Source: Arthrobacter yangruifuii (lineage in GTDB: Bacteria > Actinomycetota > Actinomycetes > Actinomycetales > Micrococcaceae). From it: a stretch of 64,000 nucleotides of DNA. The stretch spans positions 372,001 to 436,000 of the forward strand of contig NZ_VTFX01000001.1 in NCBI RefSeq assembly GCF_009192775.1, given 5' to 3'. This document shows positions 1-64,000 of the stretch, in pieces (position 1 is the first letter of the stretch; every line of letters begins with the position of its first letter). Both the position numbers and the translations under genes were made by a program. The notes beneath the pieces are model-generated. The model was not told the origin of the DNA and did no database searches. It was given only the letters and a program-made list of their open reading frames with translations.

Positions 1-153
1 GAAGCCCGCGCACAGAACGAGAGCATCGCCGCCGCCTGGGCCGGGCCCATCCGCGCCGGTATCGCGCAGTTGGACGAAGAGCAGCGGGAGGCACTGGAAG
101 CGGCCGGTGACGCGTTGGCCGCCCTCAGCCGCCTGCTTCAGGTCCGGGGCTGA
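1..153 (+). CDS. C-terminal end of a probable MarR-type regulator (partial)
   Basis: An open frame runs from the first base to a TGA at 151-153 and gives 50 residues, without its N-terminus. The tail is helical and acidic/alanine rich, with LDEEQREALEAAGDALAALS, which resembles the last dimerisation helices of MarR-family repressors. The DNA-binding wing lies outside the window, so the family call is an inference from the tail only. The next gene starts about 50 bases downstream from its own promoter. Confidence 0.45.
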   Translation, partial: EARAQNESIAAAWAGPIRAGIAQLDEEQREALEAAGDALAALSRLLQVRG

Positions 154-168
154 CCACACAAAACCCCC

Positions 169-197
169 GTGACGAACGGCTGCGGTTGCCCTACTCT
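169..197 (+). promoter_or_regulatory. Promoter of the first VOC gene, leaderless type
   Basis: A -35-like GTGACG (169-174) and a -10-like TACTCT (192-197) are separated by exactly 17 bases. The -10 box ends 7 bases before the ATG at 205, so transcription would start at or next to the start codon. No Shine-Dalgarno sequence is present, which fits a leaderless message, common in actinobacteria. Confidence 0.5.
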
Positions 198-204
198 TCC
201 TGCC

Positions 205-564
205 ATGGCTATTGCACGCGTTCCCAACACTGTTATCGACTGCCCGGATCCTGCAGCACTCGCGGGCTTCTACGGCGCCCTCCTCGACTGGAAGGTGAAG
301 GTGGATGACCACGGCTGGGCCGATATCACGGACACCACCGGCCAGCGGTTCGCGTTCCAGCGAGTGGAGAATTACACACCGCCCGCGTGGCCGGACCAGA
401 ACGTTCCCCAGCAAATGCACATCGACATGGACGTGGATGACCTGGATGAGGGGGAAGCGGCGGTGCTCCTGCTTGGGGCCACCAAGCATCCGCACCAGCC
501 GGGCACCAGCTTCCGGGTGTTCCTGGACCCTGCCGGCCATCCGTTCTGCCTCTGCCAGTCCTAG
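205..564 (+). CDS. VOC (glyoxalase/bleomycin-resistance fold) protein, copy 1
   Basis: This 119-residue protein is a single VOC-superfamily module, seen from the opening IARVPNTVIDCPDPAALAGF, the HIDMDVDDLDEGEAAV strand-helix and the FLDPAGHPFCLC ending. Actinobacterial members of this subgroup are small enzymes or binding proteins of unknown substrate. The ATG at 205 is preferred over the in-frame codon at 169 because the VOC fold begins there and a leaderless promoter ends 7 bases upstream. The following gene is a close paralogue in the same orientation, so this looks like a local tandem duplication. Function beyond the fold cannot be assigned. Confidence 0.85.
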   Translation: MAIARVPNTVIDCPDPAALAGFYGALLDWKVKVDDHGWADITDTTGQRFAFQRVENYTPPAWPDQNVPQQMHIDMDVDDLDEGEAAVLLLGATKHPHQPGTSFRVFLDPAGHPFCLCQS

Positions 565-601
565 CCGCACTCCCTCGCCGTCCACGGAGTCCGAGGAGCC
601 A

Positions 602-630
602 TTGTGTCCGGCATTAAAGCGCCCTAGGCT
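602..630 (+). promoter_or_regulatory. Promoter of the second VOC gene, leaderless type
   Basis: TTGTGT (602-607) and TAGGCT (625-630) are 17 bases apart and the -10 box again ends 7 bases before the ATG at 638. The same geometry as the first VOC promoter, with different spacer sequence, suggests separate leaderless transcription of each copy. Confidence 0.45.
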
Positions 631-637
631 TCCGGCC

Positions 638-1009
638 ATGGCTATCGCGCGCAATCCCACCACTGTCCTCGACTGCCCGGACCCAGTTGCCCTCGCCACC
701 TTCTACGGTGCCCTCCTTGAGTGGAAGGTGAACCTCCACGAGGATCAGCCCTACGGCAACTGGACAGATGTCTCCGACGTCACCGGGCGGCGCTACTGCT
801 TCCAGCACGTGGAGAATTACACTCCGCCGGTCTGGCCGGACCAGGATGTTCCCCAGCAAATGCACATCGACGTTGATGTGGATGACCTGGATGAGGCGGA
901 AGCGGCGGTGCTGGCCCTCGGTGCAACCAAGCACGCGTACCAGCCGGGCGAAACCTTCCGGGTCTTCCTGGATCCGGCGGGCCACCCGTTCTGCCTCTGC
1001 CGGGACTAA
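638..1009 (+). CDS. VOC (glyoxalase/bleomycin-resistance fold) protein, copy 2
   Basis: A 123-residue VOC protein, very similar along its whole length to the preceding gene (shared VENYTPP.WPDQ.VPQQMHID and FRVFLDPAGHPFCLC) but with a 4-residue insertion near residue 36 (HEDQPYGNW). The paralogues share core residues and differ at surface positions, consistent with duplication followed by divergence. The start at 638 is supported by the fold boundary and the leaderless promoter. The stop overlaps by four bases the end of the convergent ABC exporter gene. Substrate unknown. Confidence 0.85.
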   Translation: MAIARNPTTVLDCPDPVALATFYGALLEWKVNLHEDQPYGNWTDVSDVTGRRYCFQHVENYTPPVWPDQDVPQQMHIDVDVDDLDEAEAAVLALGATKHAYQPGETFRVFLDPAGHPFCLCRD

Positions 1010-2877
1010 CGCACTGCTGCAGGCATGCCATCCTCTGCGGCTGCAGTGTGCGCGGCCAGGCGGGCGAAGGCCCCGCCGGCGGCTTTCAGCTCGGCAGGTG
1101 TGCCGCGCTCGATGACGCGGCCGGCGTCGAGCACCACCACCTGGTCCGCGTTTTCGACGGTGGACAGCCGGTGTGCGATGGTCAGGGTGGTCCGCCCGGC
1201 GGACAGGTGCTCAAGCGCGGCCTGAACCTGGGCCTCGGTGGTGTTGTCCAGCGCCGAGGTGGCTTCATCCAGCACCAACACAGGCGGATTGCGCAGGATG
1301 GTCCGCGCAATCGCCAGGCGCTGCTGCTCGCCGCCGGAGAAACGGTGACCGCGCGCGCCCACCATGGTGTCCAGTCCCTCGGGCAGGGAACCGACGGTGT
1401 CGGCCATCTGTGCAGCAGCGAGTGCGGACCACAGACGCCCGTCGCCCGCCTCCGGATCGGCCAGCAGCAGGTTCTCGCGGATGGTCGCGTGGATCAGGTA
1501 GGTCTCCTGCGAGACGACGCCGACAATCCGGGCCAGGTCCTCGGGTGCCAGGTCGCGTACATCCACCCCGTCAATGCTCACGCGCCCCGACCCGGTGTCA
1601 TTGAGCCGCGGCAGCAGGGACGCGAGGGTGCTCTTGCCGGAGCCGGTGGGGCCGACGACGGCGGTGGCGGTGCCTGCGGGCAGCGCCAGATCGATGCCGT
1701 GGAGGACTTCGGTGCCGTCGTCGTACGCAAAGTGCACGTTCTCGAACCGCACGTCGCCGCGGACGGCAGCCGGGTCCAGGCGGACCGGATTGGCGGCCGG
1801 GCGGATTTCCGGCTCGAGGTCCAGGTATTCGAAGATCCGGCTGAAGAAGGCCAGCGCGGTCACCCACTGCACGCCAATGTTCAGCAGGCCCATGACCGGC
1901 CGGAAGATGCCGGCCTGCAGCCCGGTGAAGGCCACCAGGGTGCCGATGGTCATGCCGCCGCTGGTGGCCGGGAATCCGGCGGCCAGGTAAATGACGGCCG
2001 GGATGGCTGCAAAGACAATCTGCATGGTCGCCATCCGCCACCGGCCGGCCAACTGGCTGCGCAGCTCCAGCCCCACCAGGGTTTCGGAGCGGGCGCGGAA
2101 CCGTTCCGCGTCGCGCGGGACGGTGCCCAGTGTTTTGGCCAGCCGGACGCCCGAAACTGAAAGCCCCTCCTCCACCTGGGTATGCAGGGCGGCGAGTTCA
2201 CGCTGGCGTTCATCGGTGACATCGCGCCGGATGATTGCCACGCGGCGGGAGAGCCAGATGGCGGGCGGCAGGACAACCAGTGAAATGAGGGTGAGCCCGG
2301 GGGACAGTGCCACCATGGCCACGGCGGTGGCGACCGCCGTCGTGAGGTTCGATGCGACGCCCGTAGCGGTGGTGGTGACCACGGACTGCATGCCGGAGAT
2401 GTCATGCGTGAGCCGCGACTGCACCTCTCCCCCGCGGGTGCGGGTGAAAAAGCCCAATGACTGGGCCTGCAGATGCGTAAACAACCGGACCCGCAGGGTG
2501 TGCATCACGCGCTGGCCCATACCGGTGGCCATCCAGGTCTGGACGACGCCGATGGCGGCGGTCAGTGCCGCCACACCCACCATCGATGCCGTGAGGAACA
2601 GCAGCAGGCGGGTGTTGCCGTGGGGCAGCGCATCATCAATCACCGCCCGGACCAGGAACGGCTGGGCCAGGCCGACCACGGATGAGGCGGTGATCAGCAG
2701 AACGACGACGGCGATGGTCCCCTTGTGCGGGGCGAACAGCGCGGCGATGCGCCGCAGCTGAACCGGATGCCGGTTCAGCTGTTTTTGGTCGGCGGGATTC
2801 AGTTTCGCGGGGCCGCGGCCGCCGCCTGGTCCTCTGCCGCTTCCGGGGCCCTGAGGGGCCGCGTCGGGAATAGCCAT
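1006..2877 (-). CDS. ABC exporter half-transporter (fused membrane and ATPase domains)
   Basis: A 623-residue ABC exporter. After a Gly/Pro/Arg-rich N-terminal tail (about residues 1-35), a six-helix transmembrane domain covers about 45-330. The C-terminal nucleotide-binding domain has Walker A GPTGSGKST, signature FSGGEQQR, Walker B VLVLDEATSALD and the switch histidine in TIAHRLSTV. The length matches multidrug/lipid exporters that work as dimers. A strong AGGAGG ribosome-binding site lies just before the ATG at 2877. It is divergent from a MarR regulator, the classic arrangement for repressor-controlled drug export. The exported compound cannot be read from sequence. Confidence 0.93.
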   Translation of the reverse strand: MAIPDAAPQGPGSGRGPGGGRGPAKLNPADQKQLNRHPVQLRRIAALFAPHKGTIAVVVLLITASSVVGLAQPFLVRAVIDDALPHGNTRLLLFLTASMVGVAALTAAIGVVQTWMATGMGQRVMHTLRVRLFTHLQAQSLGFFTRTRGGEVQSRLTHDISGMQSVVTTTATGVASNLTTAVATAVAMVALSPGLTLISLVVLPPAIWLSRRVAIIRRDVTDERQRELAALHTQVEEGLSVSGVRLAKTLGTVPRDAERFRARSETLVGLELRSQLAGRWRMATMQIVFAAIPAVIYLAAGFPATSGGMTIGTLVAFTGLQAGIFRPVMGLLNIGVQWVTALAFFSRIFEYLDLEPEIRPAANPVRLDPAAVRGDVRFENVHFAYDDGTEVLHGIDLALPAGTATAVVGPTGSGKSTLASLLPRLNDTGSGRVSIDGVDVRDLAPEDLARIVGVVSQETYLIHATIRENLLLADPEAGDGRLWSALAAAQMADTVGSLPEGLDTMVGARGHRFSGGEQQRLAIARTILRNPPVLVLDEATSALDNTTEAQVQAALEHLSAGRTTLTIAHRLSTVENADQVVVLDAGRVIERGTPAELKAAGGAFARLAAHTAAAEDGMPAAVR

Positions 2878-2921
2878 GGTTCCTCCTGTGCTGCCCGAGA
2901 TGCGAATCGGCAGCTATTGCA

Positions 2922-2963
2922 GAGGTTACCTCATTATGTGGCTACCTGCGAAATGGGTACACT
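2922..2963. promoter_or_regulatory. Divergent promoter region with a GAGGTTACCTC palindrome
   Basis: The 92-base gap between the ABC exporter and marR holds a perfect 11-bp palindrome GAGGTTACCTC (2922-2932), a candidate operator for the adjacent MarR protein. A -10-like TACACT (2958-2963) ends 6 bases before the marR ATG at 2970, and there is no Shine-Dalgarno sequence, so marR may be leaderless. Confidence 0.4.
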
Positions 2964-2969
2964 GTAGGC

Positions 2970-3431
2970 ATGACGACGACCGATCCCGCAGCCCTCGGGG
3001 AACTGATGCATACCGCGTTCCGTGGACTGCGGAAACGCTGGATGCAGCAGTTGGCCCCCTATGAGCTGACCCCGCACCAGTTCCGGGCGATGGGTGCCGT
3101 GGCGCGGGCCGGGCACCAGGGCAGTGCGTCCGGCCCGGGATGCGGGACCGGGCTCCGGCTGAAGGAACTGGCTCAGCGGCTGAATATTGCGCCGAGGTCC
3201 GCCACGGAGGTGGTGGACCAGTTGGAAGCCAAGGGTTTGGTGGAGCGCCGGACCCATCCGGCGGACCGGCGTGCCATGCTGCTGACCCTGACCGAAGCGG
3301 GGGAGCGCCTGCGGGAGGCGGTGCTTTCAGACCGGTCGCGCGAGGCCGGCGAGTACTTCTCCGTCCTGCCGGACGAGGACAGGGCGGAGCTGGCGCGGAT
3401 CCTCGGGGACCTGGCTGCAGAGCGGGAGTGA
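2970..3431 (+). CDS. MarR-family transcriptional regulator
   Basis: A 153-residue winged-helix regulator. The N-terminal dimerisation helix (LMHTAFRGLRKRWMQQL) is followed by the DNA-reading region LKELAQRLNIAPRSATEVVDQLEAKGLVERR and the wing HPADRRAMLLTLTEAG, all typical of MarR proteins. A Gly-rich insertion (QGSASGPGCGTG, about residues 50-61) before the recognition region is unusual and includes a cysteine that could be redox active. Its divergent position makes control of the ABC exporter the likely role, probably by ligand-relieved repression. Confidence 0.9.
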   Translation: MTTTDPAALGELMHTAFRGLRKRWMQQLAPYELTPHQFRAMGAVARAGHQGSASGPGCGTGLRLKELAQRLNIAPRSATEVVDQLEAKGLVERRTHPADRRAMLLTLTEAGERLREAVLSDRSREAGEYFSVLPDEDRAELARILGDLAAERE

Positions 3432-4174
3432 CGCGCCGCAGCCAGCGGCTCAAACAGGAGCGGCCCTTGAGCCGATCCTGACCGGATCTTGAGGACGGCT
3501 TGAGGCTGGGCTGAGGCCGGCTTGAGGGGGTCATGCGACGATCGGGGGCCGTGGGAAGTAGAGACCTCACGGATTAGCGGTGCCGCTACGGTGTCGCGCA
3601 GGAAGGGCTCCGCCTGAGAAACGCAGCCCTTCCTGCAAAGCCCGTTTCCAGGGCCGGGGCGCTGTCTCCCCTGGTATTTCGGATGACCCGCAGCGGAATT
3701 CCCGATGCATGCAAACGGATTGATTTCTTTCCCGGTGCCATGCTCTGTTAGATTGCCCCCGGGGAATCAATGGAATTTCTTGCGCACAGCCTCTGCCGGC
3801 CCTCTCACCGGCGGTATTTAGTCTCAACCTAAGGTCTCTACATATATGCGTACCGAAACTCGCATTTCACCTACCTCAGGCAGCTTCGGAGCCGGCCTGG
3901 GCCGGCCGCCCTCCCTCGGTTCTGCAGGACTATTCGCCGCCGGAGCGGAGCAAAAGACTCAGCCCACCGCCGTTTGCCGTTGAGCTGACCGGGGACCCGC
4001 TGACACCGGCGGGCACCCATCCGCGGCCTTTGCCGCAGCACCCTTTTCCTCATGGGCGATAGCCCTTTTACGGCGCGCCGCGCAGAGACGCTGCGTCGTC
4101 TCGCCCGGCTAACGCCTCGGCTTTATGCGAATACCGAAGATCAGTGGCCGGAACATACCGAAAGCAGGTGCAGG
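3432..4174. other. 743-base region without a convincing gene
   Basis: No open frame here has actinobacterial coding character or a ribosome-binding site. The region is less GC-rich than its surroundings between about 3690 and 3860. It contains a long hairpin at 3598-3636, a small palindrome ACCTAAGGT near 3829-3837, and a short GGGC-GATA-GCCC-TTTT hairpin near 4054-4069. It should hold the promoter and 5' leader of the rsbQ-like operon, but I cannot fix a -35/-10 pair. Confidence 0.5.
3598..3636. repeat. 12-bp perfect inverted repeat (hairpin)
   Basis: GCAGGAAGGGCT (3598-3609) pairs perfectly with AGCCCTTCCTGC (3625-3636) around a 15-base loop. There is no T-run after it, so it is not a standard intrinsic terminator. 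It could end the marR transcript or be part of the leader of the rsbQ operon. Confidence 0.5.
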
Positions 4175-4990
4175 ATGAATGTGCAGACAGTAATTCAGCG
4201 CAACAACGTCCGAACGCTGGGGCCCATTGACGGACCGGTTCTGGTGTTGGTGCAGGGCTTCGGATGTGACCAGATCATTTGGAACCGGATCCTGCCGTAC
4301 TTGACGGACAGTTTCCGAGTGGTGCTGTTTGACCACGTGGGCACGGGCGGAGCGGACCCGGAGGCCTACGACGCGGCCAGATATGCCTCATTGGACGGGT
4401 ATATGGGAGACCTGGCCGAGATCGTGGAGGCACTGGACCTGCGCGATGCCACCGTGGTGGGGCACAGCGTCGCCGGCATGATGGCACTGGCAGCGTCCGT
4501 GAATAACCCCCGGATAGCGCGGCTGGTGCTGCTGTGCACCTCGGCCTGCTACTTGAATGACGAAGAATACGTTGGTGGATTCCGGTCCGAAGACATCGAG
4601 AGTCTCCTGAATACGGTGGCCTCCAATTATCCGCTGTGGGTAAGCCGGATTGCCCCGGCGATCGCCGGCGAGAATGGGGACGCTGCGATAACCGATGAAC
4701 TTGAGGAGAATATCTGCCGGCTGAACCCCTCATATGTCCATGACTTCCTGCAAATGTCCTTCCGCACGGATATCCGGCAGCTGCTGCCCCGGGTGCAGGT
4801 GCCGACGCTGATCCTGAATGCCCAGAGCGACCCGCTGACGCCGGAATCGGCGACGGCATTCCTGCACCGGAACCTCCCGCAGAGCACCCGCGTTGATCTG
4901 CGGACCCGGGGAACCATGCCGCACCTGAGCTCGCCCGGGGAAACGGCTGAGGCCATCGTCCAGTACTTGTCGGCGGTTACCCATGCCTAA
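4175..4990 (+). CDS. RsbQ-like alpha/beta hydrolase, putative sensor partner of the downstream PAS kinase
   Basis: A 271-residue alpha/beta hydrolase matching Bacillus RsbQ and the plant KAI2/D14 receptors in length and motifs: LVQGFGCDQIIWN, VVLFDHVGTGGAD, GHSVAGMMA with nucleophile Ser98, and acid Asp219 in AQSDP. RsbQ works as a small-molecule or energy-stress sensor that activates the PAS domain of its partner RsbP. Here the partner slot is filled by a PAS histidine kinase whose start codon overlaps this stop. The expected catalytic His (GH-x-PH in RsbQ/KAI2) is Thr247 in RGTMPHLSSP; only the second histidine, His250, remains. The start at 4175 has AGGTG just upstream and gives RsbQ length; an in-frame ATG at 4052 would add 41 atypical residues. 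Confidence 0.85.
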   Translation: MNVQTVIQRNNVRTLGPIDGPVLVLVQGFGCDQIIWNRILPYLTDSFRVVLFDHVGTGGADPEAYDAARYASLDGYMGDLAEIVEALDLRDATVVGHSVAGMMALAASVNNPRIARLVLLCTSACYLNDEEYVGGFRSEDIESLLNTVASNYPLWVSRIAPAIAGENGDAAITDELEENICRLNPSYVHDFLQMSFRTDIRQLLPRVQVPTLILNAQSDPLTPESATAFLHRNLPQSTRVDLRTRGTMPHLSSPGETAEAIVQYLSAVTHA

Positions 4991-6599
4991 CGTTTCCGCG
5001 GAAAACCAGAGCGGGGAAGGGGACACCCCGCCGTCGACTTATGAGGCGCACTTCCATGCAGCTGCCTCGGGATATCTCGTCCTCTCCATGGACGGTACGA
5101 TCCTCGATGTTAACCGCACATTAGCCGGCTGGACGGGGCATTTGCGGGAAGGGCTGCTGGGCACCAACATTGTTGAGCTGATGCCGTTGGCTGACCGCGT
5201 GCTTTTCGCTTCCTACGCCGTCCCGCAGCTGGCCATAGCGGGATGCTTCACCGAAATGGCAGTGGATCTGCTTTGCGCGGACGGGAGCCGGATAGCGGTT
5301 CTCCTCTCCGGTGTCCGCTCCGCCGGTTCCGACCCCGGTTCCGGCCTGGACCGGATTTCCGTCTTCAACGCTTCGAAGCGGACGCTTCATGAGCGTGAGC
5401 TTGTGGAAGCGCTGAGGAAGGCAGAAGCCGCGGAAGCCGCCCGGGCGGCAGCGGAGGAGGAACTTCGGCAAAAGCAGAAAGCCCTGGAGGAAAAGGACCG
5501 CGTCCTGCAGGCCAGCCTCGCGCTGAGCCGGGAACGCGAAGCCTTGTTGAACACGGTGGTGAATGCCGTGGACGTGGGCCTGCTGGTGGTGGATACCGAG
5601 GGCCAGGTGGTGCTAACCAACGCCCACCTGATGTCGGCCTGGCAGAAGGTCATGGGAAATGTGGCCCTGAGCGGGGAACATCTGACGTTCGGCCCGGACC
5701 GCGTCACGCTCCTCTCTGAGGATGAGAATCCGGTCCGGCGGGCCGTGGCGGGGGAGTCCTTCTCAAACCAGCTGGTTTGGTTCGGAGCCCCCGGCGACGC
5801 AAACCAGCTGGCCCTCAACGTCTCGGCCAGGCCGATCAGGGCAGACGGGGTATTCTCCGGATCGGTGATCGCCTACACGGATGTCAGTGCGCTGGTCCAT
5901 GCCCTCTCGGCGCAGGAAGAGTTCGTGGCCAACGTTTCCCATGAACTGCGCACCCCGCTGACGTCAATCATGGGCTACCTCGACCTCGCGCTGGACGAGG
6001 AGGACCTGCCCCCCGCGGTGAGCGGTGCACTCAAGGTCGCGGTCCGCAACTCGGAACGGCTGCTTTCCCTCGTCTCAGATCTGCTCTCCGTTGCGTCCGG
6101 ATCCAAGAAGATGGAAGTCCGGCCGGTGAACGTGGCGGAAATCGTGCGGGCCGGCCTCACCTCGGTTGGACCGAAGGCGAAGGCCAACGCGGTGGATCTG
6201 GTGCCGGAGATTCCCTCCGAGCTGGTCGCGAAGGCCGATCCCCAGCGCCTGGCACAGGTTGTGGATAACCTGCTGTCCAACGCAGTGAAATATTCACCGG
6301 ACGGGGGGATCGTGCGGGTCCGGTTGTGGCGGGAGGGCCAAGACGTCCGGCTTCAGGTCAGCGATACCGGAATGGGCATGAGCGCGGAGGAGCAGGAGAA
6401 GGTTTTCACCAAGTTCTTCCGCTCCCGCCGGGCAGTCGCTTCGGCAGTTCCCGGTGTCGGACTGGGTCTGGTGATAACCAAGAACATTGTTGAATCCCAC
6501 GGAGGAACGCTGACCTTCAACAGCAGCCCCGGGCAGGGAAGCGAGTTCACGGTATCCCTGCCCGGGGCTGCGCGGGAGGCAGTCAGCCCCGCTCATTGA
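4983..6599 (+). CDS. Orphan PAS-PAS histidine kinase coupled to the RsbQ-like protein
   Basis: A 538-residue soluble kinase with no membrane segments. An N-terminal PAS domain (about 20-125, LSMDGTILDVNRTLAGWTG) is followed by a long Ala/Glu/Lys-rich coiled coil (about 130-190), a second PAS (about 195-305), HisKA with phospho-acceptor His320 in NVSHELRTPLTS, and HATPase_c with N-box NLLSNAVKYS, DTGMGM and GVGLGLVITK. The ATG at 4983 lies inside the end of the RsbQ-like gene, so translation is coupled and the two proteins are probable partners. In Bacillus RsbP the same PAS input drives a PP2C phosphatase; here the output is a histidine kinase. No response regulator is adjacent. Confidence 0.93.
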   Translation: MPNVSAENQSGEGDTPPSTYEAHFHAAASGYLVLSMDGTILDVNRTLAGWTGHLREGLLGTNIVELMPLADRVLFASYAVPQLAIAGCFTEMAVDLLCADGSRIAVLLSGVRSAGSDPGSGLDRISVFNASKRTLHERELVEALRKAEAAEAARAAAEEELRQKQKALEEKDRVLQASLALSREREALLNTVVNAVDVGLLVVDTEGQVVLTNAHLMSAWQKVMGNVALSGEHLTFGPDRVTLLSEDENPVRRAVAGESFSNQLVWFGAPGDANQLALNVSARPIRADGVFSGSVIAYTDVSALVHALSAQEEFVANVSHELRTPLTSIMGYLDLALDEEDLPPAVSGALKVAVRNSERLLSLVSDLLSVASGSKKMEVRPVNVAEIVRAGLTSVGPKAKANAVDLVPEIPSELVAKADPQRLAQVVDNLLSNAVKYSPDGGIVRVRLWREGQDVRLQVSDTGMGMSAEEQEKVFTKFFRSRRAVASAVPGVGLGLVITKNIVESHGGTLTFNSSPGQGSEFTVSLPGAAREAVSPAH

Positions 6600-7077
6600 G
6601 TTTGTGCAGCAGGTCCGAGAGGTTCCGAAGCTCTGCCGGAGTCCAGTTTCCCAACCGCTCCCGCAGCCGGGTCCGCTTGGCTGTATGGGCTCCTTCGAAG
6701 CGGGCGCGGCCCTCGGCGGTCAAATCCAGCAACTGGACCCGACCGTCGGAGGGATCGGTCCGGCGGACCACCAGGCCCAGGGCTTCCAGCTGCGACACCG
6801 TTCGGCTGAGCAGCGCCTTATCCACCTGAAGGGCCTCGGCGACGCTGCCCTGCTGGCACTCGCCTCCCCGGTGCAGCGTCATGAGGACTGTGAACCCCAG
6901 CGGCTGCAGGGCGGGATGGACGGCTACGGCGGCGGTTTTGACGGACCGCCGGGCGGCAGCCAGCATCACGGAGAACTGGTGTTCCACCTCCCCGACCGCG
7001 GATTCGAAGGTGGTGTCCTCAAACTCCCCGGACGTCGGCGCCGGCACGCTAACCGTTGTCCTTTCCGGAGGGAACAT
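6583..7077 (-). CDS. MarR-family regulator of the MFS efflux operon
   Basis: A 164-residue MarR protein with the winged-helix core QGSVAEALQVDKALLSRTVSQLEALGLVVRR and wing DPSDGRVQLLDLTAEG. It is the second gene of an operon: its start at 7077 lies 29 bases inside the end of the MFS gene. Its end overlaps the convergent kinase gene by 17 bases. The perfect 16-bp palindrome upstream of the MFS gene is its probable operator, which would make the operon autoregulated and inducible by the exported drug. Confidence 0.92.
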   Translation of the reverse strand: MFPPERTTVSVPAPTSGEFEDTTFESAVGEVEHQFSVMLAAARRSVKTAAVAVHPALQPLGFTVLMTLHRGGECQQGSVAEALQVDKALLSRTVSQLEALGLVVRRTDPSDGRVQLLDLTAEGRARFEGAHTAKRTRLRERLGNWTPAELRNLSDLLHKLNERG

Positions 7078-8779
7078 CCCTTCCGGACGGAACCTCGGGA
7101 CTCTGCCCGGCAGCTTCTTCGGATACAGCGGCCACCGTTTCCGCGCCGCCGGCAGGGGCCGCGGCGGATTCCTCCGCCTGCATCTTCTCGTGCCGCGTCA
7201 TGCTGCCCAGCGGCAGGTTCGGCAGGAACAGCACAGCCAGCAGCGTCAGGAGCCCCAGCGGTGCGGCGACGAGGAAGATGTGCGCCACGGAGGAGCCGTA
7301 CACGGATTCCACTATGAGGCGCACCGATTCCGGCAGCGAGTTCACATTCGGAATCGTGCCGGAGGCCAGGGAGGCAGCCGCGTCCTGGCCCTCCGCGCCG
7401 AGGGCGGTAATGGCGGCCAGCAGCTCGCCCTGTTTCTCCGCCAGCCGGTCGGTCACCTGGGTGGCCAGCACCGCGCCGAGCGCCGAAACACCGACGGTGC
7501 CGCCGATGGTGCGGAAGAAGTTGATGCTAGAGCTGGCGACGCCCAGGTCCCGGGTGGGAACGTCGTTCTGCACTACGAGCACCAGGTTCTGCATGACCAT
7601 ACCCACGCCGGCGCCCAACAGGAACATGTACAGGGAGACCAGCCAGAAGGCGGTGTCGTATTCAATGGTGCCCATCAGGACCAGGCCCACGGTCAGCAGC
7701 ACCGATCCGATCACCACGTAGGCCTTCCACTTCCCGCTCTTGGTGATCCACCTGCCCACGAGAGTGGAGATGATCAGCAGGCCGGCCATCATCGGAATGG
7801 TCATCAGCCCGGACATAGTTGCGGACGCGCCGCGGGCCAGCTGCATGTACTGGGACAGGAACACCGTGGTGCCGAACATGGCAACGCCGACGGAGAGGGA
7901 ACCGATCACCGAGAACGTGAAGGTCCGGTTGCGGAACAGGGTCAGCGGGATCAGCGGTTCGGGCGCCTTCAGCTCAACGAACACGAACGCGGCCAGGCCC
8001 AGCAGCGAACCTCCCACCATCCACGCGGTGGCGGCGCTGGCCCAGCCGAAGTCGGAACCGACCAGGGAGACCCAGATGAGCAGGCAGGACACGGAGGCCG
8101 AGAGCAGCACGATGCCGGCGTAATCGATCTGCACGGTGCGCTTCTTCAGCGGCGGCAGGTGCAGGGTCTTCTGGATCATGAACAGGGCGACGGCCGCCAG
8201 CGGCACCGCCACGTAGAAGTTCCAGCGCCAGTTGACGGTGTCCGTGATGACGCCGCCGATCAGCGGACCACCCACTGTGGACAGGGCCATGACGGCACCG
8301 AACAGGCCCATGTAGCGGCCGCGTTCACGCGGGGAAATGATGTCCGCCATCACAATCTGGGTCAGGGCGCCGAGGCCGCCGGCACCAATGCCCTGGATCA
8401 CGCGCATGGCAATCAGCCAGTCGGTGTTGTGGGCGAAACCGGCCGCGGCACTGGCCACAATGAAGATGATCAGGGCCAGCTGGATCAGGACCTTGCGGTT
8501 GAGCAGATCAGCGAGCTTGCCCCAGACGGGGGTGGACACCGCTGTGGCCAGCAGGGTGGCGGTGACCACCCAGGTGAAGGCGGCCTGGTCGCCGTCGAGA
8601 TCGGAAATGATCACCGGCAGCGAGGTGCTGACCACCGTGTTGGCCAGCATAGAGACGAACATTCCCAGCAACAGGCCGGTCAGGGCCTGGAGGACGGCAC
8701 GGTGCTTGCGTTTGGCTTCCTCCCGCACCTCGGCTCGAGTGGTCGGGGAAACGCCCTGCCGGGCAGGGGAAACGGACAT
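7049..8779 (-). CDS. DHA2-type (EmrB/QacA-like) MFS drug exporter
   Basis: A 576-residue proton-driven exporter with about 14 predicted transmembrane helices. Motifs include WVVTATLLATAVSTPVWGKL with the following DLLNRK loop (motif A), RVIQGIGAGGLGAL (motif B) and GAVMALSTVGGPLIGG (motif C), typical of the EmrB/QacA drug:H+ antiporters. The C-terminal tail is Ala/Glu rich and overlaps the marR start. The ATG at 8779 is chosen because GGAG lies 7 bases upstream; the codon at 8791 has no such site and overlaps the leader. Expression probably starts from a promoter overlapping the palindrome at 8812-8827. Substrate not assignable. Confidence 0.92.
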   Translation of the reverse strand: MSVSPARQGVSPTTRAEVREEAKRKHRAVLQALTGLLLGMFVSMLANTVVSTSLPVIISDLDGDQAAFTWVVTATLLATAVSTPVWGKLADLLNRKVLIQLALIIFIVASAAAGFAHNTDWLIAMRVIQGIGAGGLGALTQIVMADIISPRERGRYMGLFGAVMALSTVGGPLIGGVITDTVNWRWNFYVAVPLAAVALFMIQKTLHLPPLKKRTVQIDYAGIVLLSASVSCLLIWVSLVGSDFGWASAATAWMVGGSLLGLAAFVFVELKAPEPLIPLTLFRNRTFTFSVIGSLSVGVAMFGTTVFLSQYMQLARGASATMSGLMTIPMMAGLLIISTLVGRWITKSGKWKAYVVIGSVLLTVGLVLMGTIEYDTAFWLVSLYMFLLGAGVGMVMQNLVLVVQNDVPTRDLGVASSSINFFRTIGGTVGVSALGAVLATQVTDRLAEKQGELLAAITALGAEGQDAAASLASGTIPNVNSLPESVRLIVESVYGSSVAHIFLVAAPLGLLTLLAVLFLPNLPLGSMTRHEKMQAEESAAAPAGGAETVAAVSEEAAGQSPEVPSGRDVPSGKDNG

Positions 8780-8811
8780 GCGGAACTCCAAATAGCTGAC
8801 TTAGGTCAATG

Positions 8812-8827
8812 GTTGATATATATCAAC
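8812..8827. promoter_or_regulatory. Perfect 16-bp palindromic operator of the MFS-marR operon
   Basis: GTTGATATATATCAAC is a perfect 16-bp inverted repeat located 33 bases upstream of the MFS start codon. Its size, AT-rich centre and TTGATA half-sites are typical of MarR operators. On the minus strand the TTGATA half can serve as the -35 box, so repressor binding would block RNA polymerase. Confidence 0.8.
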
Positions 8828-8991
8828 GTTACGTCCGCGTTTTGCGCCGTCCCGCCGATATGGTCCCGCCCGTGATGCATCTCATGTGGATGGGTGGCAG
8901 GGTTGACGATTCACTGCCCGATTTGAGGCACAGGGTGCCAACCCGGGGACAATGAAAGCTAGCTGACCATCCGCTTTCCGAGGGGCCCCCG

Positions 8992-10371
8992 ATGAGCAAC
9001 ACCGTGCGAGATCCGTCCACCTTTCCGCCTCACCCGGGCCCCGAGCCGCGGTTCCGGATGTCCAGGGATGCGCTGCGGGCCTCGCTGTGGTTCTGGCCCA
9101 CCTGCGCGTCCCTGGCGGCGGTGCTCCTGACCCTGCTGCTGCTGCAGGTCCGCCCGGATGAGGACGCCGCCTGGGCGCGGTGGATCTGGCCCACCGGCGT
9201 CGAGGCTGCCAGCAGCCTGCTCCAAACTGTCGCAACAAGCGTCATGACCGCTGCTACGGTGACCTTCTCGCTGACCGTGGTGGCCCTGCAGTTGGCCTCA
9301 CAGCAGTTCTCGCCGCGGCTGCTGCGCGACTTCGCCCGTGATGCCCGCACCCAGATTGTCCTGGGCGTGCTGCTGGGAACCTTCCTGGTCAGCATCACCG
9401 GACTGCACGGGATGCATCCGGACCGTCCGGTCCCGGTGCTGGTGGTGGGTCTGGTCTATGTGCTGGGAATTGCCAGCGGCGTGGTGCTGCTGTTCTTTAT
9501 TGGACATATCGCCCGCTCGCTGCGGGTGGACACCATGATGCTCAACGCGCACCAGGGCTGCCTGGCCGTGCTGCGGGACACCTACCCGGAATCCGGGACC
9601 GGCGAGGTGCAGCACTTCCCGAAGCCCGACGGCGGCACTCCCGTACCGGCCGGGCGCAGCGGGATCATCCAGGCGGTGCACGCGAAACCCCTGGTCCGGA
9701 TGCTGCAGCAGCTGGGGCTGACCATGCGGATTGAGGTGCAGCCGGGCGACCACGTGACCATCGGAACGCCGGTGGCCCGTGTCTGGAGTGACGACGGCGG
9801 CACGGTGCCGCTGGGCACAGTCGGTGAGGCCCTGTCCGATGCCGTGGACATCGGCTATGAACGCACGTCGGAGCAGGATGTCGCGCTGGGTCTGCGCCAG
9901 CTGACCGACATTGCGGTCAAAGCGATTTCCCCTAGCATCAACGATCCGATTACAGCGGCACATTCGCTCGGATACTGTGCTGACCTGCTGGTGGATATCT
10001 CCCGCCGGCGGCTTGGGCCGGAAGGGGAGGTTGACGACGACGGCGTGCTGCGCCTGGTCACGGTGGGCCGCGACTACCGTTACTTCATGGATCTGGTCTG
10101 CAGCCCGGTCCGCCGTTTTGCGCGGTCGGAGCCCATTGTGCTCACCGCCGTGCAGCGGCTGCTGCGCGACTGCGCCGCCAACGCCGTGAATGATGCCCAG
10201 CGTGAGGAAATCCGCCGGCAATCCTCCCTGGTGCTGGAGGACACCTCCCGGGATATGGCAGCGGCCGACGAACGCGAGGTCCGCGACATGGCCCGGCGGG
10301 TGGAGGAGGCAGTGGCGGGGGACATCGCCACGGCTTTCACGGACCGGGCCGGGGAAACCCGGTCTGTGTGA
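8992..10371 (+). CDS. DUF2254 membrane protein
   Basis: A 459-residue protein of the DUF2254 family. About four transmembrane helices lie in the first 180 residues (near 30-50, 65-95, 115-135 and 145-170), followed by a long soluble region with the family-like segments FSLTVVALQLASQQFSPR and KAISPSINDPITAAHSLGYC. The function of DUF2254 proteins is not established. The gene stands alone, with a perfect terminator hairpin after its stop. Confidence 0.85.
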   Translation: MSNTVRDPSTFPPHPGPEPRFRMSRDALRASLWFWPTCASLAAVLLTLLLLQVRPDEDAAWARWIWPTGVEAASSLLQTVATSVMTAATVTFSLTVVALQLASQQFSPRLLRDFARDARTQIVLGVLLGTFLVSITGLHGMHPDRPVPVLVVGLVYVLGIASGVVLLFFIGHIARSLRVDTMMLNAHQGCLAVLRDTYPESGTGEVQHFPKPDGGTPVPAGRSGIIQAVHAKPLVRMLQQLGLTMRIEVQPGDHVTIGTPVARVWSDDGGTVPLGTVGEALSDAVDIGYERTSEQDVALGLRQLTDIAVKAISPSINDPITAAHSLGYCADLLVDISRRRLGPEGEVDDDGVLRLVTVGRDYRYFMDLVCSPVRRFARSEPIVLTAVQRLLRDCAANAVNDAQREEIRRQSSLVLEDTSRDMAAADEREVRDMARRVEEAVAGDIATAFTDRAGETRSV

Positions 10372-10377
10372 AACACC

Positions 10378-10409
10378 AAAAGGGCCGGCCGTACCCGGCC
10401 GGCCCTTTT
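10378..10409. terminator. Bidirectional intrinsic terminator
   Basis: AAAAGGGCCGGCCG (10378-10391) pairs perfectly with CGGCCGGCCCTTTT (10396-10409) around a TACC loop. The flanking A- and T-tracts make it work in both directions, between the convergent DUF2254 and TauE genes. Confidence 0.9.
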
Positions 10410-10419
10410 ATCAGACGGA

Positions 10420-11175
10420 TCAGGGCAGCAGCTCCTGGGCCAGGACAAAGAGGCCCATGACCAGGACAAAGATGCCGAACCCGCGCCGCAGTGCAGCTTC
10501 CGGAATCCGTCCGGCGAGCCGGGCGCCGATGAGGGAGCCGAGGATGGCGGTCACGGTGACCGCTGCAATCAGCGGCCAGTCCAGGGACACGGTGGTGAGG
10601 TAGCCGCCAAGGCCCGCGAAGGACTTCATGGCGATCACCACCAGCGAGGTGCCTACGGCCACCGGCATGGACAATCCGCCCAGCAGCGCGAGTGCCGGGA
10701 CCACCAGGAAGCCGCCGCCGGCGCCCACCAGGCCGGTGACCAGTCCAACCACCAGGCCCTCGATGATCACCTTGCCAACGCGGAGTTCACCGTCGCCTCC
10801 GGGCGTGACCTTTTTACGTCCGCGGATCATGGCCATCGAGGTGGCGACCATCATGAGGGCAAACGCGATCATCAGGATGGTTCCGGGAATCCGCCCGCCG
10901 AGGAGCCCGCCGCCGAACGCACCCACCATGCCGGCGGCTCCGAAGAGCAGGCCGGTCCGCCATTTCACCCGTCCCTTGCGGGCATGGCCGACGGCGCTGA
11001 CGGCCGAGGTGGCGCCGACCACGAAGAGGGACGAGGCGATGGCCTCGCGGGGGCTCATCCCGGCCACGTAGGTCAGGATCGGAACGGTGAGGATGGACCC
11101 GCCGCCGCCGAGCAGGCCGAGCGAAAGCCCGATCAGCACGGAGAGCAGCAGGGTTGCCGCGAGGGACACGGTCAT
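10420..11175 (-). CDS. TauE/SafE-family sulfur-compound exporter
   Basis: A 251-residue polytopic protein with about eight hydrophobic helices. It has the paired glycine-rich signatures of the TauE/SafE (TSUP) family: GLSLGLLGGGGSILTVPIL near the N-terminus and GLVTGLVGAGGGFLVVPAL in the second half. The family moves small sulfur anions such as sulfite, thiosulfate or sulfoacetate out of the cell. It is the second gene after the rhodanese-DUF2892 gene, with a 70-base gap and no operator between, so both probably share the operator at 11921. It likely removes oxidised products of persulfide detoxification. Confidence 0.9.
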   Translation of the reverse strand: MTVSLAATLLLSVLIGLSLGLLGGGGSILTVPILTYVAGMSPREAIASSLFVVGATSAVSAVGHARKGRVKWRTGLLFGAAGMVGAFGGGLLGGRIPGTILMIAFALMMVATSMAMIRGRKKVTPGGDGELRVGKVIIEGLVVGLVTGLVGAGGGFLVVPALALLGGLSMPVAVGTSLVVIAMKSFAGLGGYLTTVSLDWPLIAAVTVTAILGSLIGARLAGRIPEAALRRGFGIFVLVMGLFVLAQELLP

Positions 11176-11245
11176 GGTGGGCAGTCCTTAGGTTGGTGCG
11201 GTGGCGATGGCCCGCCGGGAAACGGGCCGCCGGACGGAGGGAGGC

Positions 11246-11836
11246 CTAGCGGGCAGCCGGAAGCTGGCTGATGGCTGACTGGGCGGTCGGCTCAGCAGCG
11301 GTCCGGTTCCACGGCATCTTTGACAGTGCCTGGCCCATGGCGCAGGTGTTGGTGGCGGCAGAGAAGGTCAGGCCGACGCCGATGGCACCGGCGAGGAGCC
11401 GCACCTTGGGGGAGACGAACCGGCCTCCGGCCAGGCCTGTGACCATGAGGCTTCCGGCCGCCATGCGGACCTGGCGTTCCAGCGACCAGCGCTGGGCGCC
11501 GCGGACCACGTCGCCGCCGGCCGCGGCGAAGGCGGGCACGCCGCCGGTAAGGACCAGTGCGCCGTCGACGCCGGCGCCGGCCAGATGCCCTCGGGCCTGT
11601 TCGGCGCGGACGCCGGACTGGCAGACAAGCACCACCCGGCTGCCGAGGCGCTCGGCCAGCCGGCCGGTGTGCTCGGAGAGCAGGGGAAGCGGCACGTTGT
11701 AGGAGCCGCGGATGTGCAGGGATTCGAATTCGGCGGCCGAGCGGACGTCGATGATGACCAGATCTTCAGTGTTGCCGGCCATTTCCACCAGCTCGGCGGC
11801 GTCGAGTTCGGATACGGAGGGAAGTGCGGAGGCCAT
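11246..11836 (-). CDS. YgaP-like rhodanese with C-terminal DUF2892 membrane domain
   Basis: A 196-residue sulfurtransferase. The rhodanese domain (about 8-115) carries the active-site loop CQSGVRAEQ with catalytic Cys72 and the IDVRSAAEF motif. Residues about 125-185 form the small DUF2892 region with two short hydrophobic segments, as in E. coli YgaP, which would tether the enzyme to the membrane. It presumably accepts sulfane sulfur from low-molecular-weight or protein persulfides. It is divergent from the CstR-like gene, with one shared operator between them, and precedes the TauE exporter. Confidence 0.9.
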   Translation of the reverse strand: MASALPSVSELDAAELVEMAGNTEDLVIIDVRSAAEFESLHIRGSYNVPLPLLSEHTGRLAERLGSRVVLVCQSGVRAEQARGHLAGAGVDGALVLTGGVPAFAAAGGDVVRGAQRWSLERQVRMAAGSLMVTGLAGGRFVSPKVRLLAGAIGVGLTFSAATNTCAMGQALSKMPWNRTAAEPTAQSAISQLPAAR

Positions 11837-11920
11837 GGGGTCTCATTTCTTATGGTTGTGTTGCTGTTGTGGTGCTTTGGTTTTTGTGCGGTTTGGGGCG
11901 CCAGTCACCGTGTCCAATAA

Positions 11921-11932
11921 ACCCCCGGGGGT
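11921..11932. promoter_or_regulatory. CstR-type operator 1
   Basis: The perfect 12-bp palindrome ACCCCCGGGGGT sits midway between the divergent rhodanese and cstR-like genes, flanked by AT-rich bases (ATAA/ATAC). G-tract/C-tract palindromes of this kind are the known target type of CsoR/CstR repressors. Three further copies lie at 13709-13799. Confidence 0.85.
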
Positions 11933-11955
11933 ATACTGGGCGGAGAATCTACTGA

Positions 11956-12222
<267 letters not shown>

Positions 12223-12235
12223 CGGGCGCGGTGAA

Positions 12236-12270
12236 GGGGGTGCTCCGCGATGCGGGGCACCCCCTTTTTT
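12236..12270 (+). terminator. Intrinsic terminator after cstR
   Basis: GGGGGTGC (12236-12243) pairs with GCACCCCC (12257-12264), with an additional inner stem CCGC/GCGG, followed by a run of T residues. It ends the cstR transcript just before the convergent persulfide dioxygenase gene. Confidence 0.92.
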
Positions 12271-12283
12271 TGTATGCCCGGAC

Positions 12284-13681
12284 TTAGGCGGGCTGTCCGG
12301 CTTTCCACTGAGACCAGCCGGCGTAGCTGCCAACAAGTTCGACGACGTCGAAGCCGGCCCGGCGCAGTGCGCTGGCGGCCACGGAGTTGCGCACCCCGCT
12401 CTGGCAGTAGGTCACAATGGTGCCGTCGGCGGGCAGCTGGTCCTGGTTCCACAGCACCCGGCCGGCGCTGAGCTGAGCCGATCCGGGGATGTGTCCGGCG
12501 CTGTGCTCGGTCTTGTTGCGGACATCCAGCACCAGTGCGGCGTCGAAGTTCTCCAGGTCCTCAGGGTTGATCCGCTGCGGCATACTCGTCGGCAGTCCGT
12601 CCAGGCTGGTGGTGTAGCCGGCTACCTTGTCGATGCCCACGCGGACCAGATGGTCCCGCATGTCGCGGGCGGCGGCGGCGTCGTTGGCCAGCAGCACCAG
12701 CGGGCGCTCGTCCGTTTCGGGATCCACGGCCCAGGCGCCGAAGCTGGCGGTCTTCTTGCCGGCCGGGATGTTCACGGATCCGGTCACGGTACCCTCGTGC
12801 ACTGCCTTGTGCGGGCGGGTGTCCACGAAGGTGATGCTGTCCTGCTCGAGACCGCGGACGACGTCGTCGGCGGACAGTTCTTCCAGCTCGGGGCGCTCGC
12901 CCATGACGGCAGGGCCCTGCCGGTTTTCACGCTTCATCCGGCCGAAGTAGGCGTGGGCGTCGGGCTGGCCGTTGAGCAGCTCGTCCACAAAGCCCTGCTC
13001 GTCGCCGGCTTCAAGGTACGGACCCCACCAGGCGTAAAGCCGTTCGTAGCCCACAGTGGTGGACGGCAACGCGCCGAGGGCCTTGCCGCAGGCGCTGCCC
13101 GAACCGTGGCCCGGGTAGACGGCAACATGGTCCGGCAGGGTAACAAACTTCTCCTGCAGGCTGCGGAAGATCTGCTTGGCGCCCTCGAAACGGGTGTCCA
13201 CGCCGCCGGCAGCCTCGTCCAGCAGGTCCGGGCGGCCCAGATCGCCGGAGAAGACGAAGTCGCCTGAGAGCAGGTAGCCGGGGTCCTTGCTGAAAGCGCC
13301 GTCGGTGATCAGGAAGGACAGGTGTTCCGGCGTGTGGCCGGGGGTGTGTACGGCCTTGAGCGTGATGTTGCCGACGCTGATGGCATCACCGTCATGCAGG
13401 CGCTCCGCCGCGAAGCGGTACTGCCAGTCCTCTCCGCCTTCGCCGGAAACGTACATTTCGGCGCCGGTGGCAGCGGCCAGTTCCCGCGTGCCGGAGAGGT
13501 AGTCGGCGTGGATATGGGTTTCCGTCACCGCCACGATACGCATGCCGTTGGCAGCGGCGAATTCCAGATAGGTGCTGATGTCCCGGCGGGCGTCCACCAC
13601 CACTGCCTCGCCCTTGCGCTGGCAGCCGATGAAATAGCTCGCCTGGGCCAGGTCCTCGTCATAGATGCGTTCGAGCAGCAT
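12284..13681 (-). CDS. cstB: CstB-like persulfide dioxygenase fused to two rhodanese domains
   Basis: A 465-residue three-domain enzyme. The metallo-beta-lactamase persulfide dioxygenase domain (about 1-245) has the iron ligands in THIHADYLSG, HTPGHTPEH, SGDFVFSGDLGRPD and YPGHGSG. A first rhodanese-fold domain (about 270-355) lacks any catalytic cysteine, so it is a pseudo-rhodanese. A second (about 370-460) has the active loop YCQSGVRNS. This order (dioxygenase, pseudo-rhodanese, rhodanese) is that of staphylococcal CstB, which turns persulfides into thiosulfate. Three CstR-type operators lie directly upstream, so it should be induced by sulfide stress. Confidence 0.93.
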   Translation of the reverse strand: MLLERIYDEDLAQASYFIGCQRKGEAVVVDARRDISTYLEFAAANGMRIVAVTETHIHADYLSGTRELAAATGAEMYVSGEGGEDWQYRFAAERLHDGDAISVGNITLKAVHTPGHTPEHLSFLITDGAFSKDPGYLLSGDFVFSGDLGRPDLLDEAAGGVDTRFEGAKQIFRSLQEKFVTLPDHVAVYPGHGSGSACGKALGALPSTTVGYERLYAWWGPYLEAGDEQGFVDELLNGQPDAHAYFGRMKRENRQGPAVMGERPELEELSADDVVRGLEQDSITFVDTRPHKAVHEGTVTGSVNIPAGKKTASFGAWAVDPETDERPLVLLANDAAAARDMRDHLVRVGIDKVAGYTTSLDGLPTSMPQRINPEDLENFDAALVLDVRNKTEHSAGHIPGSAQLSAGRVLWNQDQLPADGTIVTYCQSGVRNSVAASALRRAGFDVVELVGSYAGWSQWKAGQPA

Positions 13682-13708
13682 GTTGTCTCCTTTTGGTTGC
13701 GGGTGGAC

Positions 13709-13720
13709 ACCCCCGGGGGT
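13709..13720. promoter_or_regulatory. CstR-type operator 2
   Basis: A perfect ACCCCCGGGGGT palindrome 28 bases upstream of the cstB-like start codon, identical to operator 1. It probably overlaps the core promoter of cstB. Confidence 0.85.
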
Positions 13721-13743
13721 ATCTGATCTGCCTCAACGGTAAT

Positions 13744-13755
13744 ACCCATGGGGGT
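13744..13755. promoter_or_regulatory. CstR-type operator 3 (degenerate)
   Basis: ACCCATGGGGGT inside ATACCCATGGGGGTAT keeps the outer half-sites but has two central mismatches to the other copies. Its centre is 35 bp from operator 2. Confidence 0.7.
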
Positions 13756-13787
13756 ATAGCTGCAACCAGCCGGACGTGTCTTTGCAT

Positions 13788-13799
13788 ACCCCGGGGGGT
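13788..13799. promoter_or_regulatory. CstR-type operator 4
   Basis: ACCCCGGGGGGT differs by one position from the consensus palindrome. It is nearest to the plus-strand Cys-rich small gene starting at 13856 and its centre is 44 bp from operator 3. Confidence 0.8.
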
Positions 13800-13855
13800 A
13801 CCTGTCAGGATGATGGAACAAAGACTTTCCCCGATCCGAAACGGAGTTCGAACAA

Positions 13856-14047
13856 ATGTGCAGGGCAGCTACATGCAGGAAGTGTGGAAAGACCACCTGG
13901 GCAGGATGCGGCAACCACGTGGACCAGGTGATGCGGAACGTGCCTAAGGGTGAGCGCTGCACCTGCAGTGCAAGTGCCGGCAAGCCCGCCGTCGGTGCCC
14001 AGCCTGCCGGCGCCGGCTGGCTCGGAAAGCTGTTCGGCCGCAAGTAG
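13856..14047 (+). CDS. Small Cys-rich protein of the persulfide regulon
   Basis: A 63-residue protein with six cysteines packed in the first 37 residues (Cys2, 7, 10, 18, 35 and 37) in the pattern CxxxxCxxC...GC...CTC. It includes CRKCGKTTWAGCG, which looks like a knuckle able to bind zinc or carry sulfur. The tail is Ala/Gly/Pro rich and ends KLFGRK. A GGAG site 9 bases upstream supports the ATG at 13856. It is divergent from cstB, with three CstR-type operators in between, so it should be induced together with persulfide detoxification. I do not recognise a characterised family; a metal- or sulfane-sulfur-binding role is an inference. Confidence 0.75.
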   Translation: MCRAATCRKCGKTTWAGCGNHVDQVMRNVPKGERCTCSASAGKPAVGAQPAGAGWLGKLFGRK

Positions 14048-14096
14048 TGGCCGGGGCCTCCGGGACACGGAGGCCTCGTCGTGGCAGGCTGGGCCC

Positions 14097-14657
14097 ATGG
14101 AAACCAGTTCCGGCATTTCCCCGTGGCCCGCGGCCGCGCCCGCCGGCGGAAGCATCCGGTTGCGTGCCTTCCGGGACGAAGACGCCGGGATGGCGATGGA
14201 TCTGGCCCAGGACACCTACATCCCTACGGTCGGCAGCCTTCCGGCGCGGGCAACCCACGAGCAGGCGCTGGACTGGCTGGAACGCCAGCGGCATATGCAC
14301 GTGCGGGGGAGCGGCTACTCGTTTGCCATTGCCGACGCCGCCACGGGCCGCGCCGTCGGGCAGATTGGCCTGTGGGGGTGGGAACTGCAGCAGGGCCGCA
14401 CCCAGGCGGGCTACGCCGTGGTGCCGGGCGCCCGGGGAGCGGGTCTGGCTGCCCAGGCGCTCTCGGCGCTGCTGGAATTCACCTGGAGTATTCCGGAGGT
14501 GCACCGCGTGGAGCTGTATATCGAACCATGGAACGCCGCGTCCTTCCGCAGCGCAGAACATGCCGGATTCGAGCGTGAGGGACTGCTGCGCAGCTACATG
14601 GAAATCTCCGGGCAGCGCCGGGACATGCTGATTTACGCCGCAGTCAGGGGGCTATAA
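14097..14657 (+). CDS. GNAT-family N-acetyltransferase (RimJ/RimL type)
   Basis: A 186-residue acetyltransferase. It begins IRLRAFRDEDAGMAMDLAQ, carries the acetyl-CoA loop region VVPGARGAGLAAQALSALLEF and ends with VHRVELYIEPWNAASFRSAEHAGFEREG, typical of RimJ/RimL-like enzymes that acetylate protein N-termini or small amines. The ATG at 14097 (METSSG) is preferred; a longer frame from 13950 would overlap the Cys-rich gene. No operon partner is evident. Substrate unknown. Confidence 0.88.
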   Translation: METSSGISPWPAAAPAGGSIRLRAFRDEDAGMAMDLAQDTYIPTVGSLPARATHEQALDWLERQRHMHVRGSGYSFAIADAATGRAVGQIGLWGWELQQGRTQAGYAVVPGARGAGLAAQALSALLEFTWSIPEVHRVELYIEPWNAASFRSAEHAGFEREGLLRSYMEISGQRRDMLIYAAVRGL

Positions 14658-14690
14658 CCTGCGGTGCCGGCGCAGCCGGAAGGTCCGCCA

Positions 14691-14708
14691 GGCCGCGTAC
14701 ACGCGGCC
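14691..14708. terminator. Hairpin between convergent genes
   Basis: GGCCGCG (14691-14697) and CGCGGCC (14702-14708) form a perfect 7-bp stem with a TACA loop between the convergent GNAT and VOC genes. There is no clear T-run, so the terminator role is likely but not certain. Confidence 0.45.
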
Positions 14709-14710
14709 GC

Positions 14711-15121
14711 TCATTCTTTCTCCTCCGGCACCGGTTCATATCCGATCAGCCAATGCAGCCCGTATTGGTCAATGACCTGCCCGTCCGAGGCTCCCCACGG
14801 CTTGGGCCCGAGCGGGTCCACAATCCGGCCGCCTACGGAGAGGAGGTCAAACCACTCGTGCAGGCGTGCCGGTTCAGCGGTTCCGAGCAGCGAGAGCATC
14901 AGGCCCTGAAGCTGGATACTCTGCTCATGCAGGGCGGCGTCTGCGCCGGACAGGGTCACAACGCCGTTGAGGGCTCCGTGTGCAATGGCGTTGGGTGCAC
15001 CCCCGCTGCCAAAATCCGCATTGGTGTGCAGCGACAGGTCGCCGCCGAACACCCCTGCGTAGAAGGAGAGGGCTTCGCGCGCTGTTCCCGGGAAAAGCAG
15101 ATAAACCGTGGGCGCCGTCAT
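14711..15121 (-). CDS. PhnB-like VOC protein
   Basis: A 136-residue VOC protein of the PhnB/DUF1338-like 3-demethylubiquinone-methyltransferase-related type: TVYLLFPGTAREALSFYAGVFGGDL at the start, SLLGTAEPARLHEWFDLLSVGGRIVDPLGPKPWGASDGQVIDQYG in the second half (given as seen, in two parts: the AEPARLHEWF helix and the PWGASDGQVIDQYG strand). The ATG at 15121 is supported by a TATGCT -10 box on the minus strand (15129-15134) ending 7 bases upstream, which suggests a leaderless message. Biochemical role unknown. Confidence 0.8.
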   Translation of the reverse strand: MTAPTVYLLFPGTAREALSFYAGVFGGDLSLHTNADFGSGGAPNAIAHGALNGVVTLSGADAALHEQSIQLQGLMLSLLGTAEPARLHEWFDLLSVGGRIVDPLGPKPWGASDGQVIDQYGLHWLIGYEPVPEEKE

Positions 15122-15201
15122 GCCGCACAGCATACATAGCCGGGCCGTCGGCAGGACCCGTGCCCGTTGACTCCCCGTCACCGCCGGCGGAAAGTGGAGG
15201 C

Positions 15202-16326
15202 ATGCCAGGTATCGGCGCACCGCTGTGGGACATGCTGTCCGAGACCGTTGAGTCCGGCTGGTGCCCCGGGCTGGTGGCCGGGGTCCGGATTGGCGGGCAG
15301 ACGGAGTTTTTTGCCGCCGGTTCGCTGGATTTCGGGCGGTCCGAGCCGATGGCGGAGGACACGCCGTTCCGTATCTCCTCGCTGAGCAAACTCTTCGGCG
15401 GCGCCCTTGCGTTGAGCCTGGTGGCGGATGGAACGCTGGATCTGGATGAGGACGTTTCCCGCCTATTGCCGGCGCTCGGGCACCTGCGCGTGCTTGCGAC
15501 GCCGGATGCGCCGCTCACCGTCTCCGTTCCCACCCGCGGTCCCATCACCCTGCGCCACCTGCTGACCTTCACTGCGGGACTCGGCATCGATTTCGCTCCT
15601 ACCCCCTACGCCGCGGCCACTCGTGACCTGCTGTGGGGACCCAACCCGCCGGAGGTGACCCCGGAGGAGTATGTGGAGCGGGTGTCCCGGCTGCCGTTGG
15701 CTCATCAGCCGGGGGATCTCTGGATGTACCACTCGTGCGCGGACCTGCTCTCGGTGGTGGTGGCGAAGGCTGCGGGTGCGTCAGTAGGGGAATTGGTGGA
15801 GGAACGGATCAGTAAGCCGTTCGGGTTGGCCGGTACCGGCTTCCCCACAGGTGAGGAGTTGTTCCCCACCGTCTATGAAGCGGTGGACGGCGAACTGCGG
15901 GAAGCGGTTTCCTACCGGGATGCGCTCGCCTCCCCGCCGCTGTTTCAATCCCTGGCCGGCGGGCTGGTGTCCACCGTGCCCGACTATTTGAGCTTTCTGG
16001 CCCAACTGGCGGACGACGCCGTGCTGCCGGCCGGGCTGCGGGAGCAGATGACGGAGAACCAGCTCACGTCCCCGCAGCGGGAAGGCCTCGCCGAGATGGT
16101 CGGCCCGGATGAATCATGGGGGTTCATGACCGCCGTGCAGACCGGGCCCGGGGCCTCCTGGTCCGAACCGGGGATGTGGGGATGGGCCGGCGGTTCCGGC
16201 ACCAGCGCCGCGGTGTATCCAAACGGCGATATCGGGGTCATTTTCACGCAGCGGTTCATGGCGGGTCCGCAGGATGACTTCGGCTTTTTCTGGAAGCCGT
16301 TCGGGGCCCTGCGACAAAGTCCGTAG
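15202..16326 (+). CDS. Serine beta-lactamase-fold hydrolase (class C / esterase type)
   Basis: A 374-residue penicillin-binding/beta-lactamase-fold protein. The nucleophile motif SxxK is S60-LS-K63 in RISSLSKLFGG. A tyrosine motif lies in WMYHSCADLLS, and the third motif position is WAGGSGTSA near the C-terminus. No signal peptide is evident, so a cytoplasmic esterase or peptidase-like activity is more likely than antibiotic resistance. The start is uncertain: the ATG at 15202 has GGAGG only one base upstream, which is too close to serve it well. Confidence 0.85.
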   Translation: MPGIGAPLWDMLSETVESGWCPGLVAGVRIGGQTEFFAAGSLDFGRSEPMAEDTPFRISSLSKLFGGALALSLVADGTLDLDEDVSRLLPALGHLRVLATPDAPLTVSVPTRGPITLRHLLTFTAGLGIDFAPTPYAAATRDLLWGPNPPEVTPEEYVERVSRLPLAHQPGDLWMYHSCADLLSVVVAKAAGASVGELVEERISKPFGLAGTGFPTGEELFPTVYEAVDGELREAVSYRDALASPPLFQSLAGGLVSTVPDYLSFLAQLADDAVLPAGLREQMTENQLTSPQREGLAEMVGPDESWGFMTAVQTGPGASWSEPGMWGWAGGSGTSAAVYPNGDIGVIFTQRFMAGPQDDFGFFWKPFGALRQSP

Positions 16327-16448
16327 GGGCATTTTCACCCCTAAACCATTAACCGCCCTTAAGTGCAGCCACGCTGATTCCGGGCTTCTGTAGGTTTTCG
16401 TAGGCCGGGAACCAAGGGATGGATCCGCGCATAACAACTTAACGTTGC

Positions 16449-16500
16449 TTAATATTTGCGGCGTACCCTCTAATAGACCCAGTGGCGCTCATCACACTGG
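16449..16500 (+). promoter_or_regulatory. Promoter region of the lactonase-BKACE regulator with an inverted repeat
   Basis: A -35-like TTAATA (16449-16454) and a -10-like TAATAG (16471-16476) are spaced by 16 bases. Directly downstream CCAGTG (16479-16484) and CACTGG (16495-16500) form a perfect 6-bp inverted repeat with a 10-base gap, which could be an operator or a leader hairpin. Confidence 0.35.
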
Positions 16501-16528
16501 TGACCGCAGAACCGCGAAAGGGGGAGCC

Positions 16529-17599
16529 GTGTCCGGTGAGACCACTGTCCCGGTGCAGTCCGCGGTTCCGAAGCGGACGGCTAAAGTCTCCGCAGCCGCC
16601 GTCGCCCGAGCCTGCGGAGTCTCTCCCGCCACGGTCAGCTACGTCATGAACGGCCGCCCCGGTGTTTCCGTCGAAACCCGCCGAGAGGTGCTGAAAACTG
16701 CGACCGAACTAGGCTTTCGTCCGACCGGAGCCGGTGACTTAGCAACGCTCACACGTGTGGTGGGACTGATCCTCCCCAATATCGTCAACCAGATGTACAC
16801 GGGCTGGGCCGAGCACATCATTACCGTCACGGCAGCCGAGGGTTTCGAGGTGTTCGTCGCCACCACCCAGGACGATGCCGAATCCCTGGCCCAGGTCGCA
16901 TCGACTTTCGCGGCCCGCAACGTGGACGGGGTCATCATTGCGGCCGCGCTCCGGGAAGATTCCCGCGCGCTGCGCACGCTGCGGCAAAAACGCATCCCCT
17001 ACGTCTATCTTTCACGCCGCTCGGAGCATATTCCGGGTGACTTTGTGGGAATAGACGATGACGCAGCAGCCAGCCAGTTGATGGCTCATGTTCTCAGCCA
17101 CGGTTACAGCGAAATTGCCACGGTTATCGGCCCCCGCTTTTCCACCGCATCCCTTGCCCGGGAACAGGCATTCGTCCGCACGGCGGCCGCGTCAGGGGTA
17201 ATCATTTCCGGGGACCGGAAGATCAGCACCAGGCTCAATTCCCACGGCGGACTGGTTGCCGCCGAAAAACTGCTCGGCTCGGCTGATCCGCCTCAGGCGA
17301 TCGTTTGCGGCTCGGACGAGATTGCCATCGGGGTAATGGAACACGCACTCTCCCTGGGCCTGCGCATCCCGGCCGACGTCGCCGTCGTCGGAAGCGATGG
17401 GCTGCCGCATAGCCGCTCGAGACTGATCGGCATGACAACCATTGTGCAGCCGGTCAAGAAGATGGCGGAACGCGCCTTTGAACTACTGCTGAACCAGATC
17501 ACCAGCCCCCGTACAACCTACGCGCACGCGGTCTGCGCCCACCGTATCCACCTAGGCACCAGCTGCGGCTGCCCGCCGCCGGACCCGCCTGCAGCCTGA
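16529..17599 (+). CDS. LacI-family regulator of the lactonase-BKACE operon
   Basis: A 356-residue LacI repressor. The N-terminal helix-turn-helix and hinge (VSAAAVARACGVSPATVSYVMNGR) are followed by a periplasmic-binding-protein-like sensor domain (LPNIVNQMYTG to the C-terminus, with VAVVGSDGLPHSR). The tail has an unusual Cys/Pro motif, SCGCPPPDPPAA. The GTG at 16529 is chosen because GGGGGAG lies two to three bases before it; the ORF is open further upstream. It precedes the seven catabolic genes in the same direction, so its effector is probably an intermediate of that pathway. Confidence 0.9.
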   Translation: MSGETTVPVQSAVPKRTAKVSAAAVARACGVSPATVSYVMNGRPGVSVETRREVLKTATELGFRPTGAGDLATLTRVVGLILPNIVNQMYTGWAEHIITVTAAEGFEVFVATTQDDAESLAQVASTFAARNVDGVIIAAALREDSRALRTLRQKRIPYVYLSRRSEHIPGDFVGIDDDAAASQLMAHVLSHGYSEIATVIGPRFSTASLAREQAFVRTAAASGVIISGDRKISTRLNSHGGLVAAEKLLGSADPPQAIVCGSDEIAIGVMEHALSLGLRIPADVAVVGSDGLPHSRSRLIGMTTIVQPVKKMAERAFELLLNQITSPRTTYAHAVCAHRIHLGTSCGCPPPDPPAA

Positions 17600-17654
17600 C
17601 CTCCGCTCGCCAGCCAACTCCTCACTTCCCCCCTGCCAGAAGGGCCATACAGCC

Positions 17655-18545
17655 ATGCTCCAATCACCCCGCATAGAGGTGCTGCTCGACATTAAAACCA
17701 CCCTGGGCGAAGGTCCGGTCTGGGATGGGGAATCCCAGCGGCTGCATTGGATCGACAGTGCGGACGGGCGGATTTTCCGGTCCACGCATGACGGCCGGGA
17801 GCTGCGCTCGTGGGAGGTCGGCGAACCCATCGGTTCCATGGCAGTGTCCCGTGACGGCAGCTTCTTCTTGGCTGCCCTGAAGAGCGGGCTGCACCGGATC
17901 GACGTCGCCACCGGCGAGCAGGAACTCCTGGTGGACCCCGAACCGGACCTGCCGAACAACCGGCTCAATGACGGCAAGGTGGACCGCCAGGGACGGTTTG
18001 TCTTCGGCTCCATGGACACTCTGGAGGAACAGGCCAGCGGACGGCTGTACAGCTACACCCCGGAAGGGCAGCTGAACACCCTCGACGACGGCATTGTGGT
18101 CTCCAACGGCCCCTGCTTCAGCCCAGACGGACGCACGCTTTACTTCAGCGACACCTGGACCGGACTCATTTGGGCCTATGACTACGATCCGGGCACCGGT
18201 CAGGCGTCCAACCGGCGGACCTTTGCTTCCGTTGACACCAGCTCCGGCGGAGCAGCTGACGGTGCCACCGTGGATGCCGACGGCTACCTCTGGCAGGCAT
18301 TGGTCTACGGCGGAAAAATCATCCGCTATGCGCCGGACGGTGCGGTTGACCGGGTCATCGATACACCGGTCCTGAAGGTCACCAGCCTCGCCTTCGGCGG
18401 ACCGGACCTGGACACCCTGTTCGTCACGTCCATGGCCAAACCGCCGCTGCCCCGCTTCCCCGCCGACGGCCAGCAGCGCGGATCCCTCTTCGCCGTGTCC
18501 GGACTGGGCGTCCGCGGACTGGCCGAGCCCCGCTTCGGCGCCTGA
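17655..18545 (+). CDS. SMP-30/gluconolactonase-family lactonase
   Basis: A 296-residue six-bladed beta-propeller. The metal-site residues of the SMP-30/gluconolactonase/LRE family are in place: the Glu of TLGEGPVWDGE, the Asn of NNRLNDGKVD, and the Asn/Asp pair of VSNGPCFSPDGRTLYFSDT. These enzymes hydrolyse sugar or hydroxy-acid lactones with a divalent metal. It is the first structural gene of the operon, so the imported compound or its first oxidation product is probably a lactone that is opened to a hydroxy acid. Confidence 0.92.
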   Translation: MLQSPRIEVLLDIKTTLGEGPVWDGESQRLHWIDSADGRIFRSTHDGRELRSWEVGEPIGSMAVSRDGSFFLAALKSGLHRIDVATGEQELLVDPEPDLPNNRLNDGKVDRQGRFVFGSMDTLEEQASGRLYSYTPEGQLNTLDDGIVVSNGPCFSPDGRTLYFSDTWTGLIWAYDYDPGTGQASNRRTFASVDTSSGGAADGATVDADGYLWQALVYGGKIIRYAPDGAVDRVIDTPVLKVTSLAFGGPDLDTLFVTSMAKPPLPRFPADGQQRGSLFAVSGLGVRGLAEPRFGA

Positions 18546-18560
18546 GCAGAAAGCCCCCAA

Positions 18561-19898
18561 ATGTCTTCTAACCCGAGCTCCCGCCTGTCCCTGAAGTCCG
18601 TCCACAAGTACTCCTGGGTGTCCCTGCTGGTGTGTTGGCTGATCTGGATCCTGAACGCCTATGACCGGGAAATCATCCTGCGTTTGGGTCCGACCATCTC
18701 CGAGACCTTCAACCTCTCCGCCGAAGCCTGGGGCGGCATCGCCTCCGTGGTGATGCTGGCGCTGGCCGTCATGGCCATTCCCGGATCCGCCATGAGCGAC
18801 AAATACGGCAGCGGCTGGAAGCGCGCACGCTTCCAGGTGCCGCTCGTCATCGGCTACGCCGCGCTGTCCTTCATTTCCGGCTTCAAGTTCATCAGCCACA
18901 ACATCGCCGCCTTCGTGGCGCTGCGGGTTGGCGTCAACCTCGGCGCAGGCTGGGCCGAGCCGGTAGGCGTCAGCAACACCGCTGAATGGTGGCCGAAGGA
19001 ACGCCGCGGATTCGCGCTGGGTGCCCACCACACCGGCTACCCCATCGGATCCCTGCTCTCCGGGCTCCTGGCCGCCGTGGTGATCTCGGTCTTTGGCCCG
19101 GAAAACTGGTCCTACGCCCTGTTCCTGGCCCTGTTCATCGCCATTCCGCTGATGCTGTTCTGGGGCAAGTACTCCACCCCGGACAAAATCGAGACCCTCT
19201 ATGCGGACATCAAAGCCAAGGGCCTCACACCGCCCGAACTAGCCGATCCCCAGGTTGCCCGCCCCAAGGGCCTGCTGAAGAAAACCCTGCGCGTGCGCAG
19301 CATCCCCCTGACGGCGGGCACCACCATGTTCACGCAGATTGTGTACATGGGCATCAACACGGTCCTGCCTGCCTACCTGTTCAACGTCGTCGGCCTTTCC
19401 CTTGCAGAGTCCGCCGGCCTGAGCGTGGTCTTTGCCGTGACCGGCATCCTGGGCCAGATCATCTGGCCGACACTGTCGGACATCATCGGCCGCAAAATCA
19501 CCATTGTCATCTGCGGCGTGTGGATGGCTGCTTCCGTGGCTACCTTCTACTTCGCCACCACCTCCCTGCTGGTGGTCATCATCCAGCTCGCGTTCGGCCT
19601 GGTGGCCAACGCCGTGTGGCCCATCTACTACGCGGCAGCCTCGGACGCAGCTCCGGAAGGGGCCACCTCCACCGCCAACGGCATTGTCACCACGGCCATG
19701 TTCATCGGCGGCGGCATCGCCCCCGTTCTCATGGGACAGCTGATCGCGCTGGGCGGCGGCTGGGAAGAACGCGCCGGTTATGTCCTCTGCTTCCTGGTCA
19801 TGGCCGGGCTTGCCCTGCTCGGCGTCGTCCTTCAGCTCTTCGCCCGCAGTGATTCGGGTACTTCCCACCAGAAAACGCAGGAGCCGGCAGCACCATGA
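18561..19898 (+). CDS. MFS transporter 1 of the lactonase-BKACE operon
   Basis: A 445-residue MFS carrier with 12 predicted helices. The loop DKYGSGWKRARF follows helix 2, and the acidic NAYDREIILRLGP element in helix 1 resembles organic-anion symporters. It lies 15 bases after the lactonase gene and ends just before a second MFS gene. It is probably an uptake carrier for the operon's acid or lactone substrate; why two unrelated MFS carriers are encoded side by side is unclear. Confidence 0.9.
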   Translation: MSSNPSSRLSLKSVHKYSWVSLLVCWLIWILNAYDREIILRLGPTISETFNLSAEAWGGIASVVMLALAVMAIPGSAMSDKYGSGWKRARFQVPLVIGYAALSFISGFKFISHNIAAFVALRVGVNLGAGWAEPVGVSNTAEWWPKERRGFALGAHHTGYPIGSLLSGLLAAVVISVFGPENWSYALFLALFIAIPLMLFWGKYSTPDKIETLYADIKAKGLTPPELADPQVARPKGLLKKTLRVRSIPLTAGTTMFTQIVYMGINTVLPAYLFNVVGLSLAESAGLSVVFAVTGILGQIIWPTLSDIIGRKITIVICGVWMAASVATFYFATTSLLVVIIQLAFGLVANAVWPIYYAAASDAAPEGATSTANGIVTTAMFIGGGIAPVLMGQLIALGGGWEERAGYVLCFLVMAGLALLGVVLQLFARSDSGTSHQKTQEPAAP

Positions 19899-19951
19899 GC
19901 CACGGTCCCGCACCCCATTCCTCTCAACCCTCCACCACGAAAGGCACGGCA

Positions 19952-21247
19952 ATGAGGCCGCAAGCCGTCATCAATAAGCTCATCTTCCGGCGGGTCATGC
20001 CGCTCCTGATCGCTGCCTACGTCATGGCGTTCCTGGACCGGACCAACATCGGCATGGCCAAGGACCGGATGGAGATTGACCTCGGAATATCCGCCACGGC
20101 CTACGGCATTGGTGCCGGGCTGTTCTTCCTGACCTATGCCCTCTCGGAAATCCCGTCCAACCTGATCATGCATAAGGTCGGGGCACGCTTCTGGATCATG
20201 CGGATCATGATTACCTGGGGCATCCTGTCCGCCTGCATGGCCCTGGTCCAGGGTGAATGGTCCTTCTACATCCTGCGCATGCTCCTGGGCATAGCGGAGG
20301 CGGGGCTCTTCCCCGGTGTCATTTACTTCCTGACCCAGTGGTTTGTGGTCAAGGACCGGGCCAAGGCGAACGGCATGTTCCTGCTCGGCGTCTCCCTGGC
20401 CAATATCATCGGTGCACCCCTGGGCGGCGCTCTCCTGACCCTGGACGGTCTCGGCGGGCTGCACGGCTGGCAGTGGATGTTCATTATCGAAGGCCTGCCG
20501 GCCTGCGTATTGGCTTTCTTCGTCTGGAAATACCTGCCGGACAAGCCCACCGATGCCAAGTTCCTCACCCGTGCAGAGGCTGAAGACCTTGAGGCCCGGA
20601 TCCTGGCCGAAGAACAGGCGGGCGCCGAGGCGTCCGGTAACTCCAAACTGCGCCACGTGCTCAAGGACAAACAGATCCTGCTGGTGGTCGGCATTTACTT
20701 CGCGCACCAGATTGCCGTCTACGCACTGAGCTTCTTCCTCCCTTCAATCATCGGCAGCTACGGTGAACTGGGCTCCATCCAGATTGGGCTGCTGACCTCC
20801 GTTCCGTGGATCTTCTCCGCGATCGGCGCCCTGCTGTTGCCCCGCCTGGCCACCAATGCCTCGCGCTCGCGCCTCATCGCCACCTGCACGATGGTTGGCA
20901 TTGTCGCAGGCTTCACCCTCGGTGCCGTGGGCGGACCGATCCTCGGGATGATCGGTTTCTGCCTGGCTGCCTTCAACTTCTTCGCCCTGCAGCCCATCCT
21001 TTTCACCTACCCGGCCACCCGGCTTTCCGGCGCCGCATTGGCCGGCGGAATCGCCTTCGTCAACAGCGTGGGCCTGCTGGGCGGCTTCCTCGGCCCCTAC
21101 ATTATGGGCTTCATGGAGGACGTCACCGGTTCGAAGGTCTCCGGCCTCTGGTTCATTGTGGCCATGTGCGCCATCGGCGCGGTACTCACCCGCGCGCTCA
21201 AGCGCGGAGCGGAAGACCCGGCCAAAGCCGCAGTTGCCGCGCACTAA
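19952..21247 (+). CDS. MFS transporter 2 (anion:cation symporter subfamily)
   Basis: A 431-residue MFS carrier of the ACS type, seen from AYVMAFLDRTNIGMAKDRM in helix 1, SEIPSNLIMHKVGARFWI and the motif FLTQWFVVKDRAKANGMF. ACS members import sugar acids, aromatic acids and other organic anions with protons. The ATG at 19952 has GAAAGG 7 bases upstream and gives the usual short N-terminus. An alternative ATG at 19895 overlaps the preceding stop (ATGA) and would add 19 residues. It is clearly different from the first MFS gene, so this is not a recent duplication. Confidence 0.9.
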   Translation: MRPQAVINKLIFRRVMPLLIAAYVMAFLDRTNIGMAKDRMEIDLGISATAYGIGAGLFFLTYALSEIPSNLIMHKVGARFWIMRIMITWGILSACMALVQGEWSFYILRMLLGIAEAGLFPGVIYFLTQWFVVKDRAKANGMFLLGVSLANIIGAPLGGALLTLDGLGGLHGWQWMFIIEGLPACVLAFFVWKYLPDKPTDAKFLTRAEAEDLEARILAEEQAGAEASGNSKLRHVLKDKQILLVVGIYFAHQIAVYALSFFLPSIIGSYGELGSIQIGLLTSVPWIFSAIGALLLPRLATNASRSRLIATCTMVGIVAGFTLGAVGGPILGMIGFCLAAFNFFALQPILFTYPATRLSGAALAGGIAFVNSVGLLGGFLGPYIMGFMEDVTGSKVSGLWFIVAMCAIGAVLTRALKRGAEDPAKAAVAAH

Positions 21248-21287
21248 AAACCATCCCCACACCATCCACCACAAAGGAGCATGACCC

Positions 21288-22067
21288 GTGGATTCCACAG
21301 GACTCGACTACACCGGCCGCAAGGTTCTCGTCACCGCCGGGGCCGCAGGCATCGGCCTGGCCATCGCCACCCGCTTCAAGGAACTCGGCGCCGCCGTCTT
21401 CGTCACGGACATCAATCAGGCAGCCGTTGACGCCGCCCGCACAGCCGGATTCTCCGCCGCCGTAAGCGACGTCTCCGACGAAGGCCAGGTCCGCACCCTC
21501 ATGGGTACCGTCGCCGCGGAACTGGGCGGACTGGATGTACTGGTCAACAACGCCGGCATTGCCGGCCCCACCGGCCCCATCGAAACCCTCGACGCCGGCG
21601 CGTGGAAAACCACGTTCGACGTCAACGTGCACGGCCAGTTCTACTGCATCAAGCATGCCCTGCCGCTGCTGCGCCAGGCTGAGCAGGCCGCCATTGTGAA
21701 CCTCTCCTCGGCGGCGGGCCGCCTCGGCATGGCCGGCCGCAGCCCCTACTCGGCATCCAAATGGGCGGTCGTGGGGCTGACCAAAACCCTGGCCATCGAA
21801 CTCGGCGAGGAAGGCATCCGGGTCAACGCCATCTGCCCGGGCGCCGTCGACGGACCCCGCATCGGCGCCGTCATCGACGCCAAGGCCGCCATGCTGGGCC
21901 GCCCGGTGGAGGAAGTCTCCGACCTCTACCACCGGCAGTCCTCCCTGAACCGCCTGGTCCAGGCCGAAGACATCGCCAACATGGCCGTGTTCCTGGCCGG
22001 CAATCTGGCCCGCAACGTCAACGGCCAGGCGATGGCCGTCGACGGCAACACCGAGAAGCTTTACTAA
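21288..22067 (+). CDS. SDR-family dehydrogenase of the BKACE pathway
   Basis: A 259-residue classical SDR. The cofactor motif TAGAAGIGLA, the acidic end of beta-2 (VTDIN, favouring NAD), NNAGIAG, the catalytic Ser in NLSSAAGR and YSASK are all present. In this operon the expected job is oxidation of the beta-hydroxy group of the opened lactone, giving the beta-keto acid used by the next enzyme. A GGAG site precedes the start at 21288 (GTG). Confidence 0.92.
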   Translation: MDSTGLDYTGRKVLVTAGAAGIGLAIATRFKELGAAVFVTDINQAAVDAARTAGFSAAVSDVSDEGQVRTLMGTVAAELGGLDVLVNNAGIAGPTGPIETLDAGAWKTTFDVNVHGQFYCIKHALPLLRQAEQAAIVNLSSAAGRLGMAGRSPYSASKWAVVGLTKTLAIELGEEGIRVNAICPGAVDGPRIGAVIDAKAAMLGRPVEEVSDLYHRQSSLNRLVQAEDIANMAVFLAGNLARNVNGQAMAVDGNTEKLY

Positions 22068-22096
22068 CCGCTGCTCCACCAGCAAAAGGACCCCTC

Positions 22097-23029
22097 ATGG
22101 CCACTAAGCGCAAAGTCATCATCACCTCCGCCGTCACCGGAGCCATCCACACCCCCTCCATGTCTCCGCACCTGCCGGTTACCCCGGACGAAATTGCCGA
22201 AGCGGCGATCGGTGCAGCCCGGGCCGGTGCCGCGATTGTTCACATGCACGCCCGCGACCCCAAGGACGGCCGTCCGTCCCAGGAGCCTAAACACTTCGAG
22301 CCCATCCTGACCAAGCTCAAGGCCAACACGGACGCGGTCATCAACATCACCACGGGCGGTTCCCCGCACATGACCGTGGAGGAGCGCATGCTGCCCGCCT
22401 CTACCTTCAAACCGGAACTGGCCTCCCTGAACATGGGCTCAATGAACTTCGGCCTCTACCCGATGCTCGAGAGGTTCTCCGAATTCCAGCACGAATGGGA
22501 ACGCGAAGGGCTGGAAAAATCGCGGGACCTGGTCTTCAAGAACACCTTTGCCGACATTGAGAACATCCTTACGATCGGCAACGCCAACGGCACCCGGTTC
22601 GAATTCGAGTGCTACGACATTTCGCACCTGAACAATCTGGCGCACTTCCATGCCCGGGGTCTGGCACGCGGGCCGCTCTTTGTGCAGTCGGTCTTCGGGC
22701 TGCTCGGCGGAATCGGCGGCCATCCCGAGGACCTGATGCACATGCGCCGGACCGCCGACCGGCTGCTCGGCGACAACTACCAATGGTCAATCCTCGGTGC
22801 CGGCAAGAACCAGATGCCGCTTGCCACCATCGGCGCAGCCATGGGCTCCCATGTGCGGGTGGGCCTGGAGGATTCCCTGTGGATCGGACCCGGCCAGCTG
22901 GCCGCATCCAACGCGGAGCAGGTCACCCGCATCCGCACCATCCTGGAGGCGCTGAACTTTGACATTGCCACCCCTGACGAAGCCCGCGAAATGCTGCAGC
23001 TCAAGGGGCAGAACAATGTTGGCTTCTAG
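22097..23029 (+). CDS. Beta-keto acid cleavage enzyme (BKACE, DUF849)
   Basis: A 310-residue TIM-barrel enzyme of the BKACE family. The metal-binding histidines are in VHMHARDPKDGRPSQ, with INITTGGSPHMTVEER and ASLNMGSMNFG as further family signatures, and an acidic residue in VGLEDSLWIGPG. The family condenses a beta-keto acid with acetyl-CoA and splits it into acetoacetate plus a new acyl-CoA. The downstream 3-oxoacid CoA-transferase fits recovery of that acetoacetate. The residues lining the substrate pocket decide which keto acid is used, and I cannot read this from sequence alone. Confidence 0.93.
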   Translation: MATKRKVIITSAVTGAIHTPSMSPHLPVTPDEIAEAAIGAARAGAAIVHMHARDPKDGRPSQEPKHFEPILTKLKANTDAVINITTGGSPHMTVEERMLPASTFKPELASLNMGSMNFGLYPMLERFSEFQHEWEREGLEKSRDLVFKNTFADIENILTIGNANGTRFEFECYDISHLNNLAHFHARGLARGPLFVQSVFGLLGGIGGHPEDLMHMRRTADRLLGDNYQWSILGAGKNQMPLATIGAAMGSHVRVGLEDSLWIGPGQLAASNAEQVTRIRTILEALNFDIATPDEAREMLQLKGQNNVGF

Positions 23030-23058
23030 GACCGCCGCCGAACCGGGAGGCTTCCGGC

Positions 23059-23841
23059 ATGGATAAGACCTACAGCTCAGCCGGTGCCGCCGTCGCCGAC
23101 ATCCCGGACGGCGCCTCACTGGCCGTGGGAGGTTTCGGGCTCTGCGGAATACCCGCGGTACTGATCACCGCCCTGAAAGAGCAGGGGACCGGGGATCTGG
23201 AACTTGTCTCCAACAACTGCGGCGTGGATGACTGGGGGCTCGGGCTGCTGCTTGCGGACCGCAGGGTCCGCCGCGTCGTCGCCTCCTATGTCGGCGAGAA
23301 CCGGGAATTCGCCCGCCAGTACCTCGCCGGCGAACTGGAAGTGGAACTGACGCCGCAGGGCACCCTCGCCGAGCGCCTCCGTGCCGGTGGTTCGGGCATT
23401 CCCGCGTTTTACACCGCCACCGGGGTCGGCACGCAGATCGCCGACGGCGGGCTGCCGTGGAAGTACGACGCCGACGGCACCGTGGCAGTAGCCTCGCCGC
23501 CCAAACCCACGGCGGAGTTCACCGTAGACGGCAAGGCGGGACAATACGTCCTGGAAGAGGCGCTGGTCACCGACTACGCCCTGGTCCGGGCCGCAAAGGC
23601 GGACCGCCATGGAAACCTGGTTTTCCACAGTGCGGCCCGGAACTTCAACCCGCTCTGCGCCATGGCAGGCAAGATCACCATTGCCGAGGTGGAAGAACTC
23701 GTAGAACCCGGGGAACTGGATCCGGACGACATTCATTTGCCCGGCGTCTACGTTCACCGCGTGGTGGTCCTTTCCCCGGAGCAGCGGGATGCCAAGCGGA
23801 TTGAAAAGCGCACTACGAGCACCGAAACGGAGCAGCAGTAA
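23059..23841 (+). CDS. scoA: 3-oxoacid CoA-transferase subunit A
   Basis: A 260-residue alpha subunit of the succinyl-CoA:3-oxoacid (acetoacetate) CoA-transferase family, with the glycine-rich [26 protein letters not shown], and the [16 protein letters not shown] segment. Together with subunit B it would activate the acetoacetate released by BKACE to acetoacetyl-CoA for thiolysis. Its TAA overlaps the ATG of subunit B by one base. The C-terminal tail is charged and probably disordered. Confidence 0.93.
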
Positions 23842-24521
23842 TGGCAGCAGATAAGGGCTGGACCCGTAACGAAATGGCCGCCAGGGCGGCTCGGGAACTC
23901 GAGGACGGCAGCTACGTCAACCTCGGAATCGGCCTGCCGACCCTGGTACCCAATTACGTGCCCGACGACGTCGAGATCACTCTGCAGTCCGAGAACGGAC
24001 TCCTTGGCCTGGGTCCCTATCCCCGGGATGCGGACGTTGATCCGGACCTGATCAACGCCGGCAAGGAAACCGTGACCCTGCGGCGGGGAGCCTCCACTTT
24101 CGACTCGGCACTGAGCTTCGGGATGATCCGCAGCGGGAAAATCGACGCCGCCATCCTCGGCGCCATGCAGGTTTCCGCCGGAGGAGACCTGGCCAACTGG
24201 GCCATTCCCGGCAAAATGATCAAGGGAATGGGCGGTGCCATGGACCTGGTCCACGGGGCCCGGAAAATCATTGTCCTGATGGAGCACAGCGCCAAGGACG
24301 GAAGCCCGAAGATCCTCCGGGAATGCACCCTGCCCTATACCGGGCGCGGGGTGGTTAACCGGATCATTACCGATCTGGCGGTTTTGGACGTTGTTCCCGG
24401 CGAGGGCCTGGTGCTGCGCGAACTTGCCCCCGGCATCACCGTGGAGGATGTCCGCGCCGCCACTGACGCCGAGTTCGCCGTCGACGTCCACCTGACCCGA
24501 ACGGGCGAGTTGACCCCGTGA
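23841..24521 (+). CDS. scoB: 3-oxoacid CoA-transferase subunit B
   Basis: A 226-residue beta subunit with the catalytic glutamate in [12 protein letters not shown] and the conserved [14 protein letters not shown] and [12 protein letters not shown] segments. It is translationally coupled to subunit A and ends the lactonase-BKACE operon, with only 24 bases to the convergent GAF-ANTAR gene. Confidence 0.93.
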
Positions 24522-24545
24522 ACATTCCGGTAGCCAGAGCAGTCC

Positions 24546-25274
24546 TTACCGGAAGTGGGTTGCCACCTTGGCCGCGGTCACGGATTCAACCAGCCGTTCT
24601 GCGAGCTCGCGGAGTTTGATGTTCTGGTTGCTGGACGCCCGCCGGAGGATGCCAAAGGCCTCCTCCTGGCTGCAGCGGTTCTGTCCGGCAACGATACCGA
24701 CGGCAACATCGATGGCGGTGCGGGATTCCATGGCCTTGCGCAGATCATCGCTGACGTCCTTGTGGTTCGCGATCTGAACGGCAACCTGCAGTGTCACGGA
24801 CGCTTCCGTTGCATAGTCCTCAACGGCACGCACGAAATCATCGGTGAAGATGTCGGTGCTCTTGCCGTAGAGGTTCAGGGCCGCGCCGCCGTCGTCGCCA
24901 ATGAGCAGAGGCACGGCGAGCATGGAATAGCAGCCAAGGCCATGGATGGCCTCGAAATACTCGATCCAGCGGGAGCCGGTGCGGGTGTCCGCCACCAGTG
25001 TCAGCTCTCCGCTCTCCGCCGCGTAGAGGCACGGGCCGTCGCCGTACCCGTACTGCAGTTCATCGAGCTTATTGGCCTCAGTGCTGCTGCTGGCCACGGT
25101 CTGGGCGCGTTTGTCCCGCTTCAGGGTGATGCTGGAGAGCAGTTGGTCCGGGTCGCTGAAAAGTTCAGCGGCCTGCGCGGCGAAGGCTTCAAGAAAGAGC
25201 TCCATGCCCGGGTTGTCCAGAATGAGTTGCTGCAGCTGTGCCGCAACTGAGGTGCCACGAGTAAGGGCTGTCAT
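24546..25274 (-). CDS. GAF-ANTAR RNA-binding antitermination regulator
   Basis: A 242-residue protein with an N-terminal GAF domain (about 35-165, with DELQYGYGDGPCLYA and SMLAVPLLIGDDGGAALNLYG) and a C-terminal ANTAR domain (about 178-235, LRKAMESRTAIDVAVGIVAGQNRCSQEEAF given in part). ANTAR proteins bind paired hexaloop hairpins in leaders and prevent termination. This GAF-ANTAR layout is very common in actinobacteria. The signal sensed and the RNA target are not evident here; no matching leader hairpins stand out next to it. Confidence 0.9.
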   Translation of the reverse strand: MTALTRGTSVAAQLQQLILDNPGMELFLEAFAAQAAELFSDPDQLLSSITLKRDKRAQTVASSSTEANKLDELQYGYGDGPCLYAAESGELTLVADTRTGSRWIEYFEAIHGLGCYSMLAVPLLIGDDGGAALNLYGKSTDIFTDDFVRAVEDYATEASVTLQVAVQIANHKDVSDDLRKAMESRTAIDVAVGIVAGQNRCSQEEAFGILRRASSNQNIKLRELAERLVESVTAAKVATHFR

Positions 25275-25555
25275 TGCAACAGCTTACCCAAAAGGGCATC
25301 CGTGCCCGGGGGGGGCCTGCCGCGCGCACCGAAAACGTTCCCGTCCCCCGAGGCGGTCCCGGAGGGTCCTTCCCCGTCACCCGCAGAGGCCAAACTGTGA
25401 TCTGGACAACAGCCAGATAGTTGGACATCCTACTAGTGACAGGTGGGGCGGTTGTTTCGAAGAATCGTCCTCCGGCGGGTGGCCGGGCGCCGGCTGATAA
25501 ACCGACGCCGCCCTCCTGGAACGGCTTTACTGATCAGCGAGAGGAACACCGCACC

Positions 25556-27175
25556 ATGCACACACGACCCCCGAGGTCTGACAGTTCCACCGCCGCCGGG
25601 CCCGTGCAGGGGACGCCGTCCAACACCGTCAGCGGCCTGCTGCGACGCACTATCTCCCGCAACGGACCGGCGACCGCGCTCCTGTTTGAGGACCGGCGCT
25701 GGACCTACGCGGAACTCGGCGCCGCTGTTCACCGGGTCGCGCGCCGTCTGGCAGCCGCCGGGCTTCCCTCGGGCGCCCGTGTTGCCGCCTACGGTGCGAA
25801 TTCCGATGCCTATCTGATCCTCTTTTTGGCCTGCGCCGAGGCGGGGCTGGTCCATGTGCCGGTCAACTTCGCCCTGAAGGGGGACGAGCTCAGCTATCTC
25901 CTGGAGGACTCCGGGGCGAGCCTGGTGGTAGCCGACGACGCGCTGCTGCCGCTCGTTGAGGGGATTCGGGCTGCCGGCCGGGCCCCGGCGATTGAGCAGG
26001 TGTGGCCGATCTTCCCCGGCACCGGCGGCAGCGGTCTTTCGGTGTTGGAGACAGCGCTGGATCCGGAGGCCGACACTGCGCCGGTTGAGGTGGCCGTGGC
26101 GGGGGATGACCTGGTGCAGCTGCTCTACACGTCCGGCACCACCTCGGCGCCCAAGGGGGCGATGATGACGCATGCGGCCCTGGTGGCCGAGTATGTCTCC
26201 TCGATCATTGCCCTGGATCTCACGGCGGAGGACCGCCCGCTCATCGCAATGCCGCTCTACCACTCCGCCGCAATGCACGTGTTCGCCCTTCCGTACCTTT
26301 CGCTGGGGGCGGCCGTCCGGTTGATCGCGCGCCCCGACGTCGGGCAGATCCTGCGCCTGGTGGAAGAGGAGCACATCGGCTCGCTGTTCCTCGCCCCGAC
26401 CGTGTGGGTGCCGCTGAGCAACCACCCGGAGCTGGAGACCCGCGATTTGTCCTCCCTGACCAAGGCGCAGTACGGAGCCTCGATCATGCCCGTCACCGTG
26501 CTGCAGCGGCTGCGCTCCCGCTACCCGAAAATCGGTTTCTACAACTGTTTTGGGCAGTCCGAACTCGGCCCGCTGTGCACGGTGCTGCGTCCCGAAGAGC
26601 ACGATGCCCGCCCTGCCTCGTGCGGCCGGCCGGTGTACTTCGTGGAGGCGCGCGTGGTCACTGCGGACGGGCGGGTAGCCGAGCCCGGGGAGCCGGGCGA
26701 GATTCAGTACCGCTCGCCGCAGCTGCTGGCCGGATACTGGAACAAGCCCGAAGCCACGGACGAGGCCTTCACCGACGGCTGGTTCCGCTCCGGAGACCAG
26801 GTCACACGCGACACGCAGGGCTACATCCAGGTGGTGGACCGGATCAAGGACGTCATCAACACCGGCGGGGTGCTCGTCGCCCCGCGCGAAGTCGAGGACT
26901 GCATTTACGAGTTGCCGGAGGTGGCCGAGGTTGCCGTCGTCGGGCTGCCGGACGACCGGTGGGTGGAGGCCATCACCGCCGTGGTGGTCCTCAAGGAAGG
27001 CGCCTCGCTGACGGCGGAGACCGTGCGGGCGCACGTCCGGAAACGGATCGCTGACTACAAGGTTCCCAAGCGCGTGGACTTCGTTGCCGAACTGCCCCGC
27101 AACCAATCCGGCAAACTGCTCAAACGGGAGCTGCGTGCCGAACGCGCGGACCGGACTGAGGGGATTCAGGCATGA
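25556..27175 (+). CDS. Acyl-CoA synthetase (AMP-binding enzyme)
   Basis: A 539-residue adenylate-forming ligase. The P-loop LLYTSGTTSAPKGAMMTH, the FYNCFGQSELGPL motif, GWFRSGDQVTRD and the C-terminal lysine region NQSGKLLKRELR are intact. It resembles medium/aromatic fatty acid:CoA ligases. The ATG at 25556 has GAGAGGAA about 8 bases upstream; the frame is open for another 45 codons but those look non-coding. It is coupled by an ATGA overlap to an acyl-CoA dehydrogenase, so both act on the same acid: activation then dehydrogenation. Confidence 0.93.
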   Translation: MHTRPPRSDSSTAAGPVQGTPSNTVSGLLRRTISRNGPATALLFEDRRWTYAELGAAVHRVARRLAAAGLPSGARVAAYGANSDAYLILFLACAEAGLVHVPVNFALKGDELSYLLEDSGASLVVADDALLPLVEGIRAAGRAPAIEQVWPIFPGTGGSGLSVLETALDPEADTAPVEVAVAGDDLVQLLYTSGTTSAPKGAMMTHAALVAEYVSSIIALDLTAEDRPLIAMPLYHSAAMHVFALPYLSLGAAVRLIARPDVGQILRLVEEEHIGSLFLAPTVWVPLSNHPELETRDLSSLTKAQYGASIMPVTVLQRLRSRYPKIGFYNCFGQSELGPLCTVLRPEEHDARPASCGRPVYFVEARVVTADGRVAEPGEPGEIQYRSPQLLAGYWNKPEATDEAFTDGWFRSGDQVTRDTQGYIQVVDRIKDVINTGGVLVAPREVEDCIYELPEVAEVAVVGLPDDRWVEAITAVVVLKEGASLTAETVRAHVRKRIADYKVPKRVDFVAELPRNQSGKLLKRELRAERADRTEGIQA

Positions 27176-28371
27176 GTGCGCAGCCCTCCACCGGCTACGA
27201 GCTGGCCGAAGCCCTCGGCACTGACTACCTCGGCGCGCTGGCGGACGTCCCGGCTGCAGACCGTGCCCATTGGGACCGGGCGCGTCAATACGCCGCCGAG
27301 CTGCTGCCCCGCATCAACGAGCACTGGGACCGGGCGGAGTATCCGCTGGATCTGGTCCGCCGCATGGGCGAGCTCGATCTCCTCACCGACGGTCTTCAGA
27401 TCCCCGGCCACGAAACCATGTCCCCGCTGGCTGCGGGACTGGTCACCATGGAAATCTCCCGCGCCGACGGGTCGATGGGCGCGGCCGCAGCAGTTCAGGG
27501 CGGCCTGGTCCTGCGCAGCCTTGCCCTGTTCGGCAGCCTGGAGCAGCAGGACCGGTATTTGGGGCCGCTGGCCTCCGGAGAGCTTCTGGGCGGATTCGCC
27601 CTGACCGAGCCGGACCACGGCTCGGATGCGGTTTCGCTGGAGACCACGGCCCGGCCGGACGGAGACGGCTGGATCCTCACCGGACACAAGAAGTGGATCG
27701 GCAACGGTGCGTCCGGCGGCATCACCATTGTGTGGGCGCGGGACGAGGCCGACGGGCAGGTCAAGGGATTCCTCGTAGAGCAGTCCGCCCCGGGCTACTC
27801 GGCCCGGGTTATCGGCGGCAAGGGCGCCCTGCGGGCGATCCACCAGGCGGAGATCGCCCTGGACGGCGTGAGAGTGGGGCCGGAAGCCATCCTCCCCTGG
27901 GCCGGCTCCTTCAAGGACGTGTCGCGGGCACTGGTCCAGACGCGGGTGAGCGTCGGGTGGTCTGCCCTGGGGCATGCGACGGCGATGTTCGAGGCCGCCC
28001 TGTCCTACGCCAAGCAGCGGATCCAGTTCGGCAAACCCCTTGCCGCCCATCAGATGGTGCAGGAACGGCTGGCACAGATGCTGGCCGAGCTGACCAACAT
28101 GCAGCTGCAGTGCCGGGCCGTGACCGAGCTTCAGGCAGCGGACCGGATGCGTCCCGCGCAGGCCTCAATGCTGAAGTACCACAACACCCGTGCCGCCCGG
28201 CGGATCGCTTCCGGGGCCCGGGACATGCTGGGCGGAAACGGCATCCTGCTGGAAAACCACGTGATCCGGCACCTGACCGATGTGGAGGCGCTGCATACCT
28301 ACGAGGGAACGGAATCCGTCCAGGCGCTGATCCTCGGCCGCGACCTCACCGGCATCAGCGCCTTTGCCTGA
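27172..28371 (+). CDS. Acyl-CoA dehydrogenase (glutaryl-CoA dehydrogenase-like)
   Basis: A 399-residue FAD enzyme. It has FALTEPDHGSDA and KKWIGNGASGGITIVW in the substrate/FAD-binding core, RIQFGKPLAAHQMVQERLA in the C-terminal helical domain, and the catalytic glutamate in HTYEGTESVQALILGRDLTG. The YEGT form is that of glutaryl-CoA-dehydrogenase-like members. Translation is coupled to the acyl-CoA synthetase. The physiological acid is unknown. Confidence 0.93.
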   Translation: MSAQPSTGYELAEALGTDYLGALADVPAADRAHWDRARQYAAELLPRINEHWDRAEYPLDLVRRMGELDLLTDGLQIPGHETMSPLAAGLVTMEISRADGSMGAAAAVQGGLVLRSLALFGSLEQQDRYLGPLASGELLGGFALTEPDHGSDAVSLETTARPDGDGWILTGHKKWIGNGASGGITIVWARDEADGQVKGFLVEQSAPGYSARVIGGKGALRAIHQAEIALDGVRVGPEAILPWAGSFKDVSRALVQTRVSVGWSALGHATAMFEAALSYAKQRIQFGKPLAAHQMVQERLAQMLAELTNMQLQCRAVTELQAADRMRPAQASMLKYHNTRAARRIASGARDMLGGNGILLENHVIRHLTDVEALHTYEGTESVQALILGRDLTGISAFA

Positions 28372-28398
28372 CCCGCCGGAAGTCCCCGCGGCTTTCCG

Positions 28399-29157
28399 TC
28401 AGCCTGCCGTCCTGAGGGACAGGAGCATGGTCTTCACGGCCTGGTATTCCGGCGTCGCCATGTAGGCCGCGTAGGCTTCCTGGCTGCCCGCGAGACCGGG
28501 GTCCACGCCGGGCAGGCTCTCCGTGCCGTCGATCCACCGGGAGAAGGCCGCTCCCGTGGCCGCATCCGTATCGATGCCGCGCAGCCATCCGTGGTCGCTG
28601 CCTACCCGGAGGTTGTTGATGCTCATGACCGCTCCGGTCACCCCGGTATTGGGGTTGTAGATGAGCTGGTAGTTGAACGCGTTGACGGAGTCCGCGAAGA
28701 CCAGCGGCAGCTGCTCCGCCGGCAGTTCGAGGTAGTCCAGTTCGGTGGGCTGCGAAGGGGAGAACATGGCTGCGTCATGCACACCGGGATACCCGGTGGT
28801 GAGGGTCGCCATGGTCCGGCCCGTGCCGTCAACAACACTCACCACCTCTGCAGGGCTGCCCGCCGCGGGAGCAGGCCCGTCAACCACGGTCCAGTCCGCA
28901 GGATGCTCAAACGAGAGTATGCCGTCCGCTGTTGTGTACGTCGTTGTTGTTGCGGTCGGTTCCGGCGTGGCGGTGGGTGACGGCTCTTCCGTGGGCTGCG
29001 TCGGAGAGGCAGTGGCGGCCGGGCTGGACGACGGCGACGAGGCGGACTGGCTCGACGAAGCCGACGGAGCGGACGCTGACTCAGCGGAGCCGCACCCGCT
29101 AAGCACCAGAGCTCCGGCCAGAATGGCAACGGACTGCGCGGACCTGTACCTATGCAT
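28399..29157 (-). CDS. Secreted lipoprotein with Ser/Pro/Thr linker
   Basis: A 252-residue lipoprotein. The N-terminus has basic residues, a hydrophobic stretch and the lipobox LVLSGC, so Cys at about residue 21 would be lipidated. A low-complexity Ser/Ala then Pro/Thr spacer (about 24-75) leads to a globular domain starting YTTADGILSFEHPADWTV, a fold seen in many actinobacterial surface lipoproteins of unknown function (PsbP/LpqN-like; inference). The ATG at 29157 has GGGGGAAA upstream. Confidence 0.85.
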   Translation of the reverse strand: MHRYRSAQSVAILAGALVLSGCGSAESASAPSASSSQSASSPSSSPAATASPTQPTEEPSPTATPEPTATTTTYTTADGILSFEHPADWTVVDGPAPAAGSPAEVVSVVDGTGRTMATLTTGYPGVHDAAMFSPSQPTELDYLELPAEQLPLVFADSVNAFNYQLIYNPNTGVTGAVMSINNLRVGSDHGWLRGIDTDAATGAAFSRWIDGTESLPGVDPGLAGSQEAYAAYMATPEYQAVKTMLLSLRTAG

Positions 29158-29329
29158 GAATTTCCCCCATTTTTTGCGGCCTGAGCGGTGGACCGCGGAC
29201 CGATACCGAGGTTGGGCATTGGTGCCTGCCCAACAGATGAAGGATGTCACAATTCTCCGGTTTTCACGGGCTTGCCGTCCGGCCGGGCCGGGCCTGACAC
29301 CCTCCGGATAACAAACCCCACTGCGATAC

Positions 29330-29350
29330 TTGACCCTGACACAGTGGCAG
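29330..29350 (+). promoter_or_regulatory. MerR-type promoter/operator
   Basis: TTGACC (29330-29335) is directly followed by CTGACACAGTGGCAG (29336-29350), a 15-bp inverted repeat with one mismatched pair. This sits just upstream of the merR-like gene, in the position where MerR proteins bind between -35 and -10 of their own promoter. Confidence 0.55.
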
Positions 29351-29366
29351 ACGGGAGAACTGAAGC

Positions 29367-30170
29367 ATGTTATCCATTGGAGCGTTCGCGCAGATCGGCC
29401 AGGTGACCCACCGCATGCTGCGGCATTGGGACACTGCCGGGCTGCTTGTTCCCGCCCACGTGGATGAGTTCAGCGGTTACCGCTCCTACGATCCCGCCCA
29501 GCTGGAACGGCTGCACCGGATTGTGGCCCTCCGCCAGCTGGGGTTCGGCCTGGAGGACATTGACTCCATCCTCGACGCCGGTTTGGACGCCGGCAGGATC
29601 GCGGACATGCTCCGCATCCGTCGGGCCGAGGTGGAACGCGAGCAGCGGACGGCAACCGCACGGCTTATCGACGTCGAGCGCAGGCTCCACCTCATTGAAA
29701 AGGAACATGCCATGTCAGCGATCGAAATCATCTCCAAATCCCTGCCGGCCATCCGCCTGGCCGCCCGCTCCGCCGTCGTTGCCGAACAGCCGGAAGTTGC
29801 CGGCGTCGTTGGTCCGCTTTTTGACGCCGTGGGGGAGGTCCTGGCAGCCGCGGGCGCTTCCCTGGAAACTCCTATTGCTCAGTACGAGATGGGCGAGGAC
29901 GGCATGCGCATAGTTGCCGGGTACGCCATCAGTGCGACGGCGCCGGGCGGGGTGGACGCGGTGGACCTGCCCGCGGTGCCGGCCGCAATCTGCGGGGTGC
30001 ACCTGGGGGCCATGGACCGGATCGGTGACAGCTGGCAGGCACTGCACGCCGAAATCATCGCCCGCGGTTTTGCGCCGTCCGGCCCGTGCCGTGAGGTGTA
30101 CGTGCGCGCCGTGTCCGATGACCAGGCGGACTGGGTGACCGAGCTGCAGCAGCCGGTGGAACGGGCGTAA
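29367..30170 (+). CDS. MerR-family regulator with GyrI-like effector domain
   Basis: A 267-residue activator/repressor. Residues 1-70 form the MerR DNA-binding domain (IGAFAQIGQVTHRMLRHWDTAGLLVP and GYRSYDPAQLERLHRIVALRQLGFGLEDI, given as separate segments), followed by a dimerisation coiled coil (about 80-115) and a GyrI-like small-molecule domain (about 120-265). This is the BmrR/TipA-like layout that senses hydrophobic drugs. GGGAG precedes the ATG. There is no adjacent efflux gene, so it may regulate itself or a distant target. Confidence 0.92.
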   Translation: MLSIGAFAQIGQVTHRMLRHWDTAGLLVPAHVDEFSGYRSYDPAQLERLHRIVALRQLGFGLEDIDSILDAGLDAGRIADMLRIRRAEVEREQRTATARLIDVERRLHLIEKEHAMSAIEIISKSLPAIRLAARSAVVAEQPEVAGVVGPLFDAVGEVLAAAGASLETPIAQYEMGEDGMRIVAGYAISATAPGGVDAVDLPAVPAAICGVHLGAMDRIGDSWQALHAEIIARGFAPSGPCREVYVRAVSDDQADWVTELQQPVERA

Positions 30171-30253
30171 GGGACCGCGGACCGGTGCCTCGTCGCCGAT
30201 CCGTGGAATTCCGGTCCGGCTTAAAGGGTGGATAAGCACCGGTTTTCGAACAA

Positions 30254-30288
30254 AAAGGGTGCAGTGCGTTGGCAGCGCTGCACCCTTT
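30254..30288 (+). terminator. Terminator after merR
   Basis: AAAGGGTGCAG (30254-30264) and CTGCACCCTTT (30278-30288) form a perfect 11-bp stem with a 13-base loop and a T-containing 3' side. Confidence 0.75.
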
Positions 30289-30552
30289 CTAATACCTGCA
30301 GAAGAATCAGAACTACTGGGAGCAGTATGGGCAAATACCCTATTGCGCTCCCTTGCTCCCGCGTAATGTCGGTCCGTCTAGCAGTAAGTCACCCGGGAAT
30401 CTGTCACCACAGCCGGGCCGGCGGATCAGCGGACGGGCCAAGCCTCCCGCCATCGGCGTTGAGTCCATTCCCCGCCAGGCCTGCATTCGGGCATGCCTGC
30501 TTGGCGGGTATGCCTTCCGGAAATGCACCCTCGTCGGTAGGAGCGCCCCGCC
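30289..30552. other. 264-base leader region of the surface-protein gene
   Basis: No coding region is convincing here. The stretch contains several small hairpins, including GGGAGC...GCTCCC around 30318-30350 and a GCCAGGC/GCATGCC-rich one near 30470-30510. It presumably holds the promoter and a long 5' leader of the downstream surface-protein gene; I recognise no known riboswitch. Confidence 0.4.
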
Positions 30553-31442
30553 ATGAAACGAACCCGTCACTTACTAGGTTTCCTCGCTGTATTCGTGCTC
30601 GCTTTAGCGGGAATAGCTGCTCCCGCGCAGGCCGTTTATGCTCCGGCGCAAACCTCGCCCACGTTGGGGGCAGCGGTAAGGTCACTATCTGCCACCACCC
30701 GCAGGGCCAGCCGCCCGAGGTCTACAACTACCAGAACGTGAGTACTTCCTCGGTTTTCGGCGGCAATGGCCATGACAGCCACCAGGGGGACATTGTTCCG
30801 CCGTTTGACGACTACCCCGGAAGCGCCACCTGGCGGGAGGACCCGGCCCGGGCTGCACAGTTCCTGGCCAACGGATGCTCGGACACGCCTCCCACCACCT
30901 CACCCGCCCCCACCCCGTGCCCCACCACTGATACGCCGACACCGTCGCCGACCACGGACACGCCGACGCCGTCGCCCACGACGGACACGCCGACGCCGTC
31001 GCCCACGACGGACACGCCGACGCCGTCGCCCACAACGGACACCCCGACTACCGGTGCGCCGACACCGTCGCCCACCACGGGCTCGCCGACCACCGGCACT
31101 CCGACCACGGGTCCCACTACCGGCACCGCCACAGCAGGCGGCGGAGGGGGCGGTGGCGCAGGGGGCGGCGGAGGCGCCGCAAACTGCACTTGCCCCGATA
31201 TCGCAGCAGCCGTATCAGCGGCCGCCGCGGCCGGTCAGCCAGTTGCTACGATCGGCCCGGACGGATCGGTGGTTGATCCGGTCAGTGGGAACACGGTCCG
31301 CCCCTGCCCCCAGACGCTGGCGGACACCGGCATCGAGTCCAGCGGGCTCCCCGCCGGGATGACAATCCTCGGCATCGGAACCTTGGTGGCCGGTGTGGCG
31401 GTCCTTGCGCTGACCCTGCTGCCGCGCGGCCGGCACGGCTAG
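30553..31442 (+). pseudogene. Frameshifted sortase-anchored surface protein
   Basis: The reading frame opened by ATG 30553 (AGGAG about 10 bases upstream) encodes a clear signal peptide, MKRTRHLLGFLAVFVLALAG...APAQA, but ends early at 30741. The mature protein continues in the neighbouring frame: GSGKVTICHHPQGQP, GNGHDSHQGDIVPPFDDYPG, a Pro/Thr-rich repeat, a Gly-rich stretch, then QTLADTG, a hydrophobic helix and RGRHG. LADTG fits the LAxTG signal of class E sortases. Adding one base in the G5 run at 30666-30670 would join both frames as TLGGSGKVTICH. Whether this is a real mutation, phase variation or a sequencing error is open. If intact, it would be a cell-wall-attached protein of about 295 residues. 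Confidence 0.8.
30930..31037 (+). repeat. Four tandem 27-bp coding repeats (DTPTPSPTT)
   Basis: Four consecutive 27-bp units (30930-30956, 30957-30983, 30984-31010, 31011-31037) encode DTPTPSPTT. Units two and three are identical and the others differ at a few bases. They form the wall-spanning linker of the surface protein and could change copy number by slippage. Confidence 0.9.
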
Positions 31443-31597
31443 GTTCTTCCGCTGTCCGGAGCCCGGACTCCGCACAGACCCTCCCGCCGGCGGCCTGCTG
31501 CTTGTAATCTCGAAAGGCCGACGGCGGTGCAGGGGAACACCCGCCACCACTCGGGGCAACCGCGAAGTCCCGTATGCCCCATGCCCAGGGAGATCAC

Positions 31598-31996
31598 ATG
31601 GAAGTGGAACCGCGCCATCCGAGCATCAAGGGCCCGGCCGACATGTTCACCGGCGATGTCTGGTTCGAGGTCATTGCCGCTCCGAAGCCGGTCCCTTCAC
31701 GGATGCGGGTGAACGCCGTGCATTTCGCCCCCGGCGCCCGCACCGCGTGGCACTCCCACGCCGTGGGGCAGACCCTGCACATTACCGAAGGGTATGGGAT
31801 GGTCCAGTCCCAGGGAGGCCTCATTGTCCATGTGCGGCCCGGCGACACTGTGTACACCCCGCCGGGGGAGTGGCACTGGCACGGGGCCGCCCCGAACAGC
31901 CTTATGACGCACCTGGCCATGTGGGAGGCGCCGCCGGTGGGCCAGGAGTCCGAGTGGGGGGACCTGGTCACCGACGCGGAGTACGGTGCCCTGTGA
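31598..31996 (+). CDS. Cupin-domain protein
   Basis: A 132-residue single-domain cupin. Metal ligands are visible in both cupin motifs: ARTAWHSHAVGQTLHITEG (motif 1, His-x-His and a later His) and GDTVYTPPGEWHWHGAAP (motif 2). The type resembles carboxymuconolactone/mandelonitrile-lyase-like cupins often found beside aldo/keto reductases. AGGGAG 5 bases before the ATG at 31598 decides the start over an ATG at 31574. It is followed at 52 bases by an aldo/keto reductase in the same direction, so an operon is likely. Confidence 0.88.
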   Translation: MEVEPRHPSIKGPADMFTGDVWFEVIAAPKPVPSRMRVNAVHFAPGARTAWHSHAVGQTLHITEGYGMVQSQGGLIVHVRPGDTVYTPPGEWHWHGAAPNSLMTHLAMWEAPPVGQESEWGDLVTDAEYGAL

Positions 31997-32048
31997 TCCG
32001 GCGTGACACGCCTGCCCTGCAGCAAACCGCCACCGAAAGGACAACCCG

Positions 32049-32894
32049 ATGGAAAGTGTGACCCTGAACAACGGCGTCGAAATGCCGGTCCTCGGCTTCG
32101 GCGTGTACCAGGTTCCGCCGGAGGAGACCGAAGAGGCCGTGACCAACGCCCTGGCAGCGGGATACCGCTCGCTGGATACCGCGGCGGCGTATCGGAACGA
32201 GGATGCCGTAGGGCAGGCCGTGCAGAAGAGCGGCATTGCCCGCAGCGAGCTGTTCATCACCACCAAACTCTGGATCCAGGACAACGGGGAGGCAACCACC
32301 ACCCGGGCCTTCGAGACCTCGCTGCAGAACCTGGGCACGGAGTACGTGGATCTGTACCTCATCCACCAGCCCTTCGGGGACGTTTACGGCGAGTGGCGGG
32401 TCATGGAGCAGCTCCTCAGTGACGGCGCCGCGCGGTCCATCGGGGTCTCGAACTTCACCCCGGACCGGCTCGTGGATCTGATCCTGCACCATGACGTGGT
32501 TCCGGCGGTGAACCAGATCGAGACGAACCCGTTCTACCAGCGGGCGGTCGAGAACCAGCTGATGACCGAGCGCGGCGTCCGGCACGAATCGTGGGCGCCG
32601 TTCGCCGAAGGGAAGAATAACCTCTTCTCCGATCCGACGCTGTCTGCCATTGGCGGCGTGCACGGCAAATCAGTGGCCCAGGTGGTGCTGCGATGGCTGA
32701 TCCAGCGCGGAATTGTGGTGATCCCAAAATCGGTCCGCCCGGACCGCATGGCGGAGAACTTCGATGTGTTCGATTTTGAACTTAGCCCGCAGGAAATGGC
32801 TTCCATTGCGGACCTCGACACGGGAACCTCGCAGTTCTTTGACCACCGCGACCCGGAGGCCGCGGCCCGGCTGAGCGGCATGAGGCTGGACTAA
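32049..32894 (+). CDS. Aldo/keto reductase
   Basis: A 281-residue NADPH-dependent aldo/keto reductase with the complete catalytic tetrad: Asp43 and Tyr48 in [11 protein letters not shown], Lys73 in FITTKLW and His106 in LYLIHQPFG. The NADPH-binding region [14 protein letters not shown] is also intact. It is of the 2,5-diketo-D-gluconate reductase type by length and motifs. AAAGGA precedes the start. Together with the cupin it may detoxify carbonyls; the substrate is not evident. Confidence 0.93.
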
Positions 32895-32911
32895 AGGAAC
32901 CCGAAGTTCGG

Positions 32912-33451
32912 TTACTCTTCCTCCGGCGGTTTGTGCAGGTCCCTGACAAGGTACAGCCAGGGAAAGGCCCGGCAGCCCACCTGCCACCCGTCCGTCTCGT
33001 AGTGGGAGGAGGGGCGTGGCCACAGCACCCGGCGGTGTTCCCACTGGGTATCGGTGCGCAGCATCCGGTGCCGCAGGATATCCGCGCCCACGGTGCGCCA
33101 GCCGAGCCGGCCGGCCAGCTCCAGTTCCGCCATTTCGTTGAAGGCGGTGACCGGGCCGAGCCACCGCTCCCGGAGACCCGGCTCCTCGGGGTCCGGCCGG
33201 CTGCCGAAGCGTTGTTGTACCGCCTGCCGGGTCATGCCCAACTCCCGACCCAGGGCCGCCCAGCTGATCCCGGCGCTGCGGGCCGCCGTGACCGTTCTCC
33301 GCTGCAGCTCCTGGCTGGCCTGCTCCGCCGCGGAGGCCCTGCGGACCAGGGCGAGGTGGTCCGCCTCGGTGAGTTTGCCGGCGTCGTCATAGTCCCCGAG
33401 AATCAGGGCGCCGATCCGTTCCTGCAGGTCCACCTGCGCAGGACCGGTCAC
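32912..33451 (-). CDS. Helix-turn-helix regulator coupled to a small membrane protein
   Basis: A 179-residue protein. An N-terminal helical region is followed by a helix-turn-helix at about 60-85 (TAARSAGISWAALGRELGMT then RQAVQQRFG). The C-terminal half (about 100-179) is rich in Trp, Arg and His and unlike common effector domains. It overlaps the upstream small membrane gene by four bases (ATGA), so the two are translated together. The twin TGTCAA-N7-TTGACA operators in front of the pair are its probable binding sites. I do not recognise a named family. Confidence 0.75.
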   Translation of the reverse strand: MTGPAQVDLQERIGALILGDYDDAGKLTEADHLALVRRASAAEQASQELQRRTVTAARSAGISWAALGRELGMTRQAVQQRFGSRPDPEEPGLRERWLGPVTAFNEMAELELAGRLGWRTVGADILRHRMLRTDTQWEHRRVLWPRPSSHYETDGWQVGCRAFPWLYLVRDLHKPPEEE

Positions 33452-33720
33452 GGTCGCTCACCGCCGCGCGGCAGCCAGCCGGTGGTGCCGTTGCCGTCCC
33501 GGCTGGGCAGCCAGTCGGCGGGCTCGCCGCCCTTGCTTCCCTGCCGGGCATACCGGACGGCTACGAACACGCTTCCGACCAGCAGCGTGAACCCGGCGCC
33601 CTGGCACGTTCCCTTGAAGAATCCGTGCAAATCCAGCACAAGCCACAGGGCGATCAGGCCCGCACCCACAGCGAACATGATGGCTGAGAGAACGACGAAG
33701 GTGGTGCGGAGAGTTTTCAT
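33448..33720 (-). CDS. Small two-helix membrane protein
   Basis: A 90-residue protein with two hydrophobic helices (about 5-30 and 40-60) and a polar C-terminal tail with two Trp-Leu-Pro repeats (ADWLPSRDGNG and TGWLPRGGERP). It is the first gene of a two-gene operon with the HTH regulator. The ATG is only two bases from an operator and follows a TTGACA/TTCTAT-like promoter closely, so the message is probably leaderless. Function unknown; a membrane signal partner of the regulator is one possibility. Confidence 0.7.
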   Translation of the reverse strand: MKTLRTTFVVLSAIMFAVGAGLIALWLVLDLHGFFKGTCQGAGFTLLVGSVFVAVRYARQGSKGGEPADWLPSRDGNGTTGWLPRGGERP

Positions 33721-33721
33721 G

Positions 33722-33740
33722 TGTCAATAGAATCTTGACA
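33722..33740. promoter_or_regulatory. Operator TGTCAA-N7-TTGACA, copy 1
   Basis: TGTCAA (33722-33727) and TTGACA (33735-33740) form a perfect inverted repeat with a 7-base gap, two bases upstream of the small membrane gene's ATG. Confidence 0.8.
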
Positions 33741-33749
33741 TCGTCTCCG

Positions 33750-33768
33750 TGTCAACAGTTTGTTGACA
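33750..33768. promoter_or_regulatory. Operator TGTCAA-N7-TTGACA, copy 2
   Basis: TGTCAACAGTTTGTTGACA is a perfect 8-3-8 inverted repeat with the same half-sites and spacing as copy 1, its centre 28 bp away. On the minus strand its TTGACA serves as a consensus -35 box for the operon. Confidence 0.85.
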
Positions 33769-33851
33769 TTGTTTGAAAGGCGGGACAGAGGAACATCCCG
33801 GGGCTAAGGTGAGGCCGACGGATCGCTGGCTGGCAGGCAGAAGGAGTCGAC

Positions 33852-34094
33852 ATGGAGCGCTCGGTGTTGTCCCTGTGGTCATCGGGGTCGGTTCTGTCCA
33901 TTGGCTCGAAGAACTCCGTGCTGTCCGTCGGGAGTGTGGGGTCGGCCTGCTCCGTCGGGTCGATCGGGTCCTTCGGTTCCGTGCTGTCCATCGGCTCCGC
34001 CCTCTGCATCGGGGCAGTGATGTCCTGGCGGTCCGTCGGCGCGATCATGTCTTCGCGGTCCAATGCGGCAGTCATGGCCGCCGGCAGGTCCTAA
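33852..34094 (+). CDS. Ser-x-x tripeptide-repeat protein (possible mini beta-solenoid)
   Basis: An 80-residue protein in which every third residue from Ser4 to Ser49 is serine (16 in a row), after which Cys52, Ala55, Ser58, Ser61, Ala64, Ser67 and Ser70 keep the register. The positions between alternate hydrophobic and Gly/Leu, as in SVLSIGS and SVGSIGS. The six-residue period (two triplets) resembles the [LIV]-G-x-x-S-x hexapeptide of left-handed beta-helices. AAGGAG exactly 5 bases before the ATG and clean codon use show that it is a real gene. It has no signal peptide or membrane helix. Function unknown. Confidence 0.8.
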   Translation: MERSVLSLWSSGSVLSIGSKNSVLSVGSVGSACSVGSIGSFGSVLSIGSALCIGAVMSWRSVGAIMSSRSNAAVMAAGRS

Positions 34095-34163
34095 CTAGCT
34101 GCCGCGCCACCGGTTCCGCGGTGCCCCGCGGTGCTGTGGTCCCGCAGCGTCAGCCGGCGGGCA

Positions 34164-34847
34164 TCAATCAGGCACACCGTAAACCGCGGGTTCGGGCGTA
34201 AGGACGGCTTCGGAAACGGGCGCCGGCTGCGGGTAGTCCGCGGCGAGCGGCAGGGCAACGAGCAGAGCTGCTGAGAACAGGACGGAGGCACCCAGCGCCC
34301 CGGTCCGCTGCCGTCCCGAGGTCGGCTGTTCGGCGGGCGACCGGCCGCCGTCGTCCGCAGATGCGCGAAGGAACACGGCCAACAGTGCAGGCAGCCAGCC
34401 CCAGCTCACGCCCCAGTACGCGCCGGTCAGGAGGGCGGGGGCAAGCATGTCGAAGGTCCACTGCACCTGGGCGAAAGGCAGCATGGCGAGGATGCCGCCC
34501 ACGGCCAGTACCGCGGATCCGGCCACCGCTGCCAGGACCATGCTCATCCAGCTGGCCAGGAATAGTGTGCCGCGCGGCTGCCTGCCCGTCTTGGCGCCCG
34601 GCAGGAGGGCCAGGGCCAATGCCGCCACCGGCAGGGCCGAGAGTCCGGCCACCAGGACCAGGCCCGGACCATCCAGCATCGAACGGATGCGGACCGGCAT
34701 GGTGTCGGGAGAGACCACCGCGGCCAGGCCCATCGGGATCCCGCTGTTGCCGGAGGCCAGCAGCGCCGCATACCCCCAGCCTGAAATCAGCCAGAGCAAA
34801 GCCACGGAGGCGGGTAGAAGAAGCGGTTTCAAGATTCTGTTCCCCAT
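34164..34847 (-). CDS. Multi-pass membrane protein of unknown function
   Basis: A 227-residue protein with about five to six hydrophobic helices (near 8-25, 60-82, 95-125, 130-160 and 185-205). A charged loop (ADDGGRSPAEQPTSGRQRTG) precedes the last helix. No conserved catalytic motif is visible and I do not recognise the family. It stands alone between the Ser-x-x repeat gene (convergent) and the esterase gene. Confidence 0.7.
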   Translation of the reverse strand: MGNRILKPLLLPASVALLWLISGWGYAALLASGNSGIPMGLAAVVSPDTMPVRIRSMLDGPGLVLVAGLSALPVAALALALLPGAKTGRQPRGTLFLASWMSMVLAAVAGSAVLAVGGILAMLPFAQVQWTFDMLAPALLTGAYWGVSWGWLPALLAVFLRASADDGGRSPAEQPTSGRQRTGALGASVLFSAALLVALPLAADYPQPAPVSEAVLTPEPAVYGVPD

Positions 34848-34891
34848 CGGCCGAGCCTACCGCATGCCTTTCGGGCGCCCCTGGGCCGGTG

Positions 34892-35854
34892 CTACGGGGC
34901 CGGGGCCGGACCCAGCCGGGAACGCAATTCCGCGCACAGTTCGGCCAGCGCCTGCGGGGCGCTGCGGAACAGGCGCGGGAAGCCCAGGTATCCGTGCGGC
35001 ATTCCAACGTACGTGGTGATGCGGACCGGCACGCCGGCAGCGCGGAGGGCCCGGGCGTAGTTGAGTCCGTCATCGCGGAGCGGATCGTGTTCCGCCACCT
35101 GGATCAGGGCCGGGGGCAGCCCGCTGTGGTCCAGGGCCAGCAGCGGCGAGGCGTAGGGGTGGGCGTAATCCTCTTTGTGGGGAAGATAAAGGCTGCGGTA
35201 ACGCTCCATATCGCGCTTGGTAAGCAACGGTGCATTGGCCTCTTCCTCCATCGAGGCACTGCTCAAGGTCAGGTCCGTGGAGGGATACAACAACGCCTGG
35301 AAGGCGATGGCGGGCCCGGAGCGGTCCCGGGACATCAGCGTCAGCACGGCGGCGAGGTTGCCGCCGGCACTGTCACCGACCACCGCCAGCCGGGCCCCGT
35401 CGGCGTTCCACTCGGCGGCGCGTCCGGCCACGTCCGCCAGTGCCGCATAACAGTCCTCGGCCGCGGCGGGCCACGGGTGCGTCGGCGCCAGCCGGTAGGC
35501 GAGGGACACGACGACGGCGTTCGCGTCCCGGGCAATGGTGCTGGCGATCCCGTCATAGACGTTCAGGGTTCCGAAGGTCCAGCCGCCACCGTGGATGAAC
35601 ACCACCAGGGGCAGGGGTCCCTCAGCCTCCTGCGGACGATAGATCCGGGCGGGAATACGTCCGTCTGCTCCGTCGGCAGTGCCTTCCCGGACGTCGACGT
35701 CGGGAGCCAGGCCGCTCATCCACCAGTCGGTCAGCGGATTATGGCTGATGGTGATTTTCTGCTCGGCGAGAATCCGCTTCCTGCTTTTATTGGCCACCGA
35801 GAAGTTCTTCAGTACTTTGCCGAGCAGACGTACCCGCAGATCGAGCTTTGCCAT
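34892..35854 (-). CDS. Alpha/beta hydrolase of the hormone-sensitive-lipase type
   Basis: A 320-residue esterase. The oxyanion-hole motif HGGGWTFG, the nucleophile elbow GDSAGGN, the acid in EHDPLRDDG and the catalytic His in GMPHGYLGF make up the HSL (bHSL/LipH) family active site. No signal peptide is present, so it is cytoplasmic and probably acts on short-chain esters. The ATG at 35854 is preferred over longer in-frame starts reaching 36142 because AAAGGG precedes it and the family's cap begins there. Confidence 0.92.
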   Translation of the reverse strand: MAKLDLRVRLLGKVLKNFSVANKSRKRILAEQKITISHNPLTDWWMSGLAPDVDVREGTADGADGRIPARIYRPQEAEGPLPLVVFIHGGGWTFGTLNVYDGIASTIARDANAVVVSLAYRLAPTHPWPAAAEDCYAALADVAGRAAEWNADGARLAVVGDSAGGNLAAVLTLMSRDRSGPAIAFQALLYPSTDLTLSSASMEEEANAPLLTKRDMERYRSLYLPHKEDYAHPYASPLLALDHSGLPPALIQVAEHDPLRDDGLNYARALRAAGVPVRITTYVGMPHGYLGFPRLFRSAPQALAELCAELRSRLGPAPAP

Positions 35855-36081
35855 GTGATGCCCTTTTTCGTCGAGATTCCAGCCTAAAGGGCCGCATACG
35901 GCTGGGCCGGGGAGTTTTCCGAAAGAGGAGACCTTCGGGTACAAAAAGCTCTTTGGCCGGGTACGTTGACGGGTCCGCGGTACGCACCTATTCCGCCGCC
36001 GTCGCAAAGGCGTTGCCCGGCCCCCGCGCAGCGGGCAGAATCGAAACGACGCCGGGCGGGCCGGCGGCGGACGGAGCGACG

Positions 36082-38496
<2,415 letters not shown>

Positions 38497-38570
38497 GTTG
38501 CTGCTGCTAGGCGGGGATTTTGCTGCCGGTTTGCGAAAGCCCTGCCACTTTAAGGAAATTCTGCCCTTTT

Positions 38571-38627
38571 AAACTGGTCGGTTTCTCCTGAACTGGTCGA
38601 TTTTTCCTAAACTGGGCGGTTTCCCGT
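38571..38627. repeat. Three 19-bp tandem repeats of AAACTGGTCGGTTT type
   Basis: Units at 38571-38589, 38590-38608 and 38609-38627 share the core AACTGG[TG]CG[GA]TTT followed by a pyrimidine-rich spacer. Each core is itself an imperfect inverted repeat (AAAC...GTTT). They lie between the ends of the convergent UvrA2-like and YnfA-like genes and end 9 bases before the latter's stop. Confidence 0.8.
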
Positions 38628-38635
38628 TCGGGCGC

Positions 38636-38977
38636 TCAGATGCCTGGGCTGCGCGGGGCGAACATAATCACGGCCACCCCGATCAGGCAGATCAGCGATC
38701 CGGCAAGATCCCAGCGGTCGGGCCGGAAACCGTCGAAGACCATGCCCCACGCCAGGGATCCGGCCACAAACACCCCGCCGTAGGCCGCCAGGATCCGCCC
38801 GAAGCTGGCATCCGGCTGCAGCGTGGCCACAAAACCGTAGGCGCCGAGGGCCATCACGCCCAGGCCGGCCCACCACCAGGCCCGGTCCTCGCGGACGGCC
38901 TGCCAGATCAGCCAGGCGCCGCCGATCTCGGCCGCCGCGGCCAGCACAAACAGCAGCACGGTCTTAGCAATGGTCAT
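38636..38977 (-). CDS. YnfA/UPF0060-family small membrane protein
   Basis: A 113-residue protein with four predicted helices. It has the family hallmarks [17 protein letters not shown] in helix 1, [34 protein letters not shown] in the centre (in two adjoining segments, the [16 protein letters not shown] stretch being most typical) and [17 protein letters not shown] at the end. YnfA proteins are SMR-like and are suspected drug or metal exporters. The ATG at 38977 matches the usual length; a longer frame to 39220 has no support. Confidence 0.9.
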
Positions 38978-39010
38978 GGCCTTTATCCTGCCGTAAACGC
39001 TCCGCCGACG

Positions 39011-39108
39011 CCGATGCCGGGCCGACCGGCGCCGGGACCCCGACGCCGACGCCGACGCCGGACGCCGGACCACCGAGGTCGGGCCGCCGACGCCGGGCCG
39101 ACCGGCGC
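39011..39108. repeat. GC-rich low-complexity tract with a 22-bp direct repeat
   Basis: The stretch is built of GACGCCG/GCCGGG units. A segment CCGAYGCCGGGCCGACCGGC with a following GC occurs at 39011-39032 and again at 39087-39108 with one mismatch. It lies between the start of the YnfA-like gene and a small plus-strand gene and encodes nothing convincing. Confidence 0.7.
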
Positions 39109-39218
39109 GACGACTCCGACACCGGACCCCGGGTTCCCACCCAAGGGCGGCCACTGGCCCGGTCGGTGTGCAGGCAGTTCCCGGCAAATTGTCAGACCCC
39201 GGAGGCATGATCTGCTGC

Positions 39219-39488
39219 ATGGGGGACAGAGTGCGAATTTACGGAGACATTGGGCGGGTCGGCACCCGAAGCGGGGCAGCGGGGGCGAAAGGCCGCGAAG
39301 GCCTTCCCCCGCAGTTGGGGCCGGGGCAGGTGTACGCCATGAAATCGGGCTGGGTGTTCCACACCGGGCCCTGCCAGATTGTCCGGCGGACCTGGGACTT
39401 CAACCCGGAGGGATTGCTGGTTATCGACGCCGAGGGTGCCGACGGGCGACGGCAGTGCGGCTCCTGCGCGGCCGCACCCAAGGACTGA
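39219..39488 (+). CDS. Small protein of unknown function
   Basis: An 89-residue protein starting [15 protein letters not shown], with a central [20 protein letters not shown] and [14 protein letters not shown], and two terminal cysteines in [12 protein letters not shown]. The aromatic, beta-rich pattern suggests a small beta-barrel (SH3-like), an inference. The start is uncertain: GGAGG at about 39200 is too near an in-frame ATG at 39207 and rather far from 39219. No operon partner is present. Confidence 0.55.
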
Positions 39489-39555
39489 CCGCAGTCCCCG
39501 CCGCAACGGTCCTCCGCATCCGAAACCGCGGCAAGGGGAAGTGCCCCGGCCGGGT

Positions 39556-40512
39556 TCACAGAGACCGCACCGGCGTTCCGGTCAGGAAGGCAGCGATGTC
39601 CTCCACCACCTGCGGGAAAAACGTCCGGTAGTTCCGCTCCGTGACGTAGCCCAGGTGCGGCGTCGCCAGCACGTTGGGCAGGTCCCGGAACGCGGAAGCT
39701 GCGGGCAGCGGCTCTTCCTCGAACACGTCCAGTCCTGCCCCGGCAAGGCGTCCGCTCTGCAGGGCGTCGAGGAGGGCCGGTTGGTCAACGATCCCGGCGC
39801 GGGAGGTGTTGACCAGGTGAGCGGTGGGCTTCATCAGTGCGAGGTCGCCGGCGCCGATGAGACCCCGGGTGCGCTCGCTGAGCACCGAATGGACGGTGAC
39901 GACGTCGGCCGCGGCCAGCAGCTCCTCTTTCGAGCCCGCGAGCCGGGCCCCGGCGTCGGCCGCCCGTTCCTGCGTAAGGTTGCTGCTCCAGGCGAGTACG
40001 TCCATGCCGAAGGCCGCACCCACCCGCGCCACCTGCGAGCCGATCTTCCCCAGCCCCAGTACCCCGAGGACGGCACCGTGCAGGTCCGTGCCGATGCTGG
40101 ACTGCCACGGTCCCCGGTCCCGCAGCGCGTTCGCCTCCGGCACCAGGTGCCGTGCCAGCCCCAGGATCAGCGCCCAGGTCAGCTCCGCCGGCGGCTGCGG
40201 ATTGCTTCCGGTTCCGCAGACGGCCACCCCGAGCTCCCTTGCCGCGGCCAGATCGATCGAGGCGTTGCGCATACCGGTGGTGACCAGCAGCTTCAGCCGC
40301 GGCAGCCGTGCCAGCAGGGTTGCGGAAAAAGGTGTGCGCTCGCGCATCAGCACAACGGCGTCGAATCCGGCCAGCCGTGCGGCAAGGGCATCCTCGCTGT
40401 CCAGATGATCCGGGAACACGGTCAGCTCCACCGCGTCCCCCAGCTGTGTCCAGTCGGCAAACCTGGTGGCTGCCTGCTGATAGTCGTCGAGCACTGCACA
40501 TTTCAGGGTCAT
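39556..40512 (-). CDS. D-2-hydroxyacid dehydrogenase
   Basis: A 318-residue NAD(P)-dependent enzyme. The Rossmann motif GVLGLGKIGSQVA, the catalytic Arg in VNTSRAGIVDQ, the Glu in LDVFEEEPLP and the His in TPHLGYVTERNY are present. The aromatic-rich YVTERNYRTFF ending and the opening VLDDYQQAA are typical of a subgroup of unknown substrate common in soil bacteria. It is divergent from the aromatic hydroxylase gene across about 190 bases, so joint regulation is possible. Confidence 0.92.
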   Translation of the reverse strand: MTLKCAVLDDYQQAATRFADWTQLGDAVELTVFPDHLDSEDALAARLAGFDAVVLMRERTPFSATLLARLPRLKLLVTTGMRNASIDLAAARELGVAVCGTGSNPQPPAELTWALILGLARHLVPEANALRDRGPWQSSIGTDLHGAVLGVLGLGKIGSQVARVGAAFGMDVLAWSSNLTQERAADAGARLAGSKEELLAAADVVTVHSVLSERTRGLIGAGDLALMKPTAHLVNTSRAGIVDQPALLDALQSGRLAGAGLDVFEEEPLPAASAFRDLPNVLATPHLGYVTERNYRTFFPQVVEDIAAFLTGTPVRSL

Positions 40513-40704
40513 TGGCGGTGTCCTTCTCTCATCTGCTCCAGCCCGGGGATCGGCCGCAGCAGATTGTAAATGTTGTGACCCCCATCATGTCTCCCGTAGA
40601 GTAATGACACCGCGCGCGCTCGGCTGGCGAACTTCTGTTCACACTGCGAACACCCTAATTCCGGGCAGCGGCACCAATGGCAGCACAACGAAGTGAGGAC
40701 ACCT

Positions 40705-42603
40705 GTGCAGTTCCACCATCACGGCTACGTATCCGGAGACCCGCGCATTCAGCCGGCAGCAGGGGTCGGCGTCGACCGCCCGGCCGAACTGCCCGAGAAG
40801 GTGGACGTGTTGATTGTCGGCACCGGCCCGGCCGGCATGCTTACCGCCGCGCAGCTGTCCCAGTTCCCGGACATCACCACCCGGATTGTGGAGCGCCGGG
40901 ACAGCCGGCTGGCCATCGGCCAGGCGGACGGCATCCAGGCCCGCAGCGTGGAGACGTTCCAGGCCTTCGGGTTTGCGGAGGAAATCACGGCGGAGGCCTA
41001 CCGCATCAGCGAGATGTGTTTCTGGCGCCCGGACCCCGAGGATCCCTCACGCATTGTCCGTTCCGGCCGCGCCCTGGATGATCCGCACGGGATCAGCGAA
41101 TTCCCGCACCTGATTGTCAACCAGGCCCGCGTGCTGGACTACTTCGCCCGGGTCATGGCCAACGCACCCACCCGCATGGCGCCGGACTACGGCTTCGAGT
41201 TCCGCGGCCTGGAGGTCGACGACGCCGCCGAGTACCCGGTCACCGTCACGCTCCTGCACACCGCGGGCCCGAAGGAGGGGACCGAACGCACGGTGAAGGC
41301 CAAGTACGTGGTGGGCGCCGACGGCGCGCGCAGCCAGGTCCGGCAGTCCATCGGCTCCACCCTCAAGGGCGACAAGGCCAACCACGCCTGGGGCGTCATG
41401 GACATCCTCGCCAACACCGACTTCCCGGACATCCGCACCAAATGCGCCATCCAGTCCTCCAACGGCGGCAGCATCCTGCTCATCCCGCGCGAAGGCGGGC
41501 ACCTGTTCCGCATGTATGTGGATCTGGGCGTGGTCCCGGAGGATGACAACGGCGCGGTCCGCAAGACCACCATCGACCAGATCATCGCCACGGCCAACGG
41601 CATCCTGGCCCCCTACACGCTGGACGTGCGCAACGTGGCCTGGCACAGCGTGTACGAGGTGGGCCACCGCCTCACTGACCGGTTCGACGACGTGCTGCCG
41701 GAGGACCTGGGCACCCGCACCCCGCGCGTCTTCATCACCGGCGATGCCTGCCACACGCACAGCGCCAAGGCCGGCCAGGGCATGAATGTGTCCATGCAGG
41801 ACGGTTTCAACATCGGCTGGAAGCTCGGCCATGTGCTGGACGGCCGCAGCCCCGAGGCCCTGCTCTCCACCTATTCGGCCGAACGCCAGGTGGTGGCCAA
41901 GAACCTCATCGATTTCGATAAGGAATGGTCCACCCTCATGGCGAAGAAGCCGGAGGAGTTCGAGAACCCCTCCGATCTGGAGGACTTCTACGTCCGCACC
42001 GCCGAATTCCCGGCGGGCTTCATGACGCAGTACACGCCTTCGATGCTCATTGCAGAACAGACGCACCAGGACCTGGCCTCCGGTTTCCCGATCGGCAAAC
42101 GCTTCAAATCCGCTACCGTCCAGCGGGTCTGCGACACCAACCGGGTGCACCTGGGCCATCAGGCAACGGCGGACGGCCGCTGGCGGATCTATGTGTTCGC
42201 GGACGCCCCCGCTGCCGGTGCTCCCTCGGCCGTCACGGTGCTGGCCGAATGGCTGGACAATGCCCCCGACTCGCCGCTGGCCGCCATGCCGGCCGGCTCG
42301 GACCGCGACGCCTGGTTTGATGTGAAGGTCATTTACCAGCAGGAACACGCCGATCTTGATCTGAACCGGGTTCCCGCGGTGTTCAAGCCTCAGGTCGGCC
42401 CGTTCCAGCTCAATGACCTGTCCAAGGTCTACGGCCTGGACCCGGCGTCGGACATCTTTGCTGAACGCGGCATTTCCCGCGACGGTGCGGTAGTGGTGGT
42501 CCGCCCGGACCAGTACGTGGCCAACGTGCTGCCGCTGACCGCCACGGCCGAGCTGGCGGACTTCTTTGCCCCGCTGCTGCCGGCCCGGCAGGCCCAGCAC
42601 TAA
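40705..42603 (+). CDS. FAD-dependent aromatic hydroxylase (3-hydroxybenzoate 4-monooxygenase/phenol 2-monooxygenase type)
   Basis: A 632-residue flavoprotein monooxygenase. The FAD motifs VLIVGTGPAGMLTAAQL and RVFITGDACHTHSAKAGQGMN and the middle DG motif VVGADGARSQVR are intact. The long C-terminal thioredoxin-like domain (about 445-632) places it in the phenol 2-monooxygenase/MobA group. Similarity suggests ring hydroxylation of 3-hydroxybenzoate or a related phenol, but no ring-cleavage gene is nearby. The GTG at 40705 is chosen because GAGGA lies 6 bases upstream; another GTG at 40693 forms part of that site. A 17-bp hairpin follows. Confidence 0.9.
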   Translation: MQFHHHGYVSGDPRIQPAAGVGVDRPAELPEKVDVLIVGTGPAGMLTAAQLSQFPDITTRIVERRDSRLAIGQADGIQARSVETFQAFGFAEEITAEAYRISEMCFWRPDPEDPSRIVRSGRALDDPHGISEFPHLIVNQARVLDYFARVMANAPTRMAPDYGFEFRGLEVDDAAEYPVTVTLLHTAGPKEGTERTVKAKYVVGADGARSQVRQSIGSTLKGDKANHAWGVMDILANTDFPDIRTKCAIQSSNGGSILLIPREGGHLFRMYVDLGVVPEDDNGAVRKTTIDQIIATANGILAPYTLDVRNVAWHSVYEVGHRLTDRFDDVLPEDLGTRTPRVFITGDACHTHSAKAGQGMNVSMQDGFNIGWKLGHVLDGRSPEALLSTYSAERQVVAKNLIDFDKEWSTLMAKKPEEFENPSDLEDFYVRTAEFPAGFMTQYTPSMLIAEQTHQDLASGFPIGKRFKSATVQRVCDTNRVHLGHQATADGRWRIYVFADAPAAGAPSAVTVLAEWLDNAPDSPLAAMPAGSDRDAWFDVKVIYQQEHADLDLNRVPAVFKPQVGPFQLNDLSKVYGLDPASDIFAERGISRDGAVVVVRPDQYVANVLPLTATAELADFFAPLLPARQAQH

Positions 42604-42630
42604 GCCTCCGCGGCAGGGTACAGAACAGCA

Positions 42631-42667
42631 ACGACGACGGCGGCACCTTGGGTGCCGCCGTCGTCGT
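42631..42667. terminator. 17-bp perfect hairpin after the hydroxylase gene
   Basis: ACGACGACGGCGGCACC (42631-42647) pairs perfectly with GGTGCCGCCGTCGTCGT (42651-42667) around a TTG loop. No T-run follows, but its strength and place suggest termination. Confidence 0.8.
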
Positions 42668-42712
42668 CCTGCGTTAACCGGCGCCCGGGCCGGAACTGGC
42701 AGACTTGCCGGT

Positions 42713-43222
42713 ATGGATACCGCCGAAAATGACTATGACGCTGCCGCGCAGCTCTGGGATGCGTACGCCGCAGCCTTCCCCGAACGGGCCGCGGCTGCCG
42801 GGGAGTACAGCGTGGAAGCGTTCGGCGATTCCCCGCAGCAGGCCGACGAACTGCTGGCCCTGGTGCTGGACGGCACCAAGCGAGCCACCAGCTCGCATGT
42901 TGCGGAGTACGTGGACGAGGGCGAGCCGCTGCCCCGGATCGGCGTCCACTGGATTGTGTGCGACGGCGCCGGAGTGCCGAAGGCGGTCCTGCGAACCACC
43001 GAACTGCGGATAGGGACCTTCGCCGACGTGGACGAGGCCTTTGCCTTCGACGAGGGTGAGGGTGACCGGACCCTGGCCTACTGGCAGCGCGAACACCGGA
43101 AGTTCTGGGAGCGGACGGCTGCGGTGCGCGGCGGCACCTGGTCCGAAGCCGACGAGCTGGTGTTTGAACGCTTCGAAGTGGTCTGGCCTGCCCGGGACAG
43201 GTCCGGGGTTCCCTGGGCGTAG
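42713..43222 (+). CDS. ASCH-domain protein
   Basis: A 169-residue ASCH-fold protein, seen from EAFGDSPQQADELLALVLDGTKRATSS, EGEPLPRIGVHWIVCDGAG and ELRIGTFADVDEAFAFDEGEG (in separate segments). ASCH proteins are PUA-like and thought to bind or modify RNA or nucleotides; some are amidohydrolases on modified cytidines. A CAGACT box ending 7 bases before the ATG suggests a leaderless message. It is convergent with the SDR gene. Confidence 0.88.
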   Translation: MDTAENDYDAAAQLWDAYAAAFPERAAAAGEYSVEAFGDSPQQADELLALVLDGTKRATSSHVAEYVDEGEPLPRIGVHWIVCDGAGVPKAVLRTTELRIGTFADVDEAFAFDEGEGDRTLAYWQREHRKFWERTAAVRGGTWSEADELVFERFEVVWPARDRSGVPWA

Positions 43223-43237
43223 ACCCGGCGCTGCCCG

Positions 43238-43975
43238 TTACCAGGGCAGGGGGCCGTCCTCGTCGCTGAAGGTGCCAGTGGGTCCGCCGACTGGAATGGT
43301 GGCCATCCGGACGGCAGCCCGTGCTCCCTGCTCGGGGGTACGGGTACCGCGGAAGCCGTTCAAATCCGTGGCGACAAAACCGGGACAGACCGCATTGACC
43401 AGGATCCCTTCCGGCGCCAGGCCCTTGGCGTACTGCAGTGTCAGGGAAGTCAGGGCGGTCTTGGACGGGGCGTAGCCCGCGGCGATCGGATTGGTATTGG
43501 CCGGATCGGACACCGCGGCCAGGGATCCGGCCACGCTGGAGACGTTGACGATCCGCGGTGCCTCAGAGAGGCGCAGCAGCGGCAGGAAGGCCGCGGTCAC
43601 GGAAATGACGCCGAAAAAGTTGGTCTCGAAGACGGCGCGGACCTCGTCCACGTCGGCCGAGCCCGGCTGCTGGGCGGCGAAACTGACTCCCGGCGTGGCC
43701 ACAATTCCGGCGTTGTTGACCAAGGCGTCCAGTCGGCCGAAACGGGTTTTGACCTCATCCGCAGCGGCCGCCACCGAGGCCGGATCGGTGACGTCCAGGA
43801 CCACGGCGACGGCGTGACCGCCTTCGGCGCGCAGTTCGGCCGCGGCCCGCTCACCGGCGTCGGCGTTCCGGGCGGCCACCACCACGGTGTGGCCGAGGGT
43901 GGCCAGCTGACCGGCGATCTGGCGTCCGATGCCCTTGTTGGCACCGGTCACGAGGGCAATCATGCTGTCATTCAA
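43238..43975 (-). CDS. SDR-family oxidoreductase (carbonyl-reductase-like), TTG start
   Basis: A 245-residue SDR with VTGANKGIGRQIA, NNAGIV, the catalytic Ser in NVSSVAGS and YAPSK. The pattern is that of plant/animal carbonyl reductase-like SDRs that reduce ketones with NADPH. A TTG at 43975 preceded by AGGAG with 5-base spacing is the best start; the first ATG (43963) is four codons later without its own site. It is divergent from an AraC regulator that probably controls it. Confidence 0.9.
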   Translation of the reverse strand: MNDSMIALVTGANKGIGRQIAGQLATLGHTVVVAARNADAGERAAAELRAEGGHAVAVVLDVTDPASVAAAADEVKTRFGRLDALVNNAGIVATPGVSFAAQQPGSADVDEVRAVFETNFFGVISVTAAFLPLLRLSEAPRIVNVSSVAGSLAAVSDPANTNPIAAGYAPSKTALTSLTLQYAKGLAPEGILVNAVCPGFVATDLNGFRGTRTPEQGARAAVRMATIPVGGPTGTFSDEDGPLPW

Positions 43976-44089
43976 GGGAACTCCTAGGAAGAAACGGTCT
44001 TTCCGGATTCGGAACCACTTCCACTCTGCCCGGCGGATTTTGAACGCGGAATAACGCCAAGTCCGCTTTTCTTGTCCTAAAGTACAGGA

Positions 44090-45022
44090 ATGGGAAATGA
44101 CCGGTTGTCCGAAGTCCTCGACTTCATCAGCGTCCAGAGCATGATCTCCGGCGGTACCGCGGTGCGCGGGCCCTGGGAATCCCGGGCCCGGTTGGATGAA
44201 GACCTGAAGTTCTTTGCCGTGGTGCAGGGAAGCATGCGGTTGACCACCGACGGACTTGAGGTGCCGATGGCGCTGGCGGCCGGCGACGTCGTGCTTCTGA
44301 ACGGGCGCACGGAGCTCCTGCTGGAGGGCGGCAGCGGTGACGGCCTGCCGACCCGCCTGGATCCTCCGGCCAGCGGCACCTTTGTGCGCGCCGGAGACGG
44401 CGACGCCGGCACCGAGGACGTCGTGATGGGCGGCCGGGTCACGGTCAACGCCGCCGGGCGGGAACTCCTGCTGCAGGCCCTGCCGCCGGTGGCGCACATC
44501 CGCGCCGGGACCGAAGCCGCTCCCCAGCTGCACTCCCTGATCGAGCAGTTGTTCAGGGAGCTGTCCGGGCAGCGCATGGGTTGGGAGTTCGCCGTGCGGC
44601 AATACGCGCAGTTGCTGCTGGTGGAGGTACTCCGGGCCTTTGTGGCGGATGAAGACCTGCCCCGGGGCTGGCTGAAATTGCTCGCCGATGACCGTCTGCG
44701 CCCGGCGCTGGCGCTGATCCACGCGCAGCCGTCCCGGCCCTGGAGCCTGCAGGACCTGGCGCGCGCCTGCGCGATGTCCCGCACAGCATTCACGGAACGC
44801 TTCCGGGAGGTGGCTGGAACACCCCCGCGCGCCTACCTGAACAACTGGCGGATGCTGGTGGCGCAGCGGGAACTGCGGTCCGGGGATACCCGGATCCGTT
44901 CACTCGCCGTCGACTTGGGCTACTCCTCCGAGAGTGCCTTCAGCACGGCGTTCAAGCGGAGCATTGGGGAGTCGCCGTTGCATTACCGGACGCGCATGCG
45001 GGCGGCGGAGCAGGCGATTTAG
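44090..45022 (+). CDS. AraC-family regulator of the divergent SDR gene
   Basis: A 310-residue regulator. The N-terminal cupin sensor domain (about 10-190, LDEDLKFFAVVQGSMRL and ALAAGDVVLLNGR) and two C-terminal helix-turn-helix motifs (WSLQDLARACAMSRTAFTERF and RIRSLAVDLGYSSESAFSTAFKR, each given in part) are clear. AraC regulators divergent from a single SDR reductase usually respond to the reductase's substrate. A TAAAGT box ends 6 bases before the ATG, overlapping AGGA, so the leader is very short. Confidence 0.93.
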   Translation: MGNDRLSEVLDFISVQSMISGGTAVRGPWESRARLDEDLKFFAVVQGSMRLTTDGLEVPMALAAGDVVLLNGRTELLLEGGSGDGLPTRLDPPASGTFVRAGDGDAGTEDVVMGGRVTVNAAGRELLLQALPPVAHIRAGTEAAPQLHSLIEQLFRELSGQRMGWEFAVRQYAQLLLVEVLRAFVADEDLPRGWLKLLADDRLRPALALIHAQPSRPWSLQDLARACAMSRTAFTERFREVAGTPPRAYLNNWRMLVAQRELRSGDTRIRSLAVDLGYSSESAFSTAFKRSIGESPLHYRTRMRAAEQAI

Positions 45023-45080
45023 GTCGCGCTGCTGACGCAATGACGACGGCAGCAGTCCTCCGTCCCACGGCCCGGCGTTG

Positions 45081-46457
45081 TCACGCATATGCGCGGGCCG
45101 GACGCACACGCCGGTGCATGCGCGCGTAGATCCTGGCCCGGTCCCCGGACAGGGCCAGGATGAGCAGGATGTCGAAGGAATAGCCGAAAAGGCTGGTGCC
45201 CAGCGGAACGGCGGGTTCGGCGAAGAATGAGACAACCTGCAGGGCAATGGCGATGACGCTCAGGGACATGGCCGCGACACGGGCAGGGTTGCTGCCGCGC
45301 AGGATCAGCACGGCGAGGACCGCTTCCACGCCCGCGAAGACGGCCAGGGAAACGCTGGCCGGCGCGTAGACGCTGCCCAGATCCGCGAGCCCGCGGTTCT
45401 GTCCGCCCAACAGCTGTGTCACCCATGGTGCGTTGGCAACCCCGGCCAGGAACGGGGCCGCGACCGTCAGCGCCGCCGCGCCGCGCAGGAACACCAGCAC
45501 CGCCCCAAATACCACTGGCGCCGGCCGGTGCAGGGGGAGGCGGGAGAGCGTGGAAATGCCGGTCCGGTTAATGGCCGCCAGCTCTTCCTGCTTCCCGGCG
45601 GACTCGGACAGGCGGGTCAGGTCAACCACCGGCAGGTCCCCGTCGGTGACTATCGAATCCCCGCCGCCGTTGCGTGAGTGGTAACCCGTGGAGAAGTTCT
45701 TGATTACCTCTACGGAGACATCTTGGGAGGACTCCCGCAGCGACGAGACGAGGTAGTCCCGTTCGGCGTCGATGTCCTTGCCCACCCGGTGGGTCACCTG
45801 CAGGGTGAACAGGGACAGGCCCACCGCGCGGTCGAAGGACGCGGCGGCCAGCCAGTCGGCGGAAATGCCGCCGGGCAGCATCCAGCCCTCCGGGCACCGC
45901 CAGAAGCGGACGTGGTGGCGCTGCCGCGGGTTCCCGTCCACCTCCTGCTCGTAGGCAAAGTCCTGCTGCCGGCCGAACAGCAGCAGGGGGCTGACCGGGG
46001 CATGGGCGTAGCTGCGGTGCAGCAGGGTGGAGGACACAATGCGCCAGCTGCTTGCCACGCTGACCGGATCCGCCAGCTTCCAGCCCGCCCGGTCCAGGGC
46101 GCCGCGCAGCTGTTCCTCGTTGCCCAGGAAAGCCGCGTTCACGGCATCGCCGAAGAGGCCGGCGCTTGTGCGGGTACGGCCCATAAAGTAATCCGGGATA
46201 AAAATCTGCGTCAGGATCCGGTCCACCCGGGGCAGCACCAGATACGCCAGGGCGGCCCAAAAGACCACCACGAACCAGACCTGCCCCAACTCCAGGCCTT
46301 CCGCGAACAGCAGGATGATAAGCCAGAGCGAGGCAAGACCGCCGACGGTAAAGAAAGCCCAGTCAATGGCCGTTGCCGTTGCCCCGTGGCGGACGTCGGT
46401 AGCGGCGGCCGCGGAGGAACCCGCGCCGCCGTTGCCCGCAGCGCCCGGCTGTGTCAT
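45081..46457 (-). CDS. LssY_C-domain membrane protein
   Basis: A 458-residue membrane protein. Two helices near the N-terminus (about 30-75) are followed by a soluble LssY C-terminal-type domain (about 85-280; SPLLLFGRQQDFAYEQEVDG, HHVRFWRCP and TLQVTHRVGKDIDAERDYLV are recognisable). Four to five C-terminal helices (about 315-445) end in a basic tail. LssY_C domains occur beside PAP2 phosphatases and in DedA-like lipid-processing proteins; the activity is unproven. It is a single gene. Confidence 0.8.
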   Translation of the reverse strand: MTQPGAAGNGGAGSSAAAATDVRHGATATAIDWAFFTVGGLASLWLIILLFAEGLELGQVWFVVVFWAALAYLVLPRVDRILTQIFIPDYFMGRTRTSAGLFGDAVNAAFLGNEEQLRGALDRAGWKLADPVSVASSWRIVSSTLLHRSYAHAPVSPLLLFGRQQDFAYEQEVDGNPRQRHHVRFWRCPEGWMLPGGISADWLAAASFDRAVGLSLFTLQVTHRVGKDIDAERDYLVSSLRESSQDVSVEVIKNFSTGYHSRNGGGDSIVTDGDLPVVDLTRLSESAGKQEELAAINRTGISTLSRLPLHRPAPVVFGAVLVFLRGAAALTVAAPFLAGVANAPWVTQLLGGQNRGLADLGSVYAPASVSLAVFAGVEAVLAVLILRGSNPARVAAMSLSVIAIALQVVSFFAEPAVPLGTSLFGYSFDILLILALSGDRARIYARMHRRVRPARAYA

Positions 46458-46511
46458 AAATCCACGCTGACCCGTGCGGCGCCGAAGGTCAATGCACCGG
46501 GTGCCCCTTGG

Positions 46512-47000
46512 TTATGGCCGGGTGTTGATGAGGTACCGCCGCAGCCGCCCGCCGTCGTCGTTCCCCGCCAGCGTGCCGCCGGCGCGCTCGATGGTCCGCG
46601 CGGACGCGGAATTGTTCCGCCCGCAGATCAGCACTACCTGATTCAGCCCCTGCCGGCGGGCCTCGGCCAGCATGGCCCGCAGCGCCTCCGCCGCGTGCCC
46701 CTGCCGCCGGGCGGAGGGGCGGATGCCGTAACCGATGTGCCCCGTGCGCTGCACCGCCTCGCCGTCGCCGTGCCGCAGGGCAATGCCGCCCAGCACCTGC
46801 CCGTCGTCTACGATCCACCGGTAGGTGCAGCCGGCATCCGAGGCCAGCCGCCTTAGCCAGGCCGCGAAGCCTGCGGCGGTCTCGACGTCGTCGCCGGGGC
46901 GCAGCCCGAACCCGTCCTCGTGGACGCCCGGTCCCCACTCGGCGTGCGCCTTGCGCCAGGCGGCTTCCAAGGAGGCAGTGGGGGCGATCAGCTTCGGCAT
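46512..47000 (-). CDS. GNAT-family N-acetyltransferase
   Basis: A 162-residue acetyltransferase of the type that starts MPKLIAPTASLEAAW, with YRWIVDDGQVLGGIALRHG, the acetyl-CoA motif HIGYGIRPSARRQGHAAEAL and NNSASARTIERAGG. This subgroup is widespread in actinobacteria, with unknown substrates. The ATG at 47000 gives the normal family length. Confidence 0.9.
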   Translation of the reverse strand: MPKLIAPTASLEAAWRKAHAEWGPGVHEDGFGLRPGDDVETAAGFAAWLRRLASDAGCTYRWIVDDGQVLGGIALRHGDGEAVQRTGHIGYGIRPSARRQGHAAEALRAMLAEARRQGLNQVVLICGRNNSASARTIERAGGTLAGNDDGGRLRRYLINTRP

Positions 47001-47142
47001 GACCCCACTGTAATTGCGGCCTGCCGCGCGGTGTCGTCCGAACGGCTGGTGTTGCCTTCTCGATTTCCCCGTCCACCGAAACGCCGAAGTTGCTCCCGAA
47101 ATCCGGACGTGCGACCGTGGAGAGGAGGCCGCGACACGGTCT

Positions 47143-47186
47143 CCCGGACGAGGGGTGCCGTACCCGGTGTGCGACAAGACGGCCCG
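47143..47186 (+). ncRNA. Guanidine-III (ykkC-III) riboswitch
   Basis: The stretch contains the conserved pieces of the guanidine-III class in the right order: CCGGACGAGG (from 47144), GCCGTACCCGG (47157-47167) and GACAAGACGGC (47173-47183). GCCGT pairs with ACGGC to form the main helix, and the two CCGG elements can form the pseudoknot helix. It closely resembles the Thermobifida ykkC-III RNA as I remember it. It ends at the GGGAG ribosome-binding site (47188-47192) of the gdx gene, so guanidine binding should control translation start. Confidence 0.88.
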
Positions 47187-47198
47187 TGGGAGATTGCC

Positions 47199-47513
47199 AT
47201 GTCATGGATTGTTCTGGTGCTGTCCGGCGTCCTGGAAGCGGTGTGGGCCACGGCCCTGGACAGGTCGCAGGGGTTCAGCCGGTTCTGGCCGTCGGCCATC
47301 TTCGTCACCGCGCTCATCGCGAGCATGGCCGGACTGGCGTACGCGATGCGCGAGCTGCCGCTGGGCACCTCGTATGCCGTCTGGGTGGGCATCGGCGCCA
47401 CCCTGACCGTGGTGTACGGCATGGCCACGGGCGCGGAATCCGTCTCCCTCCTGAAAATCCTGTTCCTGGCCATGATCGTGGGCGGCGTGATCGGACTGAA
47501 AACACTCCACTAG
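47199..47513 (+). CDS. gdx: Gdx-type SMR guanidinium exporter
   Basis: A 104-residue small multidrug-resistance protein with four helices and the essential glutamate Glu13 in LSGVLEAVWA. The GFSRFWPS loop, YAMRELPLGTSYAVWVGIGA and VGGVIGLKTLH match the SugE/Gdx subgroup, which exchanges guanidinium for protons, rather than QacE-type drug pumps. Works as an antiparallel dimer. The guanidine-III riboswitch directly upstream confirms the substrate by context. The ATG at 47199 lies 6 bases after GGGAG. Confidence 0.92.
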   Translation: MSWIVLVLSGVLEAVWATALDRSQGFSRFWPSAIFVTALIASMAGLAYAMRELPLGTSYAVWVGIGATLTVVYGMATGAESVSLLKILFLAMIVGGVIGLKTLH

Positions 47514-47522
47514 GCCGCTTCC

Positions 47523-47582
47523 TTGACAGCACGGTAAACCGGGTGGCATGGTGGTCTGGCTCACACGCTGGAAACGTTTACA
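47523..47582 (+). promoter_or_regulatory. Promoter and LacI-type operator of the nine-gene operon
   Basis: A consensus -35 TTGACA (47523-47528) and CATGGT (47547-47552) are spaced by 18 bases. TGGAAACGTTTACA (47569-47582) is a 14-bp palindrome with a single mismatched pair and the central CG typical of LacI-family operators. It lies at or just after the transcription start, where repressor binding blocks elongation. Confidence 0.78.
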
Positions 47583-47599
47583 ACACTCAAAGGGGAGCG

Positions 47600-48646
47600 T
47601 TGGTCCGGGTCACCATCACGCAGGTCGCCGCGCATGCAGGTGTGTCCGTGGCATCTGCTTCGCGGGCGCTTAACGGACGGGTGGCGAGCGCCAAGACGGT
47701 CGCGAAGGTGCAGCACGCCGCCCAGGAACTGGGCTACGTCGCTGATGCGGCCGCGCAGTCGCTGAAACGGGGCCGCACCAACCAGCTCGCCTACGCCGTC
47801 GCGGACATCGGGAATCCGGTCCACGTCGAGATGATGACCGAGATCGAACGTGTCGTCTCCGCCTCCGGCTACCGGCTGGTCATGTCCTCCATGGGCACGT
47901 CCTCCTCGTCGGTGGACGTGGTCCGCGAGCTCGGCCGTGGATACGTCGACGGCATGATCCTCTCGCCGCAGCGCGTCACGGATGAACTGCTCGAGGTACT
48001 CGCAAAAACGCCGGTGCCTGTTGTCGTGCTCGGACGTCTGCCCGCCGGCGCCGGGCTGGACACCGTCCCTGCGGACTCTTTCACGGCCATGCACCTCGTC
48101 GTCGAACATCTCGTCGCCGAAGGCCGCGCGGACATTGCCTTCGTCAACGGGCCTGCCGACACCACCCCGGGGGCCTTCGGCCACGACGGCTTCGCAGCGG
48201 CGGCGGCGGCGGCGCATCCGGCACTCACCGTCCGCAGCCTGGAGGCGGAGAACTTCACGATTACGGCGGGCTATGCCGCTGCGCGCCGTGTCCTGCATGA
48301 GGACCGCCGCCCCGACGCCATCGTTGCCGCAAATGACCTGATCGGCATTGGCGCCCTTCGGGCCGCCGAAGACCTTGGCCTGGCCATTCCCGAAGACCTC
48401 ACCGTCACCGGCGTCGACAACACGGAACTCGCGGACGTCATCCGGCCGGGCCTCACCAGCGTGGACCTCGGCGCCCGCGAACGCGGCCGGTTGGCGGCGG
48501 AGCTGCTGCTCGCCCGCATCACGGAACCCGAGCGTGCGGTGCACACGGCCGCGGTCCCGCCCGCACTGGTTGTCCGCGGATCATCCCGCGCGCACACCTC
48601 GAACCCTGCCCACGCCTTCGATCACAACAACGGGAGAGCCGGATGA
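47600..48646 (+). CDS. LacI-family repressor of the nine-gene glycohydrolase operon
   Basis: A 348-residue LacI regulator beginning VTITQVAAHAGVSVASASRALNGR (helix-turn-helix plus hinge), with the sensor domain from about residue 60 (QLAYAVADIGNPVHVEMM, IVAANDLIGIGALRAAEDLG). The TTG at 47600, after AGGGGAG, is the best start, since the fold begins three codons later and no ATG/GTG is near; the spacing is short. Its end overlaps the first permease gene (ATGA). The operator at 47569 suggests autorepression of the whole operon until a sugar-like effector binds. Confidence 0.88.
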   Translation: MVRVTITQVAAHAGVSVASASRALNGRVASAKTVAKVQHAAQELGYVADAAAQSLKRGRTNQLAYAVADIGNPVHVEMMTEIERVVSASGYRLVMSSMGTSSSSVDVVRELGRGYVDGMILSPQRVTDELLEVLAKTPVPVVVLGRLPAGAGLDTVPADSFTAMHLVVEHLVAEGRADIAFVNGPADTTPGAFGHDGFAAAAAAAHPALTVRSLEAENFTITAGYAAARRVLHEDRRPDAIVAANDLIGIGALRAAEDLGLAIPEDLTVTGVDNTELADVIRPGLTSVDLGARERGRLAAELLLARITEPERAVHTAAVPPALVVRGSSRAHTSNPAHAFDHNNGRAG

Positions 48647-49593
48647 GTACCGCCACGAAAACCAGGCGCGAGGCAAAGGAGGATCCACGCCCCGTGAAAC
48701 GGGCCGGCCACCGCGTCCGTGCCCAACGGCGGGAAGCCATTGTGCTGGTGATTCCGGCGCTCCTTCCCATCCTCATCTTCTCCGTCATCCCACTCGTGAG
48801 CGGCGTGGCCCTTGGCTTCACCGACGCCACGCTGGCCCGGAACGCCGAGATCAATTTCATTGGTCTGGGGAACTTCATCGAACTTTTCGGAGACCACCGC
48901 TTCTGGGGGTCGTTCGGCATCGGCATCGTATGGGCAGGCGCCGTCGCCCTGCTGACCCTCATCGCCGCGATGGGACTGGCGCTGCTGCTGAACAGCGATC
49001 TCCGCCTGAAGGGGCTGACCCGTGTGCTGGCACTGATTCCCTGGGCCATGCCTCCGGTGGTCATCGCCATCGTCTGGCGGATGATCTACAACCCCAATTC
49101 GGGTCCCCTCAACGGCGTGCTCGAATCCTTCGGCATCCCCGGCGTCAACTGGCTCGGTGACTTTTCGACGGCGCTGCCCGCCGTTATCGTGGTGGGCGTC
49201 TGGGCCGGCATCCCGCAGACCACCGTGCTGCTGCTGGCGGGCATGCAGTCCATCTCCGCGGAGCAGCATGAGGCTGCGGCCGTGGACGGTGCAGGAGCGT
49301 TCCGCCGGTTCTGGCACATCACCCTGCCGGGCCTTCGCCCCATCATCTTTGCCGTGACCGCCCTGGACTTCATCTGGCAGTTCAATTCCTTCGGCCTCAT
49401 TTACGTCCTGACCGAAGGCGGCCCCGGCGGCCGCACCATGATCCCTCCGCTGTTCACCTACCTGGAGGCGTTCCGCAACCGGGAGATCGGTTACGCATCG
49501 GCAATGGGCGACGTCCTCGTGATTGCGATCCTGCTGATCCTGTCGCTGTACCTGGTCAACCAATTCCGCCAGACGAAGGAAGCACGGTCATGA
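48643..49593 (+). CDS. ABC sugar importer permease 1
   Basis: A 316-residue MalF-type permease with about six helices. The EAA loop that docks the ATPase reads EQHEAAAVDGAGAFRRFWHITLPGL. It starts inside the lacI stop and ends inside the start of the second permease, so the unit is tightly coupled. The family imports oligosaccharides or glycosides (CUT1). Confidence 0.93.
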   Translation: MSTATKTRREAKEDPRPVKRAGHRVRAQRREAIVLVIPALLPILIFSVIPLVSGVALGFTDATLARNAEINFIGLGNFIELFGDHRFWGSFGIGIVWAGAVALLTLIAAMGLALLLNSDLRLKGLTRVLALIPWAMPPVVIAIVWRMIYNPNSGPLNGVLESFGIPGVNWLGDFSTALPAVIVVGVWAGIPQTTVLLLAGMQSISAEQHEAAAVDGAGAFRRFWHITLPGLRPIIFAVTALDFIWQFNSFGLIYVLTEGGPGGRTMIPPLFTYLEAFRNREIGYASAMGDVLVIAILLILSLYLVNQFRQTKEARS

Positions 49594-50429
49594 ACTTCAG
49601 GCGCCCCTGGTACGCAACAGTGCTGATGTACATCGCCCTCGCAGGGTTCCTCGTTTTCCTGGGGTTCCCGCTGTTGTGGCTGCTGTCCGCGTCCTTCAAA
49701 TCCTCGGGAGAGCTGAACTCCCTGGCCGTCAACCTGGTGCCCGCCGAGTGGGATTTCAGCAACTACCGTTCAGCGCTGGAACGGCAGAACCTCCTGCCCG
49801 CGGCCCGCAACTCGCTCCTGGTCTCGCTCACAACGATGGTGATCACCGTGCTGCTGTCGATGCCGATGGCCTACGCCCTCGCCCGCCTCAAGGGCCGGCT
49901 GCGCGCCGCCGGGACCGTCTGGATCCTCACCAGCCAGGTCTTCCCTTCGATCCTCATCATCATCCCGCTTTTCCTGGTGCTTCGCTCGATCAACCTCAAT
50001 GACACCCTGTTCGGGCTGATCCTCGTGTACGTCACCTTCACCCTGCCGTTCACACTGTGGATGCTGCAGGGCTACGTTGCCGCGATACCGTCCGAACTCG
50101 AGGAAGCCGGCGAGATGGACGGAGCCTCGCGCCTGACCATCCTGCGCAGGATCGTTCTTCCGCTGCTCGCACCGGGGCTCGTTGCGACGGCCATGTTCAC
50201 GTTCGTTTCGGCGTGGAACGAGTTCTTCCTCGCCCTCGTCCTGCTGCAGAGCCCGGAACTGTACACGCTTCCCATCGCATTGCGCTCGTTCCTGGGAGCG
50301 GAAGGGCAGACCCAGCTCGGACCGCTGGCAGCCGGGGCGATCCTGGCGACCATTCCGTCACTCATCATCTTCACCATCCTGCAGAAAAAGCTGACCGGCG
50401 GCATGCTCGCCGGTGCGGTCAAAGGCTGA
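49590..50429 (+). CDS. ABC sugar importer permease 2
   Basis: A 279-residue MalG-type permease with six helices and the EAA loop ELEEAGEMDGASRLTILRRIVLP. It pairs with permease 1. No ATP-binding subunit is encoded in the operon, so a shared MsmK/UgpC-like ATPase from elsewhere in the genome must energise the complex, as is common in CUT1 systems of actinobacteria. Confidence 0.93.
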   Translation: MNFRRPWYATVLMYIALAGFLVFLGFPLLWLLSASFKSSGELNSLAVNLVPAEWDFSNYRSALERQNLLPAARNSLLVSLTTMVITVLLSMPMAYALARLKGRLRAAGTVWILTSQVFPSILIIIPLFLVLRSINLNDTLFGLILVYVTFTLPFTLWMLQGYVAAIPSELEEAGEMDGASRLTILRRIVLPLLAPGLVATAMFTFVSAWNEFFLALVLLQSPELYTLPIALRSFLGAEGQTQLGPLAAGAILATIPSLIIFTILQKKLTGGMLAGAVKG

Positions 50430-50481
50430 CCCCGCCCACCGGAAAACCATTCAACCCAGCAGCACAGAGAAAGCGAGCATC

Positions 50482-51777
50482 ATGAAGAGAATCCGAGGTT
50501 TTGGCGCCGTCGCAGTTGCGGGCGCGGTAGCCCTTGCCCTAACCGGTTGCCAGCAGGGCAGTTCAAGCGGCGGATCCGAGAGCGGGGAGGGCGACGCCGT
50601 CACCCTCCAGTTCCAGTCACTGTCCGACCAGCCGGCGACCCAGGAAGCCGTGAAGACGATCGTCGACAAATGGAATGCGGACAACGACGACGTCCAGGTC
50701 GAGATTGTCCAGGCCGGCTGGGACGGGACGTATGACAAGCTCATCACCCAGTTCGCCGGCGGAACCGCGCCGGACATCATCCACTATGAAGCGAGTTCCA
50801 TCGCCTCCTTCGCCTCCGACGGCTACCTTGCCGATCTGACCGATTACATCGACGCCGACCTGAAGTCGGATATCTCCGAGGGCGTCTGGGACTCCGTCAC
50901 GCGGGACGGGGAAATCATCGCGTACCCGTCCACGCTGCAGTCCTACATGGTCTTCGCCAACGCGGACCTGCTCGAGGCTGCGGGTGTGGAGGTACCCAGC
51001 GGTGACACCATGACCTGGGAGGAGCTGCAGGAGATTGCCAAGGCAACCACCACGGGAGGCAACTACGGTCTCGGCTGGGGCCTGGCCTCGCCGACGGCGA
51101 CGATGATGAGCCTCGCGCTCGGCTATGACGGCGGGTTCTTCGACGGCGAAGGCACCGAGGCGTCGATCGAGGTGGGCGACGCCGAGCTCGCCGTGCCCGA
51201 GCTGATCCACGAGATGGCCTACACCGACAAATCGATCGAACCCACCTCCCTGACACAGTCCGGATCGGACGTGCTGGCATCCTTCTACGGCGGCAAGGTG
51301 GCAATGACCGTGCAGGGCTCCTACCAGGCCGCCAATATCGCAAAAGATGCTCCGGAAGGCTTCAATTGGGTGGCGCTGCCCCCGTTGGAGGGCTCAGCAG
51401 GCGCAATTCAGGCCGCCAATCCGCAGACTTATTCCGTGAACATCGATTCGGAGCATGTGGAGGAGTCGGCCGAGTTCCTCAACTTCTTTATGAACGGTGA
51501 GAACCTCGCGTCGATCGCCTACGCGGACGCGCTCATCCCTTCGTCCGACTCGGCCCGCGCCGAGGTGGAAACCATGGCGGCGGACGAGCCGGCCTGGACC
51601 CAGGTGCTGGCCTCCGGCAACGGACTCGAAGGACCGCCGTTCCTCAAGGTGGAGAAGTACGCGGAGTGGAAGGACACCGTCGCCACCCCCGCTTACCAGC
51701 AGTATCTGGCCGACCAGATCACCAGCGAAGAGCTGTCGGCACAGCTCTCCGACGGCTGGACGGACATCAACGGCTGA
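50482..51777 (+). CDS. ABC sugar importer substrate-binding lipoprotein
   Basis: A 431-residue extracellular binding protein. The signal peptide ends in the lipobox LALTGC (Cys near residue 22), followed by a Ser/Gly/Glu linker and the two-lobed fold (VTLQFQSLSDQPAT, IITQFAGGTAPDIIHYEAS-like segment, GKVAMTVQGSY). It belongs to the extracellular solute-binding family 1 that captures sugars and glycosides. The ATG at 50482 begins the signal peptide; GAAAGCGAG upstream is a weak site. Confidence 0.93.
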   Translation: MKRIRGFGAVAVAGAVALALTGCQQGSSSGGSESGEGDAVTLQFQSLSDQPATQEAVKTIVDKWNADNDDVQVEIVQAGWDGTYDKLITQFAGGTAPDIIHYEASSIASFASDGYLADLTDYIDADLKSDISEGVWDSVTRDGEIIAYPSTLQSYMVFANADLLEAAGVEVPSGDTMTWEELQEIAKATTTGGNYGLGWGLASPTATMMSLALGYDGGFFDGEGTEASIEVGDAELAVPELIHEMAYTDKSIEPTSLTQSGSDVLASFYGGKVAMTVQGSYQAANIAKDAPEGFNWVALPPLEGSAGAIQAANPQTYSVNIDSEHVEESAEFLNFFMNGENLASIAYADALIPSSDSARAEVETMAADEPAWTQVLASGNGLEGPPFLKVEKYAEWKDTVATPAYQQYLADQITSEELSAQLSDGWTDING

Positions 51778-51850
51778 TGGCCTGCGCGGGGGCGGCCATC
51801 CGGTCCGCCCCCGCCCCGTCGTCGCTCTTCGGGCCAACCAAGGAGCAGGA

Positions 51851-53026
51851 ATGAACCTATTGCGGGATCGAGTGGCCGGGGTGCTGGCGGGTGCCGCCGT
51901 CGGAGATGCACTGGGTGGCGCGACGGAGGGCTGGTCCCCTGAACAGATAGAGGAGCGGCACGGCGGCTGGGTCGAGGGCATTGTGGGCCCCTTCCTCGCC
52001 GACTGGAAAACAGCACGGCCCATCGCGCCGTACCACAAGGGCGACGGGCACATCACGGATGACACCCTCATGACCCACGCGCTTGTGGAGGTCTACGCCA
52101 GGCGCCGGCGCCACCTGGACGCCTACGACGTCGCTGCGGACCTGGTGCCGCTCATGATCGGCGAGCGGCGGTGGGTACCGGAACTCGAAGACTCCGCACT
52201 GATCCTGCAGCGGGTCTTCCTCGCAGAGAAGTGGATCGTCGCGAAGCTGCACTACGGCCACGCCGATCCGCGCGAGGCCGGCGTGGGAAACATCGTCAAC
52301 TGCGGCGCCACTATGTATATGGCCCCGGTGGGGCTCGTGCACATCGGCGATCCGCGTGGCGCCTATGCGGAGGCCATCGACCTCGCCGGAGCGCACCAGT
52401 CCTCCTACGGCCGCGAGGCAGCAGGCGTGTTCGCGGCGGCGGTGGCAGCATCCGCCGCGCCGGGCGCAACCGTCGCCGATATACGGAACGCCGTCCTGGA
52501 TGTTGCCCACGACGGCACCGCCGCAGCCATCCGCGCCGTCTTCGGCGCCGTCGATGCCTTTCTCAACGACGGCGGATCGGAGGACCCGCGCGACGTTGCC
52601 CGGACCGTGCGCGCCGCCGTCGCCCCGTTCGACACCGTGGGCGAAAACTACCGGTCCCCGGCGATGGATGCCCGCCTGCCGTCACGCACCAAATCGATCG
52701 AGGAGCTGCCCGCCGCCCTCGGCTTTGTGGTCGCCCGCGGCGGGAACCTGCGAGCCTCGGTGCTCGACGCCGTCAACTACGGCCGCGACGCCGACTCCAT
52801 CGCGGCGATGGCCGGTGCCGTCTGCGGGGGCCTGGGCGGCGTCGACGCCGTGCCGCCCGACTGGGTTGCGGAGGTGATGGCTGCCAGCCGGCTGGACCTC
52901 GACGCCGTCGTGGATTCGATGGCGGAGGTGGTGCGCGAAGTGGCCGGGGCGGACGCGGACCGGGCAGCGCGGCGGGCCGAGGAGCTGTCCGCATTGCTCA
53001 GCAGGGAGGCCGCACCGTGCGACTGA
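51851..53026 (+). CDS. ADP-ribosylglycohydrolase-family enzyme 1
   Basis: A 391-residue enzyme of the ADP-ribosylglycohydrolase (ARH/DraG) fold. The fold starts RVAGVLAGAAVGDALGGATEG. The two metal-binding aspartate sets are present: Asp70-Asp71-Thr72 in HITDDTLMTH, and D313-A-D315 in NYGRDADSIAAMAGA, so a two-magnesium active site should form. AGGAGCAGGA precedes the ATG. In this sugar-import operon, cleavage of an N- or O-glycosidic bond in an imported compound is more likely than removal of protein ADP-ribose. The next gene is a divergent second member, overlapping by 10 bases. Confidence 0.9.
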   Translation: MNLLRDRVAGVLAGAAVGDALGGATEGWSPEQIEERHGGWVEGIVGPFLADWKTARPIAPYHKGDGHITDDTLMTHALVEVYARRRRHLDAYDVAADLVPLMIGERRWVPELEDSALILQRVFLAEKWIVAKLHYGHADPREAGVGNIVNCGATMYMAPVGLVHIGDPRGAYAEAIDLAGAHQSSYGREAAGVFAAAVAASAAPGATVADIRNAVLDVAHDGTAAAIRAVFGAVDAFLNDGGSEDPRDVARTVRAAVAPFDTVGENYRSPAMDARLPSRTKSIEELPAALGFVVARGGNLRASVLDAVNYGRDADSIAAMAGAVCGGLGGVDAVPPDWVAEVMAASRLDLDAVVDSMAEVVREVAGADADRAARRAEELSALLSREAAPCD

Positions 53027-54411
53027 CCTGGGCACAGCCGGAGGACCTGGTCGCCGGTGAGCTCACGGCGCTCCGCGAGCAGGGCGCCGCGGAGAGCGGC
53101 ATCGCGCCGATCGAACAGCGGTGGGCGGACGCCGGCGGATCAACGCGGCCCGCGCCGTCGGGGGCAGGCGAGGCCCCCGCCCCTCCGGCACTGCGCGCAC
53201 TTGCCCGCACCCTGCTGGATGAACTGCAGGCCCTGCAGGTACCAAGCGCAGCGGAACCGGACGAGTGGAACGACATTGCCGCCCTGCTCCCTCCGGCCCG
53301 GCCGACCCCGGGGACCGCTGTGGCCTTCGAACGGGTGCACGGCGCCTGGCTGGGCCGCTCCGCCGGATGCCTGCTGGGGAAACCCGTGGAGAAAATCCCC
53401 CGCGAAGGCATAGAACAAATTGCCCGGGCCACCGGGAACTGGCCCATCTCCACCTATTTCACTGCGGCGGGGCTCACCCGGGACCTCGCCGAACGCTGGC
53501 CCTGGAACCGCCGCTCCGCCCCGACCTCGCTGACCGAGAACATTGAGGGGATGCCCGAGGACGATGACCTGAACTTCGCCATCCTCGGGCTCGGGCTGCT
53601 GGAGGCCCACGGCGGGAACCTGACCACCGAACACATTGCGGGAGCCTGGCTCGCCGCCCTGCCGGCGGGCCGGATCTTCACGGCCGAACGCGCCGCCTAC
53701 CGGAACCTCCTCGACGCCCGCGAAATCCCGAACACCGCACGGCACCACAACCCGTACCGCGAATGGATCGGAGCGCTCATCCGCGCCGACGTCCACGGCT
53801 GGGTGCATCCGGGAGATGCACGTGCCGCCGCCGCCTCAGCCTGGACCGATGCCCGGCTCAGCCACACCCGCAACGGTATCTACGGGGAAATGTGGGCCGC
53901 CGCCCTGTGCTCCGCCTCCCTCACCGAGACCACCGCCGACGCCGTGCTGGACGCCGGTGACACCGTCCTGCCGCCGGCCTCCCGCCTCGCCGCCGCGGTG
54001 CGCCTCGGCCGGACCACCGGCCGCTCCCTCGCCCGCGGCCGGCTGACCGAGGCCCGCTCCCTCGATCTCCTTCACCGGGAGTTCGACGGCATGCACTGGG
54101 TCCACACCCTCAACAACGCCGCCCTCATCGCCTGTGCGCTTCAGGCCTACGGTGAGGATTTTGATGCCGCCGTCGCGCTGGCCGTGGCGGGCGGATGGGA
54201 CACCGATTCCGTCGGCGCAACCGTGGGGTCCGTCGTCGGCGGGCTCCTGGGCGCCGGGGCGATCGATGAGGCATGGACCGCTCCGCTGCAGGACCGCATC
54301 GCGACCTCGCTTCCCGGCGGGGCCTCCCGCTCCATCCGGGATCTAGCTGAACGGACCCTCCGATTATCCCGGGGGACCGTCCCGGGCGTCATCGAAAGGA
54401 TGAAGGTATGA
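53017..54411 (+). CDS. ADP-ribosylglycohydrolase-family enzyme 2
   Basis: A 464-residue second member of the ARH fold. A variable N-terminal region (about 1-100) precedes RVHGAWLGRSAGCLLGKPVE. The metal-binding aspartates are in GMPEDDDLNFAIL (Asp182-184) and AGGWDTDSVGATVGS (Asp395, Asp397). It is clearly different from the first copy, so the two probably have separate tasks, or form a heteromer. The GTG at 53017 overlaps the end of copy 1; GGGAGG lies 8 bases before it. The stop overlaps the next start (ATGA). Confidence 0.88.
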   Translation: MRLTWAQPEDLVAGELTALREQGAAESGIAPIEQRWADAGGSTRPAPSGAGEAPAPPALRALARTLLDELQALQVPSAAEPDEWNDIAALLPPARPTPGTAVAFERVHGAWLGRSAGCLLGKPVEKIPREGIEQIARATGNWPISTYFTAAGLTRDLAERWPWNRRSAPTSLTENIEGMPEDDDLNFAILGLGLLEAHGGNLTTEHIAGAWLAALPAGRIFTAERAAYRNLLDAREIPNTARHHNPYREWIGALIRADVHGWVHPGDARAAAASAWTDARLSHTRNGIYGEMWAAALCSASLTETTADAVLDAGDTVLPPASRLAAAVRLGRTTGRSLARGRLTEARSLDLLHREFDGMHWVHTLNNAALIACALQAYGEDFDAAVALAVAGGWDTDSVGATVGSVVGGLLGAGAIDEAWTAPLQDRIATSLPGGASRSIRDLAERTLRLSRGTVPGVIERMKV

Positions 54412-56366
54412 GTGGTGGCTTCGACCCCCTACGGCCGCGCGAATACGACCTGCCCACCCGGGTACCCCTCGAGACTGACCTGGCAGCCGGGGATGCTGCG
54501 CTCACCCTCGACGACGCGAAGATCTTCGCGGCCCCGTCCAACTCCCGTGACCTGGCCCGCTGGCGGGAGCAGCTCACCGCCTGGCGGAACGGCGCGAGGG
54601 AACGCTTCGTTGGCCCCAGCCGGTACGACGACGGCGCGTCTGCCTGGGCGAGCCGGTGCTTCGCCGTGGCGCAGGTCTGGCTGTGGGACGAACTCTTTTT
54701 CGACTTCCAGTCGCAGCGGTTTACTCCGGGGCGCTTCCTCGCCGACGCCCGCGAACGGTTCGGCGGGTTGGACGGCGTTGTGCTGTGGCACGCCTATCCG
54801 GTCATCGGCATCGATGACCGGAACCAGTGGGACTTCTACAACGTGCCGGGACTTCCCGAAGCCGCCGAGGCGCTGCACGCCTCGGGAGTGGCCGTGTTCC
54901 TGGCCTACATGCCGTGGGACACGGGAACCCGCCGCGGCGGTGATGACGCCAGCGAGCTCGCGGCGGCGGTGCGCCGCATCGGCGCGGACAGCGTTTTCCT
55001 GGACACGCTGAGGAAAGCCGACCGGGCGCTCGTCGAGGTCCTGGATGCTGCCCGTCCCGGCATCGGCCTCGAGGGCGAGTCGAAGCTCACCACCGGGCGG
55101 ATCGCCGACCACACGCTGTCCTGGGCGCAGTGGTTCGCGGACTCCGAGACCCCCGGCGTTCTCCGTGCACGGTGGTTTGAGCGCCGGCACATGCAGCACC
55201 ACATCCGCCGCTGGCACCGGAACCACGCCGTGGAACTGCGCTCGGCCTGGCTCAACGGTGTCGGCATTGTGGTGTGGGAGGTCGTTTTCGGTGCGTGGGT
55301 GGGCTGGAATGACCGGGATGCCGCCACCCTGCGCCGGATGCTGCCCGTCCAACGCGGTTTCCACCGCTGGCTGGTGGAGGGGGAGTGGACGCCGCTAACT
55401 GTAACGGCGGATCCGCTCGTCGGATCGACCTTTGAGCTCAACGGTGTCACGCTGCTGCTCCTGGCCAACACTTCGGACGAGGACGCCAAGTATCCCCTGG
55501 CCGGCAGCGGCTGGGCGGCGCTGCATGACGGCGACACTGCCGACGTGGTCACCGTGCCCGCGAACGGGATAGCCGCTGCCGTGCAGGTCAGTGCCGGCGC
55601 CGCCGTCCCCCCGCAGATCGACGCCGTCCGGGCCATGCTCTCCGGGAAAACGGCCGAGCATGATGCTTCCTTCCGGCACCGCCCCGCACAGCGCCTGCCC
55701 GCACCCCGCTGGAACGGTCCGGTGGCCCCGGCCTCGGCGTCCATGGTTACGGTTTCGGCCGGCACCTACACCCTGACCCTGCGGTACCGGATGCGGGAAA
55801 CCGGCATGTATGACGGGGCGCCCTACGTCGACGAGTGGAAACCGCTCTCGCCCCGGCTCCACGACCAGCGCACGCTGGAGCGGACCGTGACGGTTCCGGT
55901 TCCGGTGCAGGTCGCGGCGGCCGAGGTAAGCGAGGCGGAGTACGCCCGGTTTCTCGACACTCTCGGCGAGCCCACACAGGCCCGCGACCCCGACCGTCCG
56001 GCCACCCGGGTCACCTTCGCCCGGGCCAGGGACTATGCGGCCTGGGCCGGCGGCCGCCTTCCATCCGAGGACGAGTGGCAGCTCGCCGCCGCCCTGCCCG
56101 GCTTCGTCCGCAGAACCCCGGAGGTGTGGAACTGGACCGAGTCCGAGCACTCCGACGGCCGTACCCGCTTCGTCATGCTCAAAGGCGGCAGCGCACACCG
56201 CAGCGAGGGATCCAACTGGTATTTCGACGGCGGGGTGCAGCCGCCGGAGTTCAGTGCCAAGCTGCTGCTGCCCGGACTCGGTCTGGACGCGTCCACGTCG
56301 ATCGGTTTCCGGATCTGCAGGGATCAGGCCCCGGATTGGAACGCCGGCGAAGGGGTTCCCGGATGA
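54408..56366 (+). CDS. TIM-barrel glycosidase-like protein with C-terminal SUMF/FGE-type domain
   Basis: A 652-residue fusion. The N-terminal part (about 60-370) looks like a glycoside-hydrolase TIM barrel: VVLWHAYPVIGIDDRNQWDF, VAVFLAYMPWDTGTRRGG, ADSVFLDTLRKAD and PGIGLEGESKLTTG offer candidate catalytic Asp and Glu residues. A beta-rich linker (about 370-480) leads to an FGE-sulfatase/SUMF-type C-type-lectin-like domain (about 500-640; VSEAEYARFLDTLG, RDYAAWAGGRLPSEDEWQLA, SIGFRICRD). The cysteine pair needed for formylglycine formation is missing, so this domain is probably structural or ligand binding. It overlaps both neighbours by four bases. Confidence 0.78.
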   Translation: MSGGFDPLRPREYDLPTRVPLETDLAAGDAALTLDDAKIFAAPSNSRDLARWREQLTAWRNGARERFVGPSRYDDGASAWASRCFAVAQVWLWDELFFDFQSQRFTPGRFLADARERFGGLDGVVLWHAYPVIGIDDRNQWDFYNVPGLPEAAEALHASGVAVFLAYMPWDTGTRRGGDDASELAAAVRRIGADSVFLDTLRKADRALVEVLDAARPGIGLEGESKLTTGRIADHTLSWAQWFADSETPGVLRARWFERRHMQHHIRRWHRNHAVELRSAWLNGVGIVVWEVVFGAWVGWNDRDAATLRRMLPVQRGFHRWLVEGEWTPLTVTADPLVGSTFELNGVTLLLLANTSDEDAKYPLAGSGWAALHDGDTADVVTVPANGIAAAVQVSAGAAVPPQIDAVRAMLSGKTAEHDASFRHRPAQRLPAPRWNGPVAPASASMVTVSAGTYTLTLRYRMRETGMYDGAPYVDEWKPLSPRLHDQRTLERTVTVPVPVQVAAAEVSEAEYARFLDTLGEPTQARDPDRPATRVTFARARDYAAWAGGRLPSEDEWQLAAALPGFVRRTPEVWNWTESEHSDGRTRFVMLKGGSAHRSEGSNWYFDGGVQPPEFSAKLLLPGLGLDASTSIGFRICRDQAPDWNAGEGVPG

Positions 56367-57550
56367 ATCCGCTCACCGGACTGCGCGTAGTGGACGCCTC
56401 CACCCTTTTCGCCGGCCCGCTGGCAGCCATGCATCTGGGTGACATGGGAGCCGACGTGGTCAAGGTGGAGCATCCGCACCGCCCGGACCCGGCACGCAGC
56501 CACGGGCCGAGCAAGGACGGGCAGAACCTCTGGTGGAAAACGCTCGGGCGCAACAAGCGCACCGTCGCGATTGACCTGCACACCGACGGCGGACGGGACG
56601 CGTTTCTGCGTCTGGCGCGGACCGCGGACGTGGTGATTGAGAACTTCCGCCCCGGCACGCTCGAACGCTGGGGGCTGGACTACGCCGCCTTGTCCGCCAG
56701 CAACCCCGGACTGATCCTTGCCCGCGTCACGGGATTCGGGCAGATCGGCCCGTATCACCGGCGGCCGGGATTCGGCACGCTGGCCGAGGCGATGAGCGGC
56801 TTCGCCTCCTCCACCGGCGAACCGGATGGCCCGCCGACACTTCCGCCGTTCGGGCTGGCCGACGGCGTTGCGTCCCTCGCCACCGCCTACGCGGTCATGG
56901 TCGCCCTGCACGCCCGGGAGAGGGACGGCAAAGGCCAGGAGGTCGACGTCGCGATCATCGAGCCGATCCTTGCAATGCTCGGTCCGCAGATCACGCGGTG
57001 GGACCAATTGGGAACCGTGCAGCCGCGCACGGGAAACCGCTCGGACAACAACGCACCGCGCAACGCCTACCGCACCGGCGACGGGTCCTGGGTGGCGGTC
57101 TCCGCGAGTGCACAGTCCATCGCCGAGCGCGTGGTCACCCTGGCCGGCCGGCCGGAACTCGCGGACGAGCCCTGGTTCGCCAGCGGCGCGGCCCGCGCCG
57201 AGCACGCCGACCTCCTGGACGACGTCGTCGGCTCCTGGATCGCCCGGCACTCCCGGGAGGAGGTCATCGCCGCCTTCGAGGCAGCGGACGCCGCCGTGGC
57301 ACCCATTTACGATCCGTCCGACATTGTGGCCGACCCCCAGTTCAACGCGCTGGGAACCATCCACCGGATCAAGGACGCCGAGCTGGGCGACATGGCCATG
57401 CAGGGGCCGCTGTTCCGGATGTCCCGGGATGAGGCCCGGATCGCGTTTACCGGAAGGGCGCACGGAGCGGACACGGAGGAGGTACTCACTGAACTGGGCT
57501 ACTCGGCGACCGAACTCGCGGCGCTCCGCGGGAACGGAAGCATCGGATGA
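56363..57550 (+). CDS. CaiB/BaiF-type (family III) CoA-transferase
   Basis: A 395-residue family III CoA-transferase. It opens LTGLRVVDASTLFAGPLAAMHLGDMGADVVKVE (two adjoining segments of the family start), with NKRTVAIDLHTDGGRDAF, PGLILARVTGFGQIGPYHRR and the expected catalytic Asp in PPFGLADGVASL. These enzymes move CoA between acyl-CoAs and acids such as succinate, citramalate, itaconate or mesaconate. It sits between the glycosidase-like fusion and a CitE-type lyase with ATGA overlaps, so it probably loads CoA on the acid that the lyase then cleaves. Confidence 0.93.
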   Translation: MNPLTGLRVVDASTLFAGPLAAMHLGDMGADVVKVEHPHRPDPARSHGPSKDGQNLWWKTLGRNKRTVAIDLHTDGGRDAFLRLARTADVVIENFRPGTLERWGLDYAALSASNPGLILARVTGFGQIGPYHRRPGFGTLAEAMSGFASSTGEPDGPPTLPPFGLADGVASLATAYAVMVALHARERDGKGQEVDVAIIEPILAMLGPQITRWDQLGTVQPRTGNRSDNNAPRNAYRTGDGSWVAVSASAQSIAERVVTLAGRPELADEPWFASGAARAEHADLLDDVVGSWIARHSREEVIAAFEAADAAVAPIYDPSDIVADPQFNALGTIHRIKDAELGDMAMQGPLFRMSRDEARIAFTGRAHGADTEEVLTELGYSATELAALRGNGSIG

Positions 57551-58410
57551 GCCGGCCGGTCATCGTGGCACTCTACGCACCGGCGGACCGTCCGGAGCGG
57601 TTCGACAAGGCCCTGCGCGCGGGGGCGGACGCGGTCATCGTGGACCTTGAGGACGCCGTGGCTGCCTCGCACAAAGCATCCGCCCGGGCGGCACTGGCTG
57701 ACTTTGCCGCGTGCTGGGAGGCCTGCGGTGCAGGTGCTCCCGCCGTCCAGGTGCGGCTGAACGCCGCCGGATCCGCTGAGCATCAGGCCGACCTCGCCGC
57801 GGTTGCCGGGCTGCCCTCGGTCTTCGGGGTCCGGCTGCCGAAGACCTCCTCGGCCGGGGACATTGCCGCACTCCGGGCTGCGCTGCCGGGGCGGGAGGTG
57901 CACGCCCTGCTCGAATCGGCCCTGGCGGTTGAGCGGGCCTTCGAGATCGCCTGCTCCGGGGTCTCCACCCTCGCGTCCGGCGAAGCGGACCTGCGCGCCG
58001 AACTCGGGGTTCCCGCCGGTCCGGCCGGAGAAGCGGGCCTGGCCTGGTCCCGCAGCCGCATCGTGAATGCGGCCGCTGCTGCCGGGCTGCCCGCTCCGCT
58101 GATGGCCGTCTACGCCGACGTTGCGGATCTTGGCGGACTGGAAGCCAGTTGCCGCACCGGCCGCGGCCTGGGCTTCGGCGGCCGGACTGCCGTGCATCCG
58201 CGCCAGCTGGAGGTCATCCGCCGCGTGTTTACCCCGGACGCCGCGGAGGTGGCGCGTGCACGGCGCATTATCGACGGCGTGCGAACCGCGGCGGCAGACG
58301 GAACCGGAGCCTTTGTGCTGGCGGACGGAACCTTCATTGACGTGGCGATGGTGCGGGCCGCCAAGCGGGTCATCGCCCTGGCCGGCCCGGAGCGGAGGAT
58401 GGACCGCTGA
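57547..58410 (+). CDS. CitE-type lyase (HpcH/HpaI family)
   Basis: A 287-residue lyase of the citrate lyase beta/citramalyl-CoA/malyl-CoA group. Recognisable are ADAVIVDLEDAVAASHK, VRLNAAG, LLESALAVERAFEIA and the metal-binding ASGEADLRAELG. The partner CoA-transferase suggests that it cleaves a hydroxyacyl-CoA into acetyl-CoA (or a homologue) and a keto acid, as citramalyl-CoA lyase does. It ends the nine-gene operon and is followed by a hairpin. Confidence 0.92.
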   Translation: MSRPVIVALYAPADRPERFDKALRAGADAVIVDLEDAVAASHKASARAALADFAACWEACGAGAPAVQVRLNAAGSAEHQADLAAVAGLPSVFGVRLPKTSSAGDIAALRAALPGREVHALLESALAVERAFEIACSGVSTLASGEADLRAELGVPAGPAGEAGLAWSRSRIVNAAAAAGLPAPLMAVYADVADLGGLEASCRTGRGLGFGGRTAVHPRQLEVIRRVFTPDAAEVARARRIIDGVRTAAADGTGAFVLADGTFIDVAMVRAAKRVIALAGPERRMDR

Positions 58411-58415
58411 CGGGG

Positions 58416-58435
58416 GCGGGGAAGTCCTTCCCCGC
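58416..58435. terminator. Hairpin at the end of the nine-gene operon
   Basis: GCGGGGAA (58416-58423) and TTCCCCGC (58428-58435) form a perfect 8-bp stem with a GTCC loop just after the CitE-type stop. A T-run is missing. Confidence 0.6.
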
Positions 58436-58466
58436 AAACGGCATCCCCGCCCATTAGATTAGGGGC

Positions 58467-59153
58467 ATGACTGCTGCGGGAGCTGTGCTGGAGATATCCC
58501 AACTGCTGGTGGGGTACGCCGGTGCGCCCGTGTGCGGCGCCATCACCGCCCGTGCCGACGCCGGGGAAATCCTCGGCGTGGTGGGTTTCAACGGGGCCGG
58601 TAAATCCACCGCCGCCCGCACCATCGCCGGAAAGCAGCAGATGCTGGACGGCGAAGTGCGCCTGCACGGCCTGCCGGTCAACGAGGACGCCATCCCGTTC
58701 CGCCGCGAGGTGGCCGCCCTCTTTGACGAGGACGCTTTCTTCCCGTCCCTGTCACTGCGCGAACACCTGCAGCTGGTGGCCCGCGGCCATTCGGTCCCGG
58801 ACCCGGATGCCGCCGTCGACGCGGAACTGGACTTTTTCGGCCTGCAGGACCGCGCCGGCGCCGTTCCGGATTCCATCTCGTCCGGCCAGCGCCGCCGGCT
58901 GCTGCTCGCCTCGGCATTCATCCGCCCCTCCTCGCTGCTCATCCTCGACGAACCCGAGCAGCGCCTGGACCCGGTGATGCGCGAACGGGTGGGGTTACGC
59001 ATCCGGAAGTACGCCGACGACGGCGGCACGGTACTGCTGGTGACGCACGATCCCGCCCTGCTCCTGGCGACGGCGGGACGCTGCCTGCTGATCGATGACG
59101 AGGTCCGGGAGATTGACCCGGCCCGCGCCGCCGCTGAAATTGCCGGGAAATAG
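58467..59153 (+). CDS. ABC-type ATP-binding subunit paired with the DUF6297 protein
   Basis: A 228-residue ATPase with Walker A GVVGFNGAGKSTAAR, signature ISSGQRRRLLLA, Walker B SLLILDEPEQRLDP and the switch His in LVTHDP. The signature is the less usual SSGQRRR, as in CcmA/drug-efflux type ATPases. It lies 3 bases before the membrane gene, so they form one transporter or membrane-remodelling unit of unknown substrate. Confidence 0.92.
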   Translation: MTAAGAVLEISQLLVGYAGAPVCGAITARADAGEILGVVGFNGAGKSTAARTIAGKQQMLDGEVRLHGLPVNEDAIPFRREVAALFDEDAFFPSLSLREHLQLVARGHSVPDPDAAVDAELDFFGLQDRAGAVPDSISSGQRRRLLLASAFIRPSSLLILDEPEQRLDPVMRERVGLRIRKYADDGGTVLLVTHDPALLLATAGRCLLIDDEVREIDPARAAAEIAGK

Positions 59154-59156
59154 CGC

Positions 59157-60734
59157 ATGGCCAGCACCACCGCCGCACCGGCCCGGTTCAACCCCGCCCG
59201 CTACACCCATGCGGCATCGCGGAGCCACCGCCGCGGCAGCACCCGGATCCGGGACGTGTTGCTGGATGCCTACGCCACGCTGCTGGGGGTGGCGACCGTC
59301 CTGGCGCTGGCCGGGGGACTGGTCCTGGCCCTGCGGGACCAGGTGGCGCTTGCCCTGGGCACCGGTGCCGGTGCCCGGTGGTCGGTGGTTTCGGCGGAAT
59401 GGGCCGGCCTGCCCGACGGCGCCGCGGTCACCGTCCTGCTGTTCGCAGCCCTGGCTGCAGTGCTGACCGGGGCGCGGAAGCTGGGCCCCGTGGCCGTGCC
59501 CTCGGCCGAGGGGTACTGGTGGCTGAGCCTGCCGGTGGACCGGCGCCCGTTCCTCGCCGGACGGCTGCTGCGCCGGATGGCCCTGGTCTGGGCGGCCGGT
59601 GCGGTGCTGTATCTGCCGGTCGGGGTGATTACCGATCTGCAGGCCACCTTCCCCGGCCAGCTCGCCGGCGCCGCCGTCTTCGGGCTGGCTGCGGTCTGTG
59701 CGCTGTTGCTGGCGGGGCTGCGCCAGTCGGCCGGAGCAGGCGGGGCATACGGGGCATACGGGGCATTCGGCTCTTCCGGAGCGGCCCGTGCACTCGGCAC
59801 GGCCGGGGCGCTGCTGCTGCTGGCCCTGCTGAGTTTCCTTCCCCGGCAGGCCGCTGCCGGCGCGGTCTGGCCGGCCGCCGTGGTGCTGGCCGCCGTCGTC
59901 GGACTGGCGCTGTGGGTCTACACCCGGATGGAGGCCATCCCGGGGCGCGAACTGATCCGCGGCGGCGGGGTCTCCGGGCATGCCGGCGCAGCGCTGTACC
60001 TGATGGATACCAACGAGCTCGGGCGGGCGTTCGCCGGTACCCCGCGCACCGGAACCACATCCCGTGCCCGCCGCTGGTACGCGAGGGGAACCCGCACCCC
60101 CTTCAGTGCGCTGCTCAGGGCGGATGCCACCGCGTTCCTGCGCACCCCCGGGCTCTGGGGCCGTCCCGTGCTGCTGCTCCTGCTGTGTGTTGCCGTTCTG
60201 GTTGCCGCAGGCTCGCAGCCGGCGCTGATGCAGCTGGCCGTCATCCTGCTCACCATCTGTGCTGCCGTCCCGGCTTTGGGGGCGCTGGCCCGCCAGACCG
60301 CCATCACTCCCGGCCTGGATGCATTGCTGCCGCTGTCCCCGTCACTGGTGCGGCTGAGCCGGACGGCGCTGCCCGCCGCCGCCCTCGTCCTGTGGACCGC
60401 GCTGTTCTGCACCGTCCTCGTTCTGCTGGGGGCGGGCAGTCCGGCGCTGATCGGGCTGGGAGCGCTCGCCGGTCCGGGGTTCGGTGCGGCGGCGGTGCGC
60501 GGCGCCTACCGTCCGCTGCCGGATTGGACAGCTCCGCCTGCGGAAACCGTGTTCGGTCCGGTGCCGACGGCGCAGACCGGGTCCCTGGCCCGGGGCCTGG
60601 ACACCATTTTGCTGGCCGCCGTGCCGTTGCTGCTGGGCCTGTTCCTGGGCTACGTTCCGGGAGCACTGCTGCTGGCCCAGGCGGCTTTCTCCGCCGGCTG
60701 CGTCCTGATGGTGATGTATTCGAATCCCAAGTAA
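59157..60734 (+). CDS. DUF6297-type multi-pass membrane protein (ABC permease partner)
   Basis: A 525-residue polytopic protein with about 11-12 hydrophobic helices, starting near residue 40 (LLGVATVLALAGGLVLALRD) and including WLSLPVDRRPFLAGRLLRRM, typical of DUF6297 proteins paired with an ABC ATPase in actinobacteria. A central cytoplasmic part (about 250-310) carries charged residues. A short GAYGAYGAF slippage-like repeat is seen around residues 200-208. The permease role is inferred from the coupled ATPase gene. Confidence 0.85.
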   Translation: MASTTAAPARFNPARYTHAASRSHRRGSTRIRDVLLDAYATLLGVATVLALAGGLVLALRDQVALALGTGAGARWSVVSAEWAGLPDGAAVTVLLFAALAAVLTGARKLGPVAVPSAEGYWWLSLPVDRRPFLAGRLLRRMALVWAAGAVLYLPVGVITDLQATFPGQLAGAAVFGLAAVCALLLAGLRQSAGAGGAYGAYGAFGSSGAARALGTAGALLLLALLSFLPRQAAAGAVWPAAVVLAAVVGLALWVYTRMEAIPGRELIRGGGVSGHAGAALYLMDTNELGRAFAGTPRTGTTSRARRWYARGTRTPFSALLRADATAFLRTPGLWGRPVLLLLLCVAVLVAAGSQPALMQLAVILLTICAAVPALGALARQTAITPGLDALLPLSPSLVRLSRTALPAAALVLWTALFCTVLVLLGAGSPALIGLGALAGPGFGAAAVRGAYRPLPDWTAPPAETVFGPVPTAQTGSLARGLDTILLAAVPLLLGLFLGYVPGALLLAQAAFSAGCVLMVMYSNPK

Positions 60735-60839
60735 CGGGCATTGAAAGCCTTGCCGGAAATCCAAAGGAATGTGTCGTCGTCGTTATTCTTCTTTTGCTGG
60801 AGGGATCCGCGGTTTCCGTCGGCGAATATGTATCCGGCG

Positions 60840-60861
60840 TTCCGATTTCCTTCTATCGGAA
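60840..60861. repeat. 7-bp inverted repeat in the leader of the TM2-Ltp gene
   Basis: TTCCGAT (60840-60846) and ATCGGAA (60855-60861) are separated by a pyrimidine loop. It lies 64 bases before the TM2-Ltp start codon, in an unusually AT-rich stretch (60735-60924). It could be an operator or a leader hairpin. Confidence 0.45.
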
Positions 60862-60924
60862 CTGCATGGCAGGATTCGGTCACGTAAGCAGACTTCATTC
60901 CCGAAACAAAGGCACACGACCGTT

Positions 60925-61698
60925 ATGAGCACTGCCGCACCTACTTATATGCCTCCAGCCAAGGCCACGCAGAAGAAATTTGTCGTGACGTGGCTGCTCG
61001 CGCTCTTCCTGGGCGGGCTCGGTGTCGACAGGTTCTATTTGGGAAAGATCGGGACCGGCGTCCTGAAGCTCCTGACGGGAGGCGGGTTCGGGATCTGGTC
61101 ACTGGTGGATCTGATCATCACCTTGACCGGTAACCAGAAGGACAAAGAAGGCCGTCCGCTCGAGGGTTACAAAGAGAGCAAGAAGATGGCGTGGATCGTC
61201 ACGGCTGTCGTCTGGGTTCTCAGTGTGATCCTTTCGTTGATCATGATGTTCACCGTGACGGCGACAATTAAGACTGCCATTGAGGAAAGCAACGAATCCT
61301 CCGGCGCCGGTACTGTATCGACCCCGGCTCCGGACTACTCCGCGCCGACCCAGGCCGCCCCCGCTGCTCCCGCCGCGCCTGCCGCACCGAGGAATGATGA
61401 CAAATTGCAGGCTTTGAACAGTGCCCAGTTCTTCAGCGACAGCCAGCACATGAGCAAGGCAGGCATCTACGAGCAGCTCAGCGGGGAATACGGCCAGTAC
61501 ACCCCGGAGGCGGGGCAGTACGCCATCGACAACGTCACCGCCGACTTCAAAACCAACGCACTGGAATACGCAAAGGTGCTCAACGAGGAAATGGACATGC
61601 CGAAGGAGGAGCTCCGGGAGTACCTCGCCAGCACTGACGAATACGGGGTAATGTTCACCCCCGAGGAAGCCGACTACGCGATCGAGAACCTGAAGTAG
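60925..61698 (+). CDS. TM2-domain protein with C-terminal Ltp-type repeats
   Basis: A 257-residue membrane protein. The TM2 domain (about 15-75) has FLGGLGVDRFYLGKIGTGVLK, and a third helix follows near 90-115. An Ala/Pro-rich linker (about 130-155) leads to two Ltp-type helical repeats, one starting AQFFSDSQHMSKAGIYEQLS, the other around NALEYAKVLNEEMDMPKEEL and ending FTPEEADYAIENL. Ltp repeats occur in a streptococcal prophage lipoprotein that blocks phage DNA injection and in many actinobacterial surface proteins. Here a TM2 anchor replaces the lipid anchor. Base composition of its leader is lower in GC than that of its neighbours. Confidence 0.88.
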   Translation: MSTAAPTYMPPAKATQKKFVVTWLLALFLGGLGVDRFYLGKIGTGVLKLLTGGGFGIWSLVDLIITLTGNQKDKEGRPLEGYKESKKMAWIVTAVVWVLSVILSLIMMFTVTATIKTAIEESNESSGAGTVSTPAPDYSAPTQAAPAAPAAPAAPRNDDKLQALNSAQFFSDSQHMSKAGIYEQLSGEYGQYTPEAGQYAIDNVTADFKTNALEYAKVLNEEMDMPKEELREYLASTDEYGVMFTPEEADYAIENLK

Positions 61699-61716
61699 CC
61701 GCCGTAGCCGGACTCT

Positions 61717-61742
61717 CGCCGGCGTCCTACACGACGCCGGCG
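61717..61742. terminator. Bidirectional hairpin between convergent genes
   Basis: CGCCGGCGTC (61717-61726) and GACGCCGGCG (61733-61742) form a perfect 10-bp stem. It overlaps the end of the DUF4386 gene and follows the TM2-Ltp stop by 18 bases. Confidence 0.7.
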
Positions 61743-62437
61743 GGTGCCTGCCGGTGCCGGGTCTGCCTGCCGACTCCCCGGAACCCGCCCAAAGCCAGGT
61801 AGATGCCCAGCGACGCTTCCCAGATGATCTCTGGAAGGGTGGCCAGCGCCGAGGGAAGCGAGGATTGGCTGTACGCGCCGAACAGCACCGCAATTCCTGA
61901 CAATGACATCAGCGGACCTCCGATCAGGCCGAACAGGGCCAGCGGCCGCGGCACCAGATGCGAGCGGTAGAACAGGAACCCCAGCAGCAGCCCGTTGCCG
62001 ATGCCCACCACAAATCCCGGACCAAGCAGGAAGGTCCAGTCATGCACCGCGACCAGTGCCTGGGCCACGCCGACGTACTGGTCCGCGCTGCCGCCGGCTT
62101 CGACAGCCCGCCGCAGGGTCACGACTGTGAGCACGCTGAGAATTCCGACGGCAATCAGCGCGCACTCCATGATCCGGGCGGCCACGTACCCTATCGCGGC
62201 GGTCCCGCTGTGGTGTTTCAGGACCGGATACAGCACGACGGCGGTGCCGATGTTCGCGACAATCAGCACCAGTTCACAGACCACGCCCAGCAGGGCACGG
62301 GTGTCCGGGCCGGGTCCGGTGACATAGTCCGGGGCGGTCAGCAGCGGCGCGTACAGCGCAGCCCCGGCGATCGCCGAAATGAACGTGAGGAGAAAGAGGA
62401 TCCCGGCGGTCCGGGCGGTCCGGTTGGAGGCTTCCAT
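61727..62437 (-). CDS. DUF4386 membrane protein
   Basis: A 236-residue protein with six predicted helices and the DUF4386 pattern: NRTARTAGILFLLTFISAIAG at the start, VLYPVLKHHSGTAAIGYVAARIMEC and WTFLLGPGFVVGIGNGLLLGFLFYRSHLVPR (in segments) in the centre. Its molecular function is unknown. It is divergent from a TetR regulator with two operators in the gap, so its expression is presumably repressed until a ligand is sensed. Confidence 0.9.
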   Translation of the reverse strand: MEASNRTARTAGILFLLTFISAIAGAALYAPLLTAPDYVTGPGPDTRALLGVVCELVLIVANIGTAVVLYPVLKHHSGTAAIGYVAARIMECALIAVGILSVLTVVTLRRAVEAGGSADQYVGVAQALVAVHDWTFLLGPGFVVGIGNGLLLGFLFYRSHLVPRPLALFGLIGGPLMSLSGIAVLFGAYSQSSLPSALATLPEIIWEASLGIYLALGGFRGVGRQTRHRQAPAGVV

Positions 62438-62459
62438 GACGTGCTCCTGTTCGGCCGGA

Positions 62460-62476
62460 GGTGTACTACGTACACC
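62460..62476. promoter_or_regulatory. TetR operator 1 (GGTGTAC-N3-GTACACC)
   Basis: A perfect 17-bp inverted repeat GGTGTACTACGTACACC directly upstream of the DUF4386 gene, 22 bases from its start codon. Confidence 0.85.
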
Positions 62477-62493
62477 ACATGCCCTGAAGCTAG

Positions 62494-62508
62494 GTGTATG
62501 CCGTACAC
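62494..62508. promoter_or_regulatory. TetR operator 2 (GTGTAT-N3-GTACAC)
   Basis: GTGTATGCCGTACAC has the same half-sites and gap as operator 1 with one mismatched pair; the centres are 33 bp (three helical turns) apart, allowing two dimers to bind on the same face. Confidence 0.8.
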
Positions 62509-62543
62509 TTTGTCAAGCATCGAATCCTCAGGGAGGTTGGTTC

Positions 62544-63245
62544 GTGATGAAGGAACCGGTGGATCGGCAGCAGCTGCCCTCCCCACGCCGTGCCCGGCTG
62601 CACCGGGAAGCCGTACTCCGCGCCGGCGTCGGGCTGGCCGACCGGCTTGGCCTGGACGGTTTGACCATGCGTGTCCTTTCCCAGGATCTGGGCGTGGTCC
62701 CCATGGCGCTGTATAAGCATGTGGCCAACAAGCAGGAACTGCTCGAGGGCATGGTGGACCTCGTCTGGAGCGAGGTCACGGAGCCGGACGCCGAACACGG
62801 CTGGAAGCAGGCGCTGCGGAACCGTTCCGTCTCCCTGCGGGACGCGCTCACCCGGCACCGGTGGGCCGTGGGGCGGATGGAGGCATCCGGCCGTCCGGGG
62901 CCGGAGAACCTGCGCCAGCACAACGCGATGATGGGCTGCCTGCGGGAGAGCGGCTTCTCGTTCCGCGCCACCGTGCACGTGACGAGTCTGCTGGACGCCT
63001 ATGTGTACGGCTTCGTCCTGCAGCAGAAGACGCTCTCCTTCGAGACGCCGGAGGAATCGGCCGCGGCAGCTGCCGCTACCCGGAACGCGGAACCGGAGGA
63101 AACCGCGGCCCGGTATCCGTACCTGCTTGAAGTGGTGGGCGAGCTGGCGAAGGAAGGCTACGACTACGACGCCGAGTTCGCCGTCGGGCTGGATGTCCTG
63201 CTGGACGGCGTGGAGCTTCTGCGCGGCACCTGGCGCGAGGGTTAA
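62544..63245 (+). CDS. TetR-family regulator (TetR/TetR_C type)
   Basis: A 233-residue regulator. The N-terminal helix-turn-helix is LDGLTMRVLSQDLGVVPMAL then YKHVANKQELLEGMVD. The C-terminal domain resembles the tetracycline-repressor-type C-terminal domain (TetR_C_1) with a ligand pocket. GGGAGG lies 7 bases before the GTG at 62544, which is preferred over the ATG at 62547. It is divergent from the DUF4386 gene, and the two matching inverted repeats between them are its likely targets. Confidence 0.92.
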   Translation: MMKEPVDRQQLPSPRRARLHREAVLRAGVGLADRLGLDGLTMRVLSQDLGVVPMALYKHVANKQELLEGMVDLVWSEVTEPDAEHGWKQALRNRSVSLRDALTRHRWAVGRMEASGRPGPENLRQHNAMMGCLRESGFSFRATVHVTSLLDAYVYGFVLQQKTLSFETPEESAAAAAATRNAEPEETAARYPYLLEVVGELAKEGYDYDAEFAVGLDVLLDGVELLRGTWREG

Positions 63246-63318
63246 CCGCTGCGCGCAGCCCGACCCGGATCCCTGCCAGGCTCCACAACCGGCGGCGGCA
63301 CGCCTCCGTTCCCGCCGG

Positions 63319-64000
63319 TCAGCGGATGCTCTCGTACGCCTCAAGCGCGTGCCGGCGGGACTCCTTCAAATCCACGAGCGGCTCGGGATAGCCGGGAGTC
63401 AGTGCGTCCGGCACCCAGCGGGAGACATACTCACCGTCAGGATCAAAGCGCTTGGCCTGTGTCTCTGGATTGAAGATCCGGAAAAACGGTGCTGCGTCCG
63501 CGCCGGAGCCGGCAACCCACTGCCAGTTGGCGGGATTGCTCGCGGGATCTGCGTCCACCAGGGTCTCCCAGAACCATTCCTCACCCACCCGCCAGTGGAT
63601 GCCCAGGTTCTTGATCAGGAAGCTTGCGGCGACCATCCGTACCCGGTTGTGCATCCAGCCAATGCTCCAGAGCTGCCGCTGGCCGGCGTCGACCAGTGGG
63701 ATCCCTGTCAGTCCGGCCTTCCACGCATCGAGGGCGCGGAGGTCATCCGGCCGGGATTCCGACGGTGCCCGCGCATCCTTCCTGCGCAGGATCGCCGGGG
63801 TCTGCGGCCCGGAGCCCGCCGGATGTTCCCAGGGGAACGCGTCGAAGGCAGGCCGCAGGTTCCTGGTGGCCAGATCCGGGTTGTGAAAGAGCTGGTGCCA
63901 GCAGAACTCACGCCAGCCGATTTCGGCGCCGAAAACGTCCGGACCCGGCCCGTTTCCGCGGACGCGGGACAATGCGTGCCAGACCTGGAACGGACTCACA
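63319..64000 (-). CDS. DNA photolyase/cryptochrome, C-terminal part (cut by window end)
   Basis: The last 226 residues of an FAD-binding photolyase; the N-terminal antenna domain lies beyond base 64000. The FAD/DNA-binding core is well conserved: IGWREFCWHQLFHN, LTGIPLVDAGQRQLWSIGWMHNRVRMVAASFL (in adjoining segments), GEEWFWETLVDADPASN, NWQWVAGSGADAAPFFRIFNP and KRFDPDGEYVSRWVPD. This matches class I CPD photolyases, which repair UV dimers with blue light. The conserved tryptophan-rich electron path is present in the visible part. Confidence 0.92.
   Translation of the reverse strand, partial: VSPFQVWHALSRVRGNGPGPDVFGAEIGWREFCWHQLFHNPDLATRNLRPAFDAFPWEHPAGSGPQTPAILRRKDARAPSESRPDDLRALDAWKAGLTGIPLVDAGQRQLWSIGWMHNRVRMVAASFLIKNLGIHWRVGEEWFWETLVDADPASNPANWQWVAGSGADAAPFFRIFNPETQAKRFDPDGEYVSRWVPDALTPGYPEPLVDLKESRRHALEAYESIR

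What the first reader, a model, noticed from the sequence alone, without database searches (positions are those of the whole stretch)
47600..58410. Nine-gene LacI operon joins sugar import, two ARH-fold glycohydrolases, a SUMF fusion and CoA-transferase/lyase
Seen: nine same-strand genes, most with ATGA-type overlaps, behind one LacI-type operator. Known: CUT1 ABC import takes up glycosides; ARH-fold enzymes cut N- or O-glycosidic bonds to ribose-like sugars; CaiB plus CitE-type enzymes convert an acid to its CoA ester and cleave it to acetyl-CoA and a keto acid. Inference: the cell imports a glycosylated (perhaps ribosylated) hydroxy acid, the ARH pair and the TIM-barrel protein free the acid, and the last two enzymes break it down. 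I know of no described pathway with this set of genes, and ARH enzymes in carbon uptake would be a new role.
Basis: partly seen in the sequence, partly recalled or inferred. Interest (0 to 1): 0.85.

Follow-up and report, generated by a model that had tools for sequence, protein, structure and literature searches.

The report
Conserved riboside-and-acid breakdown operon
A nine-gene bacterial operon, kept in the same order in many soil actinobacteria, appears to import a ribose-containing compound and break it down with proteins of a family known for removing ADP-ribose, which suggests that such proteins may also serve in feeding.

Summary
In detail: nine same-strand genes at 47600-58410, 6 of 8 junctions overlapping, behind one LacI-type operator found once in the 3.5 Mb genome. 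Of 80 related loci, 73 span the region; 70 of 73 carry all nine genes, in one order. The window lacks one partner: 59 of 73 loci have a ribokinase-like gene between ARH2 and the SUMF fusion. Entered by CaiB, 30 of 30 best places (window included) lie beside the fusion or ARH2-RbsK, 29 with CitE. Related sets occur in Streptomyces-like genomes and plasmids of rhizobia and kin. The fusion models as a GH13/GH129-like glycosidase barrel and lacks the formylglycine-generating cysteine pair. My reading: a ribofuranoside is imported, the ARH pair frees ribose and a hydroxy acid, and CaiB and CitE cleave the acid to acetyl-CoA and a keto acid. Conservation is shown; ribose is supported by the kinase; acid and intact substrate are inferred. 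Seven searches of an open-access library found no paper on this set, though an ARH-permease-ribokinase trio is tabulated in staphylococci.

The parts
47569..47582 (.). LacI-type operator TGGAAACGTTTACA; it ends 17 bp before the LacI start
   Evidence: One site in the genome. CG-centred 14-bp palindromes (at most one mismatched pair) upstream of 61 of 71 LacI-cluster genes of related loci against 30% of random stretches.
47600..48646 (+). LacI-family regulator, TTG start
   Evidence: Pfam Peripla_BP_3 and LacI; best NCBIfam score to ribose repressor RbsR, 184 bits, below its cut-off of 382.
48643..49593 (+). CUT1-type permease A
   Evidence: BPD_transp_1; UgpA/GlcT/MalF-like, below cut-offs.
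49590..50429 (+). CUT1-type permease B
   Evidence: BPD_transp_1; GlcU/MalG-like, below cut-offs.
50482..51777 (+). sugar-type solute-binding protein (lipoprotein-like N-terminus by eye)
   Evidence: SBP_bac_1, SBP_bac_8; sugar-binding proteins in the PDB.
51851..53026 (+). ARH1: ADP-ribosylglycohydrolase-family protein, 391 aa
   Evidence: PF03747 153 bits; TDD conserved in 73 of 73 and DxDS in 72 of 73 aligned members.
53017..54411 (+). ARH2: second ADP-ribosylglycohydrolase-family protein with about 100 extra N-terminal residues
   Evidence: PF03747 135 bits on residues 109-418; EDD and DxDS in 72 of 72.
54408..56366 (+). glycosidase-barrel and SUMF-like fusion, 652 aa
56363..57550 (+). CaiB: family III CoA-transferase
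   Evidence: CoA_transf_3 395 bits; Asp167 in 77 of 77.
57547..58410 (+). CitE-type beta-hydroxyacyl-CoA lyase
   Evidence: HpcH_HpaI; RipC-like 136 bits, cut-off 375; E35, D36, R70, E123, E146, D148 in 71 of 71.

Best explanation
The operon is a LacI-controlled catabolic unit for a D-ribofuranoside (most likely 1,2-cis, alpha) that carries a hydroxy acid. Shown: the genes, their order, their conservation, and conserved catalytic motifs. Inferred: (1) the CUT1 importer, with an ATPase made elsewhere, takes the compound up; in some lineages an esterase beside the operon trims it first. (2) The SUMF-fusion enzyme, an alpha-glycosidase-like barrel, removes another glycosyl group, or is an alternative glycosidase, where it is present. 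(3) ARH1 and ARH2 hydrolyse the ribosyl bond at a two-metal site. (4) Ribose goes to ribose 5-phosphate by a ribokinase, encoded in the operon in most relatives and perhaps elsewhere in this genome. (5) The freed acid, probably of the citramalate or 2-alkylmalate type, is loaded with CoA by CaiB and split by CitE to acetyl-CoA and a 2-keto acid.
For: All nine genes in one order in 70 of 73 spanning loci; ribokinase-like gene in 59 of 73. Two copies of that kinase scanned: 241 and 245 bits to TIGR02152, under its 299.65 cut-off; N10, D12, G38, K39, N42, E136, D241 kept in >=97% of 55 copies (their role in ribose binding is recalled). Entry by CaiB: 30 of 30 best places beside the fusion or ARH2-RbsK, 29 with CitE. 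Entry by ARH1: 9 of 9 Streptomyces-like stretches hold ARH1-ARH2-CaiB-CitE. Plasmids of rhizobia and kin: importer and ARH1 in 12 of 12 loci read, ARH2 11, CaiB 7, CitE 6. Esterases beside 16 of 80 loci and L203, L204. Glycosidase fold. In print, an ARH gene, a nucleobase-type permease and a ribokinase gene stand in a row in staphylococci (PMC3637587, PMC3321955, passages), which pairs ARH with ribokinase and uptake in another phylum. Distant CaiB homologues sit with MmgE/PrpD, cyclase, FAD and amidohydrolase genes in L194, consistent with an alkylmalate-type acid.
Against: No activity, ligand or transcript data. No natural ribosylated alkylmalate is known to me, and one targeted paper search gave no relevant hit by its listing. 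The window copy and 14 of 73 loci lack the kinase. The Streptomyces-like clusters have no importer in the stretches read. L037, L073, L139 and 5 of 12 plasmid loci lack CaiB, so acid cleavage is separable from riboside handling. CaiB and CitE score below every equivalog cut-off. The kinase scores below the ribokinase cut-off, so another pentose is possible. The correlated distances (r 0.72-0.95, 63 loci) have no control for the species tree, and CitE correlates least (0.72-0.84).
Confidence: 0.5

Rival explanations
1. The ARH pair frees ribose from an imported riboside, but CaiB-CitE handle a second, separate acid that is merely available at the same time, for example one released by the esterase.
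For: CaiB and CitE are missing in L037 and L073 and L139, CaiB in 5 and CitE in 6 of 12 plasmid loci, while ARH and importer genes stay. Esterases occur beside 16 of 80 loci. The staphylococcal trio in print has no CaiB or CitE in the passages seen.
Against: 4-bp overlaps and 30 of 30 co-location when selected by CaiB; 9 of 9 Streptomyces-like stretches keep ARH1-ARH2-CaiB-CitE with no importer in the stretch.
Confidence: 0.25
2. The sugar is not ribose but another furanose (for example another pentose or a branched sugar) phosphorylated by a ribokinase-like kinase.
For: The kinase lies below the ribokinase cut-off; in a Sphingopyxis plasmid a GH127 (beta-L-arabinofuranosidase-type) gene stands between fusion and CoA-transferase genes.
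Against: The residues that I recall as ribose contacts in ribokinase are conserved; ARH enzymes are known to me only on ribosyl bonds (recalled); the LacI scores best to RbsR, under its cut-off.
Confidence: 0.15
3. The ARH proteins are ordinary ADP-ribosyl hydrolases and the operon salvages ADP-ribosylated or nucleotide-derived compounds.
For: Family membership; SCO2028-SCO2031 are listed in print as uncharacterised DraG/ARH homologues (PMC9411070; SCO2028-SCO2030 in PMC5087735; passages). The permease of the staphylococcal ARH-ribokinase trio is annotated for nucleobases.
Against: Sugar importer, kinase, CoA-transferase and lyase partners; no nucleotide-handling gene among them; SCO2028 and SCO2030 showed no activity on U-alpha-ADPr (PMC13036486, passage); ARH1 has Tyr156 (72 of 73, Phe in one) where the printed ARH3 and MJ1187 alignments show Arg, effect untested.
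Confidence: 0.08

Closest known systems
DraG / ARH1 / ARH3 ADP-ribosylhydrolases (PF03747)
   Same: Same domain, with both metal-binding motifs conserved.
   Different: In a sugar-uptake operon with kinase and CoA enzymes; a pair here, four in several relatives; only short stretches align to solved members; ARH2 has EDD in place of TDD.
Staphylococcal ADP-ribosylglycohydrolase-permease-ribokinase genes (SERP2218-SERP2216 type)
   Same: ARH, an uptake protein and ribokinase side by side (PMC3637587, PMC3321955, passages).
   Different: One ARH, a single cytosine/purine-type permease, no LacI, CUT1, CaiB, CitE or SUMF fusion in the passages seen; no function is given there. I did not compare the sequences.
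CUT1 LacI sugar operons and ribose operons (rbs)
   Same: LacI regulator, importer, in most relatives a ribokinase-like gene, one operator.
   Different: Permeases and binding protein are of the CUT1 type, the sugar would be freed inside by ARH proteins, and a CoA branch follows.
Itaconate/citramalate degradation (RipC, Ccl type lyases) with CoA-transferase
   Same: CoA-transferase plus CitE-type lyase; CitE is closest to RipC (136 bits) and to PDB 8khl (131 bits).
   Different: No hydratase gene in the operon; scores far below equivalog cut-offs; tied to a glycoside-type operon.
GH13 and GH129 glycosidases
   Different: 9-16% identity in the listed rows, no Pfam glycosidase match better than E 0.2 in 45 members, fused to a SUMF-like domain.

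Membership tests
ADP-ribosylglycohydrolase family (PF03747) | domain match over the curated cut-off | tested here: met
   153.2 and 135 bits against 26.2.
ADP-ribosylglycohydrolase family (PF03747) | metal-binding TDD and DxDS/T motifs (role recalled) | tested here: met
   ARH1 TDD 73 of 73, DxDS 72 of 73; ARH2 EDD and DxDS 72 of 72, with E for T.
ADP-ribosyl hydrolase (function) | removes ADP-ribose from proteins or nucleic acids | not testable with these tools
   No assay. SCO2028 and SCO2030 negative on one substrate (PMC13036486, passage); that SCO2028-2033 equal the cluster of L140-L148 is inferred from gene order and numbering.
Formylglycine-generating enzyme | copper-binding cysteine pair near the C-terminus (role recalled) | tested here: not met
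   Only Cys84 and Cys637 in the window protein; 13 of 78 relatives have two or more Cys in the matching region, not examined further.
GH13/GH129 glycosidase | barrel fold with carboxylates on strands 4 and 5 | tested here: inconclusive
Family III CoA-transferase | CoA_transf_3 domain and catalytic Asp (role recalled) | tested here: met
   394.8 bits; Asp167 77 of 77.
RipC citramalyl-CoA lyase | NF038242 equivalog score over cut-off | tested here: not met
   136.4 against 375.
Bacterial ribokinase (kinase of relatives) | TIGR02152 equivalog score over cut-off | tested here: not met
   241.4 and 244.7 against 299.65, two copies scanned; recalled ribose contacts are conserved.
CUT1 sugar importer | two permeases and a binding protein of sugar type | tested here: met
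   Pfam, NCBIfam and PDB matches; no ATPase gene in the operon, while the five loci carry ugpC.

The most novel reading that the evidence does not exclude
ARH-family proteins are dedicated alpha-D-ribofuranosidases of a widespread, undescribed catabolic pathway: fungal or plant ribofuranosides are imported, the ARH proteins act as food enzymes and not as modifiers of signalling, and the aglycone acid is burnt by a CaiB-CitE pair. The ADP-ribosylglycohydrolase genes of the Streptomyces-type cluster would then be misnamed.
Probability: 0.5. Interest if true: 0.82.

Novelty: new variant of a known kind. Interest (0 to 1): 0.67.

Why it matters
If true, a protein family read as a sign of ADP-ribosylation signalling has a second, nutritional role, and the count of ADP-ribosyl hydrolases in Streptomyces coelicolor (eight DraG/ARH homologues listed in PMC9411070, passage) would include catabolic enzymes. 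It would also point to an unclassified glycosidase family and a route that joins pentose use to acetyl-CoA formation. The system is conserved, and relatives live in tractable hosts, so it can be tested soon.

Tried and rejected
Formylglycine-generating role for the SUMF part: rejected for the window protein, no cysteine pair. Anti-phage defence: no PADLOC match for ARH1, ARH2 or the fusion. Artefact of one genome: rejected. A wider regulon that includes a ribokinase gene elsewhere: the operator pattern occurs once in the genome; two ribokinase-like genes elsewhere (42% over 272 aa in L116, 32% over 321 aa in L115) could serve.

Paper searches aimed at the gene set: ARH with PfkB; with glycoside hydrolase, operon and CoA-transferase; with ABC transporter and LacI; with ribofuranoside; with CoA transferase and citrate lyase; with nucleosidase (0 papers each). 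ARH with ribokinase gave 4 papers; I read passages of three: two tabulate a staphylococcal ARH-permease-ribokinase trio without a function, one names the two genes in different places; the fourth was seen by listing only. Ribofuranosyl with citramalic acid and glycoside gave 1 unrelated paper by listing. alpha-D-ribofuranoside gave 32 papers, several of them on fungal metabolites, by listing and abstract starts only. SCO2028-SCO2033 gave 4 papers; passages of all four were read, one (PMC5036795) irrelevant. A Pfam scan of 45 fusion proteins named no family for the barrel. Substrate ideas considered in thought and dropped for lack of evidence: arsenosugars, methanopterin, cobalamin alpha-ribazole, bacillithiol, apiose. 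Foldseek's own search never ran, so only the VIA-align second look was seen; residues beyond 401 are barely tested there. ARH1 was not modelled. In L199 (GC 47.5%) my ORF caller, tuned to high GC, found nothing, so that CaiB place is unread.
Full report
What is there. The nine genes lie on the + strand at 47600-58410: LacI, two CUT1-type permeases, a binding protein, two ADP-ribosylglycohydrolase-family proteins (ARH1, ARH2), a 652-aa protein whose residues 491-581 match the SUMF/FGE domain, a family III CoA-transferase (CaiB) and a CitE-type lyase (Pfam, NCBIfam, PDB). Five of the eight junctions are 4-bp ATGA overlaps, one is a 10-bp overlap and two are gaps of 52 and 73 bp. LacI starts at TTG 47600; my protein reference began at 47603, one codon late. 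The operator TGGAAACGTTTACA (47569-47582) is the only site of its pattern in the 3,535,373 bases held. CG-centred palindromes stand upstream of 61 of 71 LacI-cluster genes in related loci, against 30% of random stretches.

Conservation. A search with the SUMF-fusion protein in named genomes gave 150 confirmed loci, of which the best 80 were kept, all actinobacterial by title: Arthrobacter, Microbacterium, Mycetocola, Oerskovia, Amycolatopsis, Glycomyces, Kribbella, Leifsonia and others. Of these 80, 73 had enough flanking DNA. All nine genes are present in 70 of 73; LacI in 71, both permeases, the binding protein, ARH2 and the fusion in 73, ARH1 in 72, CaiB and CitE in 71 each; the order is not broken in any of the 70. 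L037 lacks LacI, ARH1, RbsK, CaiB and CitE by my criteria; L073 lacks RbsK, CaiB and CitE; L053 lacks only LacI. Median gaps are -4 bp for eight of the ten junction types. Pairwise distances of the nine proteins correlate at 0.72-0.95 over 63 loci, CitE least; this has no control for the species tree. The sample was chosen by the fusion protein, so two other entry points were used.

Entry by CaiB. In 394 genomes of the class, 93 have a match at E <= 1e-120. The 30 best places, the window among them, all lie beside the fusion gene (17) or beside ARH2-RbsK (13), and 29 are followed by CitE; the exception (L176) showed none within the short flank. Thirteen larger stretches were read: L189-L193 carry the ARH operon; L200 has CaiB-CitE before LacI-importer-ARH1; L194, L195, L196, L197, L198 and L201, with CaiB 58-67% identical, lie in other settings, and CitE is next to CaiB in three of these six (L194, L195, L201); in L199 my ORF caller found nothing. 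In L194 the neighbours are MmgE/PrpD, a PF04199 cyclase, an FAD_binding_2 protein and an amidohydrolase; L196, L197, L198 and L201 look alike in part, by eye only. I read this as a CaiB-CitE module for an alkylmalate-type acid that different upstream routes feed; that is inference.

Entry by ARH1. Only 10 of 396 genomes of a phylum sample match at E <= 1e-20, the window's own and nine of one genus of 7.8-9.9 Mb, but 73 of 101 genomes of that genus match at E <= 1e-60. There, between gltB-like and trp/lgt-like genes (by eye), stands ARH0a-ARH0b-ARH1-ARH2-(RbsK)-CaiB-CitE, with no importer or fusion in the stretch: ARH1, ARH2, CaiB and CitE in 9 of 9, RbsK in 6 of 9, ARH0a and ARH0b matched in 9 of 9 (in L140 ARH0a over 179 residues only). 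In the window's own genus 6 of 29 genomes have ARH1 at E <= 1e-30, own included. Five genomes of family f107 have LacI-importer-ARH0a-ARH0b-ARH1-ARH2-RbsK-CaiB-CitE, four of them with the fusion. Nonomuraea L139 has the importer, four ARH genes and RbsK but no CaiB, CitE or fusion. The fusion protein has strong matches (E <= 1e-130) in 17 of 297 genomes of the order, own included, three of them in two pieces. The system is thus patchy.

Outside actinobacteria. A protein search of plasmids with ARH1 matched 22 records, 20 of them rhizobia and kin. I read 12 of these: importer and ARH1 12 of 12, ARH2 11 of 12 (699 aa with an unnamed C-terminal part in the copy scanned), CaiB 7 of 12, CitE 6 of 12, an adjacent ribokinase 2 of 12 (L136; L210 on the other strand). 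L211 looks broken in several genes. A Sphingopyxis plasmid has TonB receptor-RbsK-fusion-GH127-CoA transferase; a Spirosoma plasmid has a fusion relative without the other partners in the stretch shown.

The missing gene. 59 of 73 loci hold, between ARH2 and the fusion, a PfkB kinase; 14 of 73, and the window, do not. Two copies scanned score 241 and 245 bits to bacterial ribokinase, under the 299.65 cut-off. The residues that I recall as ribose contacts are conserved in at least 97% of 55 copies. The window's genome has two ribokinase-like genes elsewhere. This kinase is the strongest hint that ribose is freed.

Esterases. Sixteen of 80 loci have an esterase gene beside the operon, a long form (11 loci) or a short form (6 loci, L084 counted in both); one of each was scanned and matches PF00756, the long one with a beta-propeller repeat too. 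Two f107 loci have the long form divergent from LacI. The window has none. This suggests an acyl group on the natural substrate.

Literature. All ten searches of an open-access library were used; seven aimed at the gene set and none found it. On checking, two papers do tabulate, in staphylococci, an ADP-ribosylglycohydrolase gene, a cytosine/purine-type permease gene and a ribokinase gene in a row, without a function in the passages seen (PMC3637587, PMC3321955). This supports ARH-ribokinase coupling and means that this pairing as such is in print as annotation. Passages of PMC5087735 and PMC9411070 list SCO2028-SCO2030 and SCO2028-SCO2031 as uncharacterised DraG/ARH homologues, and a passage of PMC13036486 reports no activity of SCO2028 and SCO2030 on U-alpha-ADPr. 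That these are the ARH genes of the cluster in L140-L148 is my inference from order and numbering. Listings show alpha-D-ribofuranosides among fungal metabolites, so a natural supply exists, though none seen carries an alkylmalate.

Verdict. A riboside-catabolic operon with ARH enzymes is the best reading; the riboside step is more likely than not, the link of ribose and acid in one molecule is about even, and the acid's identity is open.

Noticed in passing
window 47122-47188 and 47199-47513, +: Guanidine-III riboswitch (RF01763, 69 bits) directly upstream of a small SMR-type exporter gene (104 aa), likely a guanidinium exporter (inference); it sits just before the LacI operon.
   Followed up: partly
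L194 5552-13073, L201 8485-12726: CaiB-CitE pairs related to the window's stand with MmgE/PrpD, PF04199 cyclase, FAD_binding_2 and amidohydrolase genes (Pfam for L194 only, L201 by eye), possibly another undescribed acid pathway.
   Followed up: partly
L140-L148: Streptomyces-like genomes keep a four-ARH cluster with CaiB-CitE between gltB-like and trp/lgt-like genes, with no importer in the stretch; the source of its substrate is unclear.
   Followed up: partly
L138 13021-15120: This ARH2 from a Sinorhizobium plasmid has about 390 extra C-terminal residues with no Pfam match.
   Followed up: no
window 58467-59153, +: An ABC-type ATPase gene follows 56 bp after CitE; it also follows in L005 but is not generally conserved with the operon.
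   Followed up: no
L001 892-2388 and L004 1369-2478 (own genome): Two further PF03747 genes lie elsewhere in the genome, in other settings.
   Followed up: no
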